Shown one piece after another: positions 1 to 64,000 of a DNA stretch of 64,000 nucleotides (position 1 is the first letter of the stretch; every line of letters begins with the position of its first letter). The notes under the pieces are model-generated. The model ran no database searches and was not told the DNA's origin. It worked only from the letters and a program-made list of their open reading frames with translations. Made by a program: the position numbers and the translations under genes. Origin of the DNA: Flavobacteriaceae bacterium (GTDB lineage Bacteria; Bacteroidota; Bacteroidia; Flavobacteriales; Flavobacteriaceae). Location of the stretch: assembly GCA_016649715.1 (NCBI GenBank), contig JAENXC010000001.1, positions 124,001 to 188,000 of the forward strand, read 5' to 3'.

Positions 1-1019
1 AAAAGGCCACCCTGCGTGGGACCTTTAATTTTTCCCAAATGTTTATAGGCCGCTTCAGTAACTTCGCGGCCGCGAGGGGTACGCATAATGAAACCTTGCT
101 GAATTAAAAAAGGTTCGTAAACTTCTTCAATGGTTTCAGGACTTTCGGAAACTGCCGTTGCTATTGTAGTGATTCCAACGGGGCCGCCTTTGAATTTTTC
201 AATAATTGTTCTAAGAATTCTATTGTCCATTTCATCCAAGCCATGGGTATCAACGTTCAAAGCTTCCAAACCAAACTTGGCGATTTCGATATCAATCTTT
301 CCGTTTCCCTTAATTTGTGCAAAATCGCGAATCCTTCGTAAAAGTGCGTTTGCAATCCGAGGTGTGCCTCGGCTTCTTCCGGCAATTTCTATTGCGGCTT
401 CCATAGTAATAGGAACGTGCAAAATTCCAGAGCTACGTTGCAAAATTGTGGTGAGTAATTCGGTAGTGTAGTATTGTAATCTTGACGAAATACCAAAACG
501 GGCCCGCATGGGTGCGGTCAATAATCCCGAACGGGTTGTTGCCCCAATAAGCGTGAAAGGATTGAGATTGATTTGGACCGAACGTGCATTTGGCCCAGAT
601 TCAATCATAATATCAATTTTATAATCTTCCATTGCGGAATACAGATATTCCTCCACAATGGGACTTAACCGATGGATTTCATCAATAAAGAGTACATCAC
701 GTTCTTCCAAATTTGTCAACAATCCTGCAAGATCTCCGGGTTTGTCCAATACTGGACCCGAAGTAACTCTTATGTTTACGTTCAATTCATTGGCGAGAAT
801 GTAGGCGAGGGTTGTTTTTCCCAATCCCGGAGGGCCGTGAAACAAAGTATGGTCCAGAGCTTCGCTGCGCTGATTTGCGGCTTGCACAAAAATTTGAAGA
901 TTCTCCAAAGCTTGATCCTGCCCCGTGAAATCATCAAAACTGAGCGGGCGGAGTTTTTTTTCAATATCCAGTTCCTGTGGCGAGAGATTTTCTCCGGTGG
1001 GATCGAGGTGTTCGTTCAT
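1..1019 (-). CDS. ruvB: Holliday junction branch-migration helicase RuvB (3' end cut by window)
   Basis: RuvB is the hexameric AAA+ motor that, with RuvA, drives branch migration of Holliday junctions in recombination repair. The translation starts MNEHLDP and shows Walker A GPPGLGKT (about residues 62-69), Walker B LFIDEIHR, the sensor motif GATTRSG and the arginine-finger region MRARFG. It then runs into the C-terminal winged helix ([19 protein letters not shown]). The frame stays open to base 1, about 339 codons, so only the last residues and the stop lie outside the window. The start at 1019 matches the usual N terminus of the family. A TATATTTG promoter box ends only five bases before the ATG, so the mRNA may have almost no leader. 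Confidence 0.97.
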
Positions 1020-1023
1020 AACA

Positions 1024-1031
1024 CAAATATA
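1024..1031 (-). promoter_or_regulatory. Bacteroidota -7 box of ruvB
   Basis: TATATTTG matches the Bacteroidota TAnnTTTG -7 element exactly. Its last G is five bases from the ruvB ATG, which puts the predicted transcription start at or within a base or two of the start codon. No good TTG is seen at the -33 distance. Seen: the exact motif and its spacing. Inferred: its use, and a leaderless message. Confidence 0.5.
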
Positions 1032-1059
1032 GCAATCCTTTGGAAGACGTTTAAAAAAA

Positions 1060-1087
1060 GAAAGCCATACTTTTCAGTATGGCTTTC
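1060..1087 (-). terminator. Intrinsic terminator upstream of ruvB
   Basis: A perfect 11-bp stem (GAAAGCCATAC / GTATGGCTTTC) with a 6-nt loop is followed, on the minus strand, by seven Ts (1053-1059). It is the second terminator between coxA and ruvB. Either it backs up the first, or it ends a short transcript that starts between 1088 and 1192. Confidence 0.75.
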
Positions 1088-1192
1088 GAAATAAACTGTA
1101 GACTCCTCACATCTTACAAATTATTAACTCAAAGGTGTAAAGCTAGTGTAAAATGTCTAAAATTTTCTACGTAGTAATACGGATATTTTACT

Positions 1193-1224
1193 AAAAAAAA
1201 GACCCTTTCAAAACTGAAAGGGTC
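1193..1224 (-). terminator. Terminator of the ACIII-cytochrome oxidase operon
   Basis: A perfect 10-bp stem, GACCCTTTCA pairing with TGAAAGGGTC around a 4-nt loop, is followed on the minus strand by eight Ts. It lies 24 bases after the coxA stop codon, the expected place to end the act-cox transcript. Confidence 0.9.
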
Positions 1225-1247
1225 CATTGTTTCATATCTCTGGCATT

Positions 1248-3077
1248 TTAATGATCCAATTCCTCTTCATTATCCTGCAGTGGAACGTTCTGTGGAATAA
1301 AGTCTTGTCCTGGAATCACAAAATCTGTTTCGTCCTTGTTAAGCTTGCTGTAATCATAAGACCAACGATGCACATGCGGAATTGGACCATCCCAGTTTCC
1401 GTGTATGTGTTTTACTTCGGCAGTCCATTCCAAAGTTGTGGAATTCCAAGGGTTTTTAGGACCCATTTTTCCGTAGAACATTGAGTGAATAAAGTTGTAC
1501 AGAAACACGACTTGAACGGAAATCGTCATAATTGCAAAAATGGACATTACCACGTTTATGTTCGCCAAATCGTCAAAATACGGGAAGCTGCTATTGGTAT
1601 AATATCTTCGCGGAAGCCCAGCCAACCCAATAAAGTGCATAGGAAAAAATATTCCGTAGGCGCCAATGGCCGTAACCCAAAAGTGAATATAGCCCAGTTT
1701 TTTGTTCATCATCCTTCCCTCAAACATTTTCGGGAACCAGTGATATACCCCAGCCAAAAATCCATAAGCTGCGGAAATACCCATTACCAAATGGAAGTGG
1801 GCTACAATGAAATAGGTATCGTGAATGTTTATGTCTAAGGCACTGTCGCCCATAATAATTCCTGTGAGTCCTCCGGTAATGAATGTGGAAACAAAACCAA
1901 TACACCAAAGCATGGCCACGTTCATTTGTAGCTTTCCACGCCATAATGTAGTTATCCAGTTAAAGGATTTTACTGCGGAAGGAATAGCTATCAAAAGGGT
2001 TGTAAATGTAAATACCGATCCCAAAAACGGGTTCATACCGGAAACAAACATGTGGTGCCCCCAAACAATAGTGGATAGAAATGCAATTGCCAAAAGAGAA
2101 GCTACCATGGCCCGATACCCGAAGATAGGTTTACGGGAGTTGGTCGCCATGATTTCGGAAACGATTCCCATTGCAGGAAGAATCACGATATAAACTTCCG
2201 GGTGTCCTAAGAACCAGAAGAGGTGTTCAAACAATACGGGCGAACCTCCCTGATGGTGCAACACTTCGCCAGCGATATAAATATCAGAAAGGAAAAAGGA
2301 CGTACCGAAACTTCTATCCATAATCAACATCAAAACAGCTGAAAAAAGGACTGGGAAGGAAACAACACCAATGATTGCTGTTAGGAAAAAAGACCACACT
2401 GTAAGTGGCAGTCTGGTCATGGACATTCCTTTGGTGCGCAGGTTTATCACCGTCACAATAAAGTTAAGAGAGCCCAGCAAAGATGCGGCAATAAATATGG
2501 CCATGGAAACTAGCCACAGTGTCATTCCAGTACCCGATCCGGGTATAGCTTGGGGCAATGCGCTCAATGGTGGATAAATAGTCCATCCTGCGGAAGCTGG
2601 TCCAGCTTCAACGAATAATGAACATAACATTACAGCACTGGAGATAAAAAACAACCAATAGGAAACCATATTAAGGAATCCAGAGGCCATATCGCGCGCT
2701 CCAATTTGAAGTGGGATAAGCAAGTTGCTGAAGGTTCCGCTCAAGCCAGCGGTCAAAACGAAGAACACCATTATGGTTCCGTGTATGGTGACCAAGGCCA
2801 AGTAAACACTTGGATCCATAACTCCGTCTGTTCCCCATTTGCCGAGCAATATTTCAAAAATGGTAAACTTGTGGTCCGGCCAAGCCAGTTGCAATCTGAA
2901 CAATAATGACATCAAAATACCAATGACACCCATAAATATACCAGTAATCATATATTGCTTTGAGATCATCTTATGATCTTGGCTAAAGATATATTTGGTT
3001 ACAAATGTTTGTTTATGATGATGCCCGTGATCGTCGTGATTATCTTCTGCTGCGTGGATCTGTGCGTGTGCTGACAT
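1248..3077 (-). CDS. ctaD: Cytochrome c oxidase subunit I (A-type heme-copper oxidase)
   Basis: This is the catalytic subunit of the terminal oxidase, a 12-helix inner-membrane protein carrying heme a and the heme a3/CuB site. Diagnostic motifs are present: the early low-spin heme His in TIHGTIMVFFV (near residue 99), the CuB and cross-linked Tyr motif GHPEVY (near 290), the paired His of WGHHMF (near 342), and the two heme His of HDTYFIVAHFHLVMG (near 420-432). GHPEVY marks the A family. The N terminus (to about residue 25) is His/Asp rich and looks like a cytoplasmic tail. Length (609 residues) is normal. It is the last gene of the act-cox operon, 25 bases after coxB. Confidence 0.97.
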   Translation of the reverse strand: MSAHAQIHAAEDNHDDHGHHHKQTFVTKYIFSQDHKMISKQYMITGIFMGVIGILMSLLFRLQLAWPDHKFTIFEILLGKWGTDGVMDPSVYLALVTIHGTIMVFFVLTAGLSGTFSNLLIPLQIGARDMASGFLNMVSYWLFFISSAVMLCSLFVEAGPASAGWTIYPPLSALPQAIPGSGTGMTLWLVSMAIFIAASLLGSLNFIVTVINLRTKGMSMTRLPLTVWSFFLTAIIGVVSFPVLFSAVLMLIMDRSFGTSFFLSDIYIAGEVLHHQGGSPVLFEHLFWFLGHPEVYIVILPAMGIVSEIMATNSRKPIFGYRAMVASLLAIAFLSTIVWGHHMFVSGMNPFLGSVFTFTTLLIAIPSAVKSFNWITTLWRGKLQMNVAMLWCIGFVSTFITGGLTGIIMGDSALDINIHDTYFIVAHFHLVMGISAAYGFLAGVYHWFPKMFEGRMMNKKLGYIHFWVTAIGAYGIFFPMHFIGLAGLPRRYYTNSSFPYFDDLANINVVMSIFAIMTISVQVVFLYNFIHSMFYGKMGPKNPWNSTTLEWTAEVKHIHGNWDGPIPHVHRWSYDYSKLNKDETDFVIPGQDFIPQNVPLQDNEEELDH

Positions 3078-3102
3078 ATCTTTTTAAGCTACTATTATTA
3101 AT

Positions 3103-4164
3103 TTATTTGCTAAGTTGTTCTGCCAAAGTGGGCTGTTCTGCCAACCAGGCTTTATAATCTACTTCAGACTCTACTATAATTTTCATTTGCATATTATAGT
3201 GGCTGATTCCACATATTTTATTGCATAAAAGCAAGTAATCAAATACATAAGGTTCCAGAGGTTCATTTCCCGCCGCTACCAATGCTTCGCTTTTTGAACT
3301 TCTTAATTCATTAATATGGTTGACTTTTTGGACAATGTGATCATTTAGCCTCATCTCTTCCGTAGTAATGGTAGGGGTTAAGGCAAATTGTGTAATCATA
3401 CCAGGCACACAGTTCATCTGCGCCCTGAAATGGGGCATATACGCTGAGTGCAGCACATCTTGCGATCGCATTTTGAACAACACTTTTCTGCCAACTGGCA
3501 AATGCAATTCGGTTACAATCTTATCATCCTGTCCGTTTGGATCAGCAGGATCTACACCCAGTTGGTTAATACCTTCAATCAATCGAACATTTGCTTCCCC
3601 AAGAGTATTGTCATTTCCACCGTAACGGGCCTTCCAGTTAAATTGTTGGGCATATAATTCAACTATCAATGGGTCATCATCTTTATCAACATTCATAATG
3701 TCGGTCCAAGTAAAAAGACCATAAATGATAAGGCCAGCAAGAACCACCACTGGAATAATGGTCCAAATAAACTCCAGCTTGTCGTTATCTGCATAGAAGG
3801 TTGCCCTTTTCACTTTGTTGCCGCGATATATAAATGCAAAATAATGCAACAACCACTGAGTGATGATACCGGCAACAAAAATAAGGATCATCGAAACCAA
3901 CATTAAGGTATCAATCTTGGCACCGTGTTCAGATCCTGATTCGGGCAGAAGAGTCTCTGCCCAATACCAAAAGCAAAGAATGGCCAAAATATAGATGAAG
4001 GCCAAAAAAGCCATCATCAAATAGCCATGTGTGTTATTGTCCTTATCTGAAGCTATTTCGGAATGGACTGTGGGCTTTGCCTTCGCCAATTGGAAAATTC
4101 TGTTCATTTGCCAAACAGAGATTCCAAAAAGGATGATTACTATTATAACTAAAAATGCGGTCAT
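3103..4164 (-). CDS. coxB: Cytochrome c oxidase subunit II (CuA subunit)
   Basis: Subunit II accepts electrons at the binuclear CuA centre and passes them to subunit I. The N-terminal part has hydrophobic helices (an export/anchor helix at 1-20, then helices near 47-70 and 87-115). The soluble cupredoxin domain follows, with an upstream His (VLHSAYMPHF) and the CuA signature C-x3-C-x3-H-x2-M as CNKICGISHYNM (near residues 313-325). The Glu often found between the cysteines is Lys here; that residue binds copper through its backbone, so function should be kept. No fused cytochrome c domain is seen. Lies between actF and coxA. Confidence 0.95.
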   Translation of the reverse strand: MTAFLVIIVIILFGISVWQMNRIFQLAKAKPTVHSEIASDKDNNTHGYLMMAFLAFIYILAILCFWYWAETLLPESGSEHGAKIDTLMLVSMILIFVAGIITQWLLHYFAFIYRGNKVKRATFYADNDKLEFIWTIIPVVVLAGLIIYGLFTWTDIMNVDKDDDPLIVELYAQQFNWKARYGGNDNTLGEANVRLIEGINQLGVDPADPNGQDDKIVTELHLPVGRKVLFKMRSQDVLHSAYMPHFRAQMNCVPGMITQFALTPTITTEEMRLNDHIVQKVNHINELRSSKSEALVAAGNEPLEPYVFDYLLLCNKICGISHYNMQMKIIVESEVDYKAWLAEQPTLAEQLSK

Positions 4165-4193
4165 CTTTACAATTTATTCTTTATACTAATTGA

Positions 4194-5570
4194 TTAAAAA
4201 TGGTAGTTTTCACTTTCCCTAATAAATGGGTCGTTTTTCGGTCTTAGGGAAACCTTGCCAAGTCCCTTTCCAACAATAAAAATGAAAAGTCCAGTAAAAA
4301 ACAACAAGGCTGCTATTTCAGGTATTCCAAAACTCCAATTGTGGCCCACTGTGGATGGCATCACTAATAGGAAAACATCTATATAGTGCCCTACCAAAAT
4401 AAATACGGCTGCTATAACCACAAACCAAGGTATTCTTTTGTAATCACTATTCATCAATACCAGAATAGGAAACACAAAATTAAGGATAAGCATTCCGAAA
4501 AACAACACTTTGTATTCCTGTATTCTTATTATGAAATAGGTAACTTCTTCCGGAATGTTTGCATACCATATCAACATAAACTGTCCGAACCACAAATAGG
4601 TCCAGAAAATACTGAAGGCAAACATATATTTTCCAAGGTCGTGAAGGTGTTTATCACTCACGAAAGGAATAAGGCCCAGGCCTTTTAAATGAATGGTCAC
4701 CAAAGCGATCACGGTAATTGCAGAAACAAAGAAACTTGAAAAAATATACCACGCAAACAAGGTACTGTACCAGTGCGGCGTCATAGACATAAACCAATCC
4801 ACAGACATTGAAGCTTCAGTAACGATAAAGAATATGAGGAACAACACAGATGCCTTAAAGTTTTTTCTGTAAGGTGCATAATTATTTGCATCAGCCTGTG
4901 CCAAGGAGTTTTTTCGTGAAAAATAGCGGTACAAGTTCCAACCCAAAAGATAAATTACCGCTCGGATTACGAAGAAAGGAAAGTTCAAATAACCTGCCTT
5001 GCCCTGAAGAATTTTATCTCCCGCCACCAATTCGTGGTCTTGCCAAGGATAAAAATGTGTGCCAGCGAAAACAACAATCAAGAATACAATTACCGATCCC
5101 GGCAACAAATAAGCAGTAATTCCCTCCATTATTCTATAAAGCACAGGAGACCATCCGGATTGGGAAGCAAATTGAATTGCATAAAAAACCAGTACCCCCA
5201 AAGCTATCATCATAAAGAAAAACGCTGCCACAAAAGTTGCGGACCAAGGTCTAGTTTGCAATTGGTGCAAAACGTGCTCTTCGTGCGAAGTTGCGCCTTG
5301 TCCCTCTGCTTTTAAATCAGTGGCGTTTTCCATTGCGGTTGCTGAGTAACCTTCCTGTCCACGGGCTTCATCAACGAAGTTGGCCGTTTCCCCTCCTTGG
5401 TGTTCCGCAGTGGCTTGACTTTCGCCGTGATGGCCTTCTTGCTCGGCCATTATTTTTTTAACATCGTCGATGGTTTTCGGTGTGGTTAAAAACCCGAAGA
5501 TTATTCCAGCAAGCCCAAGGACTATCAGAACAATAGAAAACAGTTTTAAATTTCTTGGTAGCGTGTACAT
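4194..5570 (-). CDS. actF: Alternative complex III subunit ActF (quinol:cytochrome c oxidoreductase)
   Basis: ActF is one of the multi-helix membrane subunits of alternative complex III, which oxidises menaquinol in place of the bc1 complex. The protein has an N-terminal helix, a low-complexity extramembrane stretch rich in Glu, His, Ala and Gly (about residues 40-110), and then about nine hydrophobic segments. The assignment rests on membrane topology, length (458) and position as the sixth act gene, directly before coxB and after the cytochrome ActE. Seen: topology and gene order. Known of the family: ActF is a shorter NrfD-like relative of ActC. Confidence 0.9.
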   Translation of the reverse strand: MYTLPRNLKLFSIVLIVLGLAGIIFGFLTTPKTIDDVKKIMAEQEGHHGESQATAEHQGGETANFVDEARGQEGYSATAMENATDLKAEGQGATSHEEHVLHQLQTRPWSATFVAAFFFMMIALGVLVFYAIQFASQSGWSPVLYRIMEGITAYLLPGSVIVFLIVVFAGTHFYPWQDHELVAGDKILQGKAGYLNFPFFVIRAVIYLLGWNLYRYFSRKNSLAQADANNYAPYRKNFKASVLFLIFFIVTEASMSVDWFMSMTPHWYSTLFAWYIFSSFFVSAITVIALVTIHLKGLGLIPFVSDKHLHDLGKYMFAFSIFWTYLWFGQFMLIWYANIPEEVTYFIIRIQEYKVLFFGMLILNFVFPILVLMNSDYKRIPWFVVIAAVFILVGHYIDVFLLVMPSTVGHNWSFGIPEIAALLFFTGLFIFIVGKGLGKVSLRPKNDPFIRESENYHF

Positions 5571-5596
5571 ATCTTTAGCTATTCTCTTTTAAATCT

Positions 5597-6259
5597 TTAT
5601 TTAGGTTCCAATTCGGATGCTTTATTGGCTCCTGCAGGGGTCATCCCTACTTCAGTGCTATCTGCCGTTGCGCCGGCTTTTGAAGTTTCCAGTATACCTG
5701 GTTCCCCTTTGAGCGCAGCTTTTAAATCCATTACGTGCATTGCTATTTGCCAGCGTTCCTTTTCATTGGTTTGCGAAGCGTAAGACCCCATAGCATTCAA
5801 ACCATAGGTTTCTACGTGATAAATGCCTCCCATAACAATGACACGCCCTGGGTCAGCATAACTGGGAATTCCCAAAAACTTTTCACGGGTAACCAAAATT
5901 CCTTTTCCATCACCTTTAATTCCGTGACAAACGGCGCAGTAAATCGTAAACAACTGATTTCCCACCGTCAAGTTTTCTTCAGTCACTGGATATGGGTTCA
6001 TAAGTTCTGCTTTTGCCAACACCAGTCCGGCTGTACTATTTTCGTATTCATAAGGTGTAAAACCACGCGGCACTGTATGTTCCGGCGGGGTCATAGCTTC
6101 CTGTTGATTGGGGAAAATCTCATAATCGCCATAAGCTTCATAACCTACTGGCGCGTACATATTCGGAAAGTACTGATAGTTTGGTTTGTTATTGTTAAAA
6201 CAAGAAACCATGCTAACCGAAGCAACAATGGCAATTACTATGTTTATAAATGTTTTCAT
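5597..6259 (-). CDS. actE: Alternative complex III monoheme cytochrome c lipoprotein ActE
   Basis: A lipid-anchored periplasmic monoheme cytochrome of ACIII that would relay electrons towards the oxidase. From the ATG at 6259 the protein starts with a clear lipoprotein signal ending in SMVSC. A single heme c site CAVCH lies near residue 106 in the context IYCAVCHGIKGDGKG, and a distal Met (GLNAMGSY) is available as the second ligand. I chose 6259 instead of the longer start at 6283 because it gives a clean signal peptide and lies one base after the actD stop. The C terminus is an Ala/Glu-rich tail. Confidence 0.92.
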   Translation of the reverse strand: MKTFINIVIAIVASVSMVSCFNNNKPNYQYFPNMYAPVGYEAYGDYEIFPNQQEAMTPPEHTVPRGFTPYEYENSTAGLVLAKAELMNPYPVTEENLTVGNQLFTIYCAVCHGIKGDGKGILVTREKFLGIPSYADPGRVIVMGGIYHVETYGLNAMGSYASQTNEKERWQIAMHVMDLKAALKGEPGILETSKAGATADSTEVGMTPAGANKASELEPK

Positions 6260-6260
6260 A

Positions 6261-6797
6261 TTAATGGTCTTGCTCATTTTCAATTAAACTAATCTCCGAT
6301 GCACCGGTATCATATAGGAATTTGGTAAGCATTTCAACGTCGTGGTTGTCTGCGTCAACCTCCATTAAAAAGTGATCGTCTGTAGTGCGAATATCTGGGT
6401 TTTCAGCTTTTTTAAAGGGCCACAGTTTACTTCTCATATAAAAAGTGATTACCATTAAATGGCCAGCAAAAAATACAGTCATTTCAAACATAATAGGTAT
6501 AAAGGTCGGCATGTTTTGATAAAAAGTAAAACTGGGCTTACCGCCAATGTTTTGTGGCCAATCCTGAATCATCATATAGTCCATCATCCAAACGGCCACG
6601 GCCAGACCTACCAGTCCATAAAGAAATGACGTAATGGCAATCCGCGTTGGTGCCAATCCCACAGCATGGTCCAAACCGTGAACGGGGAAAGGCGTAAAAA
6701 CCTCTGAAATATGATAGTTTGCCGCACGGGTTTGTTTAACGGCCTGCATCAGCAGATCATCGTCCGTATATATTGCGTGTATCTTTGTTGCAGCCAT
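6261..6797 (-). CDS. actD: Alternative complex III subunit ActD (DUF3341)
   Basis: ActD is a small membrane subunit of ACIII with two transmembrane helices. From ATG 6797 the protein begins MAATKIHAIYTDDD. The first about 60 residues form a soluble domain typical of DUF3341, followed by two hydrophobic helices (about 60-85 and 100-120) and a soluble acidic tail. The upstream start at 6839 is unlikely: it would run 40 bases into actC and adds a non-conserved stretch, whereas 6797 falls right after the actC stop. Function follows from family and gene order; there is no cofactor motif. Confidence 0.92.
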   Translation of the reverse strand: MAATKIHAIYTDDDLLMQAVKQTRAANYHISEVFTPFPVHGLDHAVGLAPTRIAITSFLYGLVGLAVAVWMMDYMMIQDWPQNIGGKPSFTFYQNMPTFIPIMFEMTVFFAGHLMVITFYMRSKLWPFKKAENPDIRTTDDHFLMEVDADNHDVEMLTKFLYDTGASEISLIENEQDH

Positions 6798-6799
6798 AA

Positions 6800-8602
6800 T
6801 TACTTCTTGTTTTTTAGCATTAGTGCCTGTCCGGCCCAATCGTCGCGTTTGGCCCTTCCAGGGAATTCACTAATTATCTCGTCCAATAAATCGTATTCGC
6901 GGTCGGTCATTCGGCTTACCTGCTCAAAGGTAAAGATTCCTAATTGGTGAAGTTTTTGTTCCATAATGGGACCAACTCCATTAATCTTTTTAAGGTCATC
7001 CTGAGTTTGAATTGATGGATCAAAAGTACCAATACTGCTAAGTAAATTGTCAATTTTACCGCTATGAGCTTCAAAATCTACTTCATTGTTTTCTGAATCT
7101 TCTTCATTTGAATCATCAAAAACGGAATCAAAGTGTTTTCCTTCCACGTTGGCAGCAGGTCCCGAATCAGCAGGATATTCTTCAACAGTTTGTATGTGGC
7201 TGTGATCATCACCGTGTTCAGCGCGTAATCTTTTGAATGCTTCCCCAGAGGTTTTCAAAATTGTTTTTACTTCTGCTTGTGCAATTACTGGGAAAGTACG
7301 CGCATATAAAAGGAAAAGTACAAAGAAGAATCCAATGGTTCCCATAAAAGTTCCTATGTCCACAAAAGTAGGTTGGAACATTGCCCAAGTAGAGGTCAAT
7401 CTGTCCTTGCTCAAATCCACAACAATAATATCGAAACGCTCAAACCACATCCCGATGTTGATAATTAGCGCTACGAAGAACGTCCACATAATGTTTCTTC
7501 TTAATTTTTTCACCCAAAGCGAAAGTGGCACAATCAGGTTGCAGGTAATCAAAGCCCAAAATGCCCACCAGTAAGGCCCTGTTGCCGCGCCAAAGGATAG
7601 ATAGGTGTAGTTTTCGTAAGGAACACCAGAATACCAGCCGATGAAATATTCAGTAATATAAGCCACGGTTACAATACCACCGGTAAGCAAGATTACCTTG
7701 TTCATATATTCTATGTGAAGCACCGTAATGTAGCTTTCAAGGTTTGATACTTTACGCATAATGATAAGGAGTGTCTGCACCATCGCAAATCCTGAAAAGA
7801 TTGCTCCAGCCACAAAGTAAGGCGGGAAAATGGTACTGTGCCATCCCGGAACCACCGATGTTGCAAAGTCAAAGGATACAATAGTGTGTACCGAAAGTAC
7901 CAAGGGCGTTGCTAAACCTGCCAAGACAAGCGATACTTCTTCAAAACGTTGCCAGTCTTTCACGCGGCCGCTCCATCCAAAGCTTAGGATTCCGTATATT
8001 TTCTTTTGAAAAGGACTCTCGGTCCTATCGCGGATCATCGCAAAATCAGGCAATAATCCTGTCCACCAGAAAACCAAGGATATCGATAGATAAGTAGAAA
8101 TTGCAAAAACGTCCCAAAGCAGTGGTGAGTTGAAGTTTACCCAAAGTGACCCAAATTGGTTTGGAATTGGAAGTACCCAATATGCCAACCACGGACGCCC
8201 CATGTGGATAATAGGAAACAAACCTGCTTGAATAACGGCGAAGATGGTCATCGCTTCCGCAGAACGGTTAACGGCCATTCTCCATTTTTGACGGAAAAGC
8301 AACAATACCGCAGAAATAAGCGTTCCTGCATGCCCAATACCTACCCACCAAACAAAGTTTGTGATATCCCAAGCCCAACCAATGGTTTTGTTCAATCCCC
8401 AAACCCCAATCCCAGTTGAGATGGTATAAATGATACATCCCAGACCCCATAAAAATGCAACAAGGGCTATGGTAAAAACTATCCACCAAGATTTACTGGC
8501 CTTTCCCAGAACGGGTGCCCCAACATCCACGCTAATGTCATGATAGGACTTCTCTCCCAGAACCAAAGGCTCTCTTATAGGTGCTTCGTAGTGTGACGAC
8601 AT
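6800..8602 (-). CDS. actC: Alternative complex III subunit ActC with C-terminal helix-hairpin-helix domain
   Basis: ActC is the NrfD/PsrC-like integral membrane subunit (about ten helices, roughly residues 30-460) thought to bind quinol in ACIII. The core has family sequences such as WWVGIGHAGTLIS and the MGRPW loop. After an acidic linker (about 465-525) the protein carries an extra domain, DDLKKINGVGPIMEQKL through FPGRAKRDDW to the end. This looks like the helix-hairpin-helix domain seen at the C termini of some alphaproteobacterial L21 and NuoE proteins. At 600 residues it is longer than a bare ActC. It lies between actB and actD with short gaps. Confidence 0.93.
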   Translation of the reverse strand: MSSHYEAPIREPLVLGEKSYHDISVDVGAPVLGKASKSWWIVFTIALVAFLWGLGCIIYTISTGIGVWGLNKTIGWAWDITNFVWWVGIGHAGTLISAVLLLFRQKWRMAVNRSAEAMTIFAVIQAGLFPIIHMGRPWLAYWVLPIPNQFGSLWVNFNSPLLWDVFAISTYLSISLVFWWTGLLPDFAMIRDRTESPFQKKIYGILSFGWSGRVKDWQRFEEVSLVLAGLATPLVLSVHTIVSFDFATSVVPGWHSTIFPPYFVAGAIFSGFAMVQTLLIIMRKVSNLESYITVLHIEYMNKVILLTGGIVTVAYITEYFIGWYSGVPYENYTYLSFGAATGPYWWAFWALITCNLIVPLSLWVKKLRRNIMWTFFVALIINIGMWFERFDIIVVDLSKDRLTSTWAMFQPTFVDIGTFMGTIGFFFVLFLLYARTFPVIAQAEVKTILKTSGEAFKRLRAEHGDDHSHIQTVEEYPADSGPAANVEGKHFDSVFDDSNEEDSENNEVDFEAHSGKIDNLLSSIGTFDPSIQTQDDLKKINGVGPIMEQKLHQLGIFTFEQVSRMTDREYDLLDEIISEFPGRAKRDDWAGQALMLKNKK

Positions 8603-8639
8603 ATATAATTCTTAAATAATTGGTTCTTGATTAAATTTT

Positions 8640-11600
8640 TTATGCTTCCGCAGTATTCTTGACTATCATTTGATAGAAAACATTTGGTTTGGTACCTATA
8701 TTTTCCAAAAGATGAAACATACGGTCATCGTTTTTCAACTTTAAAATTTCGGAATCTTTATCGTTTACATCCCCAAAAGCAATCGCTCCTGTTTCGCAAG
8801 CGCTGGAACAAGCGGTATGGAATTCACCATCTTTTATTGCTCTTCCTTCGCGTTTGGCATCGAGTATTGTTTTTTGGGTCATTTGGATACACAGAGAACA
8901 TTTTTCCATAACCCCGCGCGAACGCACCACCACATCTGGGTTAAGCACCATTCTTCCAAGGTCGTTGTTCATGTTGTAATCAAATTCATCATTTTCATTG
9001 TATAAAAACCAGTTGAAACGACGTACTTTATACGGACAGTTGTTTGCACAGTAACGAGTACCTACGCAACGGTTGTAGGCCATGTGGTTTTGTCCTTGGC
9101 GTCCGTGTGATGTTGCCGCAACTGGGCAAACAGTTTCACAAGGTGCATGGTTACAGTGCTGGCACATTACAGGCTGAAACGCAACCTGCGGATTTTCATA
9201 TGCAGGTACTTCCACCGCTTTATAACTGTCAAATGCTGGAAGGTTTTCAAGGTTCTCAATTTCTTCTTTGAAGGTTTCCCCTGCAGAATAATACCTATCA
9301 ATACGCAACCAGTGCATATCACGGAACTTTCGCACTTCATCTTTTCCAACTACAGGAACGTTGTTTTCGGCGTGACAAGCAATAACGCAAGCGCCACAAC
9401 CCGTACAGGTATTTAGGTCGATTGAAAGGTTAAAATGAGGTCCAACGGTTTCATCAAAGGGGCTCCATATATCTGCCTTTGGATCGCGAACTGAAATTTC
9501 ACTATGGTCATAATCAGTAACTGGAACAGCATTGAAGTGTTCTTTATCTCTCGTGTTGAAAATTTCGAGTGTGGTTTCCTTAATTATATCTTCACTGCGG
9601 CCCACCATGGTGCTTTGCAACTGTACGCAGGCAAATTCGTGTGTTCCACCAGCCTTCTCGATATTTACTTTTTGAACATCTGAGAAGTTTTGATATAGTG
9701 GATAGGCATTTAAACCCGTCTGCATTTCCTTTTGAATGGCAGCAGTTTTTCCATAACCCAACGCCAAACCAACAGAACCTTTAGCCTGTCCTGGTTGTAT
9801 GATTACAGGAACATTTTGAAGCACCACATTGCCCATTGTAATATTTACATAACTTCCGTTCAAAGCGCCATTGGAAACGTGATAGTTTTCAAGACCTAAA
9901 GCTTCTGCATCGGCAGCAGAAACGGTAAGATAATTGTCCCAAGAAGCTCGTGTTATTGGGTCTGGGAATTCTTGCAACCAAGGGTTATTGGCTTGCTGGC
10001 CATCACCCAAACCAGTTGAGGTATATAAGGTAAGTTCGTAACCACCATCCTGTGAAAGTGTTGAAAGTGCTCCATTTGAAGTGCTTTCTTCCAATGAGCC
10101 AGCGCCTTCAACAGCAGGCTTCACTTCTTCCATCGTCATTTCGGCAGTACTCGCCAAAACACCAGCTTCCAAAGCTTTGTTCCAGGAACCACCTTCCAAA
10201 ATGGAAGCCGTCCAATTCTCCTTTATATAATCGTAATATTTTAGTGGATTGCTGGTCCATTGCAACATACTGTCTTGAAATTGACGGGTGTTGAACAATG
10301 GACGGATTGTAGGCTGCGCAAGGCTATATGTGCCTTTTTTGATTTGTGCATCGCCCCAAGCTTCTAAATAATGAGGGGTGGCAGCAACCATTTTTGCCAA
10401 TGAAGCAGTTTCATCATGCTTCATTGTGAAAGCAAGACTCATCTCAAGTTTTTGGTATGCTTCGGCAAATTCTGTATTGTTCGGCAACGAATAAACTGGG
10501 TTCACACCAACGGTAATCAAACCTTTGATGCTTCCGGAAATAACACCGTTAACCACGTTCATCACTTCGCTATTGCTTCCTTGTCTGGTAAGCAACGGCT
10601 TTGTAACGTCCATAGCTTCGCTATTAGCATTGAAATTAAAGGCCAATGTTTGCGATTCTACATCGGGCAAACCGGTTATCAACAATGCTTTGCTTCCTGC
10701 TTTCTGAAGTTGTGCTTTTGCTTTGTTTACGGCGTCTGCAATATTTTCTGGTAAGCCTGAAGTGCTTCCGCCAGTCAATGCTTTCAAAATTTGCATTTGT
10801 TGTGAAGGAGTTGCAGGAACACGTTTGTCAGACTTACCACCAGTTAAGGTTAAGTTAGCTTCAAATTGAACGTGTCTAGATATTTTTCCATCCTTCGGAA
10901 TTCTACCCTGTGCATAGCTTTTGCTGTAGCTTCCACCTTGCCAATCGCCTAAGAAATCTGCGCCAACTGAAACAATTACTTCAGCTTTTGAAAAATCGTA
11001 ATCTGGTAAAGCACGGGTTCCGTATTTATTCTGAAAAGCGTCCAAAGCTCCTGAGCAGGAAACGGTATCGTAAACAACGTGACGAACATTTGGATATTTG
11101 GCAGTAAATTCAGCAATCAATTTTGAAGTGGAAGGGCTAGCGAATGTTTGGGTAAACAGCACAACATCCTTCCCCGTCATTTCATTCAACTTCTGCGCAA
11201 CGGCAGTGTCAAACTCTGGCCAACTAACTTCTGCACCGGCCACCATTGGGCCGGTCAATCTGTTTTTATCATATAATGAAAGCACCGAAGCATGCACACG
11301 TGCATTTGCGCTTCCGCCGTTCAATGCCAGATCGTTTCTTTCAATCTTAATTGGGCGGCCTTCGCGGGTTTTTACCAAAATGTTGGCAAAATCAAAACCA
11401 TCGGCTATTGTTGAAGCGTAATAATTGGCAACTCCGGGAACAATTTCATCCGGCTGAACAACGTAAGGAATTGACTTAACTACGGGCCCTTCACAGGCGG
11501 CCAAAGTAGCCGCAGCAGTAGTAAAGCCCACATATTTTAAGAAATCACGACGAGTGGTTGAAGATGATTCCAACGCTTCTTTGTTCCCAAGAAATTCGTC

Positions 11601-11705
11601 CGTCGGTATTTCGGTTACAAACTCATTGTCCTGTAGTGCCTTTATAATTGGGCTGTCTTCGTTCAGCTCTTCAACACTTTTCCAGTATTTCTTGTTTGAT
11701 GCCAT
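8640..11705 (-). CDS. actB: Alternative complex III Fe-S/molybdopterin-oxidoreductase-like subunit ActB
   Basis: ActB is the large periplasmic subunit of ACIII. The N terminus has a twin-arginine signal set about 50 residues in (TTRRDFLKYVGF, RR at 52-53), followed by a possible lipobox LAAC. The middle is a molybdopterin-oxidoreductase-like fold, which in ACIII holds no molybdenum. The C-terminal part has four cysteine groups for Fe-S clusters: CTGCGACVIAC (about 765), CQHCNHAPCETVCP (about 845), CVGTRYCANNCP (about 880), and CSLC plus CSSACETGA (about 940-970). Electrons would pass from quinol through these clusters to the ActA hemes. Length 1021. Confidence 0.95.
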   Translation of the reverse strand: MASNKKYWKSVEELNEDSPIIKALQDNEFVTEIPTDEFLGNKEALESSSTTRRDFLKYVGFTTAAATLAACEGPVVKSIPYVVQPDEIVPGVANYYASTIADGFDFANILVKTREGRPIKIERNDLALNGGSANARVHASVLSLYDKNRLTGPMVAGAEVSWPEFDTAVAQKLNEMTGKDVVLFTQTFASPSTSKLIAEFTAKYPNVRHVVYDTVSCSGALDAFQNKYGTRALPDYDFSKAEVIVSVGADFLGDWQGGSYSKSYAQGRIPKDGKISRHVQFEANLTLTGGKSDKRVPATPSQQMQILKALTGGSTSGLPENIADAVNKAKAQLQKAGSKALLITGLPDVESQTLAFNFNANSEAMDVTKPLLTRQGSNSEVMNVVNGVISGSIKGLITVGVNPVYSLPNNTEFAEAYQKLEMSLAFTMKHDETASLAKMVAATPHYLEAWGDAQIKKGTYSLAQPTIRPLFNTRQFQDSMLQWTSNPLKYYDYIKENWTASILEGGSWNKALEAGVLASTAEMTMEEVKPAVEGAGSLEESTSNGALSTLSQDGGYELTLYTSTGLGDGQQANNPWLQEFPDPITRASWDNYLTVSAADAEALGLENYHVSNGALNGSYVNITMGNVVLQNVPVIIQPGQAKGSVGLALGYGKTAAIQKEMQTGLNAYPLYQNFSDVQKVNIEKAGGTHEFACVQLQSTMVGRSEDIIKETTLEIFNTRDKEHFNAVPVTDYDHSEISVRDPKADIWSPFDETVGPHFNLSIDLNTCTGCGACVIACHAENNVPVVGKDEVRKFRDMHWLRIDRYYSAGETFKEEIENLENLPAFDSYKAVEVPAYENPQVAFQPVMCQHCNHAPCETVCPVAATSHGRQGQNHMAYNRCVGTRYCANNCPYKVRRFNWFLYNENDEFDYNMNNDLGRMVLNPDVVVRSRGVMEKCSLCIQMTQKTILDAKREGRAIKDGEFHTACSSACETGAIAFGDVNDKDSEILKLKNDDRMFHLLENIGTKPNVFYQMIVKNTAEA

Positions 11706-11735
11706 ATTAGTATATGTAATAATCTTTTTAATTAA

Positions 11736-13040
11736 TTAATAGTGGCATTTGCCACATTCCAATCCGCCCATTTCGGCGACCGTCAGTTTTTGAACGCCAT
11801 ACTTTTTGGAAAGCTCTTCGTGTATTTTGGCGTAATATTCATTGTTTTCCAAATTCACGTTGGTTTTCTTGTGGCAATCCAGACACCAAACCATAGTTAG
11901 AGGTGCAAACTGCGCAACAACCTCCAAAGTCTGAACTTCGCCGTGGCAAGTTTGGCAAGCCACACCCGCAACCGTTACGTGTTGAGAGTGGTTGAAATAA
12001 ACAAAGTCGGCAAGGTTGTGGATACGGATCCATTTTACAGGTTCGGTTTTTCCGGTGTATTGTTGATTGGCGGCATCCCAACCTACAGCAGTGTATAGTT
12101 TGGCAATCTCTCCATCGTAAAATTCTTTTGAATATTCTGCCGTGGCAGTTTCTGGGGCAACTTCTGAAATATTTTTATGACAATTCATACAAACGTTCAA
12201 TGAAGGTATGCCCGAGGTTTTACTCTTTCTGGCAGAACTGTGGCAGAAATTACAATCTATCTGGTTGTCGCCAGCGTGAATTTTATGCGAATAGTGAATT
12301 GGCTGAACAGGGGCGTATCCTTGATCCACGCCAATTTGCATCATATAGCCATAAGCGAAATAACTTGCAGATAGGATTAAAAAAATGGAAAACACCAAAA
12401 CCAAAAACTGGTTCTGCGCAAAGGCCTTCCAAAGCGGAGTGCGTTTTTCTTTTCCCTTTTCTTCGGAAACAATGCCTTTTGCCTCAGCAACTCTTTTTAA
12501 TGTGTTAGTTACCAAGAAAAGTATTATTACCAACAAAAGGAATACAAGCGCCAATGCACCAAGGACCAAACCGTTTGAAACCCCTCCATTCGCACCGGCA
12601 GTTGTTCCTGGGGCAGCAGCATTTGTTGCGGCAGCGACAGGCACAGCTTTTGGCTGGTTGGTATAGGCCAAAATATTGTCAATGTCCGTTTCCGAAAGTG
12701 CCGGAAAAGGAGTCATTATTGCTTTATTATTATCCTCAAATATTTTTACGGCCGTTGCATCGCCATCAGCAATCAATCCTTGGCTGTTGTGGACCCACTT
12801 ATAAATCCAAGCACGGTCATATTTATCAGCGACACCACGCAATGCAGGGCCAACAGCTTTTGAATCCAGTTTGTGACAGGCGGCGCAGTTGGCTTTAAAC
12901 AACGCTTCTCCAGCAGCAACATCGCCTCCTGCATCAGCTGGGGCGTCCTGAGAATATATAGTAGTTGAAAAAGTTAGCAAAAACGCTAACAAGAGGAATG
13001 GAAATTTTGAGCGTAGATGTATAAAATTCACCTTTTTCAT
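11736..13040 (-). CDS. actA: Alternative complex III multiheme cytochrome ActA with fused cytochrome c domain
   Basis: ActA is the multiheme cytochrome of ACIII. From ATG 13040 there is an N-terminal hydrophobic signal ending near YSQ. A class I cytochrome c domain with heme site CAACHK (about residue 50) follows, then an Ala/Gly linker, a transmembrane helix (about 155-175), a second helix (about 200-220), and five heme sites: CNFCH, CMNCH, CQTCH, CLDCH and the very C-terminal CGKCHY. That makes six hemes, one more than the usual pentaheme ActA. The longer start at 13169 adds 43 residues with no signal character, so 13040 is preferred. First gene of the operon. Confidence 0.93.
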   Translation of the reverse strand: MKKVNFIHLRSKFPFLLLAFLLTFSTTIYSQDAPADAGGDVAAGEALFKANCAACHKLDSKAVGPALRGVADKYDRAWIYKWVHNSQGLIADGDATAVKIFEDNNKAIMTPFPALSETDIDNILAYTNQPKAVPVAAATNAAAPGTTAGANGGVSNGLVLGALALVFLLLVIILFLVTNTLKRVAEAKGIVSEEKGKEKRTPLWKAFAQNQFLVLVFSIFLILSASYFAYGYMMQIGVDQGYAPVQPIHYSHKIHAGDNQIDCNFCHSSARKSKTSGIPSLNVCMNCHKNISEVAPETATAEYSKEFYDGEIAKLYTAVGWDAANQQYTGKTEPVKWIRIHNLADFVYFNHSQHVTVAGVACQTCHGEVQTLEVVAQFAPLTMVWCLDCHKKTNVNLENNEYYAKIHEELSKKYGVQKLTVAEMGGLECGKCHY

Positions 13041-13133
13041 ACGGTTGGTTAAATTACAGTCGATAGTTTGGTACTGAATTGAAAAACGCAAAAATGATTT
13101 ATTAAAACCCATCTTGCACCACAAATAAAGGAG

Positions 13134-13141
13134 CAAAAATA
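13134..13141 (-). promoter_or_regulatory. Probable -7 box of the act-cox operon
   Basis: TATTTTTG fits the TAnnTTTG consensus and lies about 94 bases before the actA start, with no other minus-strand gene upstream. No clear -33 TTG is found at the normal spacing. Confidence 0.4.
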
Positions 13142-13239
13142 CATTATAAAGTCGATTTTGGAAATGCAAACAAAGTGTTAACTATTAATTTATATTTGTT
13201 CTAAATAATAATTTCGCCCTTCCCAAAGTTATTAAGTTT

Positions 13240-13247
13240 TACATTTG
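13240..13247 (+). promoter_or_regulatory. -7 box of the SPOR-protein gene
   Basis: TACATTTG followed by CACC matches TAnnTTTG and lies 19 bases before the ATG at 13266. The same extended form, TAnnTTTGCACC, occurs before rimP (18331) and the tRNA-Gln operon (55098). Confidence 0.55.
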
Positions 13248-13265
13248 CACCAAAGATATATTTAT

Positions 13266-13661
13266 ATGGATTTCCGAACTTTTTCCAAACTTTTTATTGC
13301 CAGTATTTTAATGTTGTTTATTTCTGGCAAAAGCATCGCCCAGAGCGCTACACTTACAGTAAACCAAGACCCGAAAATAACCCAGTTGTTGGAATTGAAA
13401 AAAGGGCTGGAAAAGGAAAACAAGCTCTCCAGTGGTTACACTATCCAACTATATTACGGCGAATTGGACAAAGCCAACCAAATCCTTAGAAAATACAGGG
13501 GAAGTTACGGCAACTGGCCTGCATCCATTGAATACGAAACACCGAATTATAAGGTTTGGGCAGGAAATTTTGATACGCGAATAGAGGCCGAAAGGGCATT
13601 GATTGAAATTCAAAGTAGTTTTTCTTCGGCGTTTATTTTGAAGCCTGAGAGAAGAAAATAA
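13266..13661 (+). CDS. Small secreted SPOR-domain protein
   Basis: The product has an N-terminal signal sequence (to about residue 27, ending in SIAQS). It then shows a SPOR-like domain of about 75 residues, recognisable from YTIQLYYGELDKANQILR and YKVWAGNFDTRIEAERAL. SPOR domains bind denuded glycan strands of peptidoglycan, so the protein probably sits in the periplasm near division or remodelling sites. I prefer ATG 13266 to the in-frame start at 13245 because it opens directly on the signal peptide and is correctly spaced from a promoter box. It is a single gene with its own terminator, convergent with infB. Confidence 0.82.
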   Translation: MDFRTFSKLFIASILMLFISGKSIAQSATLTVNQDPKITQLLELKKGLEKENKLSSGYTIQLYYGELDKANQILRKYRGSYGNWPASIEYETPNYKVWAGNFDTRIEAERALIEIQSSFSSAFILKPERRK

Positions 13662-13676
13662 CAGAATCATTTATAT

Positions 13677-13713
13677 AAAAAAAGGCCCGAAATTAAGTTT
13701 CAGGCCTTTTTTT
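13677..13713. terminator. Bidirectional terminator between SPOR gene and infB
   Basis: A hairpin built from AAAAAAAGGCC and GGCCTTTTTTT, with a further GAAA/TTTC pairing inside, lies between two convergent genes. A and T tracts flank it on both sides, so it can end transcripts from either strand. Confidence 0.88.
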
Positions 13714-13734
13714 ATATTGAAATCTTATTTGAAA

Positions 13735-16500
13735 TTACTTCAACTTTTTCTTCACCGCAACTTCTTGGAATGACTCAATGATGTCGCCTTCATATAGGTC
13801 GTTGTAGTTTTTAATTTGCATACCACAATCGTAGCCTTTGGCCACTTCCTTCGCATCGTCTTTGAAACGTTTCAACGAAGCCAGTTCGCCAGTATAAACA
13901 ACAACTCCTTCACGGATAAGACGGATTCCAGAATTTCTAAATATTTTTCCGGTAAGAACCATACATCCTGCAATGGTGCCCACTTTCGAAATTTTGAAGG
14001 TTTCCCGAACCTCAGCGGTACCGGTAATTTCCTCTTTCATTTCTGGGGAAAGCATTCCTTCCATTGCATCTTTCACGTCATTGATGGCGTCATAAATGAT
14101 GGAATAAGTGCGGATGTCTATTTCTTCTTTGTCGGCAATTTGGCGCGCGTTGCCCATTGGGCGAACGTTGAAACCAATGATAATTGCATCGGAAGCCGAA
14201 GCAAGAAGTACATCACTTTCAGTAATTGGACCAACTGCTTTATGAATTATATTTACCTGAATTTCTTCAGTGGAAAGTTTCAGCAATGAATCTGTCAACG
14301 CTTCCACAGAACCGTCAACGTCACCTTTAAGGATGATGTTCAATTCTTTGAAATCACCAAGGGCAATACGTCTTCCAATTTCGTCTAGCGTAATGTGGCG
14401 TTGTGTTCTAACAGACTGCTCTCGCTGAAGTTGGGTGCGTTTGGTTGCAATTGCTTTTGCTTCACGCTCATCGTCAAAAACGTTGAATTTATCTCCCGCC
14501 TGTGGTGCGCCGTCCAACCCAAGTACTGAAACTGGAGTTGATGGGCCTGCTTCTTTCACGTTGTTTCCACGTTCGTCCTGCATTGCCTTTACTTTTCCGC
14601 TGTGCTGGCCAGCAAGTAAGTAATCGCCAACTCTTAGCGTTCCGCCCTGTACCAATACGGTTGAAACATACCCACGTCCTTTACCGAGGAATGCTTCCAC
14701 TACGGTACCATTTGCACGGCGGTTTGGGTTTGCCTTCAGTTCAAGCAATTCTGCCTCAAGCAATACTTTTTCAAGTAATTCTTTTACGCCTTCTCCGGTT
14801 TTTGCCGAAATGTCGTGCGATTGTATTTTTCCGCCCCAGTCCTCAACCAGCAGGTTCATTTGGGCAAGTCCTTCTTTAATTTTCTCAGGATTCGCGCTGG
14901 GCTTATCTATTTTATTGATAGCGAAAACTATAGGAACACCTGCAGCCTGCGCGTGACTGATTGCCTCTTTGGTCTGTGGCATAATATCATCGTCCGCCGC
15001 AACCACAATAATTGCAAGGTCGGTAACTTGGGCTCCACGGGCACGCATAGCTGTAAAAGCTTCGTGGCCCGGTGTATCGAGGAATGCAATTTTTTGTCCA
15101 CCGTCCAGTTCAACCCCATAAGCACCAATGTGCTGTGTGATTCCACCAGACTCGCCAGCAATAACGTTCTCTTTACGAATGTAATCCAAGAGCGAAGTTT
15201 TTCCGTGGTCCACGTGGCCCATTACGGTAACGATGGGTGCGCGCGGCTCAAGATCTTCTGGAGCATCTATCTCGCGATCTATTGATTCTTCTATATCGGC
15301 GTTTACAAATTCCACTTCGAAACCAAATTCTTCTGCTACAATGCTCAAGGTTTCGGCATCGAGTCGTTGATTCATGGTTACCATCATTCCCAAGCTCATA
15401 CAGGCGGAGATAATTTTGGTAACGGGAACGTCCATCATCGTGGCCATTTCGCTTGCGGTAACGAACTCTGTAACTTTTATAAATTTGCTATCTGCCTCTT
15501 GCTGTGCAAGTTCGTTCTCAGATTTTTGACGGTGGGTATCACGTTTTTCACGACGGTATTTCGCCCCTTTTCCTTTGGATGATTTTCCTTGAAGTTTTTC
15601 CAAGGTTTCGCGAACTTGTTTTTGAACTTCTTCCTCGCTTGGCTCCTCTTTTGGTGTATTGCTTCGGCCTTTCCTTACAGCTCCGCGATTGTCTTTAAAG
15701 TTGTTGCTGCCTGTGGAAGTCCCATTTTTAGGGGCTTCCTTGCTTATGCGGCGACGTTTACCTTTTTTGTCCTTTTTATCAACCGCCTTGTCGTCTTTTT
15801 TCTTCTCCGGTTTTTTGAACTGGGTAAGATCTATTTTTTGACCTGTAAAGTTAGGTCCCTCAAGTTTGCGATATTGGGTTGTAACCGTATCGTTTTCTTT
15901 GGCAGCCTCCGCTTTTGGTTCTTCTTTGGCTATAGGGGTTTCTTCCAGTTTCTCAACAGGCTTTTTTTCCTCTTCTTTAGCTGCAGCAACAGGTTTGATC
16001 TCTGTTTTCTCTTCTTTCCCCTTTTTCTCTGCCTTGGGTTTTTCAGCTACAATTTCAGGTTTTTCCTCTTTCTTGGCTTCAACTGGTTTCTCCTGTCTGT
16101 CGGCAGGCACGACTTCAACTTTGGGCTCTTTCTTCTTAGCTTTTCCAGCATCGAGGTCAATTTTGCCTACTTGCTTTGGACCGTCAAGTTTGGTTCCTGC
16201 ACGTATGACGCGGGATGCCTCTTCTTTTTGGTGTTTTTCTTCCAATTCACGCTCGCGTTCCAAACGAAATTCTTCTTTCTCTTTGCGCTTTTCTTCTCCT
16301 ACTTCCTTGGAAGCTACTTTTTTACTTTTGTCGGTTTCAAACTCTTCAAAAAGGACTTCGAATTCATCGCCCGTTATTTTGGTGTTGGGACTTGCGTCCA
16401 CAACAAACCCTTTGGAACTCAAAAATTCCACGGCACGATCCAACGAGATGTTGAACTCGCGTAATACCTGACTTAGTCTTTTCGTTTTTACTTCAGCCAT
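13735..16500 (-). CDS. infB: Translation initiation factor IF-2
   Basis: IF-2 is the GTPase that brings initiator tRNA to the 30S subunit. The first about 400 residues are a charged Lys/Glu-rich region starting with a small IF2-N domain ([20 protein letters not shown]). The GTPase domain has G1 GHVDHGKTS (about 428), G3 DTPGHEAF (about 475) and G4 NKID (about 530), followed by domains II-IV ([15 protein letters not shown] and onwards). Length 921 is usual for Bacteroidota, whose IF-2 has a long N-terminal tail. It is the last gene of rimP-nusA-infB, with a bidirectional terminator just after the stop. Confidence 0.98.
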
Positions 16501-16562
16501 AAATGCTTTTTCCTGTTTTGTCTTTTTAAAAAAATTTGTATAAAAGTAATTGAAAGTTTCAA

Positions 16563-17795
16563 CTACTCCTCAAATTCTTCTCTTAATATATTTATTACAT
16601 CGCGGATGGTTTCCTCTTCCAAATCGGTGCGTTTTACCAAATCGTTGATGTCGTGCTCAAGAATACTTTTTGCTGTGTCTAGCCCTATTTTACTGAATTC
16701 CTGGATGATCCAGCCTTCTATTTCATCAGAGAATTCGCTCAATTCCACATCTTCCTCGGCACCTTCGCGAAGCACATCTATTTCATAACCCGTCAACTGT
16801 CCTGCCAAACGAATGTTGTGTCCGCCACGACCAATTGCTTTGCTCACTTCCTCTGGACGAAGAATGACCTCAGCGCGTTTTTTCACTTCATCTATTTTGA
16901 TTGAAGTAACCTTTGCTGGGCTTAAAGCCCGTGTAATATATAGGGGCAAATTGGTTGTATAATTTATAACATCTATGTTTTCATTACCCAATTCGCGTAC
17001 AATTCCGTGGATTCGGGAACCTTTCATACCTACACACGCGCCTACGGGATCAATACGGTCATCGTAAGAATCTACGGCAACTTTCGCTTTTTCGCCCGGA
17101 ATGCGGACTACTTTTTTAACGGTAATAAGGCCATCAAAAACTTCGGGGATTTCCTGCTCAAATAACTTTTCAAGAAATATATTGTTAGCCCGTGACATAA
17201 TGATAGTGGGCTTGTTTCCTTTAAGGTCAACACTTTCAATTATTCCGCGAACATTGTCGCCTTTTCTGAAAAAATCTGAAGGGATTTGTTTTTCCTTCGG
17301 AAGAATTATCTCGTTGCCATCATCATCCAGAAGAATTACGGCACGGTGACGTATGTGATGCACTTCAGCAGTGTATATTTCGCCTTCAAGATCTTTGAAT
17401 TGCTTATATATTATAGTGTTGTCATGTTCGTGTATTTTTGAAATAAGGTTTTGACGAAGCGCCAAAATGGAACGGCGGCCAAGGTCTATAAGCTTTACTT
17501 CTTCCGAAACATCTTCCCCAATCTCAAAATCGGGTTCAATTTTTCGGGCGGCGCTCAATGAAATTTCCTCATTCGGATCTTCCACTTTGCCATCCGCAAC
17601 CACCACTCTGTTTCGCCATATTTCAAGATCGCCCTTGTCTGGGTTTACAATAATATCAAAGTTATCATCGCTTCCGTATTTTTTCTTCAGCGCATTTCTG
17701 AAAACTTCCTCAAGTATCGCCATTAGCGTTACTCTGTCTATTTGTTTGTCGTCTTTAAATTCTGAAAAAGAATCGATCAGTGCTAAATTTTCCAT
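16563..17795 (-). CDS. nusA: Transcription termination/antitermination factor NusA
   Basis: NusA binds RNA polymerase and RNA and modulates pausing, termination and antitermination. The order is the N-terminal polymerase-binding domain (about 1-130), an S1 domain ([18 protein letters not shown], about 135-200) and two KH domains ([18 protein letters not shown], then [17 protein letters not shown]). A short C-terminal helical region follows. It lacks the long acidic repeats of the E. coli protein, as is usual in Bacteroidota (410 residues). It is placed between rimP and infB, the near-universal order, which allows NusA-sensitive control of its own operon. Confidence 0.97.
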
Positions 17796-17805
17796 ATCAA
17801 TCCAA

Positions 17806-18270
17806 TTAAAATGTTATCATCACTTTTGCTTCCATAATATCTTTATAAGGCACGATAGCCTCTTTTTGAACGGTCACTTTTCCTTTTCCCACAGGTTTTG
17901 GCTCGCGCGTAGTCCATGTTAAGGTACAACTTTCGTCGTTTGCGGAAATCAGTTCCCCCTCAATTTTTTCATTGTTTTTGGTTTTCAACTTTAGATTTCT
18001 ACCAATATTCTTTTTGTACTGCCTTGGCAAAGTCAATGGTTCCGATACACCGGATGACATTACTTCCAAAGAAAAATCATATTCTTCGCGGTCCAAATTG
18101 TGCTCAATTGCACGGCTAACCGCCATACAATCCTCTACCGTAACGCCTTTATCGCCGTCCAGGATGACCCGTATTTGGTTGTCTTCAGAAATGTTAAGGT
18201 CGATCAAAAACAGTGATTTGTTTTCTTCCAGCGCACTTTTTAGCAGTTGTGCAACTTTTTCACGCATCAT
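17806..18270 (-). CDS. rimP: Ribosome maturation factor RimP
   Basis: RimP helps mature the 30S subunit. The 154-residue product has the two-domain RimP layout. The N-terminal alpha/beta domain contains [18 protein letters not shown] and [25 protein letters not shown] in the conserved core. A small C-terminal SH3-like barrel ([15 protein letters not shown]) follows. Two ATGs (18270 and 18267) are possible. It opens the rimP-nusA-infB operon and is preceded within ten bases by a terminator-like hairpin in its leader. Confidence 0.93.
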
Positions 18271-18280
18271 TTTAAGCTAT

Positions 18281-18305
18281 AAAAAGAGGGGACTTTAGTC
18301 CCCTC
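18281..18305 (-). promoter_or_regulatory. Leader terminator (attenuator) before rimP-nusA-infB
   Basis: On the minus strand an 8-bp GC-rich stem (GAGGGGAC / GTCCCCTC, loop TAAA) is followed by five Ts and then, ten bases later, the rimP start. The only neighbour upstream is the divergent usp gene, so this terminator cannot serve another gene's 3' end. It must act inside the rimP leader. On the plus strand no T run follows it. Confidence 0.7.
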
Positions 18306-18330
18306 AGATAATTTCGTATCAAATTCGGTG

Positions 18331-18338
18331 CAAATATA
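18331..18338 (-). promoter_or_regulatory. -7 box of the rimP-nusA-infB operon
   Basis: TATATTTG followed by CACC, an exact TAnnTTTG match, lies about 60 bases before the rimP start and about 25 bases before the leader terminator, giving a leader of roughly 55-60 nt. Confidence 0.6.
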
Positions 18339-18378
18339 CTACATTTTTTAATATTATAAAAACCGAGCGAAAACGATT

Positions 18379-18386
18379 TATTTTTG
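18379..18386 (+). promoter_or_regulatory. -7 box of the universal stress protein gene
   Basis: TATTTTTG fits TAnnTTTG and lies about 40 bases before the ATG at 18428. It is arranged back to back with the rimP promoter in the same intergenic region. No good -33 element is seen. Confidence 0.42.
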
Positions 18387-18427
18387 TAATTTACTGCTGC
18401 CAAAAAAAATAACAAACAACCACCTAT

Positions 18428-19249
18428 ATGAAACGTATCCTTGTCCCTACCGATTTTTCTGAACAAGCTGAAAACGCGCTGAAAGTAGCCGTACTACTTG
18501 CCCAAAAACACAAAAGCGAAATCTTCGTGCTACATTCTATGGAAATGCCACTGCATTTGGCATCTTCCGGCGATTCGGGCAGCCTGCCAGAATCCCTTTA
18601 CTTTATTAAACTTGCCGAAAAACGCTTTGGCGAGCTTAGGAAAAAACCATATTTGAAAAAAATGATCCTAAACGAAACCATCGGCCACAATGAAATATAC
18701 GAAGACATTGAAGAAGCTTGCAAAAAAAACAAAATAGATCTGATAGTGATGGGCTCTAACGGTGCCAGTGGTTTTAAGGAAATGTTTGTGGGCAGCAATA
18801 CCGAAAAAGTGGTGCGGACTTCAAATACGCCTGTGCTTGTAATCAAAAACAATTATAAGAAATTTATAATAAATGATTTTATTTTTGCTTCAGATTTTTC
18901 CGAAGAAGGCCGTGGTGCTCTGGATAAGGCACAAAAATTCGCCAGAAAAGTGGAAGCCAAAATGCACTTGTTATTTGTGAATACGCCAGCCGATTTTAAG
19001 ACTTCAGCACAGGCACACACTATTATGGAGAACTTTGTTCGGGGAATGGGTGTGGAAAACTACACACTCAACATTTACAACGACACTGCCGTGGAAAAAG
19101 GTATCCTTAATTTTGCCCAACAAATAAACGCTCAATTAATTGGAATGGGCACGCACGGACGTAAAGGGATTTCCCACTTCTTCAACGGCAGTATTAGTGA
19201 AGATATGGTAAACCACGCAAATATGCCGGTAATAACTTTTAAAATCTAA
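18428..19249 (+). CDS. Tandem-domain universal stress protein (UspA family)
   Basis: This is a cytoplasmic protein with two Usp domains in one chain (about 1-142 and 146-273). Both halves keep the ATP-binding glycine motif: MGSNGASGFKEMFVGS in the first and MGTHGRKGISHFFNGS in the second. It starts KRILVPTDFSEQAENAL, typical of the family. Usp proteins accumulate during growth arrest and stress; the partner of this one is unknown. It is followed with no gap by a small lipoprotein gene (stop TAA overlaps the next ATG region), so the two are probably co-transcribed. Confidence 0.93.
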   Translation: MKRILVPTDFSEQAENALKVAVLLAQKHKSEIFVLHSMEMPLHLASSGDSGSLPESLYFIKLAEKRFGELRKKPYLKKMILNETIGHNEIYEDIEEACKKNKIDLIVMGSNGASGFKEMFVGSNTEKVVRTSNTPVLVIKNNYKKFIINDFIFASDFSEEGRGALDKAQKFARKVEAKMHLLFVNTPADFKTSAQAHTIMENFVRGMGVENYTLNIYNDTAVEKGILNFAQQINAQLIGMGTHGRKGISHFFNGSISEDMVNHANMPVITFKI

Positions 19250-19831
19250 ATGAAGTATTTGCTCTTGGTTGTATTGCTTTCATTTTTCAGTTGCAAGAAA
19301 TCCGGTGAAGCTCATAAACTAGGAACAGACATAAATAATGCGGAACCTTCCATTTACAAATACGAAAAACCGGAACTTCCCGAAGGAGCCCTGAGAGCAG
19401 ATTTTATAGGAAACCAAGATTCTGTGTATGCTTTTATAAAGGAGATTGACGCGTCAACAGAAACAACACTTATTGGCTTCGAAAATAAAAAATTGCCAGA
19501 AATTACCATTCCAGAAAGCGTCGGTGCCGAACTACACATTTTGAAACTTAAGAATTTTGTGAACGATGTTTTGTTGGTCAATGCGAAACTGAAAGACACA
19601 AACTTCAATGAATATTATCTCTTTGTTTGGGAAGACTCCATTTGGAAACAGCCAGCGAACCGTTTTGATATTCATAAAAGCAATATGACAGACACGTTAA
19701 TTCCCATTAAAAATAACCCTAAAGACAGTACGCAACTGCTGCGTTATTATTCGGTTTTTGACATGGACCGAACGAGTGGAAAAAAATATAGTTGGAAACT
19801 GATGCAGGAAAGTATTCCAATTGAAGAATAA
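19250..19831 (+). CDS. Small lipoprotein of unknown function
   Basis: I do not recognise a family. The 193-residue product starts with a short hydrophobic segment ending in SFFSC followed by KK, a good lipoprotein signal, so it should be lipid-anchored. The mature part is charged and predicted mostly beta, with stretches such as ETTLIGFENKKLPEITIPESV and a C-terminal VFDMDRTSGKKYSWKLMQ. It starts directly after the usp stop, so it is translated from the same mRNA, and it converges with the end of the pigment operon three bases downstream. Confidence 0.7.
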   Translation: MKYLLLVVLLSFFSCKKSGEAHKLGTDINNAEPSIYKYEKPELPEGALRADFIGNQDSVYAFIKEIDASTETTLIGFENKKLPEITIPESVGAELHILKLKNFVNDVLLVNAKLKDTNFNEYYLFVWEDSIWKQPANRFDIHKSNMTDTLIPIKNNPKDSTQLLRYYSVFDMDRTSGKKYSWKLMQESIPIEE

Positions 19832-19833
19832 GA

Positions 19834-21123
19834 CTATTTCCGTCTATCAATCAAATTGACAGGTTTTCTACTTAATGGAGGAAAGCGGAGCAGTTCAATT
19901 TCTTCAGTAGAGGCAAATTCAATCTTTGGTGCAACCCGTAGTTTTGCTCGGAAATGATCTTTTATTTCCAACAATAATTCCTCAGAAATATTTCCCGAAG
20001 CAATTTTTATCAAAATCTCATCGGTGGAAAATTCATTGTGGAAAATTTCAATGACGTAGCTTTCAACTTCCGAAAAATCATTGAGAATATTATACATCGC
20101 AGGCGGATACAGCGTTGTGCCCTTATATTTAATCATTTGCTTTTTTCGGCCCACTACAGGTCCCAAACGCATCGTATTTCTTCCGCATTTACAAGGGTTA
20201 ATATAAGCTTGGACCATATCGCCTGTTTTAAATCGCAGCAACGGCATAGCTTCAACCCCCAAAGTTGTGATTGTCAACTCGCCTATTTTACCTTCAACAA
20301 CAGGTAAATTATTTTCATCGAGAATCTCAGCAATAATAAGTTCCGGGTGATGGTGGCCGCCGATGTGCGCTTCACATTCATTGAAGGCCGTGCTCATTTC
20401 GGTGGAAGCATAGGTTGAAAACAGTTCAATATCCCAATCCTTTATTATTTTTTTCGCTAAAATATTCAATGAAAAGTCCTGCTCGCGGATGGGTTCGCCG
20501 ATACAGATTGCAGCTTTTACTCCCGTATTCTTAAGATCAATATTCTGTTGTTTTGCATATTCAATCAACTTTAAAAGAAACGACGGTACGGTAATTAAAT
20601 AGGTTGGATTGAATTTTAAAATAGAATCCCACTGAAGTTCCGGAATGCCCGAACCCACACGGATAATGCCCGAACCCAGTTTTCGTGCACCTAAAAAATA
20701 CGCTAATCCAGCCATAAAACGGCGGTCCATTGTGGTCATCAATTGCAAAACATCATCCTTGCCAACACCACAACAGGCGAAAGAAATTGCCTCATTAAAA
20801 GCCAAACGTTCCAAATCATTATCCGTCAGCGCAAAAGTTACAGGATCGCCCAAAGTGCCCGATGTGGTTACGTAATCTATGATTTCAGATTTTGGGACAC
20901 AGCAGAAATCATTATTGAATTGCTGAAGATGGTCTTTGGTTGTAACTGGAATTTTTTGAAGGTCTTCCAGCGTTTTTATTTCTGAAATTTCTATATGATT
21001 TTCTTTGAAAAAAGTTTTATAAAATGGAGAATTCTCATTCAGATATCGAAGGGTTTCCTTCAGTTTCTCTTCTTGAAATATTTTTATTTCTGCAGTTGTT
21101 GCTTTTTCTATATCTGGAATCAT
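19834..21123 (-). CDS. PaaK-like adenylate-forming ligase of the flexirubin cluster
   Basis: A phenylacetate-CoA-ligase-type ANL enzyme. It shows the phosphate-binding loop YVTTSGTLGDPVTF (about residues 84-97), the STYASTEMSTAFNECEAHIGGHHHP region where ATP and possibly a metal are bound, the hinge FKTGDM, and the C-terminal lid with GRKKQMIKYKGTTLYPPAM. It ends in a basic tail with SRKPVNLIDRRK. Enzymes of this type activate aryl acids as acyl-adenylates and pass them to CoA or a carrier protein. In this context 4-coumarate from the ammonia-lyase is the likely substrate. It is the last gene of the cluster, after a repeat-filled 91-base gap. Confidence 0.87.
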   Translation of the reverse strand: MIPDIEKATTAEIKIFQEEKLKETLRYLNENSPFYKTFFKENHIEISEIKTLEDLQKIPVTTKDHLQQFNNDFCCVPKSEIIDYVTTSGTLGDPVTFALTDNDLERLAFNEAISFACCGVGKDDVLQLMTTMDRRFMAGLAYFLGARKLGSGIIRVGSGIPELQWDSILKFNPTYLITVPSFLLKLIEYAKQQNIDLKNTGVKAAICIGEPIREQDFSLNILAKKIIKDWDIELFSTYASTEMSTAFNECEAHIGGHHHPELIIAEILDENNLPVVEGKIGELTITTLGVEAMPLLRFKTGDMVQAYINPCKCGRNTMRLGPVVGRKKQMIKYKGTTLYPPAMYNILNDFSEVESYVIEIFHNEFSTDEILIKIASGNISEELLLEIKDHFRAKLRVAPKIEFASTEEIELLRFPPLSRKPVNLIDRRK

Positions 21124-21131
21124 ATTAACTT

Positions 21132-21213
21132 TTCTTTGCGTCCTCTGCGCCTTTGCGGTAAATTTTCCACCGTAAAGACACAGGAATCACAGACCTGCCT
21201 GCCGGCAGGCAGG
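21132..21213. repeat. Intergenic repeat with a 20-bp perfect palindrome
   Basis: The gap before the ligase gene holds an imperfect inverted repeat (CCTCTGCGCCTTTGCGGT against ACCGTAAAGACACAGG, about 21142-21183). A perfect 20-bp GC-rich palindrome follows at 21194-21213 (CCTGCCTGCC and its complement). Both are of kinds scattered through Bacteroidota genomes. Confidence 0.7.
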
Positions 21214-21214
21214 G

Positions 21215-22876
21215 TTATTTATTCAGTTCTTGAATATACTTTTCAATCCTCTCCTTATCGGGAACGGTTGTTATTTCTTTGATCAAAGCCGTTTCAAATG
21301 CTTTTTTAGCTGCAGCGTCATATTTTTTTTGAAAGTAATACTTTCCAGTTAAATAATAGGCTTTCCAATATTCGGAATTTTTTTGTTGCAATGCTGAAAG
21401 AGTTTCGACAGAAACCGTTTCATTATTTTCAATTGCAGCTTCCACTTCCCGTTCCAAAACACGGTATTCTTCGTAATCCTTGTATTCTTTTGAATGTACA
21501 AAAGGATCCTCCGGAACATTCCCTTTTGGGGTTGAAATGGTTTTTGTTGCAGGATTTCCCTTTCTGTTTTTAAAAATTTCATTCAAATCATATTCCACAA
21601 ATTCTCCCAATTGATAGGGGTTTGAAGAAACCCAAACCTTTCTGCTTTCTGGTTTAAAAACGATGCCGTGGTGCGCCAAAAGCTGGTTGAGCGCTTTTTC
21701 GTTTCCGAAACCAATTTCTTTATTATTTAATCCTTTTTTATTACGAAGAATGGAAACGGCATCATCCACATTCAGCTTTTCATCTTCTGAAATCAATTCT
21801 CCCATACGCTTAAAACGGTACATGGAATGGCTTTCGGCAATCCATTTTAAATTTCGTTCATCATTTTTATAGGCTTCACTTTGAAAGTGATTGCTACAAA
21901 TAAGTTCATCTGTGTTTTCAGCTTCGTAAACGCCAAAATTATCGGTAGCAACTTCAATTATCGCTGCTTTTTTATCCTTCGCGCTTCCCACAAAAATAGC
22001 TTCGGAAACAAAAACTTCGCGCTTTTTCGCAATGGCAATTGCCTCATCTATAGTTGAAGCATATTGCAAAATTTCGCGAGTTACGATGGAAATAGGTGTT
22101 TTTGCAGCCAATGGAATTTCGGATTTACCTGCGTTGATGGTAACGGTCAAACCTTGGTCGTTCATTCCGGAAACCACGCCAATCATTCCACCCCAAGTTA
22201 CGGACATAAACTTGTGTCCTTCGGAAGGATTTACGAAAGCAATTATTTTTTCCTTTGCAAAATCATCGCCTGCGTAAAAGTCGAAATTTCTTCCGATGAG
22301 CAATTCGCCATCCACGGTTTTATCGCCCCAAACGGCAAAAGCGGAACAGCCCACCAGCATCAAATCCTGCATGGCGTGCCCAATATCGTGTGCGCCGTGC
22401 AAATAGAGCAACCGCAAATAAGGCTCGCCTATTTCACTGAAATTTGTAGAAGAATATTTTGAAAGTCCGTAAATTTCGGCTTTGTATTCCTCGGGAATAT
22501 GCAGGTACATTTTCCGGTTGTACCAAGCCAAAAACTTTCGAAGTAAATACTGTTGCGTTTTTGAAGGCACCAAATCTTCCACTTTGTAGAAGAAAATAGC
22601 TTCCTGTTTTTGCATTAAATCTTGGGTGAGATTACCAGTGATCTCGCCAATTTGAAGTGGGTCTCCTTCCACATAAAGCTCCCATTGACCTTGTTTGTTC
22701 TTTAGAAAAAAATTGTTTCCGGCCACAAAAGTGGAGTCGTTTATTTTTACTTTTTCGGGAATGGCTGCATCGTAGCCACTAACATCCGGACGATTGTGAA
22801 GTGATTTTGAAACTCCGCATGAATTCAGAAATATTACCAAAAACGCAAACGCGAATAATTTTTCCAATTTCTCCAT
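21215..22876 (-). CDS. C45-type autoproteolytic acyltransferase/hydrolase, lipoprotein
   Basis: The product resembles the acyl-CoA:6-aminopenicillanate acyltransferase (AAT, Ntn-hydrolase) family. The central block LVGCSAFAVWGDKTVDGELL followed by IGRNFDFY is the family's nucleophile region; the Cys (about residue 175) would become the N-terminal nucleophile after self-cleavage. From ATG 22876 it begins with a lipoprotein signal (VIFLNSC), so it should act at the cell envelope. The C terminus (about 480-553) looks helical and repeat-like (TPR-like). The longer start at 22960 is rejected because it hides the signal and runs into the upstream gene. Candidate for acylation or ester chemistry on the pigment. 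Confidence 0.82.
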   Translation of the reverse strand: MEKLEKLFAFAFLVIFLNSCGVSKSLHNRPDVSGYDAAIPEKVKINDSTFVAGNNFFLKNKQGQWELYVEGDPLQIGEITGNLTQDLMQKQEAIFFYKVEDLVPSKTQQYLLRKFLAWYNRKMYLHIPEEYKAEIYGLSKYSSTNFSEIGEPYLRLLYLHGAHDIGHAMQDLMLVGCSAFAVWGDKTVDGELLIGRNFDFYAGDDFAKEKIIAFVNPSEGHKFMSVTWGGMIGVVSGMNDQGLTVTINAGKSEIPLAAKTPISIVTREILQYASTIDEAIAIAKKREVFVSEAIFVGSAKDKKAAIIEVATDNFGVYEAENTDELICSNHFQSEAYKNDERNLKWIAESHSMYRFKRMGELISEDEKLNVDDAVSILRNKKGLNNKEIGFGNEKALNQLLAHHGIVFKPESRKVWVSSNPYQLGEFVEYDLNEIFKNRKGNPATKTISTPKGNVPEDPFVHSKEYKDYEEYRVLEREVEAAIENNETVSVETLSALQQKNSEYWKAYYLTGKYYFQKKYDAAAKKAFETALIKEITTVPDKERIEKYIQELNK

Positions 22877-22877
22877 T

Positions 22878-23759
22878 TTAAGCTTTTTTGAACTTCGATA
22901 CGCGTCTGTTGGTATTCGTAAAAGTCTGGTTTTCTTTGTAATCAATCCATTTCTGCCCAAAGGATTTTCGCATCACATTTTCAAAGTGACGCATAAAAAA
23001 AACGTTGTAGAGCATATTGCTAAAACGGCCAAGATGCCGCGGAAACGCCCGAAGTGTCATTGAAAAACCACCGTCCAAATATTTTATGTAGTGCCAATAA
23101 CCGCTGGGCATATAGAGCGCATCTCCGTGTTTCAATGTGGCGTGAAGGCCTTCCAAATATTGAAGTGCAGGATATTTTTCAAAGTCTGGATTATCCAAAT
23201 CGATGCTTTCCAAATTGTGTACGGCGAAAGGAATTTTATATAAAAATTTTGTTTGTTCAGGCGAAAAAAGCGTCACACTTTTGGTGCCTTGGAACTGAAA
23301 GTGCACCAAATCTGCCAAATCCATATCGTAATGCGGCAAGACTTTGGAACCTTCGCCGCCGAAGAAAAGTACCGGAAGCCGTTTGAAGAATTTCAAACCA
23401 ATATCCGGATATTCAAAATCCTTTAAAAGCTCGGGAAGTTTCACTTTAAGGTCATAAAAGAAAATGCGCAGATCTGTGGGTTTGGTTTTAATCAATTCAA
23501 TATAATCTGCCATTTTCATTTCGGTTGCTGGTGCTGCGGAATTCTGTTTACCTTTGGTGGGCTCGTTGTTGTAGAGTGGCACAATTTGTTCGCCAGCCTG
23601 TTGTTGAATGTAATCCAAATTCCATTTTTGGAAAGCGCCCCAATTTTCCGTCAAGCCCTCAATTAAAACTGGTTTTTGGGGTTTGTAATAATTTTCAATG
23701 AATTCCTTTTTTGAAATATTCTGGACCTTGGGTATCTGTGTAGTTTTTATCTGTCCCAT
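22878..23759 (-). CDS. Cupin-8/JmjC-type Fe(II)/2-oxoglutarate oxygenase
   Basis: A 293-residue JmjC-like protein of the FIH/cupin-8 family. The iron ligands are visible as HxD in LPHYDMDLADLVHFQ (about residue 145) and the distal His in MPSGYWHYIKYLDGG (about 220). The opening motif QKPVLIEGL...W is typical of the family. Such enzymes hydroxylate proteins or small molecules using 2-oxoglutarate and O2. Its place between a desaturase-like flavoenzyme and the C45 acyltransferase suggests a tailoring hydroxylation. The substrate cannot be told from sequence. Confidence 0.85.
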   Translation of the reverse strand: MGQIKTTQIPKVQNISKKEFIENYYKPQKPVLIEGLTENWGAFQKWNLDYIQQQAGEQIVPLYNNEPTKGKQNSAAPATEMKMADYIELIKTKPTDLRIFFYDLKVKLPELLKDFEYPDIGLKFFKRLPVLFFGGEGSKVLPHYDMDLADLVHFQFQGTKSVTLFSPEQTKFLYKIPFAVHNLESIDLDNPDFEKYPALQYLEGLHATLKHGDALYMPSGYWHYIKYLDGGFSMTLRAFPRHLGRFSNMLYNVFFMRHFENVMRKSFGQKWIDYKENQTFTNTNRRVSKFKKA

Positions 23760-23773
23760 CTTGCCTGAAAATT

Positions 23774-25312
23774 TTAATTTACTTTTTCCTTATTTGTAGC
23801 TTCCAGTATTTTGTTCAGTAAATATTCGCCTCCCAATATTTCCGAACAGGTTACCACGCCACTAATGGTAACGCCCAAAATGCCGTGCATATTTAAACTT
23901 TGCCCTGTAAAATATAAATTTTTGATTTTGGTGCGGGGCGAAATAAAGGACTTTAATGGGTTGTTAGCATCTTTCACATAACCATACATTGAACCTTTGT
24001 TGCAGCCAATGTAATCGCGATAGGACAATGGTGTTGAAGCATAAACCGCCTCAATGCAATCGCGAAGATTGGGAAATTTTTTCTCCAATTCCTTAATGAT
24101 TATTTCAGATTTGTAAGCTTTGAATTCGTCATACGTCTGCCCACGGTCATTTTTTTCTGCAGCAGTGTTGAAAGTGTCTATCCACGGCTCCATTTCGTCA
24201 AAGCGCATATAGGTCATCACCGTAATATTATCGCCATATTCCTCCATATCTTTTTTTATTCCCATAGAAAGCATATAGGCCTCGGGCCAACTTTCTTGGG
24301 TATAATTGTGGACATCCCAAATGGATTTATAATCTTTAAAATGGTAATAATTATGGTTCAAATATTTGAAGGAATTCGGTTTTAGCACCAAATACAGACT
24401 GAAAGCGGCAATGGTGCTTTCAATATTCTCGATGCGGTTGGTATACGATTTTCTGAAACTGTCATGCCCAATCATTTCAAGAGTTATCTTTGGGTCCACG
24501 TTTGAAATAAATATATCACCTTTTATGGTTTTCCCATTTGCAGTTTGAACGGCGGTAACCACTCCGTTTTCAGTTTCAAATTTTGTTACTCCGTGGCGTT
24601 TGAAAGCTTTTCCGTCGTTTTCGCGAAGCCGGGCAAGTAATGCTTTGGTTATTTGGCTCCCGCCATTAATGCAACGGTACGAACTTTCAATATAGGAATT
24701 TACCGAAAGGGCGTGCATATAAAAAGGGGTCCGATCGCCCTCCCCTGCATAAAGCAAATTGCTTCCGCCCAAAACGGCGCGGAGTTTTTCATTTTCTGTA
24801 ACGGAATCTATAAATTCCTTCGCCTTCACTTCAAAAAGGGCGGTGTTTTCGTAATAAGGTTTTCCGAGTTTTAAGCCGTAAAGTGGGAAAAAGCTGCAAG
24901 TGTCCTGCATTTTTTTGCAATAAGCGTCTATCGCTTTTTCTTCCTCGGGAAATTCTTTAAGCAATGTTTTTTTGAAATTTTCGTATCCCTGTGCGTGGCG
25001 ATATTCTTTCGGATCGTTGTCAAAAGTGATGACATCGAACCCGTCCTCGTTCATTTTTTTGAGAGTGATATCGTCCAAAATGCCCAAATATTTAAAATAT
25101 CTATAGAGATTTTGCCCTTCCGAAAGACCGCCAATATAGTGAACGCCAGTATCAAAAATAGTTTTGTCGCGCACAAAAGTTTGCAGGTTGCCACCAAACT
25201 GTTGGTTTTTTTCGAGCACGCAAACACTGTAACCTTCCCTGGCCATAATAATCGCCGACACGAGCCCACCAAGGCCGCTCCCAATGATTACTACATCATA
25301 TTTCTCACTCAT
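23774..25312 (-). CDS. CrtI/RetSat-like FAD-dependent oxidoreductase
   Basis: A flavoprotein of the phytoene desaturase/retinol saturase group. The N-terminal dinucleotide fold VVIIGSGLGGLVSA (about residues 7-20) is followed by YSVCVLEKNQQFGGNLQTF. The C-terminal FAD-binding block is NLYFTGQSLNMHGILGVTISG. Relatives add or remove double bonds on polyenes, fitting a pigment with a conjugated chain, although the flexirubin polyene is made directly by the synthase. A role in polishing or isomerising the chain is inference. It overlaps the MMPL gene stop by four bases, so the genes are coupled. Confidence 0.87.
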   Translation of the reverse strand: MSEKYDVVIIGSGLGGLVSAIIMAREGYSVCVLEKNQQFGGNLQTFVRDKTIFDTGVHYIGGLSEGQNLYRYFKYLGILDDITLKKMNEDGFDVITFDNDPKEYRHAQGYENFKKTLLKEFPEEEKAIDAYCKKMQDTCSFFPLYGLKLGKPYYENTALFEVKAKEFIDSVTENEKLRAVLGGSNLLYAGEGDRTPFYMHALSVNSYIESSYRCINGGSQITKALLARLRENDGKAFKRHGVTKFETENGVVTAVQTANGKTIKGDIFISNVDPKITLEMIGHDSFRKSYTNRIENIESTIAAFSLYLVLKPNSFKYLNHNYYHFKDYKSIWDVHNYTQESWPEAYMLSMGIKKDMEEYGDNITVMTYMRFDEMEPWIDTFNTAAEKNDRGQTYDEFKAYKSEIIIKELEKKFPNLRDCIEAVYASTPLSYRDYIGCNKGSMYGYVKDANNPLKSFISPRTKIKNLYFTGQSLNMHGILGVTISGVVTCSEILGGEYLLNKILEATNKEKVN

Positions 25313-28300
25313 TTCGCTAAGTTTCCCGATGGTTTAAAGATACTGATATTCGTGTTTCGATACACGTTTTGGTATCCTAAAGTAAGTATATTTTCAGTTT
25401 GTGAAGTAACACATTCCTTTAATAAAACTATGGTTTTTACAGATAAATCTGGCAATTGCAAGACCACTTCCGAAGCTATTTTTTCTGAAGAAATAATTAA
25501 AGTTTCAACACTCGGGAGCAAGATTTCCGAAACCGAATTGGGGAAATGAAGCCTTCCGTATTTTTGGGTAATATAGCTATTTTGAAGTATGGTTCGCGTT
25601 TCAAAATCATCAATAAAACTGAAAATTTTTCGATCTGTCCCATCGAGTGCCAAAAGAAAATCGAGCTGGCTGGAATCTTCGGAAATGTGCGCAATGTTTC
25701 CGCTTTTTTCAACTTGACGAATAATTTCGAAATAGACTTCAGCATTTTCCTTTAAATCCTTCTTTGCTTTTCTATATAGCGAATCACCCTTATAGCGGTA
25801 CTCTTCCAAAATAATTCTGTGGAAATATTTTGGGCCTTCAATCTTTTCGCGCAGTTTTGAAAATTCACTTTTAAAATACGCTCTAACTTTCTTAGCCTGT
25901 TGCGTATGATTTTCTCCGAAGGAAATATCTTCGGCTTTTATTCGCTGTAATATTTCAACCGTAATGCTTCCGTCCTTTATTATTGGGCTGCCTTTCGGGT
26001 TTACTTCGCTGTTTCCGTGAATTAAAACCGGGAGAATATCCAAATTGAATTCGTTCGCCAAATAAAAAGCTCCCTTATGAAAACGCCTGATTTTGTTGCT
26101 TTGGCTGCGGGTTCCCTCCGGAAATGCCATCAGAGAATAGCCCTGCTTAATTTTCTTTTTAAGTGGTTCCACGCTGTTTTCAATGCCGCTGGAAACGGGA
26201 TAAAAATCTGCCCGCTGAACCGCTTTCCCAAAAACCGGGGAATTATACACCCAATCATTTACCAAAAAACAGATTTTGGGGTGCAACATTCCGACTGCCA
26301 AAATATCGAGAAACGAAGTGTGATTGGCAATAATTACAGCAGGCTTGGAGAAATCTTCGGCGTTTTCATTGATTACTTTTTTCTTTACAAACGGATTGGT
26401 GTAAAGCACTGATTTCATAAACTTCGAAATCACTTTGTGGAACCAACCCATTTTTATCTTTTTGCTGATGGGCAACAGCGGCATCAAAGTGACACTGTAA
26501 ATTGAAAGACAAATTCCGCCGAGCCCGAAATAGCCGAAAGAAAGCAAAGAATGTACAAACATCCGTGGCGTTATTGGGCGTTTTGTGCGACTTCCAATGA
26601 AAAGTTTAAACAGTAGTGGTTGAACTGTAAACGCTGTAAACATTGCGGAAAAAATACCAATTATTGAAACAATGGAGATGGAATACAGCGCAGGATGCTT
26701 CGCAAAAATCAGAACGCCAACGCCCAAAATAGTGGTCAACACCGAAAGCATAATGGAGGTTTTGTGCGTTGCCATCACTTTTTCGCCGGTGCGGAGTTCC
26801 TTCAGCAAACCTTTGGTCATAAAAATGCTGTAATCAATTCCCAAACCAAAGATAAATGTGGAAATAATGATGTTGAAAATGTTGAATTGAATGTGGAAAA
26901 GCCCCATAATTCCGAGCGTTATAAACCAGGTTATAAAAATGGGAACGGCCGTAACCAGCGTGAGCGCAAAACTTCTAAAGAAAAGAAAAAGTATTAACAA
27001 AACCGCAAGCAAACAATACCCGATCAGGTTGTTGAAATCGTTTTTAAGGTTCCCCAAAAAGGTCTCATTCATTTCTTGACGGTCAATCACGAGCGTGTTC
27101 GGAATATTTTTGAAAACACTTTTTATTTGGGAAGCATTTTCGTCGTTGAGTTTTATCAGCGTTGTGATTGTTGTGAAATCTGCTTCCGTAGTAATGTAGT
27201 CTTCCAGAAGCACCGACGGGATTTGTTGATAATCCTCGGGTTTCAAAGTTTCAAAATCTTTATCCAAAAAAGTGTAAAATTGATTGAAGGTAGTGGGTTT
27301 GAAACCTCGCTCTTCTCCACTTTCAATCAAATCGTTTTCGGTACTGTCCTTTCGTGCTTCGTTCCAAAACTGCCGCCATTCCGCAATTTTTGCGCGCTGG
27401 TCGCGCTGCGAATGTACCAAAGCGCCAATGGAGCTAAAGCTGTTTATTTTTCCTTCATCTTTCAGCAATTCCAAGGTTCCGTGGATGGAATCGTTGAGCT
27501 GCAAAGTGCCTTCCACAGATTTTCCGTAGGTTGCCAAATAAACCGATTTAGAGGAAATATCGGTCAGTTCATCCAAATGTTGCATTGCGGCTTTTATTTC
27601 CGCGGGTTCATAATTCAATTTTGAAATGTCTTTATCAAATTCCACTTTATGATAGGTGAAAATGCTTACTACCAAAACCAATCCCAACCCAATAAGCAAC
27701 CACTTATTTTTGTGGAACGGATAGTCCGCAACTTTGTCCAAAACATTGATTTGCTGTTTTCGCGAAAGCGGATTTTTGTAAACCAACGGAATAAATAAAA
27801 GCGCAAAAACCGAGGCTCCCAAAACGCTCACAGCAGCTAATATTCCTAAATCCTGCAACGCTTGCGAATCCAAAAACAGCAAACACAGAAACGCTAAAGC
27901 CGTGGTCAAACTGCTCATCAAAATAGGTTCGGTTACATCTTTATAAAGACTTTCCAGCGTTTCATTATTGCGAATGTGCGTTAAAATATGCAGTGAATAA
28001 TCCAGCGTAACGCCCAGCAAAACCGAGCCGATTCCCAAAGAAATGGCGGAAATTTCTCCGCGAAGCAAATACAGCAAAGCCACTGCCAACAAGCCTCCAA
28101 AAAGTGTTGGAACGAACAAAATTATCGGGATGTAAAATTTTCTGTAAAAGAAAATGAAGATCAAAATTAGCAGCGAAAAAGCGATGCCAACGGTAAACTG
28201 TATATCATTTTTTATTTGTTTCGCATTTGCGACCGCAATCAGCGCGGCACCAAAATATTCGCTACTTACTTTTCCGGAATATTTCTGATTCAATGTATTT

Positions 28301-29007
28301 TGAAGCGCGTATAATATTTCAGCAAACTTGCTGTTTTCGGCGGTTTCGCTGCTTGAAAATTTTGGGGAAATGAAAAGAAGGATATTTTTTTCGTCTTTGC
28401 TTACCAAAAAACCATCTTTCAAAACAAAGTTATCTGTAACGCCGAGCTGGCGCAATTTCTTTAAGGCGATGAATGAAAGCCCCAGCGGATCTTTTAAAAT
28501 TAAATCTTTTGAAACAATGCCCGATGGCGAAATGAGGGTTCTGTAGTTTGCCTCGGTTCTATCTGAAATACTGTCCTTTTGAAGTTTTCCGGCAATGGTT
28601 TTATAATCTTTTTTGTCCAAAAACAATGGAAGGTTTTCATACACAAAATCCATGGTCCGCAACAAATCACCGTCATTTACTTTTCCGCGTATATTTTTGA
28701 TGTATTTAGAAGAATGTGTTTGCAAACTATCCACGAATTCCGTGGCGTATTGGGTGAGTTCATCAAGTTTCACGGAATCTTTTCGATGGATGGTTACAAT
28801 AATCTTATCCGTAAAGTTGACAGTTTTAAGTACTTTTTGAAGATCTTGATTTTCGCTGTTAATGGGAATCAATTTCGAAATATCTTCTTCAAAACGAATT
28901 TTTGAAACCAGAAATGTAAGTCCGAAGAGCAATATTAACAAGGCTAATGCGCTCGCTATTTTATTGTTCAACAAAAATTGATACACTTTGAAAAACCAGT
29001 TACCCAT
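25309..29007 (-). CDS. MMPL/RND transporter fused to lysophospholipid acyltransferase and a C-terminal domain
   Basis: A three-part protein of about 1232 residues. Residues 1-820 are an MMPL/RND exporter with twelve helices in two sets, each with a large periplasmic loop. Residues about 850-1050 are a PlsC-type acyltransferase with HTSFLD (HX4D, about 896) and FPEGTRS (about 965). The last about 180 residues are where related Bacteroidota fusions carry a class I methyltransferase, but no clear glycine-rich SAM motif is visible here, so this part may be degenerate. It probably exports and acylates pigment precursors at the inner membrane. ATG 29007 is preferred; 29031 is possible. Confidence 0.88.
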   Translation of the reverse strand: MGNWFFKVYQFLLNNKIASALALLILLFGLTFLVSKIRFEEDISKLIPINSENQDLQKVLKTVNFTDKIIVTIHRKDSVKLDELTQYATEFVDSLQTHSSKYIKNIRGKVNDGDLLRTMDFVYENLPLFLDKKDYKTIAGKLQKDSISDRTEANYRTLISPSGIVSKDLILKDPLGLSFIALKKLRQLGVTDNFVLKDGFLVSKDEKNILLFISPKFSSSETAENSKFAEILYALQNTLNQKYSGKVSSEYFGAALIAVANAKQIKNDIQFTVGIAFSLLILIFIFFYRKFYIPIILFVPTLFGGLLAVALLYLLRGEISAISLGIGSVLLGVTLDYSLHILTHIRNNETLESLYKDVTEPILMSSLTTALAFLCLLFLDSQALQDLGILAAVSVLGASVFALLFIPLVYKNPLSRKQQINVLDKVADYPFHKNKWLLIGLGLVLVVSIFTYHKVEFDKDISKLNYEPAEIKAAMQHLDELTDISSKSVYLATYGKSVEGTLQLNDSIHGTLELLKDEGKINSFSSIGALVHSQRDQRAKIAEWRQFWNEARKDSTENDLIESGEERGFKPTTFNQFYTFLDKDFETLKPEDYQQIPSVLLEDYITTEADFTTITTLIKLNDENASQIKSVFKNIPNTLVIDRQEMNETFLGNLKNDFNNLIGYCLLAVLLILFLFFRSFALTLVTAVPIFITWFITLGIMGLFHIQFNIFNIIISTFIFGLGIDYSIFMTKGLLKELRTGEKVMATHKTSIMLSVLTTILGVGVLIFAKHPALYSISIVSIIGIFSAMFTAFTVQPLLFKLFIGSRTKRPITPRMFVHSLLSFGYFGLGGICLSIYSVTLMPLLPISKKIKMGWFHKVISKFMKSVLYTNPFVKKKVINENAEDFSKPAVIIANHTSFLDILAVGMLHPKICFLVNDWVYNSPVFGKAVQRADFYPVSSGIENSVEPLKKKIKQGYSLMAFPEGTRSQSNKIRRFHKGAFYLANEFNLDILPVLIHGNSEVNPKGSPIIKDGSITVEILQRIKAEDISFGENHTQQAKKVRAYFKSEFSKLREKIEGPKYFHRIILEEYRYKGDSLYRKAKKDLKENAEVYFEIIRQVEKSGNIAHISEDSSQLDFLLALDGTDRKIFSFIDDFETRTILQNSYITQKYGRLHFPNSVSEILLPSVETLIISSEKIASEVVLQLPDLSVKTIVLLKECVTSQTENILTLGYQNVYRNTNISIFKPSGNLAK

Positions 29008-30193
29008 TGTCAAGAATCTTTTTCCGTTCAAACAACGTCAAGAAAACGTAGCCCACGATCCCGCAAGCAATCGCCGCAGTGACCGAAAGCACCAAACTGC
29101 CGACAATATAGGATTTTAAATATTTTACCAGCTCAATACTCGGGTCAATTTCGCTCATAGACAGCACAAAATTTTCGCCCAAAAGCCAACTGCCCAATTT
29201 TAAGCTGAAATAAAGTATCAACGGAATAAACGGCGGAATACTGACATTCGAAAATGCAAAGGCAATTACTTTGTTCAGATTTAAGAGCAAAGCCAAAAAA
29301 ATAACCACTATTGTTTGAAAGCCCCAAAGCGGCGAAAGTCCAATGAATACACCGAGCGCAATGGAAAGTGCTTTTTTTTCGGCTGAATCATCACTGCCCA
29401 AAAAGTCTTCCATAAAGAATTTCTTAAATCCCTTTTTTTTTAGTTTTCTGAAAAGATTTCGGGGTTTTATGTAGAAAAATGTAACGAGAACAAACCAAGT
29501 ATTTAAGATACTTATTCGCGTAAAATCTTTGAACGGACGGAAATGTGAAACCCGATCCTCCAACTCATAATGTACTTGGATTGGGATATTTTTCACCTCA
29601 ACACCGCTCCACGCAGCCTTTACGATGGCCTCAATTTCAAACTCAAATTTGTCTGTGTACAATTTCAAATTTTTCATCGCGAAAAGCGGATAAAGTCGGA
29701 AGCCAGACTGTGTGTCCTGCAAGCGCGATCCCGTTTCTACCCAAAACCAAAAGTTGGAAAATTTGTTGCCAAAACTGCTTTTTTTGGGGACGCCAAGTTG
29801 GGTCATATTCCGGGAACCGATGAGTAAGATTTCTTTATTTGTATCGTTTTCCAATGCTTCAATAAACGCAGGAATATCTTCTGGAAAATGTTGTCCATCG
29901 CTGTCAATAGTAATGGCATAGTTATATCCCAAACTCTCAGCTTGCTTAAAACCTTGTCGCAGCGCGTTGCCTTTTCCCTTGTTTTTTGAAAGATGGATTT
30001 TCTGAATTTGGGGGAATTGAGCCAATATTTCGGAAGTGGAATCGGAAGAGCCGTCATTCACCACAATCGCATTTTCGGTGTAAACCAAAACGCCTTCAAT
30101 AACCTTTTTCAACGTTTTGCAATTATTGTAGGTGGGAATAATTACGCAACATCTCAGGGTATTGAATTTTTCTGAAAGTAGATTTTGGTCCAT
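29000..30193 (-). CDS. Family 2 glycosyltransferase fused to DUF2062
   Basis: The N-terminal about 230 residues are a GT2 enzyme: VIIPTYNNCKTLKKVIEG, VVNDGSSDSTSE and the metal-binding TIDSDGQHFPED (about residue 96). The C-terminal part (about 270-397) is a DUF2062 membrane domain with three hydrophobic helices (GLSPLWGFQTIVVIFLALLL and later). GT2 members of this type often use dolichyl-phosphate-like acceptors. In aryl polyene and flexirubin clusters a GT2 is a regular member. It overlaps the MMPL gene downstream, so the two are translationally coupled. Confidence 0.88.
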   Translation of the reverse strand: MDQNLLSEKFNTLRCCVIIPTYNNCKTLKKVIEGVLVYTENAIVVNDGSSDSTSEILAQFPQIQKIHLSKNKGKGNALRQGFKQAESLGYNYAITIDSDGQHFPEDIPAFIEALENDTNKEILLIGSRNMTQLGVPKKSSFGNKFSNFWFWVETGSRLQDTQSGFRLYPLFAMKNLKLYTDKFEFEIEAIVKAAWSGVEVKNIPIQVHYELEDRVSHFRPFKDFTRISILNTWFVLVTFFYIKPRNLFRKLKKKGFKKFFMEDFLGSDDSAEKKALSIALGVFIGLSPLWGFQTIVVIFLALLLNLNKVIAFAFSNVSIPPFIPLILYFSLKLGSWLLGENFVLSMSEIDPSIELVKYLKSYIVGSLVLSVTAAIACGIVGYVFLTLFERKKILDNG

Positions 30194-30206
30194 TTGGGAA
30201 TTGCTT

Positions 30207-30267
30207 CTCTGTGAACTCTGTGCCTCTGTGGTTAATATTACACCATAGAGGCACAGAGGGCACGGAG
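30207..30267. repeat. Long imperfect inverted repeat in an operon gap
   Basis: Two 26-nt arms (30207-30232 and 30242-30267), differing at a few positions, flank a 9-nt AT-rich loop and could form a long hairpin in the mRNA. The sequence, with CTCTGTGCCTCTGTGG-like arms, is of a type found between many Bacteroidota genes. Confidence 0.75.
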
Positions 30268-30275
30268 CAAATATA
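30268..30275 (-). promoter_or_regulatory. Possible internal -7 box before the GT2 gene
   Basis: TATATTTG fits TAnnTTTG. It lies in the 154-base gap inside the cluster, 75 bases before the GT2 start, directly before the inverted repeat. No clear -33 element is seen, so an internal promoter is only possible. Confidence 0.3.
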
Positions 30276-30312
30276 AGTTTTATGGAATTTAGGTAAAAAT
30301 ATTGATAGGGCG

Positions 30313-30345
30313 AACTTTGACAAAGTTTAAAACTTTGTCAAAGTT
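30313..30345. repeat. Perfect palindromic repeat after the 165-residue protein gene
   Basis: Two perfectly complementary 16-nt arms (AACTTTGACAAAGTTT and its complement) meet around a single A. It sits two bases after a stop codon. No T run follows on the minus strand, so it is more likely a palindromic repeat or 3'-end stabiliser than a terminator. Confidence 0.75.
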
Positions 30346-30347
30346 AA

Positions 30348-30845
30348 TTATTGAAACAATTTTTTTTCAGATTCATCAAAATTTTCAGATTTTAAAACAA
30401 AATCCTTGATTGTATCTTTCAATTCCTTGGAAGAAACATTCGCATAATTCTTCAAAATAAACTCTTTGTCCTCCTCAATATTATTATGATATCCTAAAAA
30501 TCGCGGGGAGTTTTCCTGCACGCTCATACGAATATAACGGATTTCAATATTTGAAGGTTCATCCTTTACAGCACTTTCAATTAAGAAAACGCCTTCTTTG
30601 AAAAACTCTTTTTTATCGCTTCTCGCTTTAGCAAATTTTGCTTTCAGCGTTGAAACCGCCCCTTTGTACACCAGCAAAACGGGTTTACTTGAGGAATCTA
30701 TTCTTGCAAGCTCACCGTCAAGTTTGGTAGTGATTTCAGCATTTTCAACCGCCTTTGGATATTGTTCGCGGATATCTTTTAAATCTTGTGAACTAGCAAG
30801 CACAGAAACTAAAAGTGCAATAAAAATTGATAATTTCTTTTTCAT
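30348..30845 (-). CDS. Small exported protein of unknown function in the flexirubin cluster
   Basis: I cannot assign a family. The 165-residue product has a clean signal peptide (MKKKLSIFIALLVSVLASSQ) and a mature part of about 145 residues that is helical and charged. It contains KPVLLVYKGAVSTLKAKFAKARSDKKEFF and IEIRYIRMSVQENSPRFLGY. It lies between the dehydratase-like gene and the GT2-DUF2062 gene, with palindromic repeats on both sides. Its position in the operon suggests an envelope role in pigment handling; this is inference. Confidence 0.72.
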   Translation of the reverse strand: MKKKLSIFIALLVSVLASSQDLKDIREQYPKAVENAEITTKLDGELARIDSSSKPVLLVYKGAVSTLKAKFAKARSDKKEFFKEGVFLIESAVKDEPSNIEIRYIRMSVQENSPRFLGYHNNIEEDKEFILKNYANVSSKELKDTIKDFVLKSENFDESEKKLFQ

Positions 30846-30862
30846 AATTTTTGTTTAGACCC

Positions 30863-30895
30863 AAACCTCACAGGTCTCTAAGACCTGTGAGGTTT
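30863..30895. repeat. Perfect 15-bp inverted repeat in an operon gap
   Basis: AAACCTCACAGGTCT and its exact complement surround a CTA loop. The element fills most of the 53-base gap between the dehydratase-like gene and the exported-protein gene. The core (CCTCACAGGT) is a common Bacteroidota intergenic palindrome. Confidence 0.8.
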
Positions 30896-30898
30896 AAT

Positions 30899-31267
30899 TT
30901 ATTCAACAATTTTAAAAGTAGCACTCAACTTCAGAGCCACAGTTTCGCCAAACGAGGTGGTATTCTTCACTTTCACTTCGCCATTTTCCCCAGCAATATC
31001 AATAGCAATCTGCAAATCAGGATTTTTTTCTGGATTGATGATGGCCATAAATTTTATGTTTGAAGAAACGGTTAAAAACAAATTTTTACCAGTTGCTTCC
31101 TCTGTCAATTCCTTTATAATTTGAATCATACAAACACCTGGCATTACAGGGTTTCCAGGAAAATGACCCTTGAATATCGCGTGGTCCTTGTTTAAATGGA
31201 CCATTGCCGAAATGCCCTCGGAAGTGTTTTCGGTAGCAGTAACTTTGTATAATCCTTCGATGAGCAT
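30899..31267 (-). CDS. Hot-dog fold 3-hydroxyacyl-ACP dehydratase-like protein (FabZ/ApeI type)
   Basis: A 122-residue FabZ-like protein. The signature region reads HFPGNPVMPGVCMIQII (about residues 36-52): the catalytic His is kept, but the position that is Glu in FabZ (MPGVLIxE) is Gln here. In aryl polyene systems paired hot-dog proteins (ApeI and ApeP) work together, so this protein may need a partner such as one of the two at 43679 and 44137. It follows the lipoprotein gene with a one-base gap. Confidence 0.82.
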   Translation of the reverse strand: MLIEGLYKVTATENTSEGISAMVHLNKDHAIFKGHFPGNPVMPGVCMIQIIKELTEEATGKNLFLTVSSNIKFMAIINPEKNPDLQIAIDIAGENGEVKVKNTTSFGETVALKLSATFKIVE

Positions 31268-31268
31268 A

Positions 31269-31913
31269 TTATTCGTTTTTAAATTTTTCCAAGTCTATTT
31301 TCAGCTTGATATTGTTGTGTTTTATAGCGATTGTATCCGCAATTCTTCCATCAGTAGAAGTAAAATCTATTTCTACTTTTTCCTTGGTTTTTGATGTATT
31401 TACAATTTTTAAAAGCTGACCTGTTTCCCTTTCAAAAAAATAAAAATTGAATCGAGCATCCCGTTGGGTTTTGAAAACATATTGGTTTTCAGAACTATAA
31501 ATCTCCAAAATTTCAGCTTTTTCATTTACCAATAATTTAAAATCATCTTTTAAAATGTTGATGATGAATTTTCTGTCCATTTCCTCAACCACAAAATTCT
31601 TCGTAAAAGTATCGCCTTCGAACTGAAAATCAAACAGTTTGCTTCCAAATTCTGTTGTAAAAACTACTCTGTGACTTTCGGCACCTGTCTTCTTTATAAT
31701 TAAAATTCCGCCGAAGTTTTTCCCGTAAACCTCAATTTTTGCTTTGTAAACATAATCAATTTCAGAATTTGAAAAGTATGGGTTTTCAATCCCGTTAGCT
31801 ATTGAGCCCACCGAATTTCTGAACGGAACGCTCCGTAACCCTTCAGTAGTCTCTAAAGAACACGATGTGAAAATAAAAAAAACTAAAAAGCTAATTGCTA
31901 AAAACCGAATCAT
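31269..31913 (-). CDS. Lipoprotein of the flexirubin cluster
   Basis: A 214-residue lipoprotein with signal MIRFLAISFLVFFIFTSC. The mature part is rich in beta strands, for example KIEVYGKNFGGILIIKKTGAESHRVVFTTEFG and YSSENQYVFKTQRDARFNFYFFERETG, suggesting a lipid-binding beta sheet of the LolA/LolB kind. It overlaps the lolA-like gene by 23 bases, so the two are coupled. Aryl polyene clusters usually carry such an outer-membrane lipoprotein near a LolA homologue. The exact family is not certain. Confidence 0.78.
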   Translation of the reverse strand: MIRFLAISFLVFFIFTSCSLETTEGLRSVPFRNSVGSIANGIENPYFSNSEIDYVYKAKIEVYGKNFGGILIIKKTGAESHRVVFTTEFGSKLFDFQFEGDTFTKNFVVEEMDRKFIINILKDDFKLLVNEKAEILEIYSSENQYVFKTQRDARFNFYFFERETGQLLKIVNTSKTKEKVEIDFTSTDGRIADTIAIKHNNIKLKIDLEKFKNE

Positions 31914-32517
31914 TAATTGTACTATTTAATGTGCGATTGCTGAAAATAATACGTGTAAAATCTTGCGAGGGTTCCACCATTTTCACTTCGTAAACCTGGG
32001 CGTCGTCTTTGTTGAAAAGCAGTTCGAAAGAAGCAATGTAACCCGCAATTTTTCTGTCCTTCGGGATAAAAACCGCTTTGTTGAATTTTGAGGATTTAAA
32101 GAAAGAAACCGTAAAATCGGCATCATTGAACATATTGCCTTTTACGCTGTTCACGATCAATTGGTTCAGTTTTTTGAAGAGTTTGCTGTTGCCGATATCC
32201 ACTTTGCTTTTCGTGCCACCGTCATTAATTAACAATTGGTCTTCCTTAAAAATCACGCTGTATTGGTATGGGTTTGTGTATTCCCATTTCACCAAATTGG
32301 GCGCTTTGAAAACCATTTTTCCTGAAGTTTTCACATCGTCGGCCAAAAAATCGAGGTGTTTGTATTGCACAAAATCTGTTTTAATTGACTGGGTAGTTTT
32401 TGCAGTGGCAATCACTTTTTCTTTAAAAGAGGTGATTTCCGAAGCATTCATCGCAGTTTCCTGCGCTTGAATTGAGCCGCCAATAAAAATAAATAACAAT
32501 ATAAAATAATTACGCAT
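31891..32517 (-). CDS. LolA-like periplasmic lipoprotein carrier
   Basis: A 208-residue exported protein with signal MRNYFILLFIFIGGSIQAQ and a LolA-type fold: IKTDFVQYKHLDFLADDVKTSGKMVFKAPNLVKWEYTNPYQYSVIF is the classic LolA opening. LolA carries lipidated cargo across the periplasm. Aryl polyene clusters contain their own copy, presumably for moving the lipid-linked pigment to the outer membrane. It overlaps the deacetylase gene by eight bases. Confidence 0.88.
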   Translation of the reverse strand: MRNYFILLFIFIGGSIQAQETAMNASEITSFKEKVIATAKTTQSIKTDFVQYKHLDFLADDVKTSGKMVFKAPNLVKWEYTNPYQYSVIFKEDQLLINDGGTKSKVDIGNSKLFKKLNQLIVNSVKGNMFNDADFTVSFFKSSKFNKAVFIPKDRKIAGYIASFELLFNKDDAQVYEVKMVEPSQDFTRIIFSNRTLNSTINDSVFSN

Positions 32518-33286
32518 AAGCCTCTATTTCAAGCAAACGATCCACCGGAACCGACTGCAATTTGTGCGGTTGCAAAAATAGCAATAACTGTTCCAATACG
32601 ACAACGGTTTTTGTGCTGCTGTCGTGGAGCAGGATTATATCCCCTTTTTCTAAATTGGAAGCGATCCTTTTCAAAATTTTTTCTTCGGAAAGATTTGTCG
32701 TGTCATAACTGCGTTTGCTCCAACCTATGGAAAAATGTCCCGTGCTTTTCAATGCCTTTTTAATATTCGGATTTGTAACGCCGAAGGGTGGACGAAACAT
32801 TTTCAGTTCCTTTCCAGTAATTTCTTTTATTAGAGAATTGGTTTGCTTCAATTCAGCCACAACCTTTTCAGTTGAAAAGAATCCAAAGTTTTTGGAATGT
32901 GAATAAGAATGACTGCCAATGGTGTGGCCTTCCCCAATAATTTGGCGAACTATTTCAGGATACTTTTCGGCATTTTTCCCTATTAAAAAAAAAGTAGCTT
33001 TTGCGTTGTGTTCTTTAAGAAGTGATAAAACTTTTGGGGTAAATTCAGGGTTTGGGCCGTCGTCAAAAGTGATTGAAATGTAGTTCTCTGAAATTTTGTA
33101 GTTGTGATTTAAAGATTGCAGATGATAATTCAACCTAATTTGAAAAGATCCAATTGCAGTAATCAAAACCCAAATAAATACAAATAGAACATAAAGCCAA
33201 GCCGGAACATCGCCGAAGAATCCTGCGAGCAGTAGTCCGAAAAAAACTACTAAGGCCAGCGCGTTTATGGTGTAAAACCTCAACAT
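32510..33286 (-). CDS. NodB-type polysaccharide deacetylase family protein
   Basis: From ATG 33286 the protein (258 residues) starts with two hydrophobic helices (about 5-48), then a NodB domain: ISITFDDGPNPEF with the Asp pair, the metal His pair in IGSHSYSHSKN, RPPFGVTN, and the late IILLHDSSTK. These enzymes are metal-dependent amide hydrolases acting on N-acetyl groups. Its target in a pigment cluster is unknown. The longer start at 33337 adds 17 residues that overlap the upstream gene; 33286 gives an ATGTTGA start-stop overlap and opens on a membrane helix. Confidence 0.85.
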   Translation of the reverse strand: MLRFYTINALALVVFFGLLLAGFFGDVPAWLYVLFVFIWVLITAIGSFQIRLNYHLQSLNHNYKISENYISITFDDGPNPEFTPKVLSLLKEHNAKATFFLIGKNAEKYPEIVRQIIGEGHTIGSHSYSHSKNFGFFSTEKVVAELKQTNSLIKEITGKELKMFRPPFGVTNPNIKKALKSTGHFSIGWSKRSYDTTNLSEEKILKRIASNLEKGDIILLHDSSTKTVVVLEQLLLFLQPHKLQSVPVDRLLEIEAYA

Positions 33287-34344
33287 TTTTTTAGTAAAAC
33301 AAGACTGTGGTTTTGGCCTCGATATTGGTTGTAGCACAAAACGTTTTTAAAGTTGGAAGACTTAACATCGTTGATTTTTACAACTTTTGGAATTGTTTGT
33401 GTTTTCAAGATTTTTGAAGCCAGCCAAACCCCAAAAGCTGAAACGGTGTTGTTTTCACCCACCAAATGCTTGTAAAAAACCTGCTGGGTTTTGTTGAAAA
33501 TACCTTCGGAAAGTTGATTGTAATAACCGTCAAAATCCACATCACCATTGTTTCCAAAAACTACAACATCAATATCAGAAATGGCTGTATCACTATGTTT
33601 TAAAAAGCTTTCGATAGATTCAGAAACTTTTTCTTTGTTTAGGGTATTGAAAGTTTCAACAGCAACCAATTCGGCATAACAACTTTCTTTTTTTTCGTTG
33701 GAAACCACAAAGAAATTTGCTCCTTCACTGAAAACTGCTCCTTCGCTTTTAGAATTTAAAACCTCTGAAATAGTTACAGCCTCAGGTTTTATGTGATTAA
33801 TTACGCGGTGAACTTCTGTTGTATGTGCTCCCAACTCTTCAACACCACCAACCAAAATATGCTTCGCTTCATCATTTTCAAGCTGCATTTTTGCGTCGAG
33901 TAAAGCAGATTCAAACGAAATTGCCGAATGCACATATGTAAAATTATATGCTTTGCACTCCATTCCCAACGCAATCTGCCCAGCAACGGTGTTGTGTGTA
34001 CTTTGAATAAAAGAGGTTGGCGTTAAATATTGCTCGTTGTTGTCGATGATGGCGCTCACAAATTTTTCGGAATCAATCATGCAACCCATTCCCGTTCCAG
34101 TGATAATGGCGTCCACGGTTTCAATTCCAGCTTCATTCATCGCGATTTTGGAAGCAACCACGCCCATTTTTATACCTTTTGCCATGCGGCGGGAGGCGGC
34201 GGGAGGAATGTATTGTTTGTAGTCTGGGTCTTGGGCGAAAATAACCGTGTCATTGTAATCGGTTAATTCATCTAAAAACATACTATTATCATACGTTTTT
34301 TGAGTTGAAATGGAAGCGATGCTGTTTATGTAAACTTTTTTCAT
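33280..34344 (-). CDS. Chain-length-factor-like ketosynthase homologue without catalytic triad
   Basis: A 354-residue protein with a KAS-II-type thiolase fold but no catalytic residues. Aligned by eye on the GG after the active-site helix (AKHILVGGVEEL), the nucleophile position falls in YVHSAISFESAL and is Ala. The first His motif (NAHGT in active enzymes) reads FGNNGDVD, and the second (KxxxGHT) reads KHLVGENNT. This is the pattern of a chain length factor, which pairs with an active ketosynthase; in aryl polyene systems that role is played by ApeC. It lies directly before the deacetylase gene. Confidence 0.83.
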   Translation of the reverse strand: MKKVYINSIASISTQKTYDNSMFLDELTDYNDTVIFAQDPDYKQYIPPAASRRMAKGIKMGVVASKIAMNEAGIETVDAIITGTGMGCMIDSEKFVSAIIDNNEQYLTPTSFIQSTHNTVAGQIALGMECKAYNFTYVHSAISFESALLDAKMQLENDEAKHILVGGVEELGAHTTEVHRVINHIKPEAVTISEVLNSKSEGAVFSEGANFFVVSNEKKESCYAELVAVETFNTLNKEKVSESIESFLKHSDTAISDIDVVVFGNNGDVDFDGYYNQLSEGIFNKTQQVFYKHLVGENNTVSAFGVWLASKILKTQTIPKVVKINDVKSSNFKNVLCYNQYRGQNHSLVLLKKC

Positions 34345-34365
34345 TCTTAATTATAAACCCCGTTA

Positions 34366-34629
34366 CTATGTTTTCTTCTTAATAGGATTTCCGGAAGGTT
34401 CATTTACAAGTTGAGCTCTATCTTCCTTTTTGTATGGTTTGGCTTTCTTTGATTCTTTCATTTCCTTTTCCACTTCTTCGGCGGAAATTTCCACAATTTT
34501 GCCGTTTCGTTGAAAAACGAAAGGTGTGTTCTTATATTTTTTGAATGCTATGAGCCTCTCGAAAGAAATTTTCAAGCCTCGTTCAATTTTATCACCCAAT
34601 TCGGTCAATTCATCTTTTCCCTTCATCAT
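34366..34629 (-). CDS. Small partner protein of the zeta-like kinase
   Basis: An 87-residue, highly charged protein (MMKGKDELTELGDKIERGL...) with predicted helices and a short basic tail (PSGNPIKKKT). It has no known catalytic motif. It overlaps the end of the zeta-like kinase gene by 20 bases, so the two are made together. By analogy with toxin-antitoxin modules it could be the antitoxin. In classical epsilon/zeta pairs the antitoxin gene comes first, the reverse of this order. No function is proved. Confidence 0.62.
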   Translation of the reverse strand: MMKGKDELTELGDKIERGLKISFERLIAFKKYKNTPFVFQRNGKIVEISAEEVEKEMKESKKAKPYKKEDRAQLVNEPSGNPIKKKT

Positions 34630-35194
34630 ATTTCTCTTTTAAAAGGTTCCACTTATTAGAATTCATGATTCGCACTTCTCTTATATCTCCTTTTGCAATC
34701 GTTTTTTGAAATCCTCCCTTAGAATTATCTATAAGAATCCATTTATCCACAATCGGTTTAAAGATACCGAAAAAGTTTTTCAAACCGTTTTCATAGCGTC
34801 TTTTAATTACGTTTTTTGGAGTATTATGCCCGCCTTCCTTTACCCTAATTTTAACCCTTTTTATCGCAAGATCTGGAGATTTCAGATAAAAGAATAGCAA
34901 GGTTACCTCATAACCCTTTTTTTGGGCTTCCACCACAAGATTTTTATAGCTTTTGGTTGCCAACGTGGTTTCAAAGACAAAATCACTTCCTGTTTTTATT
35001 AAATCTTTAATTCTTTCCAACATAAGCCTGCCAGCTTGAAATGAACTTTTATCTGGATTGAAAGGAGACAGGCCTTTTGCTATTTCATCTGCATTTACAA
35101 ATTCATTGCAATTCAAAATATCTGGCAGAATAGTAAAGGATGCCGTTGTTTTTCCAGCACCGTTGCAACCCGCAATAATAAAAAGTCTTTTCAT
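34610..35194 (-). CDS. Zeta-toxin-like P-loop kinase
   Basis: A 194-residue P-loop protein with Walker A GCNGAGKTT (about residues 8-16), NADEIAKGLSPF, RLMLERIKDLIKTGSDFVFETTLATKSY and a basic lid region VKIRVKEGGHNTPKNVIKRRY. This is the zeta-toxin/AAA-kinase fold; zeta toxins phosphorylate UDP-GlcNAc and poison cell-wall synthesis. The gene and its small downstream partner sit inside the pigment operon between two ketosynthase genes, where such genes are not expected. It could be a toxin, or a small-molecule kinase recruited by the cluster. Confidence 0.78.
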   Translation of the reverse strand: MKRLFIIAGCNGAGKTTASFTILPDILNCNEFVNADEIAKGLSPFNPDKSSFQAGRLMLERIKDLIKTGSDFVFETTLATKSYKNLVVEAQKKGYEVTLLFFYLKSPDLAIKRVKIRVKEGGHNTPKNVIKRRYENGLKNFFGIFKPIVDKWILIDNSKGGFQKTIAKGDIREVRIMNSNKWNLLKEKYDEGKR

Positions 35195-35244
35195 CAGAAA
35201 TAGCTGAACTGCAAAGATAGTTTAAAGTGAGGTTTTTGTTGAAA

Positions 35245-36447
35245 CTACGGTTTTTTTGAAAATATTACGGTAGAACAATTTCCCCCAAAACCAAGGGAAT
35301 TGGACATTACAGTATTCAATTCCTTTTCTTTAAATTCCGTTTGCGGAATCATTGAAAATTCTTTCATAGGAGTTTTAAAATTCAGGTTCGGAAAAATCAC
35401 GTTGTGCTGTAGTGCCAGAACGGAATAGACCGCTTCAATTGCGCCAGCGGCTGCTAACGTGTGCCCCGTATATGCTTTTGTGGAACTGAATTCGGGCATT
35501 CCATTCCCAAAAACACGAAGTATTGCGCGTCCCTCTGAAAGGTCGTTATTACCAGTAGCAGTGCCGTGGGCGTTTATATAGTCTATTTGTGAAGGTTTTA
35601 AACCTGCCACTTTCAATGCTTTTTCCATCGCCAAAGTCGCACCATCGCCGTGGTCTGACGAAGCGGTTTGATGAAAGGCATCGTTGGCGTTGCCATAGCC
35701 TTTTACGTAAGCAAGCACTTTTTTGTTTTCGGTTTTTACCACTTCATCGCTTTCCAAAACCAGGAATGCAGCAGCTTCACCTAAATTTAAACCTTTTCGG
35801 TTTTCGTCAAAAGGAGTATTGTGTGTGTCGCTCAAAATCATCAAGGTTTTAAAGCCGTTGATGGTAAATTTTGAAAGACAATCTGCACCGCCAACCACCA
35901 CTCGGTCCAGCTTGCCCGATTTTATTAAACGTGCGCCAAGCATAATTGCGTTTGCCGCTGAGGAACACGCAGTGCTGATAGTTGTTACCAAACTTTCTTC
36001 AATACCTAACTGTTCCGCGATTTTTTGGGTAGAATCGCCAGCGGGGTGGCTTTCAATATATTTTTGCAGTACTTTTTCAGTAAGGTATTCGTAATAGTAT
36101 TTTTCGGTCATATCCATTCCACCAACGCTGGTGCCGCAAATGATGCCCGTTTTGTATTTTTTAATGTCAGTGATTCCTGCGTTTGCAACCGCTTCTTTTG
36201 CGGCAATGGCACCCAGTAATGCGGTGCGGGAATAATTGTTTGAAGACGGAAGGTTTAGTTGGGCAATCAATTCATCATTGGTGAATTTTACTTCCCCAAC
36301 CATAATTTCGCTGCGCTGAATTGTTTCAACATTGTCAACGCGGGTAATGCCTTTCTTTTCATTTATGAGCGCGTTGTAGTTTTCCGCCACATTGTTTCCA
36401 ATGGCAGAAATAATACCCATTCCGGTTATGGCTACGCCTTTGTTCAT
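35245..36447 (-). CDS. Beta-ketoacyl-ACP synthase (KAS II type), active
   Basis: A 400-residue ketosynthase with a full Cys-His-His triad: Cys in ISTACSSAANAIM (about residue 160), His in NAHGTATGNND (about 296) and His in YTGHTLAAAGAIE (about 329). It extends the acyl chain by decarboxylative condensation with malonyl-ACP. It probably partners the chain-length-factor-like protein at 33280 or acts as a second elongating enzyme. A 50-base gap separates it from the zeta-like gene. Confidence 0.92.
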   Translation of the reverse strand: MNKGVAITGMGIISAIGNNVAENYNALINEKKGITRVDNVETIQRSEIMVGEVKFTNDELIAQLNLPSSNNYSRTALLGAIAAKEAVANAGITDIKKYKTGIICGTSVGGMDMTEKYYYEYLTEKVLQKYIESHPAGDSTQKIAEQLGIEESLVTTISTACSSAANAIMLGARLIKSGKLDRVVVGGADCLSKFTINGFKTLMILSDTHNTPFDENRKGLNLGEAAAFLVLESDEVVKTENKKVLAYVKGYGNANDAFHQTASSDHGDGATLAMEKALKVAGLKPSQIDYINAHGTATGNNDLSEGRAILRVFGNGMPEFSSTKAYTGHTLAAAGAIEAVYSVLALQHNVIFPNLNFKTPMKEFSMIPQTEFKEKELNTVMSNSLGFGGNCSTVIFSKKP

Positions 36448-36464
36448 TTATTGATTTCGCTATA

Positions 36465-36535
36465 AAGGAGGTCTCGACTGTACTTCGGCTGCGCTCAGTG
36501 AAACACGCTCGTCTAGGCTTTGTCTCCTCAAACTC
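36465..36535. repeat. Flavobacterial intergenic repeat between ACP and ketosynthase genes
   Basis: The 113-base gap holds CTTCGGCTGCGCTCAGTG (36483-36500), a variant of the CTTCGACTGCGCTCAG motif scattered through flavobacterial genomes. It is flanked by short GGAGG/CCTCC complementary ends. It is an interruption in an otherwise tightly packed operon. Confidence 0.55.
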
Positions 36536-36560
36536 CGTCAAGAGGTTCTTAGATAAAAAA

Positions 36561-36818
36561 TTACTTTGTGCGGTGCTCCCCAATATAATCTGCCATTACC
36601 TGTACAGATTCAAATATTTTTTTGCCCTCTTTTGGGTCGCTCAAACGGATGCCGTAATCTTTGTCCAGCATCACGATTAGTTCCAAAGCGTCAATAGAGT
36701 CCAAACCAAGACCATCGCCAAAAAGCGCGTCATCGTCTGCAATATCTGCTACGGAAACATCTTCAAGATTCAATTGATTAATGATTTTCGCTTTCAGTTC
36801 TTCTTTTAATTCACTCAT
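36561..36818 (-). CDS. Acyl carrier protein
   Basis: An 85-residue acidic ACP. The phosphopantetheine attachment motif is GLGLDSIDALELI with Ser41, and helix III reads MADYIGEH. It would carry the growing polyene or the resorcinol precursor. It overlaps the half-length ketosynthase gene by four bases (ATGA), so the two are translationally coupled. It is one of two ACPs in the cluster; the other is at 47529. Confidence 0.93.
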   Translation of the reverse strand: MSELKEELKAKIINQLNLEDVSVADIADDDALFGDGLGLDSIDALELIVMLDKDYGIRLSDPKEGKKIFESVQVMADYIGEHRTK

Positions 36819-37432
36819 AATATATTGTATAATCTAGTTATTTCTTCAGTTTTATGTTCAATTTCACCTTCCTTTCCAACTAAATAAAGAAAGGCACTGT
36901 AGCTGTTTTCATCAAAATCTACCCAGCCACAGAGGGCTTTTTCGGCTTTCCCACTTCGCAATAAACTGTTGGCGTACAGTTGTAAGTGCTCGGCGTTAAA
37001 GCGGTCAAAGATAAAAAAACTATTTTCAGAATACAGCTTGTGTTTAATACTTATCTCGCCCAAACAAATATTTGGCAGCGTATAGACAAAAACCGCTGGA
37101 CTGGGGAAGTATTCCGCATCGTTTTCAATGGCCGCTTGGTGCTTTCGGTCAGTATCCAAACTGGAAGCTCTATTTGAAAAAATTAGGGCGATGTCATTCT
37201 CGTCTTCGTTCAAGTTTTCGCTTTTCAAAAGAACATCGGCAGCCAAAAAAGCTAATTTGCTGAGATTATCCATTTTGAAAAACTTGGAATAATCCGTCTT
37301 CAAAAATTTGTAGGCATTCTTTATAAAAGTTGAAAAATCTTCGGACTCATCACAAAAAAGAGCATTCCCATTCACCGAAATGGTCTGGTTTTTTATGTGG
37401 CAATAACTTTTTATGTGAAATTTATCAATCAA
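36815..37432 (-). CDS. Half-length ketosynthase-like protein
   Basis: A 205-residue protein that resembles only the N-terminal half of a beta-ketoacyl synthase. It contains ENDIALIFSNRASSLDTDRKHQ, FPSPAVFVYTLPNICLGEISIKHKLYSEN and ALCGWVDFDENSYSAFLYLV, which follow the KAS order up to the VVGG region and then stop. There is no nucleophile Cys at the expected place (ENSFFIFDRF) and no His half at all. Such short proteins recur in Bacteroidota pigment clusters and may be structural partners. It is not a fragment of the neighbouring genes, which are complete. Confidence 0.72.
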   Translation of the reverse strand: MIDKFHIKSYCHIKNQTISVNGNALFCDESEDFSTFIKNAYKFLKTDYSKFFKMDNLSKLAFLAADVLLKSENLNEDENDIALIFSNRASSLDTDRKHQAAIENDAEYFPSPAVFVYTLPNICLGEISIKHKLYSENSFFIFDRFNAEHLQLYANSLLRSGKAEKALCGWVDFDENSYSAFLYLVGKEGEIEHKTEEITRLYNIL

Positions 37433-37458
37433 CTTTAAAGATTATTTTATTGAACACC

Positions 37459-38553
37459 TTATAAAGTCCCCTTTGGGGATTTAGGGGCTTTCTTTTTGCA
37501 GACCAACATTGTGTGGTATTCACCAAGTTGTAAATCCTCTTTCAATTCCAAACCTGCTTTATCAATCAATTTTATAAAAACACTGGCAGGGTACATCTTG
37601 CTGTTTCCGTTTGCAAGTACTGTAAAATAAAGCGATGTGGCTTCTAAAATAAACTGTGAAGCCTTAAAAGCTTGTCTGTCGGTAAACGTTTCCACAATTA
37701 TCAATTCAGCATCCTCGTTCATCGAATCTGCACAAGTGCTCAATACTTTTACTATTTCATCTTCGGAAAAACAATCCAAAAACTGGGACATCCAAATAAG
37801 GTCTGCGCCTCTAGGAATTTGAGGGTTTTCAGAAAGCCAATCAATGGGATGACCGGAAATCCTGTCCTTAAAACCGTTGCTTTCGGCATTGGCCAAAGCC
37901 ATATTTAACTGGCCCGGCAAATCCACAATCGTTATGTTTACATCTTCATTGAAACCGCAACATTTAATGGAAAATTTGCCCGTATTTCCGCCAATATCAA
38001 AAAGGGTTTTCGGATTTCTCTCAAAAATCTTTTGAAGTGCTTCCCCAAAAATATCATCGGAATAATGATGATCAAAATCAAACCAGGCCTTTTGTTCTGC
38101 TGGTTTTAACTGGGAAAGCCCTTCGTAAATAGTTGACCACTGCCCGAGCTCTTTCAAACCTTCCGGCTTTCCGCTTTTGATGGATTCGTACAGATGAAAC
38201 AAACCTTTGTAACACACATCGTGGGCAAAATTGAGGTTCACGCTTGCAGTTTCATTATAATTTAGAAAATAGCCCACTTTGGTCAATTCGTATTGCTCGT
38301 CATCATTTTTACATACAATATTGGAGGTTTGGGCAATTTCCAGCAATACACCAACGCCATAAGTGCTGAGTGAAAGTTTTTCAGCAATTTCTTTGGCAGT
38401 GGGGCCGCCATTTTTCCTATTTTCAAAAATAAAATCGAGTATCCCCAATTTCCGTAGCGATACCGATGCCTGAAATACAAAGGGTGCAAAGGCAATGCGG
38501 TGCGCTTCTTCCAAAGCTTCCAAGGCATTTAAATTTTTAGTAATCGTTTGCAT
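37459..38553 (-). CDS. SAM-dependent O-methyltransferase
   Basis: A 364-residue methyltransferase of the plant-OMT/acetylserotonin type. An N-terminal winged-helix dimerisation domain (RKLGILDFIFE, TAKEIAEKLSLSTYGVGVLLE) precedes a Rossmann domain with motif I FDIGGNTGKFS (about residue 182) and motif II VDLPGQL. It may methylate a hydroxyl of the aryl head group or the resorcinol. The last ten codons (KAPKSPKGTL) are encoded by an intergenic repeat that has run into the gene. It overlaps the upstream ketosynthase by 17 bases. Confidence 0.9.
   Translation of the reverse strand: MQTITKNLNALEALEEAHRIAFAPFVFQASVSLRKLGILDFIFENRKNGGPTAKEIAEKLSLSTYGVGVLLEIAQTSNIVCKNDDEQYELTKVGYFLNYNETASVNLNFAHDVCYKGLFHLYESIKSGKPEGLKELGQWSTIYEGLSQLKPAEQKAWFDFDHHYSDDIFGEALQKIFERNPKTLFDIGGNTGKFSIKCCGFNEDVNITIVDLPGQLNMALANAESNGFKDRISGHPIDWLSENPQIPRGADLIWMSQFLDCFSEDEIVKVLSTCADSMNEDAELIIVETFTDRQAFKASQFILEATSLYFTVLANGNSKMYPASVFIKLIDKAGLELKEDLQLGEYHTMLVCKKKAPKSPKGTL
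37463..37482. repeat. 20-mer repeat, copy 1 (inside the methyltransferase 3' end)
   Basis: This 20-mer, with the palindromic core CCCCTTTGGGG, occurs again in inverted orientation at 42146-42165. Here it encodes the last residues of the methyltransferase and lies close to its stop codon. Confidence 0.85.
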
Positions 38554-39712
38554 TTATGGTTGGTTTGTTGTTTATTTTTTGAAAAATTACCGCCGTGTTG
38601 CAACCTCCAAAACCCGATGCCGTTTTCAGGAAAGTGGTCAATATTTTGGGTGTATTAGTTGTGATGATATTCATATTTTTTGAAACGCCAAGGTCGGAAA
38701 ATCCTTTGGAAATAAAAAGTGTATTTTTTTCCAAAGAATACATTCCCACAATGGTTTCCAGCAAACCTGAAGCGCCCAAAGTATGGCCAAAAAATCCTTT
38801 TAAACTGTTCAGTGGAATGTGTTCCATTTCCAATCTGCTAAAAGCAATAGCTTCCATTTCGTCATTGAAAGACGTAGCGGTGCCGTGTGCAGAAATATAA
38901 TCTAACTGCGAAGCCTCTAAATTTGCTTCTTTTAGCGCAGCTTTCACGCTTCGGAAAAGGCCTTCGCCAGTGCGCGAAGGTCCAGAAATATGATTAGCGT
39001 CGTTGCAAGTTGCATCTCCCAAAATTGCAACAGCTTCTTTTGGGAGATTTTTTGCAGAAGCAGTAACCAAAATACTGGCCGCTACTTCACCAAGATTTAT
39101 TCCAACTCTTTTTTCATCGTAAGGTTTGCACGGTTCTGCCGATAATGCTTGAAAGGAATTAAAGCCCGAAAGTATGAATTTTGAAAGCAAATCGCCACTG
39201 GTTATAAAAACGTGATTGTACTTTTTTTCAGAAATAAATCGCTTTGCAACTGAAATTGCCAAAATACCCGAAATACAGGCATTTGAAAGTACAATTGCTT
39301 CATTTTTAAAGCCGAAAAAAGTTTGGATTGTTTTTCCAAGTTCGCTTAGATAGACTCTGTTTTCTGGAAAATTACTGCCCTTTTCAAGAACATCTATATT
39401 TCCTTTCGTGGTAGAAATGAGCAAACCCACTTTTTCATTTAAAGGAATTTTTGAAGCATCGATTACTTTTTTCAACGAGAGAATCATCATCTGTTCCAGC
39501 TTTGTAAACTGGGAAGAATCTCCGATTTTGTTGAATTCACTTTTTACCACTTCCGAAGAAATCATTGAAGCACAAAATTGCTCTGGCAAAAGTGGAGAGT
39601 TTTCCTGTTTTTCAAGACCCGAAATGCCTTTTGATATTTTTTCAACAACCGTTTCGCTCTCAAAACCAAGACTACTGAATATATTGTTATGTGAAAGAAA
39701 GGTTTTGATCAT
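38537..39712 (-). CDS. Beta-ketoacyl-ACP synthase (KAS II type), active
   Basis: A 391-residue ketosynthase with the full triad: Cys in LSNACISGILAIS (about residue 145), His in ISAHGTATSFND and His in GFFGHTLGASGLLE. Its N-terminal domain is more divergent than that of the KAS at 35245 or 47774. It is one of three active KAS-II-type enzymes in the cluster, which may act at different stages such as first condensation versus elongation. It follows the thioesterase gene with a three-base gap. Confidence 0.9.
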   Translation of the reverse strand: MIKTFLSHNNIFSSLGFESETVVEKISKGISGLEKQENSPLLPEQFCASMISSEVVKSEFNKIGDSSQFTKLEQMMILSLKKVIDASKIPLNEKVGLLISTTKGNIDVLEKGSNFPENRVYLSELGKTIQTFFGFKNEAIVLSNACISGILAISVAKRFISEKKYNHVFITSGDLLSKFILSGFNSFQALSAEPCKPYDEKRVGINLGEVAASILVTASAKNLPKEAVAILGDATCNDANHISGPSRTGEGLFRSVKAALKEANLEASQLDYISAHGTATSFNDEMEAIAFSRLEMEHIPLNSLKGFFGHTLGASGLLETIVGMYSLEKNTLFISKGFSDLGVSKNMNIITTNTPKILTTFLKTASGFGGCNTAVIFQKINNKPTINANDY

Positions 39713-39715
39713 TTT

Positions 39716-40144
39716 TTAGAGTTCCATTTTTCTCTTCCACTTTGCGAAAAACTCAGGTTTTGTCAATGAAAGTTCGCCCTGTTCGTTCAAAAAAACCTGA
39801 ATGGTTTCACCCAAACAAACCAATCTTCCTTTTGGGTCAAAAATGCGGTAGTGAAATATCATTTTTGCTGCTGGGGAAGGAATAAAGGTCGTTTTTATGG
39901 TGGCCACATCGCCGTAACGCAACGGCAGCTTATGCTCGCAGGAAGATTTCACTATTGGAGACGTGTAGCCATTTGCCTTTTGTTCCAAATACGAAATGCC
40001 GTGCTCGCGGCCAAAAGCCTCTCGGCCATCTTCAAAATACTGAATATAATTGCCGTGCCACACAATTCCCAAAGGATCGGTCTCGGTGAAACGCACCCGG
40101 ATTTCGGAAGTAAAACTTATTTCGTTTTTATGGTCAGACGGCAT
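39716..40144 (-). CDS. 4-hydroxybenzoyl-CoA-thioesterase-type hot-dog thioesterase
   Basis: A 142-residue acyl thioesterase. The motif RFTETDPLGIVWHGNYIQYFEDGREAF contains the catalytic Asp (D23) of the 4HBT family. It would release or trim acyl chains from ACP or CoA, a common editing role in aryl polyene clusters. It overlaps the ABC permease stop region by 11 bases. Confidence 0.9.
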   Translation of the reverse strand: MPSDHKNEISFTSEIRVRFTETDPLGIVWHGNYIQYFEDGREAFGREHGISYLEQKANGYTSPIVKSSCEHKLPLRYGDVATIKTTFIPSPAAKMIFHYRIFDPKGRLVCLGETIQVFLNEQGELSLTKPEFFAKWKRKMEL

Positions 40145-41402
40145 TTTTCTTTTGATTATATATTATTGCTATTTTGATTGTTACAAGGAAGAACAACAAT
40201 AATAACGAAATTTCGGGAAGGATTTTAGCAAATCCCACATTTCTCAAAAATACATCGTAAAAAGCTTCCAAGCCCCAATTCATCGGGGAAATTTTGGAAA
40301 TCGATTGCATAAATTTCGGCATCACAAAAACAGGGACCCACACGCCGCCGAGCGCTGCTAAAATAACCACCAAAGTTGCCCCAAACGGTGCCGATTGTTC
40401 CTGGGTTTTTGTGATGGTTCCCAAAAGCAATCCTAAACCAATAGCTGCTAAACCTGAGAAAAATGCGACAACATATAGCATTGGCAACTTGCCCGAAACG
40501 TCAACTCCCGGAAGGCCAATGGCTGGGAAAAGATAGATTCCAACAAGCAACATCAGTGTGAATTGAATGAGGCAAACACCGAGATAAACGATGGTTTTTC
40601 CGCCCAAAACCGTTGCGTAATTCACGGGATTAGTGCGCAAACGCACAAAAGTACCTTGGTTTTTTTCCTTCACCAGATTGATGGAAAGCGGCACAATGAT
40701 GAAGAAAATAGCAAACAGTGTCCACGCCGGAACGTTGTGCTGAGCCGAGTTCGGAATAATTTCTGCGTTGTTTTTTGTGGGCAGGATTTCCTTGAAGGAT
40801 ATAAAGTTTTCAGTGTCGAAAATTGGCTCTGCACCATCTTCACCCAATTCCGTTTGAAAGGCTTTGTAAATACTTTGCGTTTCAATTTTTGAAATCATTT
40901 TATCGATGCCATTTTTTACCGAAGATTTAAAACTAACCTGTGTTGCTGGATCAAAATAAAGACGGACTTCCTTTTGTGGAATAACCACTTTCGCCACGGT
41001 CAAACTATCTTCTTCCAACCCAAATTTCGACAAAATTCCTTCCACATTTTGGTCCACTTTCTTTTGAAGAGAGGCCGAAAGATTTTCCGGAATTACAATG
41101 GCAAGCTGATATTCTCCAGAGAAAACTGCTTCTTTTGCTTCCTCTTCGGAAGATTTCTGAAGAATTTCAAACGAATTGGATTCGGAGAGGTTTTCGATTA
41201 TGTTTTTTGAAACTTCGCCTTTGTCATTATCCACCAAAAGCACGGGTATTTTTATATCGTTAATGGTTTTGAAGGTGCTGTCTTGCACTAATGTGATTAC
41301 GATGAGCAGCAACATCGGCATAATAAAAAGGATTGCTATTCCGCCCAAATCGCGGATAAGCAAAAGCATTTCTTTATATGTGGAAGCCCAGAGTTTATGC
41401 AT
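40134..41402 (-). CDS. ABC-2 type transporter permease
   Basis: From ATG 41402 the protein (422 residues) starts with a cytoplasmic piece and a first helix (GGIAILFIMPMLLLIVITLV). A large extracytoplasmic domain (about 50-220) follows, then five helices (LFAIFFIIVPLSINLV and onwards), the layout of ABC-2/YhhJ-like exporters. With the ATPase gene it overlaps by eight bases, it forms an exporter. The longer start at 41441 adds 13 residues within the ATPase gene. Cargo is probably pigment or lipid; this is inference. Confidence 0.88.
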   Translation of the reverse strand: MHKLWASTYKEMLLLIRDLGGIAILFIMPMLLLIVITLVQDSTFKTINDIKIPVLLVDNDKGEVSKNIIENLSESNSFEILQKSSEEEAKEAVFSGEYQLAIVIPENLSASLQKKVDQNVEGILSKFGLEEDSLTVAKVVIPQKEVRLYFDPATQVSFKSSVKNGIDKMISKIETQSIYKAFQTELGEDGAEPIFDTENFISFKEILPTKNNAEIIPNSAQHNVPAWTLFAIFFIIVPLSINLVKEKNQGTFVRLRTNPVNYATVLGGKTIVYLGVCLIQFTLMLLVGIYLFPAIGLPGVDVSGKLPMLYVVAFFSGLAAIGLGLLLGTITKTQEQSAPFGATLVVILAALGGVWVPVFVMPKFMQSISKISPMNWGLEAFYDVFLRNVGFAKILPEISLLLLFFLVTIKIAIIYNQKKNAV

Positions 41403-42138
41403 AATCGCGAAGGGCTTTTCCGGTTTGTGCCAAAAATACATCTTCCAGATTGTTGGCGCCGGTTTGGTTTTTTATAAGTTCTGAAGGAATTCCTTTTACA
41501 ATGATTTCACCATTATCGATAATAGCTACGTGGGTACAGAAAAATTCGGCTTCGTTTAAGTGATGCGAAGTGTAAACTATTGTGGTTCCTTGTTTATTGA
41601 GGAATTTTAAATGGTCAATAATCACGTTTTTAGATTGCACGTCAACACCCACGGTGGGCTCGTCTAAAAACAAAACTTTTGGTTGGTGAAGGATTCCTGC
41701 AATCAAGTTTACGCGGCGTTTCATTCCCCCCGAAAACGTGGCGGTTTTTTTATTGGCGAATTTGGAAAGCCCCATTATTTCCAAATGTTCGTTAATTGAT
41801 TTTCTTAAGGTTTCACCTTTAATTCCGTACATACTTCCGAAGTATTGCAAGTTTTCAAAAGCCGTGAGCGTTGGATAAAGTGCATATTCCTGTGGAACAA
41901 TGCCTATTAATTGCTTTAGTTGATTTTTGTGTTCCTTAAAATTCAGTCCGTTGATTGTGAAGGAACCCGAAGTTGGTTTTAAAAGGGAAGTAAGCATTGA
42001 AATAAGTGTAGTTTTTCCCGCGCCGTTTGGGCCGAGAAGCCCATAGATTTCGCCTTCTTCAACTTTCAAATTGAGGTTTTTTACCGCGTATTCTTCGGCA
42101 CCTTTGTATTTTTTTGAAAGTTGGTTTATTTGTATCAT
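41395..42138 (-). CDS. ABC transporter ATP-binding protein
   Basis: A 247-residue ABC ATPase with Walker A GPNGAGKT (residues 36-43), Q-loop VPQEYAL, signature FSGGMKRRVNL (about 134), Walker B VLFLDEPTVGVD (about 156) and the switch His in YTSHHLNE. It pairs with the ABC-2 permease gene that it overlaps. Together they form a one-plus-one exporter inside the pigment cluster. Confidence 0.95.
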   Translation of the reverse strand: MIQINQLSKKYKGAEEYAVKNLNLKVEEGEIYGLLGPNGAGKTTLISMLTSLLKPTSGSFTINGLNFKEHKNQLKQLIGIVPQEYALYPTLTAFENLQYFGSMYGIKGETLRKSINEHLEIMGLSKFANKKTATFSGGMKRRVNLIAGILHQPKVLFLDEPTVGVDVQSKNVIIDHLKFLNKQGTTIVYTSHHLNEAEFFCTHVAIIDNGEIIVKGIPSELIKNQTGANNLEDVFLAQTGKALRDYA

Positions 42139-42145
42139 TGTCTCT

Positions 42146-42165
42146 AAATCCCCAAAGGGGACTTT
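42146..42165. repeat. 20-mer repeat, copy 2
   Basis: Exact inverted copy of the 20-mer at 37463-37482, here filling most of the 27-base gap between the BtrH-like gene and the ABC ATPase gene. Confidence 0.85.
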
Positions 42166-43185
42166 TTAAATTGCTTTCTTCAACTTCTTAAAAAACACCT
42201 TTTCCAAATCGGCAATATGGTCCAGTTGGTCTGCTACTTTATTATAACTATCGGTTTGGCTCCCGACACTTCGGGAACGGTTTTTGTATATCCGGGAAGC
42301 TTCAAGGGCGAAATCGCGCCACAAATCGCCAATTTCGGTCATTTCTTTGGATAGTTCTACTAACTTTTCATTGTTGAGTAATTTTCCAGATTCCTGTAAA
42401 AACGCTGCATAAATATAGCGAAAACCGCCGCCACCAGTACCAATTTCTTCCTGCATCCGCACTACTTGTCCTAAATAATGGTTAGCGGTTTTAATTCCTT
42501 TTTGTTTTGGCCATTTACGGATTAAGCCAGCAATTTTGTGGATTCCCTTAACCCCAACAATGGGAACTGGCGCAAGCATCGCTTTGCACGTATCTTTTAT
42601 TCCTTTTACAATTGCTGTTTCAAGTTCCAGTTTTTCGGGAAAAGAAATAGGATAATACATATGCCCTTTTGGTGCGAAAGCCCCTTTTGCAAAACGAACT
42701 TTTTCTAATTCTTTTTCTGAAAGGGAAGTAACGCTTTCCATCACCGGATCGCTAATTAAATACCGATTGCCCTCCTTCCCATATACCACCATATTGTGCG
42801 CATTGAAGTGAAAACGGTATTCATCGGGAAAATAGAGCAGATTATAAACACCAACCTGCAACCCAACAGGATTGTTTCTTTCAAGATTTTCATCCAACCG
42901 AGCTTTGGCATCTTTTGGATTGCTGAATTTTTCGCGCTTCATTTTAATCCCAGTGCGCTTTGCGAATTTCTTAAAAATATGTCCCGGCAGCGCACGGTAG
43001 GTAATCACAGGTGCGTGATTCACTTTCAAAAAAGGAATATAACAAAACAACAAGCCGCTGCCAATACCAAAAACCATCGGCTCGCTGACGTTGAAACCGT
43101 TGTGTTTCATCAAGTTTGAAACCACACCGTTTTCGCAATGGGCAGATTGATGATGGGTGAAATTAATTATTATTTCTGGTTTCAA
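42166..43185 (-). CDS. BtrH-like (DUF4872) acyltransferase/peptidase-fold protein
   Basis: A 339-residue protein of the BtrH_N plus DUF4872 type. The N-terminal papain-like part has Cys17 in HHQSAHCENGVVSNLM, a His in RFHFNAHNMVVYGKEGNRY and an Asp in LISDPVMESVT, a likely catalytic triad. The C-terminal half is helical (VKGIKDTCKAML to the end). BtrH in butirosin biosynthesis moves an acyl group from a carrier protein to an amine, so an ACP-to-acceptor acyl transfer fits here. A short inverted repeat (TCCCGA/TCGGGA, near 42262-42276) lies inside the coding sequence. Confidence 0.83.
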   Translation of the reverse strand: MKPEIIINFTHHQSAHCENGVVSNLMKHNGFNVSEPMVFGIGSGLLFCYIPFLKVNHAPVITYRALPGHIFKKFAKRTGIKMKREKFSNPKDAKARLDENLERNNPVGLQVGVYNLLYFPDEYRFHFNAHNMVVYGKEGNRYLISDPVMESVTSLSEKELEKVRFAKGAFAPKGHMYYPISFPEKLELETAIVKGIKDTCKAMLAPVPIVGVKGIHKIAGLIRKWPKQKGIKTANHYLGQVVRMQEEIGTGGGGFRYIYAAFLQESGKLLNNEKLVELSKEMTEIGDLWRDFALEASRIYKNRSRSVGSQTDSYNKVADQLDHIADLEKVFFKKLKKAI

Positions 43186-43200
43186 GTTTCTGGTTTTTCC

Positions 43201-43246
43201 CCCCAGCCCCTAAAGCAGAGAATACTGGCTCCCTTTAGGGTTGGGG
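43201..43246. repeat. Inverted repeat in the gap before the BtrH-like gene
   Basis: Arms CCCCAGCCCCTAAAG and CTTTAGGGTTGGGG (one G-T mismatch, one bulge) are separated by 17 bases and fill the 83-base gap. The CCCTTTAGGG motif is a frequent Bacteroidota intergenic element. Confidence 0.7.
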
Positions 43247-43268
43247 TAATTTATTTTCAATTATATTT

Positions 43269-43676
43269 TTATTTTTCTAAACTCATCGACTTCAGTTTAT
43301 CTACTGAAATATCAAATGCTTCAGCATATTTATTCAAGGTTTTGCGGCTCAATTTTTTAAAAACTGAAGGTTTAAAATGTCTTTTTACTTTCCAGTGCCA
43401 AAAGCCTACGTAGCTGGCCAAAATACCCACGTCCATTTTGTGGAGTTCCATATAATATTCAATGGGGCTGGTTTCACCCGCAATTACACGGTTCTTAGCT
43501 TCAGCAATTCGCTCGTTGATTTCTTCAATTGCGTTTTTTAATGCTACCGTTTTTGGTTCCCAACCACTGCTGTTTTCTGTGGTGTATTCACCATTTTCAT
43601 CCACGGCATAGCATAGCTCACGGAAATTTGCGGATTCCAGATTGCTTTTGTCCTGCGGCACTTCTTTTTTCTTCAT
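43269..43676 (-). CDS. Conserved-looking 135-residue protein of unknown function
   Basis: I cannot name a family. The protein has no signal peptide or membrane segment. The first half is acidic and helical (KTVALKNAIEEINERIAEAKNRVI). The C-terminal part (about 85-135), VGFWHWKVKRHFKPSVFKKLSRKTLNKYAEAFDISVDKLKSM, looks like the last helices of a Cro/XRE-type helix-turn-helix domain, so a DNA-binding or adaptor role is possible. It sits between a dehydratase gene (two-base gap) and the BtrH-like gene. Confidence 0.7.
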   Translation of the reverse strand: MKKKEVPQDKSNLESANFRELCYAVDENGEYTTENSSGWEPKTVALKNAIEEINERIAEAKNRVIAGETSPIEYYMELHKMDVGILASYVGFWHWKVKRHFKPSVFKKLSRKTLNKYAEAFDISVDKLKSMSLEK

Positions 43677-43678
43677 AA

Positions 43679-44137
43679 TCAGACTTCATGGATTAAAAAA
43701 TTCATGGTAGAAGATACAATTAATTTTTCGTCAAAAAAGGTTTCTGTTGAAAGGCTGCACATTGTAACTTGGCCTGTATCAAATCTTGAAAGAAGTTTTG
43801 CTTTAGTTACAATAGTATCTCCACCTTTTGGCAGTTCAAAAATTTCCACTTTTTTGATGGAGCTGATGTAGCCTACCAATTTATTGCCGTTTCCTTCCAA
43901 ATCGTCTTTTTCAAAAAAACTTTGCCCCACCACGCCCGAAGCGGCTTGGGCCGCGTTTTCGATTAATCCCGTTTCGGAAAATTTTCCATTTTTCAAAAAA
44001 ATGCAATCTTCTGAAATACGGAATTGTGTGGCAACGGAATCTTCATCAATTTCAAGTACTGAGGAAACCATCAACATAGGCTCACGGTGTGGCAGAAAAT
44101 TTGAAATGTCAATATTTGATAAGTCCTTCTTCTTCAT
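43679..44137 (-). CDS. Hot-dog dehydratase-like protein (ApeP type) 2
   Basis: From ATG 44137, 152 residues with the FabZ/FabA fold: FLPHREPMLMVSSVLEI opens the domain and GKFSETGLIENAAQAASG is the active-site helix. The Glu is present (GLIEN), but the HFPG His loop is shortened and has no His. It overlaps the preceding gene as TAATG. The longer frame start at 44191 lies inside that gene and is not used. It is probably a partner for another hot-dog subunit. Confidence 0.85.
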   Translation of the reverse strand: MKKKDLSNIDISNFLPHREPMLMVSSVLEIDEDSVATQFRISEDCIFLKNGKFSETGLIENAAQAASGVVGQSFFEKDDLEGNGNKLVGYISSIKKVEIFELPKGGDTIVTKAKLLSRFDTGQVTMCSLSTETFFDEKLIVSSTMNFLIHEV

Positions 44138-44574
44138 TAATTGGCCAATACGGTTTTCATTTCGCTGGAAGCGATTATTTTGCCATCGCACTCGGTCTCA
44201 GCGGTTACCAGTGTAACGCCCATAATATCGTGAAGGATAATAACGGTGGTTTTTAATTCCTTTCCAATGGAAGGAAGTTCAAAAATTTCCGCTTTTTTTA
44301 TAGCACCAATGTAGCCAATGGGGGCATCTTCCTTTTTCAAAAAAAATTGATAACCCGTATAAAGTGCAACTGTTTGGGCCATATGTTCAATCAGGCCGGG
44401 AGCGGTAAATTTATTGTTTTGCGAAAAAATGTTTTCTTCGGAAATAGTCAATCCCGAAACCACTTTGTTTTCCTCAAAATGAAGCAATTTGTCCACCATC
44501 ACGAACGGCGCTTTCTGCGGAATCAATTTTCCGATGAAATCTTTGTCCGTTATTTCTTTGGTGAAAACATCCAT
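44137..44574 (-). CDS. Hot-dog dehydratase-like protein (ApeP type) 1
   Basis: A 145-residue FabZ-like protein. It shows LIPQKAPFVMVDKLLHF, then NKFTAPGLIEHMAQTVALYTG where the Glu of FabZ is kept but the HFPG motif is lost. With the next gene it forms a tandem pair probably born by duplication. It starts one base after the darB stop, so the pair is coupled to resorcinol formation. In aryl polyene synthesis, dehydratase subunits of this kind act as hetero-complexes. Confidence 0.85.
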   Translation of the reverse strand: MDVFTKEITDKDFIGKLIPQKAPFVMVDKLLHFEENKVVSGLTISEENIFSQNNKFTAPGLIEHMAQTVALYTGYQFFLKKEDAPIGYIGAIKKAEIFELPSIGKELKTTVIILHDIMGVTLVTAETECDGKIIASSEMKTVLAN

Positions 44575-45708
44575 TTAAACAACCGTTAAATAGGCGTAGG
44601 AATAAGCAAATCGTGCGCTTTCTGGCACTTGAAGAAATATTCTCTCTCCTTTTTTGAGGTTTCCAGAATGGACCAATTCTTCCAACATAAGATAGATGGA
44701 ACCGGCACCCACATTCCCCACTTTTTCAAGATTCAAAAACCATTTTTCCCAAGGCAAGTGAAGGCCTTGACGTTCAATTTCGTTGTAAAGATTTTCCTTG
44801 AAATAATAGGAAGAAATATGTGGTAAATAATAGTCTATGTCGTCTTCGGTGATGTTGTGTTTCGCCATTGCCAGTTTCATACTTGCAACGCCTTTTTGAA
44901 GTATATTTTCGGCCAGCAATTTCACATCTTGCTTCATTGCGAAAAGTGACATTTTTCCCCAGACCTCTGCTGGATATTCGCTCCAAGGTTTTAAGCTTCC
45001 GTCTTCCAGTTTGTCGCCACCGGCATACATACAGGTTTCTAGTTCAAAGGCGTAACTGTAGCCTTCCATCCATTCAATTTTTAGCGGGGTTTTCCCTTTT
45101 GGTTCACTTTCCAAAAGCATTGCTCCAGCGCCATCAGACAGCATCCAACGCAAAAATTCTTTGTTGAAAGCAAGGATTGGGTGTTCTTCAATTTCCAACA
45201 AATGCGCTACTTCGTCTTCAAAAATATCAGCTTTCATCCACGAAGAACAACGCTCTGAGCCTGTACAAACTGCATTGTTCACTTGTTCAGATTTAATGGC
45301 CATGTAGCCATATTTTAATGCGTTCATTCCGCTGCAACACGCGCCCGAAGGAGAGTTAATCTCTAAGTTTCCATTCTTTAAAAACCCATGGACCATTGCG
45401 GCATGGCTCGGCAAAATTTGGTCTGGGCTGGAAGTGCCACATGACAGCAGTTCAATTTGGTTTTTGTTGAAAGTTTCATCACACAAAGCTTCAACCGCTT
45501 CTGCGGCAAGTTGTGCGTTATTGTGTGTTATATTGCCATTTTGATCAATAGCATAGTAACGTGTTTTAATTTGGTTGTTCCGTAGGATGATGCGGCGGGC
45601 TTTTGATGTTTTTCCATTGATGACCCCCAGTTTTTCTTCCATTGCCTCGTTGTCAACGGGTTCATTTGGCAAAAACTTTGCAATCCTTGTAATGTAAACG
45701 TTCTTCAT
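44575..45708 (-). CDS. darB: DarB-type 3-oxoacyl-ACP synthase III
   Basis: A 377-residue KAS-III-type ketosynthase. The nucleophile is in SPSGACCSGMNALKYG (about residue 121) and the His in YYLPHISSYYF (about 294), with VGNVGAGSIYLMLEE as the Asn region. DarB joins two acyl chains on the way to dialkylresorcinols, the resorcinol half of flexirubin. Its stop-start overlap with darA and its neighbours fit the known dar gene order. Confidence 0.9.
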   Translation of the reverse strand: MKNVYITRIAKFLPNEPVDNEAMEEKLGVINGKTSKARRIILRNNQIKTRYYAIDQNGNITHNNAQLAAEAVEALCDETFNKNQIELLSCGTSSPDQILPSHAAMVHGFLKNGNLEINSPSGACCSGMNALKYGYMAIKSEQVNNAVCTGSERCSSWMKADIFEDEVAHLLEIEEHPILAFNKEFLRWMLSDGAGAMLLESEPKGKTPLKIEWMEGYSYAFELETCMYAGGDKLEDGSLKPWSEYPAEVWGKMSLFAMKQDVKLLAENILQKGVASMKLAMAKHNITEDDIDYYLPHISSYYFKENLYNEIERQGLHLPWEKWFLNLEKVGNVGAGSIYLMLEELVHSGNLKKGERIFLQVPESARFAYSYAYLTVV

Positions 45709-46625
45709 TAATCTTGCTTTAATGCAATTGATGAATAATAGGTTTTTTCCCGTTGAATTTTACGGTACATTGGGATATAAGTGAGCAAAAATACAATAAA
45801 TACTATTGGTGCTATTAGCCATATTGCAAATAACAAATAATATTTAAAAAAAACGAGCCATTTCTTTCTTTCTTCGCCTTCTTTTTTGATTAAATGATTG
45901 GCCCATTTTGTGAAGACCATATTGCCCCGAATATCTGTGGCAATGAGCGAGGGATCCACTTTTACGGCGCCAATATCCAGTAAATTTTGCTGCAAGTTTG
46001 AATATTCATTTTGAAGCAAAGCCTCTTTAATTGTCGTACCAAAACGGGAAGCGGCTTTAATATCTTCATCTGAAACACCAGGCTTCGGAAATATACCGAG
46101 CATCCTGGTTTTTTTCCCGCCCATTAACCAATGTACTATTGTAATCACACTGATGTGGTTCATATTTTTGTCCACCAAAGCGATATTTCCAACCAGTTTT
46201 GCTTTGTTGGCAACCAACAATTTCTTCACTTTTTCCTGCGCCATAATCCACATATTACGGCTAGCGGAAACGGTGACGACGGGTGTGTTGGCAAGTAAAA
46301 TTTTTGCTTCTTCAGATTTCAAAAAGGAGTTGATGGGGACGGATGGCGTTAAGAACCAGGTAGTATATCCCAAAAGAACGAGGTCATATTTCTTTTGAAG
46401 AATTTCAGAGGGTATCGCTTCCAAAGATGTGGGAATTTGAAGAAAAGTTTCGGGGAAAGCGCCATAAAATTCCTCTTGCTTCCAAGGAAATGGAAATTTT
46501 CTCTTCGGAATTATTTCGCAATAGGAAATGTTTATTTCTTCACATGAAATCGTTGAAGCGATATTCTTCAAAATATCTGTCAACTGCCCAGTTTGCGAAT
46601 AATAAATTATTAAAACTTCTTTCAT
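45708..46625 (-). CDS. darA: DarA-like dialkylresorcinol-forming enzyme (flavodoxin-like N terminus)
   Basis: A 305-residue protein that starts VLIIYYSQTGQLTDIL, a flavodoxin-like phosphate-binding loop, followed by VLLGYTTWFLTPSVPINSFL. The C terminus has a hydrophobic helix pair (VFFKYYLLFAIWLIAPIVFIVFLLTYIP), so it is probably membrane-bound. Proteins annotated as DarA in Flavobacterium have this size, start and position next to darB, and act with it in resorcinol ring formation. The assignment rests on that pattern, since the flavodoxin-like part alone is not specific. Confidence 0.78.
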   Translation of the reverse strand: MKEVLIIYYSQTGQLTDILKNIASTISCEEINISYCEIIPKRKFPFPWKQEEFYGAFPETFLQIPTSLEAIPSEILQKKYDLVLLGYTTWFLTPSVPINSFLKSEEAKILLANTPVVTVSASRNMWIMAQEKVKKLLVANKAKLVGNIALVDKNMNHISVITIVHWLMGGKKTRMLGIFPKPGVSDEDIKAASRFGTTIKEALLQNEYSNLQQNLLDIGAVKVDPSLIATDIRGNMVFTKWANHLIKKEGEERKKWLVFFKYYLLFAIWLIAPIVFIVFLLTYIPMYRKIQREKTYYSSIALKQD

Positions 46626-46628
46626 ACC

Positions 46629-47510
46629 TTAATCATTCGTCTCCCAAAAATCAAAATAATTGAACCATTGCAAGGGGTATTTTTTCAGCATCCATTCCAC
46701 ACTTTCGGTGTATTTTTTCAACAAGCCCTGTGCATCCCTGTTTTTTACTTCGGCTTGGCGTGAATAAAGATGGTAATGCTTGTTGGTTTCCTTCATTACA
46801 TAGACAAACAAAACCGGAACATTCAGCCTACTGGCCAATAAAAAAGGACCTGCGGGAAAATTCGCTTCTTTTCCCATCAATGATTCGGTCAAAACTTTTT
46901 GACCTTTCATATATCTATCGCCTGTGAAACAGACCAATTCGCCATTGCTCAGCGCATTGTTAATTTCAAAAATATGCGACATATCTTCCCTTACGAGGAT
47001 AAATTTGATCTTGGAACGCATGGTAACTTTTTCCATGTATTCCTTTATGTTTTGGTGTTCGGCATCGGTGGTAACGAGACTTATTTGTGAGCGGGTGTCA
47101 ATTTCCTCGAAAAAATATTCCGCGATTTCAAAATTGCCCACGTGGGCGCTTATCATAATTCCGCCCTGTTTTTTATCAAGAAGATTGGTTATGTTTTCAA
47201 CCCCGTCACATTCATAAGTAAACCGATGTTTTAGGCCAGAGGAAATCGCAGCCTTGTCTATAATGGTTTTACCGAAGATGTAATAACTTTTATAAATACT
47301 GAAAAGACTCTTTGATGCTGAATATTTCAGTCTTTTACGGAAATAATAATAGATAGACCTAGTATTTTTTCCAGCAAAGAAAACATAATATAAAGCAACG
47401 GGGTAAAGAAGCCCGTAAGCGGCTCGAACTCCCAATTCTCTGATAAAAAATACAAAGATTTTATACCCTAAAACGGTTCCTTTGCTCTTGCCTTCCCATT
47501 CACCTGCCAT
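46629..47510 (-). CDS. LpxL/HtrB-type lipid acyltransferase
   Basis: A 293-residue member of the LpxL/LpxM family. It has an N-terminal membrane helix (LGVRAAYGLLYPVALYYVFF), then the catalytic HX4E motif in SAHVGNFEIAEYFFEE (about residue 123), the SNGELVCFTGDRYMKG block and FPAGPFLLASRLNVPVLFVYV. It transfers acyl chains from ACP to a lipid or hydroxyl acceptor. In flexirubin clusters it is a candidate for esterifying the polyene acid to the resorcinol. It lies between the ACP at 47529 and darA. Confidence 0.88.
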   Translation of the reverse strand: MAGEWEGKSKGTVLGYKIFVFFIRELGVRAAYGLLYPVALYYVFFAGKNTRSIYYYFRKRLKYSASKSLFSIYKSYYIFGKTIIDKAAISSGLKHRFTYECDGVENITNLLDKKQGGIMISAHVGNFEIAEYFFEEIDTRSQISLVTTDAEHQNIKEYMEKVTMRSKIKFILVREDMSHIFEINNALSNGELVCFTGDRYMKGQKVLTESLMGKEANFPAGPFLLASRLNVPVLFVYVMKETNKHYHLYSRQAEVKNRDAQGLLKKYTESVEWMLKKYPLQWFNYFDFWETND

Positions 47511-47528
47511 AAACTGCTATTGCAAATT

Positions 47529-47771
47529 TCAGCTGATCTTTGTTTCAATCAGGTCATAAAAATCTTGGAGGGTTATAACATTCAGGAAATCCTCGCCCGT
47601 CAACTTTACGCCAAAGTTGGCCTCAATGGCAACAACCAAATCCACAAAATCCAAACTGTCCAGCTCCAAAGTTTCCTTTAAATTGGCCCTTGGCTCAATG
47701 TCTTCGGTCTCTACCTCAAACTCATCTACCAAAAAGTAGTTTATCTTTTCAACTATAACTTCTTTATTCAT
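47529..47771 (-). CDS. Acyl carrier protein
   Basis: From ATG 47771, 80 residues, acidic. The phosphopantetheine site is LELDSLDFVDLVVAIE with Ser39. The longer start at 47786 overlaps the ketosynthase gene; 47771 lies two bases after that stop. It sits between an active ketosynthase and a lipid acyltransferase, so it is the likely carrier for the chain that is handed over. Confidence 0.93.
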   Translation of the reverse strand: MNKEVIVEKINYFLVDEFEVETEDIEPRANLKETLELDSLDFVDLVVAIEANFGVKLTGEDFLNVITLQDFYDLIETKIS

Positions 47772-47773
47772 TT

Positions 47774-48994
47774 TTAATGTGTGCACTTTTTAATAATTAA
47801 TGCGGAATTGGTTCCACCAAACCCGAATGAATTGGACAAAAATACATCAATTTTTCTGTTTAACGTTTTGTTAACAAGGTTTAATTTTGAAGCAGCCTCG
47901 TCTGGTGTTTCAAGATTTATGTTTGGTGCAATGAAGGAATGTTCCATCATCAGCATGGAATAAATAACTTCACTTGCCCCTGCCATCCAACATTCGTGGC
48001 CGGTCATAGATTTTGTGGAGCTAACGTATGGGCCATTTTCTCCAAAAACATCGGTGATTGCTAGGGCTTCGTTCGCATCGCCAACAGGGGTTGAAGTGGC
48101 GTGGGCATTTACATAATCAATTTCCGAAGCTTTAATATTTGCTTGTGCCAATGCCATTTTCATAGCCCGAGAAGGACCATCAACGTTTGGGGTTGAAATA
48201 TGTTCGCCATTGGAAGAAAAACCGTAGCCTATAATTTCGCCCAGAATTGGCACGCCACGTTTTATGGCACTTTCGTAGCTCTCAATAATCAATGTGGCTG
48301 CTCCCCCGCTTGGCACTAAACCGTCTCTGTCCTTATCAAATGGACGGCTTGCTTTTGTTGGGTCCAGTTGGGTTGAAAAAACACCGAGACCGTCAAAACT
48401 GCCCATAGCGAGTTCGTTTATTTCTTGCGCCCCGCCGGAAATGATGCAATCCTGCAAACCATTTTTTATAAGAAAATAGGCCATCCCAATGGAATGGGAC
48501 CCACTGGCACAGGCAGCGCTGATGGTGAAATTAATTCCCTTCAATTTAAAAATGGTGGAAAGGTTCATCGTCACCGAAGAGTTCATCGCCTTAAAAATAG
48601 CACCCGAGCCTACCAAGGTTGTATCTTTCTTTTCACGAATTTTATCGACTGATTCTATTACCGATCGCGCGGTGCTGTCATTTCCATAGAGGATGCCCAC
48701 TTCGTTTTCATCGAGAAATTGTTGGTCTATTTTAGCGTTTTTGAGTGCTTCAACAGTGGCAGAATAGGCATATGCGCCTTCTTCGCCAAGACTGACCCTC
48801 TCTCTGCGCGAAAGTTGTTCTTTTAAATTTGGTTCTTCCACCCAACCCGTTAAACAGGAACGATAGCCGAAATCCTTTCGTTTTCCGTCGCAAATAATGC
48901 CAGACTTTCCATTGTATAATGACTCTTTAACCTCTTGCAGGTTTTTTCCGATGCAGGAATAAATGCCCATTCCGGTAATTACTACTCTTCTCAA
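47774..48994 (-). CDS. Beta-ketoacyl-ACP synthase (KAS II type), active
   Basis: A 406-residue ketosynthase with Cys in ISAACASGSHSIG (about residue 162), His in VNAHATSTPVGD and His in STKSMTGHECWMAGASE. The catalytic Cys-His-His set is complete. It stands between the ketoreductase and an ACP, the usual minimal aryl polyene unit, so it is the best candidate for the main elongating enzyme (ApeO-like). Confidence 0.92.
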   Translation of the reverse strand: MRRVVITGMGIYSCIGKNLQEVKESLYNGKSGIICDGKRKDFGYRSCLTGWVEEPNLKEQLSRRERVSLGEEGAYAYSATVEALKNAKIDQQFLDENEVGILYGNDSTARSVIESVDKIREKKDTTLVGSGAIFKAMNSSVTMNLSTIFKLKGINFTISAACASGSHSIGMAYFLIKNGLQDCIISGGAQEINELAMGSFDGLGVFSTQLDPTKASRPFDKDRDGLVPSGGAATLIIESYESAIKRGVPILGEIIGYGFSSNGEHISTPNVDGPSRAMKMALAQANIKASEIDYVNAHATSTPVGDANEALAITDVFGENGPYVSSTKSMTGHECWMAGASEVIYSMLMMEHSFIAPNINLETPDEAASKLNLVNKTLNRKIDVFLSNSFGFGGTNSALIIKKCTH

Positions 48995-49006
48995 TTCTCC
49001 TTCTTT

Positions 49007-49759
49007 TTAAGAATAAATCCCCCCATTAATATTAATCACTTCCCCCGTGATATATGAAGCTTTTGGCGAGGCCAAAAAACTGACCACATGCGCCACTTCT
49101 TCAGGTTCACCAAAACGGTTGGCGGGAATCATTTTTTTGAGTTCCTTTTCGTCAAGTTCTGCAGTCATATCACTTTTTATGAAGCCAGGGGCCACTGCAT
49201 TTACAGTAATGTTCCGTTTTGCAACTTCTTGTGCCAATGCTTTTGTGGCTCCAATAACAGCTCCTTTTGCCGCAGAATAATTTACTTGTCCCGGTGTTCC
49301 TTTTAAGCCCGAAACCGAAACCATATTGATAATCCTGCCGTATTTATTAACCAGTAATTTTTGAATCAAAGCATTGGTAACGTTGTAAAAACCGTTCAAA
49401 CTGGTGTTTATAACACTGTGCCAATCTTCAGGTTTCATCCACATAAAGAGGCCATCTTTTGTTATTCCGGCGTTGTTTATTATCACTTCAATGATAGCGT
49501 CTTTATTGGTTTCGTGCCATAAGGCAAATGCCTTATTTACAGAATTGGCGTCGGTAACGTCAAACTGGATTATTTCGCCTTTGCCGCCAAGTGCTTCAAC
49601 TTCATTCAGGGTTTGTTTTGCGGCTTCTTTATTTCCGTTGTAATTAATGAGAAGACTGTATTCCAAATCTTTGGCCAATTGAATACAAATTGCACGGCCA
49701 ATGCCACGGGAACCTCCTGTTACCAATGCGTATTTTTGTTTTTCTTTTTTCTCTTCCAT
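49007..49759 (-). CDS. 3-oxoacyl-ACP reductase (FabG/ApeQ type)
   Basis: A 250-residue short-chain dehydrogenase. It has the NADPH motif TGGSRGIG (residues 14-21), NNAGITKDGLFMWM, the catalytic Ser in SVSGLKGTPGQVNYSAAK with Tyr and Lys (about 157-165), and the FabG ending SYITGEVININGG. It reduces the beta-keto group after each condensation. A 12-base gap separates it from the ketosynthase. Confidence 0.94.
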   Translation of the reverse strand: MEEKKEKQKYALVTGGSRGIGRAICIQLAKDLEYSLLINYNGNKEAAKQTLNEVEALGGKGEIIQFDVTDANSVNKAFALWHETNKDAIIEVIINNAGITKDGLFMWMKPEDWHSVINTSLNGFYNVTNALIQKLLVNKYGRIINMVSVSGLKGTPGQVNYSAAKGAVIGATKALAQEVAKRNITVNAVAPGFIKSDMTAELDEKELKKMIPANRFGEPEEVAHVVSFLASPKASYITGEVININGGIYS

Positions 49760-49819
49760 TTAATTATTTTCTCGTAAAGACGCAAAGTTGTCTTTTCTCT
49801 TTCTTATGTATTCTGTTAT

Positions 49820-50953
49820 CTACTTTGAAGTATCCACAAAAGCCTCCGCGTTTTGGTGCCATTTGCCCAAAACCTTTCCAGTTTTATCGATGAATCCCCA
49901 CTCTTTGTTTTTCTTTACACGGGCAAGACCGTCAATAAAACCTTTATCGGAACCGCTTTGCAAAAAGCCAAACATTCCTATGGAAATGTCATATTCCATT
50001 GGGATTACCAATTTTCCGGTTTTATCGATAAAGCCCCAAAGTTTTTTTTCTTTTACTGGAGCCAAGCCGTTGTCAGAAAAAATTTCAGCATCTGCATATC
50101 CTAAATTGCCTAATTTTTCTCCCTTTTCATTTATATAGCTCCATTTTTTTCCTTCATTTACAGGTGCAAAACCAGCATTAAATGCCCGAGCTTTATCAAA
50201 AGTAGGCTGGATTACCCATTCGCCTTTTCCATTTATGAAACCCATTTTTTTATTGCTACGGGCGTAGGTCAATGGAGAGTCGTTTGTGAAATCCCAAATT
50301 TTATCGACTCCATTAATTGTTGTAAAAGTTCCGTTGATCAACACCCCAAAACTTTCACCTTTCCGGGCCCAAATTCCGTTTTTGCTGAAATCGCCAATCT
50401 CATTATAATCTGCAGGAACAAACGCTTCACCTTTTTTACTCAGTAATCCCCAAGTTTCACCGTTTTTGAATTTTGCATAGCCATTGTTGAAACCTTTTAT
50501 TTCATCGTATTTTGGTTCCAAAATAGTCTTTCCGTTGGTATCCATCAGTCCTATCTTTTCGCCACTACGGATTACGGCAACACCATTGTCAAAATCATAA
50601 TATTTATCTGTGGCGGGGGTGGAAAGTGTTTCGCCCTTGGTGTTTATGTATTTCCATTGGTCGTTTTGAAGCACAAGCGCATAACCAGAATTAAATTCTT
50701 TTACGCGGTCATATTCAGGCTGGATGGCCCATTCGCCAGAAGTATTAATAAAGCCCCATTTTTTGTCTTTCATTGCGGCGGCTAACTTGCCAGAAAAACT
50801 GGCTGCCTTTTCAAATTGAGGCTGAATGGCGTATTCGCCGGTTTTGTTTATGTAACCGAAGAGATCATTGTCGCGGACCAGGGCCAGTTCTTGTGCATAA
50901 AAAGAAGTGGTTACCATTAAAAAAGCGAGTGCGAAGGAAAAAATTGTTTTCAT
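49820..50953 (-). CDS. Secreted WG-repeat protein
   Basis: A 377-residue exported protein (signal MKTIFSFALAFLMVTTSFYAQ) made almost wholly of WG repeats: about ten to twelve units of 25-40 residues with cores such as KWGFINTSGEWAIQPEYD, KIGLMDTNGKTILEPKYD and LWGFIDKTGKLVIPMEYD. WG repeats are of unknown biochemical role, perhaps binding proteins or polysaccharides. It lies between the tyrosine ammonia-lyase and the ketoreductase, inside the pigment operon, with gaps of about 60 bases on both sides; its link to the pigment is unclear. Confidence 0.9.
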   Translation of the reverse strand: MKTIFSFALAFLMVTTSFYAQELALVRDNDLFGYINKTGEYAIQPQFEKAASFSGKLAAAMKDKKWGFINTSGEWAIQPEYDRVKEFNSGYALVLQNDQWKYINTKGETLSTPATDKYYDFDNGVAVIRSGEKIGLMDTNGKTILEPKYDEIKGFNNGYAKFKNGETWGLLSKKGEAFVPADYNEIGDFSKNGIWARKGESFGVLINGTFTTINGVDKIWDFTNDSPLTYARSNKKMGFINGKGEWVIQPTFDKARAFNAGFAPVNEGKKWSYINEKGEKLGNLGYADAEIFSDNGLAPVKEKKLWGFIDKTGKLVIPMEYDISIGMFGFLQSGSDKGFIDGLARVKKNKEWGFIDKTGKVLGKWHQNAEAFVDTSK

Positions 50954-51011
50954 AATAGTATCATTTTAAGTTGCTGAAGTTAAAAGAAACAATTTAAGGA
51001 TTATTTCGAAA

Positions 51012-52538
51012 TTATTTGGGAGAATCCATCAAAAATTCCTTTACCGAATTCACATATGGATACATTGCCACATCTTCTATGAAAACAGGAACAATGGCAC
51101 GAATTTCATCATACATTTTTTTGGTTTCGGACGAAACTTGATCCTGAACTTTTAAGTATTCTATTGCCTGAACAATGGTTATAAGCTCAATGGAAACAAC
51201 TTCAAAAGCGTTTTCAATTACCTTTTTCGCGATGAGCGCGGCGTTAGTGCCCATACTCACAATATCCTGATTGTCGTTGTTGTTCGGGATGCTGTGCACG
51301 TACATTGGGTTGCTGAGCATTTGGCTTTCGGCCGTGGTGGAAGTGGCGGTGAACTGTACGCCCTGCATTCCAAAATTCAACCCCAGTTTTCCCAAATTAA
51401 CAAAAGGCGGAAGAATGTCGTTCAATTTTGAATTCAACAAATAGTTAAGTTGGCGCTCGGAAAGCATCGTCATTTTTGCAACAACTATTTTCAGCTTGTC
51501 CATTTCAAGGGAAACATAATCGCCGTGGAAATTTCCGCCGTGATAAACGTTTCGTTTTTCAACATCGACAATTGGGTTGTCGTTGGCCGAATTCACTTCC
51601 TCTATCAATATTTTTTCAACCGTGTTCAGCGTGTCCAAAACGGGACCCAAAATTTGTGGCACACAGCGCAGGGAGTAATATTCCTGCACTTTTTCCTCAA
51701 AAACAACCACGTCTTTTGAACCATTATATAAGTGATGTTCGCGTTTTCTGGTAAGTTTGCTGTCTTTTAAATGGACGCGCATCATTTCAGCAATTTTGCG
51801 CTGGCCCTTGTGTTTTTTCGTTTCGTTAAGCTCCAAGGAAAGATGGTCGTCATACGCTTTCACAATTTCATTTATGGCCGATGATGCTTTGATCATCCAT
51901 TGCATAATCCGTCTTGTGTAAAGCACGTTTACCACACCAATACCTGTCATTACTGAGGTTCCGTTCATCAAGGCCAACCCTTCGCGGAGTTCCACTTTTA
52001 TGGGCTGAAGGTTTTCCAGTTTGAAAACTTCTTCGGTGTTTTTGCGGTCGCCTTTGTAAAAAACTTCGCCTTCGCCTATCAACACCAATGCTAAATGGGC
52101 AAGTTGCACCAAATCGCCACTGGCGCCCACGCCGCCGTGTTCATAAATTAGGGGGATTATGTTTTTGTTCAGCAATTCGCCCATCAATTTAATGACGGAA
52201 GGATGAACACCACTGTTGCCAAGGCTCAGCGTGTTCAACCGTGCAAGCATCGCAGCGCGGACGTATTGAGCCGGAATCGGGTTTCCCGTTCCCGAGGAAT
52301 GGCTGCGGATAAGGTTGTACTGTAACTGAATCCTTTCGCTGTCCTTAATTTTATACTGCGCCATGGGGCCGAAACCCGTGTTGACACCATAAATGGTCTT
52401 GTTTTTTGAAAATTCCTTCAGAAAATCGAAACTGTTTTGGACCCTTTCTATAATATCTTTGTGAAGCTGGACAGGATCACTTTTGAAAATTATTTGCTCA
52501 AAATCAGATATTTCCAGTTTTCCTTTTAATGTTGGCAT
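51012..52538 (-). CDS. Tyrosine ammonia-lyase (aromatic amino acid lyase family)
   Basis: A 508-residue enzyme of the HAL/PAL/TAL family. The MIO cofactor forms from Ala139-Ser140-Gly141 in HGGVGASGDLVQ. The catalytic Tyr is in YGVNTGFGPMA (Tyr50), and QYNLIRSHSSGTG carries the substrate-selecting Ser-His. Over long stretches, including FHGDYVSLEMDKLKIV and NPMYVHSIPNNNDNQD, it reads nearly like the well-studied F. johnsoniae tyrosine ammonia-lyase as I remember it. It would convert L-tyrosine to 4-coumarate, the aryl starter of flexirubin. It is the first minus-strand gene of the cluster, with its own promoter. Confidence 0.92.
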   Translation of the reverse strand: MPTLKGKLEISDFEQIIFKSDPVQLHKDIIERVQNSFDFLKEFSKNKTIYGVNTGFGPMAQYKIKDSERIQLQYNLIRSHSSGTGNPIPAQYVRAAMLARLNTLSLGNSGVHPSVIKLMGELLNKNIIPLIYEHGGVGASGDLVQLAHLALVLIGEGEVFYKGDRKNTEEVFKLENLQPIKVELREGLALMNGTSVMTGIGVVNVLYTRRIMQWMIKASSAINEIVKAYDDHLSLELNETKKHKGQRKIAEMMRVHLKDSKLTRKREHHLYNGSKDVVVFEEKVQEYYSLRCVPQILGPVLDTLNTVEKILIEEVNSANDNPIVDVEKRNVYHGGNFHGDYVSLEMDKLKIVVAKMTMLSERQLNYLLNSKLNDILPPFVNLGKLGLNFGMQGVQFTATSTTAESQMLSNPMYVHSIPNNNDNQDIVSMGTNAALIAKKVIENAFEVVSIELITIVQAIEYLKVQDQVSSETKKMYDEIRAIVPVFIEDVAMYPYVNSVKEFLMDSPK

Positions 52539-52569
52539 TTATTGTTGAATAAAATATTTTAATAATTTT

Positions 52570-52597
52570 TTGTCTTAAAATAATTTGATTACTTTAG
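52570..52597 (+). promoter_or_regulatory. Possible promoter of the FAD enzyme gene
   Basis: TTG at 52570 and TACTTTAG at 52590 (one mismatch to TAnnTTTG) are 17 bases apart and lie 43 bases before the ATG at 52640. It overlaps the divergent TAL promoter, so the two directions may compete. Confidence 0.3.
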
Positions 52598-52601
52598 ACT
52601 G

Positions 52602-52609
52602 CAAATTTA
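52602..52609 (-). promoter_or_regulatory. -7 box of the tyrosine ammonia-lyase gene and pigment operon
   Basis: TAAATTTG, an exact TAnnTTTG match, lies 64 bases before the TAL start and would give a leader of about 55-60 nt. It is the only obvious minus-strand promoter at the head of the cluster. A -33 TTG at the right distance is not clear. Confidence 0.5.
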
Positions 52610-52639
52610 GAATTTTTTAACAATCTATATCTTAATAAT

Positions 52640-53884
52640 ATGAATGATATTACTGTTGATGTGTTAATTATCGGTGCCGGACCTTCTGGTTGTGTAGCAT
52701 CCGCCTATTTAAAAAACAACGGGATTAGCTCCAAAGTGGTTGAAAAAAGCAAGTTCCCTCGTTTCGTGATTGGCGAAAGCCTTTTGCCCCGCTGTATGGA
52801 TCATTTTGAGGAAACGGAACTTTTGGACTGTTTGATGGCCAAGAAATACGAAATAAAATCAGGCGCGCGATTTTTAAAGGGCGATGTTGTCTGCAATTTC
52901 GATTTCAGCAAAAAACATACCCCTGGCTGGGACTATACGTGGCAAGTTCCACGGGCCGATTTTGACAATACCCTTGCAAAAGAAATCGTGAAAAAAGGCG
53001 TGGATCTCTCCTTTGAACACGAGGTTACTGCAGTTCGGTTTGACAAAAATGGACATTCCACCACAACAGTAAAAGATGAAAAAGGCAACGAATATAATGT
53101 TAAAGCAAAATTTATCATTGATAGCAGTGGCTACGGGCGGGTTTTGCCGCGTTTGCTGGATTTGGAAAAACCCTCTTCCCTAGATGCACACTCATCAATA
53201 TTTACCCATATAAGCGAGCCCAACCGTCCCGAAGGGGTGGAAGGAACCCTCATTACTTTCGATGTGGTAATGGAGAAAGTTTGGCTTTGGGTCATTCCTT
53301 TTTCAAACGGAAACACGAGCATCGGCTTTGCAGGGCCCACTGAATTCATTGAATCTTTTAAAGGTACAAATGCCGAAAGACTGCGCGAAATGCTGAAAAT
53401 CTCCGATTATTATTACGATAGATTGAAGGATCAGGAATTTCTTTTTGAGCCGCACATCATTAAAAATTATTCCAAAGCGGTGACTAAGCTCTGCGGAAAA
53501 GGCTTTGCCCTTACGGGAAACAGTTCCGAATTCCTGGACCCCATTTTTTCCTCGGGCGTAACCTTTGCCACTGAATCTGGGCTGAAAGCGGCCAAATTGA
53601 TAACCAAGGAATTAAAAGGCGAAAAGGTTGACTGGGAGAAGGATTACACAAGCTATATTTTGAAAGGTGTGGATGTCTTCAGGACCTACGTGGACGAATG
53701 GTACACGGGTAACCTTCAAAAAATATTTTTCCACCGTCCCGAGAATCCTGTGGTAAAAGAGCAAATTTGCGCTGTGCTTTCCGGCTATGTTTGGGACGAT
53801 ACCAATCCTTTTGTAAAAAACCACAACCGCCTTGTCAAGACGGTTGTAAAGGTTATTGATTTGGAAAATGAGCGGGCGAACTAA
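52640..53884 (+). CDS. FAD-dependent halogenase/monooxygenase-like enzyme
   Basis: A 414-residue flavoprotein of the tryptophan-halogenase/geranylgeranyl-reductase group. The FAD fold is LIIGAGPSGCVASAYL (about residues 9-24), followed by KFPRFVIGESLLPRC. The W-x-W-x-I-P-like motif typical of the family is VWLWVIPF (about 213). The second FAD block is CGKGFALTGNSSEFLDPIFSSG. Flexirubins are often hydroxylated or chlorinated on the aryl ring, so ring oxidation or halogenation is the likely role. It is the only plus-strand member, divergent from TAL. Confidence 0.85.
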   Translation: MNDITVDVLIIGAGPSGCVASAYLKNNGISSKVVEKSKFPRFVIGESLLPRCMDHFEETELLDCLMAKKYEIKSGARFLKGDVVCNFDFSKKHTPGWDYTWQVPRADFDNTLAKEIVKKGVDLSFEHEVTAVRFDKNGHSTTTVKDEKGNEYNVKAKFIIDSSGYGRVLPRLLDLEKPSSLDAHSSIFTHISEPNRPEGVEGTLITFDVVMEKVWLWVIPFSNGNTSIGFAGPTEFIESFKGTNAERLREMLKISDYYYDRLKDQEFLFEPHIIKNYSKAVTKLCGKGFALTGNSSEFLDPIFSSGVTFATESGLKAAKLITKELKGEKVDWEKDYTSYILKGVDVFRTYVDEWYTGNLQKIFFHRPENPVVKEQICAVLSGYVWDDTNPFVKNHNRLVKTVVKVIDLENERAN

Positions 53885-53889
53885 TTTTC

Positions 53890-54492
53890 CTATTTCGCTT
53901 TTTTCTGGATATTTTTCGCAACTTCTTTGGCTAGTTTGGCATAGGCTTCAGAAATACGGTAGCCTGAGTCAAAATCATAGCCCATGGCGCCACTGCCTTC
54001 CACTTTGGTGTAATCTGCAGCGAAAATAACATTGTTCTGCTCTCCGGTTTTGTAAACTGAAATAGTGACTTCTATTTTTGAGTTTTGACGGACCACGCCC
54101 ACATTGTAACCTGCATACATCAATGTAGTGTGCACTTTCATTGTATATGCCGCACCAATGTCTTTCCCTGCTTTTACATCACCATCATCAAAACGCTTGT
54201 TAAAAGATTCAATGAATTTAGGCTCATAACGGTTTTCACGGTCAGCAAACCAAGATTCCTTGAATTTCTCACCAGATTCTGGATCTTTTTCGTCTCTTTT
54301 AGACATTTTATCCTCCAAAAACTCTTCTTCAGACTTGTATTTTGGGATGGAAAGGTTTGAGTAATCAAACTCAAGATTGTAAGCGGTGATTCCTTTTAAA
54401 TTTTTAAAATCACCTTTTGTTACTTTCACTTTTTGTGAAAACATCAAAGTGGTGCAAAGCAACACGACAATGAGCATTAATTGTTTTTTCAT
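53890..54492 (-). CDS. Exported protein of unknown function
   Basis: From ATG 54492 (200 residues) the product has a signal peptide, MKKQLMLIVVLLCTTLMFSQ, and a mature domain with no family I can name. It includes GDFKNLKGITAYNLEFDYSNL, KDIGAAYTMKVHTTLMYAGYNVG and a C-terminal amphipathic helix AEAYAKLAKEVAKNIQKKAK-like. The longer start at 54651 adds 53 unrelated residues and is not used. A canonical promoter sits 31 bases upstream. It converges with the FAD enzyme gene. Confidence 0.8.
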   Translation of the reverse strand: MKKQLMLIVVLLCTTLMFSQKVKVTKGDFKNLKGITAYNLEFDYSNLSIPKYKSEEEFLEDKMSKRDEKDPESGEKFKESWFADRENRYEPKFIESFNKRFDDGDVKAGKDIGAAYTMKVHTTLMYAGYNVGVVRQNSKIEVTISVYKTGEQNNVIFAADYTKVEGSGAMGYDFDSGYRISEAYAKLAKEVAKNIQKKAK

Positions 54493-54522
54493 AATTGTTT
54501 TAATTAAGGGTTTTACGTATGG

Positions 54523-54551
54523 CAAACATATTAAAATATTTTTCAACCAAA
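54523..54551 (-). promoter_or_regulatory. Promoter of the exported-protein gene
   Basis: TTTG (54548-54551) and TATGTTTG (54523-54530) are 17 bases apart on the minus strand, a textbook Bacteroidota -33/-7 pair. The predicted start leaves a leader of about 27 nt. Confidence 0.7.
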
Positions 54552-54640
54552 GCGATATAAAACCTAAAGACTCGAGATTTGGATTATCTATGAAGGAAAC
54601 ACAATAACAGATTTCGGTGAATATAAAAAAAACGGAAAAG

Positions 54641-54780
54641 AAAAATCCCAACCTTTTTCAAGATTGGGATTCACATTAGGAAACGACAGCAACACAAAAA
54701 CCTATAGGCTTTTGTGTTGCTGCCACCCACGGTCACGTGTGCCAATAAGTTTTTGATAATTTGGAGAAATTGTAGAAAAT
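54641..54780 (-). ncRNA. Tandem structured RNA, unit A
   Basis: A 140-nt unit on the minus strand. In RNA order it has a conserved unpaired leader with TTTCTCCAAATTATC, a short hairpin around CACGTG, an 18-bp stem (54707-54724 with 54685-54702, loop TATA), a spacer, and a 12-bp intrinsic terminator (54644-54671) with a T run. G-U pairs in the long stem and in the terminator are paired only on the minus strand, which sets the orientation. It repeats unit B at high identity outside the long stem. No promoter is seen inside the unit; it is probably read from the tRNA-Gln promoter. Confidence 0.72.
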
Positions 54781-54921
54781 AAAAAACCTCAAACTTTTTC
54801 AAGATTGAGATATGTGAGAGGAAACGGCATAAGTATAAAAGCTGGAAGCTTTTATACTTATGCCACCCACAGTCACGTGGGCCAACAAGTTTTTGATAAT
54901 TTGGAGAAATTGAAGCAAAAG
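54781..54921 (-). ncRNA. Tandem structured RNA, unit B
   Basis: A 141-nt unit directly downstream of the tRNA-Gln terminator. The long stem is 18 bp without mismatch (54847-54864 with 54826-54843, 3-nt loop). Against unit A, six base pairs are changed on both sides at once and two differ only as G-U versus G-C, so pairing is conserved while sequence is not. A short hairpin (CCCAC/GTGGG, 54866-54881) precedes it, and a terminator with one mismatch (54786-54811, then six Ts) ends it. I know no name for it; the Flavo-1 RNA family of flavobacteria is one candidate. Confidence 0.72.
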
Positions 54922-54954
54922 AAAAAATCCCAACCTTTTTCAAGATTGAGATTT
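54922..54954 (-). terminator. Terminator of tRNA-Gln
   Basis: A 13-bp stem (54925-54937 with 54942-54954; loop GAAA in the RNA), with G-U pairs only on the minus strand, is followed by a T run. It lies nine bases after the tRNA 3' end. The same terminator sequence ends RNA units A and B. Confidence 0.85.
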
Positions 54955-54962
54955 CGTTTTTG

Positions 54963-55035
54963 TTGGCCCACTAGGGCTCGAACCTAGACTCTTCTGTACC
55001 AAAAACAGACGTGTTGCCAGTTACACCATGGGCCA
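54963..55035 (-). tRNA. tRNA-Gln (anticodon UUG)
   Basis: A 73-nt cloverleaf on the minus strand. The acceptor stem is TGGCCCA/TGGGCCA, the D arm starts GGTGTAACTGGC, and the anticodon stem TCTGT/ACAGA holds the loop TTTTGGT with anticodon TTG. The T arm is CTAGG TTCGAGC CCTAG, and the discriminator is A. The 3' CCA is not encoded, as is common in this phylum. Confidence 0.97.
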
Positions 55036-55097
55036 ATTCCAAAAAAACTTGGGCCTTCGCCCTCCGAAGCTAAAAATATTTTTTAGCATTGGAGGTG

Positions 55098-55128
55098 CAA
55101 ATTTAATACAAACTTTGGCTTGTACAAA
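55098..55128 (-). promoter_or_regulatory. Promoter of the tRNA-Gln/small-RNA transcript
   Basis: TTTG (55125-55128) and TAAATTTG (55098-55105) are 19 bases apart on the minus strand, and CACC follows. This is the strongest promoter-like sequence in the region, about 60 bases before the tRNA. The leader contains a hairpin (GCTAAAAA/TTTTTAGC, about 55068-55088). Confidence 0.75.
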
Positions 55129-55219
55129 TATTTTGTTGCAAAAAAATTACTTCCTTTCACACAAACCCATCTTTAGTTAAAAATATCATATCATATTGTA
55201 CGTTACCTCAATTACATAC

Positions 55220-55249
55220 TTGGGGCTATCTATATTATTAGTAAATTCG
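55220..55249 (+). promoter_or_regulatory. Promoter of the DUF2723 gene
   Basis: TTG (55220-55222) and TAAATTCG (55242-55249, one mismatch to TAnnTTTG) are 19 bases apart, about 25 bases before the ATG at 55274. Confidence 0.5.
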
Positions 55250-55273
55250 TCCCATTAAAATTTATATGTGCTT

Positions 55274-58200
55274 ATGGGTTCTTTCAACTTTACAAAATGG
55301 AACAAAATCACGGGCTGGCTCGTCTTTGCGATTGCCCTCACTACATTCTGGCTCACGGTAGAGCCCACCGCAAGTTTTTGGGATTGTGGTGAATATATTA
55401 CCACCGCCAGCAATCTTGAAGTTGGCCACCCGCCGGGAGCACCGCTCTTTCAGCTTTTGGGCGCTTTCTTCTCCATTTTTGCACCCGATGCTTCATACAT
55501 TGCGCTCACCATTAACTTAATGTCAGTTTTCGCCAGCGCATTTACCATTCTATTTATGTTTTGGTCGCTCACTATTTTGCTAACCAATGTGGTTTCAAAA
55601 CATCAAGAAATAGAAAAAACCAGTGCCATTGCCATCATTGGTAGTGCTGCTGTGGGCTCACTTGCCTTTGCGTTTACCGATAGTTTTTGGTTTAATGCCG
55701 TGGAAGCGGAAGTGTATGCAAGTGCCGCCTTTTTAATGGCAGTGCTGTTTTATACCGCGCTTCGTTGGGAACGCGAAATGCTGGAACCCCTCGGAAATCG
55801 ATGGATAATCCTAATTGCCTTCATCATCGGGCTTTCCTTCGGGATCCACTTTATGGCGTTGCTGACCATTCCCGCCATTGGGTTTTTGTATTTCTTCAAA
55901 CATTACAAAACCATTACCGTAAAAAATTTCATAGTTGCCAATATTGTTACCGTAGCTATTCTTCTTTTGATTTTTAAACTTTTATTGCCCTGGACAATGA
56001 AGTTTTTTAGTGCTTCTGAGTTGTTTTTCGTGAACAACATTGGGCTTCCTTTCAACTCTGGAACCATTTTCGCAGCCATCCTTTTCATTGTTCTCTTTGT
56101 GTACGGTTTGCGCTATACCAGAAAAAAACAATACGTACAACTCAACACCTTGCTACTTTGTATCCTTTTTATATTTATAGGATTTTCGAGCTGGCTGATG
56201 CTCCCTATCCGCGCCAACGCCGGGACGGTGATAAACGAAAACAACCCGAACAACGCCCGCGAACTGTTGGCCTATTACAACCGCGAGCAATATCCAGAAA
56301 CCCATCTTTTTTACGGTCCTCTTTTTACGGAAAGCTATGTGGGGCTTGACGAGAACAATCCGTATAAAGACGACAAACCGAATTACGAAAGAGACGAGAC
56401 CACGGGAAAATACGTGATTGTAAACAACTACAAAAACGCCAGCCAAAACACCGAAGATTCCCAAAAAGGATTCTTCCCAAGAATGTGGAGCACAGAGCAT
56501 AGCGCTAACTATATGGAATTCACCGGCGGACTCGATTTTTCGGTTAAAAGTGAATATTTAAGCGAACCACGGCTTGTGGAAGAAGTGAACAAATTTAAAC
56601 AGGCCGACAACCAAGGACTGGTGGACAGGGATGATTACGATAAATTCCTAAAGAATTTTGGGCAATATCTCGACATCCAAAAACCTTCCTTTTTTCAGAA
56701 CATGAAATTTATGTTCGAGTTTCAGTTTGGATATATGTACTGGCGCTACTTTATGTGGAATTTCACCGGAAGACAAGACGATGTGCAGGGCCAATACACC
56801 GATTTGCACGGCAATTGGATAAGCGGCATCAAGTTTATCGACGCGCTTCGTTTGGGAAATCAAGACAATCTGCCCAGCGATATGAAAAACAACAAAGCTC
56901 GGAACACCTACTTTTTCCTTCCGCTTATTTTAGGGATTATAGGTTTGGTTTTTCACTTTAAAAACGATCAAAAAAGTTTTTGGGTATTGCTCGTGCTATT
57001 CCTGTTCACGGGGCTTGCCTTAAAAATATACCTCAACGAACGACCCTTTGAACCGCGCGAACGGGACTATGCTTTGGTGGGTAGTTTCTACGTTTTCGGA
57101 ATGTGGATAGGTTATGGAGTGTATGCGCTTTTCGACCTATTGAAAAATTATCTAAAACCAAAAATTGCGCTGCCCCTGGTGCTTATTGTTACCGCTTTGG
57201 CCGCTCCAATATTGTTGGCAACTCAAAACTGGGACGACCACGACAGAAGCGGACGATATACCGCACAGTCTATGGGCAAAATGTATTTGGATTCCTGCGA
57301 TAAAAACGGAATACTTTTTACTATTGGCGACAATGACACCTTCGCGCTTTGGTATGCCCAGAATATTGAAGGCTACCGTCAAGATGTGCGTATCGTGAAT
57401 ACCAGTCTGTTCCAAACCGATTGGTACATTGACGATATGAAGAAAAAAGCCTTCACCAGCGACCCAATTCCTTCACAATTAACGCACGCCAAGTACCGAT
57501 GGGGCTCACGCGACTTTTTGATCTATCAAAAAACCACGCAGGATACTATTGACATTAAAACCTGGATGAATTTTGTGGCCAACGACAGCCCAGCTACCCA
57601 AATGGAACTGCCCAGTGGCCAGCAAGTGAACACCTTTCCTTCAAAAGTGATCCGTGTTCCGGTTGATAAAGAAGCTGTTCTGAAAAACGGAATCGTGGAC
57701 CCAAAAGATGCCGACAAAATTGTACCCTATATAGATATTAACCTGAAAGGTGACATTATATATAAAAACCGAATGTTGATGTTGGACATCATTGCCAACA
57801 ACAACTGGAAACGCCCCATCTATTTCAGCGGCGGAAGTTTTGGCGATGATGATTATTTGTGGATGAAAGATTATCTGCAATTGGACGGGGTGGTATATAA
57901 ATTGGTGCCAATAAGGACCCCAATTGACAAGCGAAACCCATTCGACATGGGCCGCATTGACGCCGACAAAATGTACAATATCGTGATGAGTTGGGATTGG
58001 GGCAACAGCGGCAGCCCCGATATTTACCACGATACCGAAACCCGCCGAAACGGAATAACCTACCGAAGCAACCTAGCCCGTCTTGCCGAGGCTTTAATAA
58101 ACAACGACGAAAAAGGTAAAGCAGAAAAAGTATTGGATCTGGCAATGGAGAAAATGCCCGTGAAATATTTTGAATATTACTCACTGCTGGAACCCTATGT

Positions 58201-58597
58201 TATTGGGTATTACGAACTCGACAAAACTGAAAAAGCAAGAAAGGTTTACGACGAAGTTACCAAAATGTACCAAGAACACTTAACTTATTACAACAGCTTA
58301 AAATTTAACAGGCAGCGCGCCATTGCTTCCGATATTATCAGTGATATGGAGCGGTACAGAAGCTTGGTGCAGCTTGTAGTTGTTTATGATGATGAAACAT
58401 ACGCACGTGCCGAAGCAAAGAAGTTCAATGACTATTTGAAATTGTTCCGCCATTTCTATTCGCCCGATGAAGCCATGGATGTGGACAAGGATATTGAAAA
58501 GGATTCAACACTGGAAATTCCTTTGGATTCAAACCTATTGAAAAAGATGGAGCGTGACCCTACAGAAGAAATTGAAAGGAAAGCTCCCGTAAATTAA
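55274..58597 (+). CDS. DUF2723 large membrane protein (GT117-type glycosyltransferase)
   Basis: A 1107-residue protein. The N-terminal half has about a dozen membrane helices and the DUF2723 signature EPTASFWDCGEYITTASNLEVGHPPGAP (split here in the first helix region). The Glu/Asp near the membrane edge resembles protein O-mannosyltransferase catalytic residues. The C-terminal part (from about 650) is soluble and ends in a helical, TPR-like tail. In Bacteroidota these proteins are listed as glycosyltransferase family 117. The GTG at 55268 is in frame, but ATG 55274 is preferred and fits the promoter. The next gene follows after a few bases. Confidence 0.88.
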   Translation: MGSFNFTKWNKITGWLVFAIALTTFWLTVEPTASFWDCGEYITTASNLEVGHPPGAPLFQLLGAFFSIFAPDASYIALTINLMSVFASAFTILFMFWSLTILLTNVVSKHQEIEKTSAIAIIGSAAVGSLAFAFTDSFWFNAVEAEVYASAAFLMAVLFYTALRWEREMLEPLGNRWIILIAFIIGLSFGIHFMALLTIPAIGFLYFFKHYKTITVKNFIVANIVTVAILLLIFKLLLPWTMKFFSASELFFVNNIGLPFNSGTIFAAILFIVLFVYGLRYTRKKQYVQLNTLLLCILFIFIGFSSWLMLPIRANAGTVINENNPNNARELLAYYNREQYPETHLFYGPLFTESYVGLDENNPYKDDKPNYERDETTGKYVIVNNYKNASQNTEDSQKGFFPRMWSTEHSANYMEFTGGLDFSVKSEYLSEPRLVEEVNKFKQADNQGLVDRDDYDKFLKNFGQYLDIQKPSFFQNMKFMFEFQFGYMYWRYFMWNFTGRQDDVQGQYTDLHGNWISGIKFIDALRLGNQDNLPSDMKNNKARNTYFFLPLILGIIGLVFHFKNDQKSFWVLLVLFLFTGLALKIYLNERPFEPRERDYALVGSFYVFGMWIGYGVYALFDLLKNYLKPKIALPLVLIVTALAAPILLATQNWDDHDRSGRYTAQSMGKMYLDSCDKNGILFTIGDNDTFALWYAQNIEGYRQDVRIVNTSLFQTDWYIDDMKKKAFTSDPIPSQLTHAKYRWGSRDFLIYQKTTQDTIDIKTWMNFVANDSPATQMELPSGQQVNTFPSKVIRVPVDKEAVLKNGIVDPKDADKIVPYIDINLKGDIIYKNRMLMLDIIANNNWKRPIYFSGGSFGDDDYLWMKDYLQLDGVVYKLVPIRTPIDKRNPFDMGRIDADKMYNIVMSWDWGNSGSPDIYHDTETRRNGITYRSNLARLAEALINNDEKGKAEKVLDLAMEKMPVKYFEYYSLLEPYVIGYYELDKTEKARKVYDEVTKMYQEHLTYYNSLKFNRQRAIASDIISDMERYRSLVQLVVVYDDETYARAEAKKFNDYLKLFRHFYSPDEAMDVDKDIEKDSTLEIPLDSNLLKKMERDPTEEIERKAPVN

Positions 58598-58624
58598 AAC
58601 ATTTTGAAATTCAATTTGGTAAAA

Positions 58625-59248
58625 ATGCCCAGATTCATTCAGCGGTTGTACCCTGAACGGATTTGGGCATTTTCACATAAAAAAGATTCGGTCTATCTCA
58701 CTTTTGACGATGGTCCAATTCCCGAAGTTACACCTTGGGTGTTGGACGAACTGAAAAAACACAATGCAAAAGCCACCTTTTTCTGCATAGGCGAAAATGT
58801 TCAAAAGCATCCCGAGGTTTTTCAAAAAATACTTTCCGAAGGGCATTCCGTGGGCAATCATACATTTAACCATTTAAAAGGGACAAAAACAGAAACTTCG
58901 GAATATATTGAGAATGTGGAAAAAGCTGGAAGACAGATGGAAAACAATTCAGAATTCAAAATTCAAAATTCAAAATTATTTAGACCACCTTATGGAAAAA
59001 TCACTTCAAAACAAGCCAAAATACTTCAGAAAAAAGGCTTCAAAATTGTGATGTGGGATATAATTAGCTATGATTTTGACGCAACTATTTCCGAAGAAGA
59101 ATGCCTTCAAAACGTTTTAAAAAACATTAAGCCCGGAAGCGTGGTTGTTTTACACGATAGTTTAAAGGCAGAAAAAAACCTTCGGTATGTGTTGCCGAAG
59201 GTTTTGGAGTTTATTGGGGAGAAAGGTTGGTCATCTAAGCCAATATAG
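58625..59248 (+). CDS. NodB-type polysaccharide deacetylase
   Basis: A 207-residue single-domain NodB enzyme: YLTFDDGPIPEVTPWVL with the Asp pair, the metal His pair in VGNHTFNHLKG, FRPPYGKITS, and SVVVLHDSLKAEKN near the end. It has no signal peptide. A TTG 21 bases upstream is in frame, but ATG 58625 is the natural start. Inside the gene the 8-nt unit ATTCAAAA is repeated three times (58953-58977), giving SEFKIQNSKL just before the RPPYG motif. It lies 27 bases after the DUF2723 gene, probably co-transcribed. Confidence 0.88.
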   Translation: MPRFIQRLYPERIWAFSHKKDSVYLTFDDGPIPEVTPWVLDELKKHNAKATFFCIGENVQKHPEVFQKILSEGHSVGNHTFNHLKGTKTETSEYIENVEKAGRQMENNSEFKIQNSKLFRPPYGKITSKQAKILQKKGFKIVMWDIISYDFDATISEEECLQNVLKNIKPGSVVVLHDSLKAEKNLRYVLPKVLEFIGEKGWSSKPI

Positions 59249-59254
59249 ATATTA

Positions 59255-60733
59255 TTATTTCAAATTAACATTGAGCGAAAACACCGTAATTGAGGTCGTA
59301 CCAGATCCCACCAGCCTTTGCCCCCAAATCTCAATGTAATCATTTGGTGCTAATTCAACAGTTCCAGAAATAGAATTACTTGATATATCAGAAGTATTGT
59401 TCACTCTCATTAAGGTATTGGTTTCAATCAACGATGTCCCGCCAGAGCCATTTTTCCTGATAAAGAAAGCATAATAATCTCCAGTTCCACTATTACCCCG
59501 CACTGATAGCGAAGCATTTATTTGGAAGGTACGAGTCTTCTTTCCCAAATAGGTCAAGCGGTTATTTGAAGTAGATGAAGTTCGAAATAAATTTACTGCT
59601 GTAGTAGTGTTTAGGTTTGGAGTTGTTCCTAAAAGGTTTAATTCATTATTATTCGAGATTGATTACACAAAACCAGTAGTTATTGTTCCATTATAATAAA
59701 TATTTCCTGAAGCAACATCATCAGACTCCCTATGAATTCCGGGGCAGTTTACCGTCCAAGCATTTGTAAAATTATAGCCTGTGTAAGATCCGATGGTGTA
59801 TTTTTTTATAAATCCGGAGGGAGCAGTAGTATCTCCAGAAAACACGGTTCCGAACAAAATCCCATTCCCTACGGTTGGATTCGAACTTACATCAAATGCC
59901 ACAGCAGTTCCATTGGCGGTACTAAAACCACTTACTTTTTCAATCAATCCAAAAGTGCCTGTAAAGGTTTCATACGTGCCGTTGTTTCCTCCGAACCAAC
60001 CTTGGTTGCTCAATAATAAATTTCCGATGTTGCTAAAAGTTATTCCATTAGTATTGTTCAGAAACTGTACAATGTTCCCAAAATAAAGCCCCAAGCCAGA
60101 AATACTGCCTACACTTGTGGTCATTCCGTCAATGATGGTGTTTTGCACCAACAGCGAAGTATTCGTAGGTAATCCGGGACCAGTAATTTCAAATGCTTTT
60201 GCACCTTTTAAAGTAACATTTCGAATGCTTCCACCTGTATTTCCTTTAAAAATAACTCCTGTTGGAAATGAAAGGACGTCTTCATTGGCATCCAATCCCG
60301 AAACATAAGCATTATTTAAATCAATCGGAACCGCCAAGGTAATGGTGCCATTTATTTCGTAGTACGTATTTGTTTGCAAAAGATATTTAGTATTTCCCCC
60401 AGCAATAAACTCGGGAGCCAAATCTGCCACAGACTTCACAATCTTATAATTATTCCTTTGATTAGAAGCTGAATTTATCTTTACCCAAGCTGTAGAAGGC
60501 AGATCATAATAATAAAAAGATTTAAGATCTGTATCATAAACCAACAAACTGTTTGCAGGACTTGTAATGGAAGTTCGTTGCAAAGTAGTCATTCTCGGCG
60601 CAAGTAAACCCTGGGTTGTCGATTTAATATCGAGTGCTGAAGAAGCATCTGGATTAGTATTTCCAATCCCAACTTGGGCTTGCGAGATCATTGAAAAAAA
60701 TAAAAATGCAGGAAACACAGTGCGAAAACTCAT
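59255..60733 (-). pseudogene. Exported surface-type protein broken by an in-frame stop
   Basis: The gene starts at 60733 with a signal peptide (MSFRTVFPAFLFFSMISQAQ). It continues with VGIGNTNPDASSALDIKSTTQGLL and LLVYDTDLKSFYYYDL, the common opening of Bacteroidota tail-fibre-like surface proteins, then a long beta-rich region. At 59663-59665 a TAA interrupts the frame after residue 356. The same frame then goes on without a further stop to 59255 (about 136 codons, including TYLGKKTRTFQINASLSVRG). It is either a real nonsense mutation or one wrong base. The function is unknown. Confidence 0.75.
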
Positions 60734-60807
60734 CGCCTCAAAACCAAAGAGTTATTTATACACCTGAATGCTAAATAACGATTTTCAAGAAGTTCGTTTA
60801 AATATTT

Positions 60808-61104
60808 TTAAATGTATTCGTTTACTAGCCCAATGAGGGTATTTGCATCCTGTTCCCCACTTTGGCGCCATTTCATTTCACCATTTTTGTAGATCATTAA
60901 TGTAGGAAGTCCCTTCACCCGAAGGGCTTCGGCCAGTTCTTTATTTTTATCAACGTCTATTTTTATAACCCGTGCTTTGTCGCCAAGTGAGGCGGCAACG
61001 TCTCTTAATACTGGATGCATTTCTTTGCAGGCGTCGTCCCATTCTGCATAAAAGTCCAACAGAACTGGAACTCGTGTTTCAATTAATTCTCCAAATTTTG
61101 ACAT
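60808..61104 (-). CDS. Thioredoxin-fold protein with one active-site cysteine
   Basis: A 98-residue thioredoxin-like protein. The active-site region reads YAEWDDACKEMHPVL: the first Cys of the WCGPC motif is Asp (D23), and only the second (C26) is left. The cis-Pro loop GLPTLMIYKNGE and the C-terminal helix are normal. It cannot cycle as a dithiol oxidoreductase; it may act by glutathionylation-like or redox-sensing chemistry, or just bind partners. The gene has its own promoter box and lies after the metallophosphoesterase gene. Confidence 0.88.
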   Translation of the reverse strand: MSKFGELIETRVPVLLDFYAEWDDACKEMHPVLRDVAASLGDKARVIKIDVDKNKELAEALRVKGLPTLMIYKNGEMKWRQSGEQDANTLIGLVNEYI

Positions 61105-61136
61105 TTGCCTAATGTGTTAGTTGAACAACTGTATTA

Positions 61137-61144
61137 CAAATATA
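61137..61144 (-). promoter_or_regulatory. -7 box of the thioredoxin-like gene
   Basis: TATATTTG, an exact TAnnTTTG match, 33 bases before the ATG at 61104 and 15 bases after the metallophosphoesterase stop codon. The -33 element is weak. Confidence 0.5.
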
Positions 61145-61158
61145 ACATTTCCCGATTA

Positions 61159-62385
61159 TTATACGGTATTCTGTCTTTTTTTAAGTTGGATTACGGTTAT
61201 CTCTGGCCAGATTCCCACCCTGCCCGGATAGCCCAAAAACCCTAAACCACGGTTCACATTTATATACCTTCCAAATTCCTCATAAATACCCGCCCAATTT
61301 TTATATCTGTATTTTATAGGGCTCCATTTAATAATCCCTGGAATTTCAATGCCAAATTGCATTCCGTGGGTATGCCCGCTGAGAGTAAGTTGGAAATTTC
61401 GCGGATCTTCTTTCACCTTTGCCTGCCAGTGTGAAGGATCGTGAGTCATCAAAATTTTGAAATCATTATCTGAAATTCCTTTACAGGCTTTGTCCAAATC
61501 TCCAGCTTGTTTAAAACCGTTCGCACCCCAATTTTCTACGCCCACCAAAGCAATTCTTTGACCGTTTTTTTTGAGATATCTATTCTCATTCAACAATAAA
61601 TCCCAGCCCATCTCTTTTTGAAGCACTTTCAATTTCTGAAGATTTTCTGCTTTCTCGGTCGCACTTTCCCAGTTTACATAATCGCCATAATCGTGGTTTC
61701 CCAAGATTGAAAAAACACCTTCGGGAGCTTTCAAAGTTGAAAAGAGCTGTTTCCAATCTTTCATTTCCTCGGCCACGTTGTTCACCAAATCGCCCGTAAA
61801 AAGAATTACATCGCTTTGCTGTTCATTTATAAGGTTTACGGCATATTCCACTTTGCGGTGGCTGTCAAAACTGCCACTGTGAATATCACTGATTTGCGTT
61901 AGCGTATATCCGTCAAATTCATCGGGCAAATCGTCAAACTCTAAGGTGTATTTTAAAACCTTAAAGTTGTATTTCCCCTGAATCATCCCATAAATAAGCG
62001 ATGAGAAAGGGATTGCGGCAATGCCCAAAGCGATGGTGCTCACAAATTTTCTACGGGAACCCATAAAGGGAGTTTCTTGGCTTCCGGCCACTTTCATAAA
62101 TATTCCCACAAAAAAACGGGCAATATCTTCCCCAAACATAAAGACGATGATTATCAATTTAGGGATAAACACCGCGAGAAAAATTCCGAAGAAATACATT
62201 TTGGGCGGCTCCATCATTTTGGCAGAACCCAAAAAAGAGAGCTCATAAATCAACCCTGCCAAAACAGCCACCGAAATAAAAACATACAAACCGTGCAACC
62301 ACGGGCTTTTTGTAATGGTTTTTACAGCCTGAAAGGCATAAATATCAACGAGAATGTAAATGATTATAAATAGGAACCAGCGCAT
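61159..62385 (-). CDS. Membrane-anchored metallophosphoesterase
   Basis: From ATG 62385, 408 residues. Several N-terminal helices (about 1-125) precede a calcineurin-type phosphoesterase domain with all metal motifs: ISDIHSGSFDSH (DxH), FTGDLVNN, LGNHDYGDY (GNHD), MTHDPSHW and LSGHTHGMQFG (GHxH). It resembles the YkuE/LpxH-like membrane phosphodiesterases; the substrate may be a lipid or nucleotide. The start at 62412 adds nine residues. It is divergent from the GH92 gene. Confidence 0.9.
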   Translation of the reverse strand: MRWFLFIIIYILVDIYAFQAVKTITKSPWLHGLYVFISVAVLAGLIYELSFLGSAKMMEPPKMYFFGIFLAVFIPKLIIIVFMFGEDIARFFVGIFMKVAGSQETPFMGSRRKFVSTIALGIAAIPFSSLIYGMIQGKYNFKVLKYTLEFDDLPDEFDGYTLTQISDIHSGSFDSHRKVEYAVNLINEQQSDVILFTGDLVNNVAEEMKDWKQLFSTLKAPEGVFSILGNHDYGDYVNWESATEKAENLQKLKVLQKEMGWDLLLNENRYLKKNGQRIALVGVENWGANGFKQAGDLDKACKGISDNDFKILMTHDPSHWQAKVKEDPRNFQLTLSGHTHGMQFGIEIPGIIKWSPIKYRYKNWAGIYEEFGRYINVNRGLGFLGYPGRVGIWPEITVIQLKKRQNTV

Positions 62386-62485
62386 ATATATAAGATTTTT
62401 TAAAGGTAGCAAGTTTCAAAAATCTGAAACGCAACTTCACTTTATTTTAACGGTTTTAGTATCTTTTCAGAATATTTTTTTTGAA

Positions 62486-64000
62486 ATGCGAAACACCCTG
62501 ATTCTTCTCGTTTTTCTATGTCCTCTTTTCTGTTTTTCCCAGGGAAATTCTTCCCAGGAAAAACTGACCTCTTTTGTAAATCCTTTCATCGGCACGGGCG
62601 GGCACGGCCACACTTATCCTGGCGCCACCATGCCTTTTGGAATGATGCAATTGAGCCCCGACACCCGTTTGGACGGCTGGGATGGCTGCAGCGGCTATCA
62701 TTACAGCGACGAATATATTTACGGTTTTTCACACACCCACCTCAGCGGAACAGGTGTCAGCGATTATGGCGATGTACTTTTAATGCCAACAAATACAGTG
62801 AATTTCAACAATGGGGCAGATAATAAAGAAGGTTACAAATCACATTTTTCGCATGAAAATGAAAACGCTTCGCCGGGATACTATAAGGTTTTGTTGGATG
62901 AAAGTAATATTGAAGTGGAACTCACGGTTTCAAAACGAAGTGGAATCCATCATTACACATTTCCTGAAAATTCAAAACAAATTGTAATTCTCGATTTGGA
63001 ACACCGCGACAAAGTGTTGAGTTCCCAAATTAATATTGTTTCAAAAACTGAAATTTCCGGTCACCGCCATTCTGAGGCATGGGCAAAGGACCAGCGACTT
63101 TTTTACAATCTTCAGTTTTCCCGTCCCTATAAAAAAGTAGAATATTATTACCCCTTTGGGGGCCAGGGGGACAATCCAATAAAAGCCGCCTTTGAATTTG
63201 ACACTTCCGAAGGAAATGAACTTGAACTGAAAGTAGCAATCTCAGCCGTTGATGAAGCTGGAGCGAAAAAAAACCTAGAAACCGAAATTGGCAATAAATC
63301 CTTTCAACAGCTGAAAACTGAAGCTGAAACCGCTTGGGAAAAACAACTTGAAAAAAATAGTTGTTGAAACTGCGAACAACGACCAAAAAACCATTTTTTA
63401 CACCGCGCTTTATCACACGATGCTTGCGCCAAATTTGTATCAAGATGTTGATGGCCGTTACCGTGGAATGGATTTACAAATCCATCAAAGTAACGATTTT
63501 GAGAACTACACCGTCTTTTCACTTTGGGACACCTACCGCGCTGCACATCCGCTTTATACAATTATTGAAAAAGAACGAACAAACGATTTTATAAATTCAC
63601 TTTTAGCGAAATATGTCGAAGGCGGAATCCTCCCCATTTGGCCATTAGCAGCAAATTACACGGGTTGTATGATTGGATACCACGCTGTGCCCGTTATAGC
63701 CGATGCCTATTTAAAAGGAATTCGCGGATACGACACCGAAAAAGCTTTTGAAGCGATGAAACACAGCGCAATGCAAGACAAATTGGGATTGAAAAGTTAC
63801 AAGAAATTCGGCTTTATTCCAGTGGAAGAAGAAAGCGAATCGGTTTCAAAAACGTTGGAATATGCTTATGACGATTGGACGATTGCCGAAATGGCGAAAG
63901 CTATGGGGAAAACCGAGGATTACCATCTTTTTTCCGAAAGGGCACAATACTATAAAAACGTTTTCGACCCTGAAACCAAGTTTATGCGCGGTCGTTTCCT
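62486..64000 (+). pseudogene. GH92 family alpha-mannosidase, frameshifted and cut by window end
   Basis: The product starts with signal MRNTLILLVFLCPLFCFSQ. It has the GH92 opening FVNPFIGTGGHGHTYPGATM, QLSPDTRLDGWDGCSGY and GFSHTHLSGTGVSDYGDVLL. GH92 enzymes are calcium-dependent exo-alpha-mannosidases acting on glycans outside the cytoplasm. At 63351-63357 a run of seven As shifts the frame: read with six As the protein continues as LEKIVVETANNDQKTIFYTALYHTM, and the second frame stays open to base 64000 with clear GH92 sequence (FENYTVFSLWDTYRAAHPL). Homopolymer slippage or a sequencing error is likely. The first ATG in frame (62360) is far upstream and lacks a signal. Confidence 0.85.

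Follow-up and report, generated by a model that had tools for sequence, protein, structure and literature searches.

The two head-to-tail units that follow a tRNA-Gln gene on contig JAENXC010000001.1 of a Flavobacteriaceae bacterium belong to a structured repeat family, here named E, which occurs in Aequorivita (the genus of the window, the 64,000-nucleotide stretch of DNA under analysis) and in nine other genera of Flavobacteriaceae. Elements of this family are roughly 100 nt long and lie behind genes, in the sense direction of those genes. Their 5' part often begins with an antitarget, which repeats a stretch of the upstream gene (the target) in inverted orientation; next comes a short stem, P1, with a 3' strand that continues into a mostly constant GGTGG. 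Their 3' part consists of a long hairpin of free sequence, P2, a mostly constant CNGTTNCC-like end and, in most cases, a duplicate of the tail of the upstream gene. Our leading explanation, which we hold tentatively and with somewhat less than even confidence, is that E is transcribed, that fold-back template switching both creates it and multiplies it on the spot, and that selection maintains its RNA hairpin.

Results

Reading of the sequence, ARAGORN and Rfam (RF00005) all place tRNA-Gln(ttg) directly upstream of its terminator, T0, and of the two units, which with T0 span 54641-54954 on the minus strand (Table 1); their head-to-tail arrangement is as originally predicted. The leaders of the two units are nearly alike, and the stems differ. 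The P2 arms are GGCATAAGTATAAAAGCT/AGCTTTTATACTTATGCC around the loop TCC in unit 1 and GGCAGCAACACAAAAGCC/GGTTTTTGTGTTGCTGTC around TATA in unit 2. Inspection by eye bears out the predicted pattern of 18-bp stems in which six pairs (5, 6, 8, 9, 11 and 18 of the stem) have both partners changed and two more are G-C in one unit and G-U in the other. The stem G-U pairs were also correctly assigned to the minus strand, where the fold of unit 2 has two of them and the plus-strand fold none. Each unit is followed by a terminator, as had been claimed, and that of unit 2 is close to T0, but that of unit 1 has diverged from the tRNA's. A 90-aa frame (54671-54943, minus strand) spans both units. Repeat and model searches of the window's genome (3.4 Mb, 71 contigs) found no E units beyond these two. 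Elsewhere in the window (51012-53884), a 508-aa frame that we take to be an aromatic amino acid ammonia-lyase adjoins a second frame, presumably encoding an FAD-dependent halogenase-like protein.

Table 1. Features of the tRNA-Gln array in the window (position 1 is the first nucleotide of the window)
Feature	Position	Strand	Basis
tRNA-Gln, anticodon ttg, host gene of the array	54962..55035	-	ARAGORN; Rfam RF00005
Target GTGGGCCAACAA, tRNA-Gln 3' acceptor strand and trailer	54960..54971	-	12-nt longest inverted match to unit 1 5' arm; reached by 0/200 shuffles
T0, tRNA-Gln intrinsic terminator	54922..54953	-	Sequence; repeat match; hairpin in folds
Unit 1 (leader, E element, terminator copy)	54781..54921	-	Sequence; folding; family-model match 54813-54893
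Unit 1 antitarget TTGTTGGCCCAC, inverted copy of tRNA 3' end; its CCCAC part doubles as P1 5' strand	54877..54888	-	Inverted-match tests
Unit 1 P1 3' strand GTGGG, then TGG	54866..54870	-	Alignments
Unit 1 P2, 18-bp stem, 3-nt loop	54826..54864	-	Repeat match; folding
Unit 1 conserved tail GTTTCC, 3' of P2	54820..54825	-	Alignments
Unit 1 terminator copy T1	54781..54812	-	Sequence; hairpin in fold
Unit 2 (leader, E element, terminator copy)	54641..54780	-	Sequence; folding; family-model match 54672-54753
Unit 2 antitarget TTATTGGCACAC, partly decayed, 2 changes relative to unit 1	54737..54748	-	Sequence
Unit 2 P2, 18-bp stem with two G-U pairs, 4-nt loop	54685..54724	-	Folding; model search
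Terminator copy T2, 97% identity to T0 over 31 nt	54641..54671	-	Repeat match

Rfam, searched at the gathering threshold and loosely, returned only the tRNA in the window and, Flavo-1 included, no family for either unit; the loose matches (best 0.064) were taken as chance. The Flavo-1 model (RF01705) matched neither the window nor the other ten loci scanned with it. A single Flavo-1 RNA was found among 11 loci (L094:29-110, minus strand, 54.3 bits), roughly 90 nt beyond E unit 2 of a 5S array in genome G089, and the sequence that ends locus L092 resembles it. Likewise, rtT RNA (RF00391) is absent from the Rfam matches in the window and 11 loci.

Within Aequorivita, a DNA search gave matches in 18 of 28 genomes, many of them to the terminator only. 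Reading of the loci found an intact E behind tRNA-Gln in six congeners (G000, G004, G015, G018, G022, G027), only decayed units in three (G001, G020, G021), and none within a few hundred bases behind tRNA-Gln and its terminator in five (G003, G006, G007, G011, G024), the remaining genomes being unread or disrupted at this site. G018 carries a second, decayed unit, and decayed units have lost the palindrome. A strict pattern scan of the species collection returned 11 stretches, of which three Aequorivita records were read and taken as members.

In two further congeners, G008 and G019, a matching tRNA-Gln 3' end stands in a locus without the tRNA gene (L014 and L011), where it adjoins a recombinase-like gene, presumably encoding a tyrosine recombinase; because of this neighbour, tRNA-Gln seems to be an integration site. 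The E elements might accordingly be remnants of attachment sites left by integrative elements that use the tRNA-Gln 3' end, and those behind displaced tRNA 3'-end pieces in three other genomes (G231 of genus g205, G422 of g198, G687 of g73) would fit such an origin. We nevertheless regard it as very improbable: family E also stands behind 5S and protein genes, and the spacer that separates its CCYAC arm from its GTRGG arm is of variable length (about 4-8 nt by the structure-guided alignment), unlike a recombinase core.

Model and P1 pattern searches placed E in nine further genera (g62, g63, g73, g74, g78, g194, g198, g205, g206). The family model matched nine of 397 family genomes at an E-value of 0.02 or better, one of which (G382) was rejected on reading; all five g73 genomes had a family match at 1.1e-8 or better. 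The P1 pattern matched 27 of the 397 genomes, the same number as a reversed control pattern, and its loci were accepted only where, on reading, an inverted copy was seen or P2 was followed by the E end (L124, L130, L136, L137, L143). Seven gene contexts emerged: tRNA-Gln (or a displaced 3'-end piece of it), 5S rRNA and five protein genes, with E in the sense direction in all of them. Beyond the genus, E follows tRNA-Gln in g62, g63, g73, g78, g194 and g198. The TMEM260-like gene that adjoins the tRNA in the window can be recognised by eye beside several of the loci in other genera (with a translation check at L130), and since this neighbour recurs, the tRNA-Gln site looks like the same place across genera. 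E follows 5S rRNA in G005 and G023 of the genus and in G089 and G304 of g63, the G304 contig starting inside the 5S, within the target. It follows an SDR gene in g73 and g74, Pyr_redox, TPM-domain and CMD-family genes in g73, and a 215-aa protein gene, which we take to encode a phosphopantetheinyl transferase, in g206 (G232). This last locus (L096), accepted as a member, is the one that adds the genus g206 and its gene context; it has the tail copy, and the antitarget is absent. The GGTGG and CNGTT motifs are common to the ten genera, with the 5S units of g63 and G231 as exceptions. A palindromic repeat copied to many unrelated places had been named as a finding that would undo the original prediction; E is indeed present behind 5S and five protein genes, but always at a gene end and in the sense direction.

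The most accepted sites in any one genome are four (G687). An order-wide search of 281 genomes led to acceptance of the window's own units only, two weak matches (L151, L152) being rejected on reading, and since the large searches used strict filters, they do not prove E absent from the genomes searched. Further weak matches were rejected on reading (L050, L052-L055, L057-L061, L070, L080-L084, L095, L109, L119, L168, L169, L174, L175); L056, L065, L068, L074 and matches without a locus were left unread. In phages, the only matches were to the tRNA-Gln of four Flavobacterium phage records, and the plasmids searched contained none. Viral contigs gave 37 pattern matches, which were not read individually, and one weak family-model match (L210, E-value 0.023) that was taken as chance.

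The 5' arm of E is, at many loci though not at every one, the reverse complement of a stretch of the upstream gene that lies 33-77 nt before it; in the window, TTGTTGGCCCAC answers to GTGGGCCAACAA of tRNA-Gln. The inverted match is 12 nt long in the window, 8-12 nt at the tRNA loci of an 18-locus test, 11-12 nt at the 5S of G023 and G089, and 12-16 nt, exact, at most SDR loci. An exact match of at least 9 nt to the arm's own upstream 200 nt was found at 18 of 20 loci, against one of 206 pairings with foreign contexts; these 20 were the loci known at the time, without G304 5S and G220, and most of the exceptions below were found later. The antitarget also tracks variation in its host. Among 13 tRNA-context loci, the target reads GTGGGCC in 11 and GTAGGCC in two (G304, G104), and in the latter both strands of P1 follow, as CCTAC and GTAGG; 5S antitargets vary in step with 5S variation. 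Taken locus by locus, the inverted copy beat every shuffle at nine of 18 loci in one test and seven of 16 in another. By the per-locus match tests it is weak or tied at the tRNA of G304, the 5S of G023, Pyr_redox of G099 and G309 and CMD of G687, and there is no clear copy at Pyr_redox of G687, TPM of G688, the tRNA of G686, G220 (7 nt) and G232. We rejected a direct copy of the tRNA 5' end as the source of E on the ground that 5S and SDR units carry inverted copies, and a tRNA primer-binding site on the ground that the match in the window enters the gene's trailer, not CCA.

Minimum-energy folds of read-through RNA formed the target:antitarget helix in all four cases tried (tRNA-T0-E1 in the window, SDR end-E1 in G309 and G100, 5S-E1 in G023), and G-U pairs occur in host pairing too (G004 TTGGTCCAC, G099 GTATAT). 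These folds, the tracking of host sequence, the tolerance of sense-strand G-U and the constant sense orientation would all suit an RNA that acts in cis. In read-through transcripts its antitarget would pair with the host RNA (the tRNA 3' strand, 5S or a coding end) or, where that stretch is folded or translated, with the GTRGG of P1, thereby marking or trapping faulty or over-long transcripts. We consider this unlikely, since the hosts share no evident function, the antitarget is weak or missing at several loci, and E is absent or decayed at tRNA-Gln in eight of the congeners read; the folds, moreover, ignore co-transcriptional folding and tRNA modification.

The copy of the upstream gene's tail on the 3' side of E was present at 15 of the 17 loci tested. 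At 14 of 16 loci, the DNA behind E matches the stretch ahead of it more closely than any of 100 shuffles does, and at ten of these 14 the best tail copy begins 10-16 nt past a marker placed in each unit's CNGTT end. In G232, a 158-nt copy of the gene end follows E somewhat further on. What is copied differs with the host: tRNA-Gln loci repeat the terminator, 5S loci the 5S tail, and protein genes their last codons. No tail copy was found by the shuffle measure at G304 tRNA and G089 5S, and the copy in G686 is doubtful. In the arrays read closely the target is not repeated, because the repeat unit starts behind it. G005 has two arrays, one directly behind 5S and the other interrupted by frames that presumably encode transposases. 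Behind tRNA-Gln in G104 (L093:1600-1990) there are about nine head-to-tail repeats of roughly 45 bp each, composed of the P2 3' arm, the CNGTT end and a terminator-like stretch; on the minus strand of L099, beyond E, repeats of roughly 190 bp keep the P2 3' arm only, several of them with GTTCTCGACTGCGCTCGAACTGAC.

Fold z-scores of units 1 and 2 are -7.0 and -6.5 on the minus strand and -7.1 and -4.7 on the plus strand, and as both strands score strongly, energy alone does not name the one that pairs. In a first model, built from seven intact genus units, both partners had changed in nine pairs, and 96.5% of cells were paired. In a wider alignment (A5; 62 rows, comprising 59 units and three opposite-strand artefacts, with G232 outside it), all 16 modelled P2 pairs change on both sides. 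It contains 265 double-change cells, against a mean of 80 after shuffling and 51-107 with partners slid, the artefacts being included in this count. With the artefacts excluded, 57 distinct units show 61 G-U, six A-C and 79 other departures from Watson-Crick pairing in P2, part of the last being an internal loop of SDR units. Counted once per genus and column, there are 25 G-U against six A-C (p 0.0009), in alignments fitted to structure; such structure-guided alignments were used because MAFFT misaligned long units. In the SDR units of L097 and L136, the middle of P2 is not perfectly helical but opens into an internal loop of G-A/A-G type. In 29 folded hairpins, the sense strand has 42 G-U pairs and the opposite strand 16; 18 units favour sense, six the opposite strand and five tie. 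Since a sense-strand G-U would be A-C on the other strand, pairing is more likely on the sense strand, and the excess of G-U over A-C speaks in favour of a minus-strand RNA in the window, although strand-biased C-to-T mutation could mimic it.

The covariance-model search proposed with the original prediction found homologues with paired substitutions, and these, together with the sense-strand tolerance of G-U, support the central claim of a selected RNA structure. The argument first given for it, that compensation between the two copies is strong evidence by itself, was too strong: template switching in replication can produce such double changes in one step, according to PMC8794818, so that compensation between copies alone is no proof of selection.

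The same source describes perfect stems being created and restored, and loops being inverted, by template switching. The loops of unit 1 in the window (TCC) and of G022 (GGA) are reverse complements, an inversion that rests on 3 nt. All of E could on this basis be neutral DNA, a set of short inverted repeats that stay similar through template switching and have no RNA role at all, and the inverse copying of neighbouring sequence and the nearly identical leaders beside different stems in the window agree with this. The excess of sense-strand G-U, the sharing of GGTGG and CNGTT among ten genera (exceptions aside), the constant orientation and the loss of the palindrome in decayed units argue the other way, and we judge a purely neutral origin improbable.

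It had also been suggested that the units are free small RNAs, tandem transcripts with their own terminators that act on other messages through an unpaired CUCC in the leader. Their strong structure, their covariation and the terminator after each window unit are what such RNAs would display. The main flavobacterial promoter has a -7 box of consensus TAnnTTTG (from PMC9723704), and no sense-strand box of this main type lies within 70 nt of the P1 loop at any of 20 loci; independent tandem small RNAs would have a promoter of their own for each unit. CUCC is not conserved among the units read in other genomes, the host-specific antitarget is the only conserved unpaired seed-like stretch that we saw, the visible pairing partner is the unit's own upstream gene, and presence is patchy. 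The proposed pairing with ribosome-binding sites therefore finds no backing, and free action on other messages is, in our estimate, a poor prospect.

Discussion

Fold-back copying of a read-through transcribed repeat, the explanation we favour, can be put as follows. E would be transcribed solely by read-through from its host gene. During replication, the growing strand may fold back at hairpins and copy a piece of the host gene backwards, creating the antitarget; fold-back would also re-match the arms of P2 after mutation, and a return downstream of the target would duplicate the tail, or the tail and E together, so that arrays grow in place. Selection would maintain the sense-strand RNA hairpin, or the host transcript would tolerate it, and in read-through RNA the antitarget could pair with the host sequence. 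Fold-back copying is the most likely maker of antitarget and arrays because the inverted copies, the re-matched stems and the reverse-complemented loop match template switching as reported in PMC8794818, and selection on sense-strand RNA is the most likely reason why the hairpins persist. That template switching made E, that E is transcribed and has moved to new genes, and that a host may benefit from it are points that we infer. No clean pair of empty and filled sites was found, which counts against the explanation.

A bolder reading, possible but on the unlikely side, is that E belongs to a new, self-retargeting class of gene-end repeats. By copying a stretch of the host backwards into its 5' arm and repeating the gene's tail behind itself, it would become complementary to its own host transcript. 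In one form of this reading E would be a small mobile element propagated through fold-back copying, in the other a cis-acting RNA able to sense whether the host transcript is folded or translated.

Comparison with known systems sets E apart from each of them. Like Flavo-1 RNA, it is a structured element of Bacteroidetes, but the Flavo-1 model does not match it. In Escherichia coli, rtT RNA consists of tandem repeats behind tyrT in which the tRNA 3' end recurs in direct orientation. The window units likewise stand in tandem behind a tRNA and repeat part of the 3' region of its gene; unlike rtT, they carry the tRNA piece in inverted form, and what they copy directly is the terminator, not the 3' end. 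REP/REPIN elements are short palindromic repeats with a fixed motif at the hairpin foot, associated with Y1 transposases (RAYT) and present in many scattered copies. E shares the short hairpin and the fixed motif at its foot, whereas its stem sequence is free, the gene tail is duplicated, and instead of many scattered copies per genome there are two at one place in the window's genome and at most four sites elsewhere (G687). Template-switch hairpin mutations resemble E in their inverted copies, double changes and loop inversion; in the part of PMC8794818 available, they are described for stems of RNA genes, chiefly rRNA, and not for an array-forming repeat family with fixed motifs. Searches of open-access full texts for tandem small RNAs of flavobacteria at tRNA-Gln, for Flavo-1, rtT/tyrT and quasipalindromes, and for inverted copies behind tRNA or 5S listed no paper that describes such an element in its title or the opening of its abstract.

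Family E provides a natural series of hairpin stems that turn over within one genus and yet stay paired, that occur in arrays, and for which the host gene serves as an outside yardstick. It thereby makes testable what share of paired changes in RNA stems comes from selection and what share from one-step template switching, and it shows that compensation between copies does not on its own prove an RNA to be functional. Should the antitarget work, a 3' element would have in it an easy means of addressing whichever transcript it lies behind.
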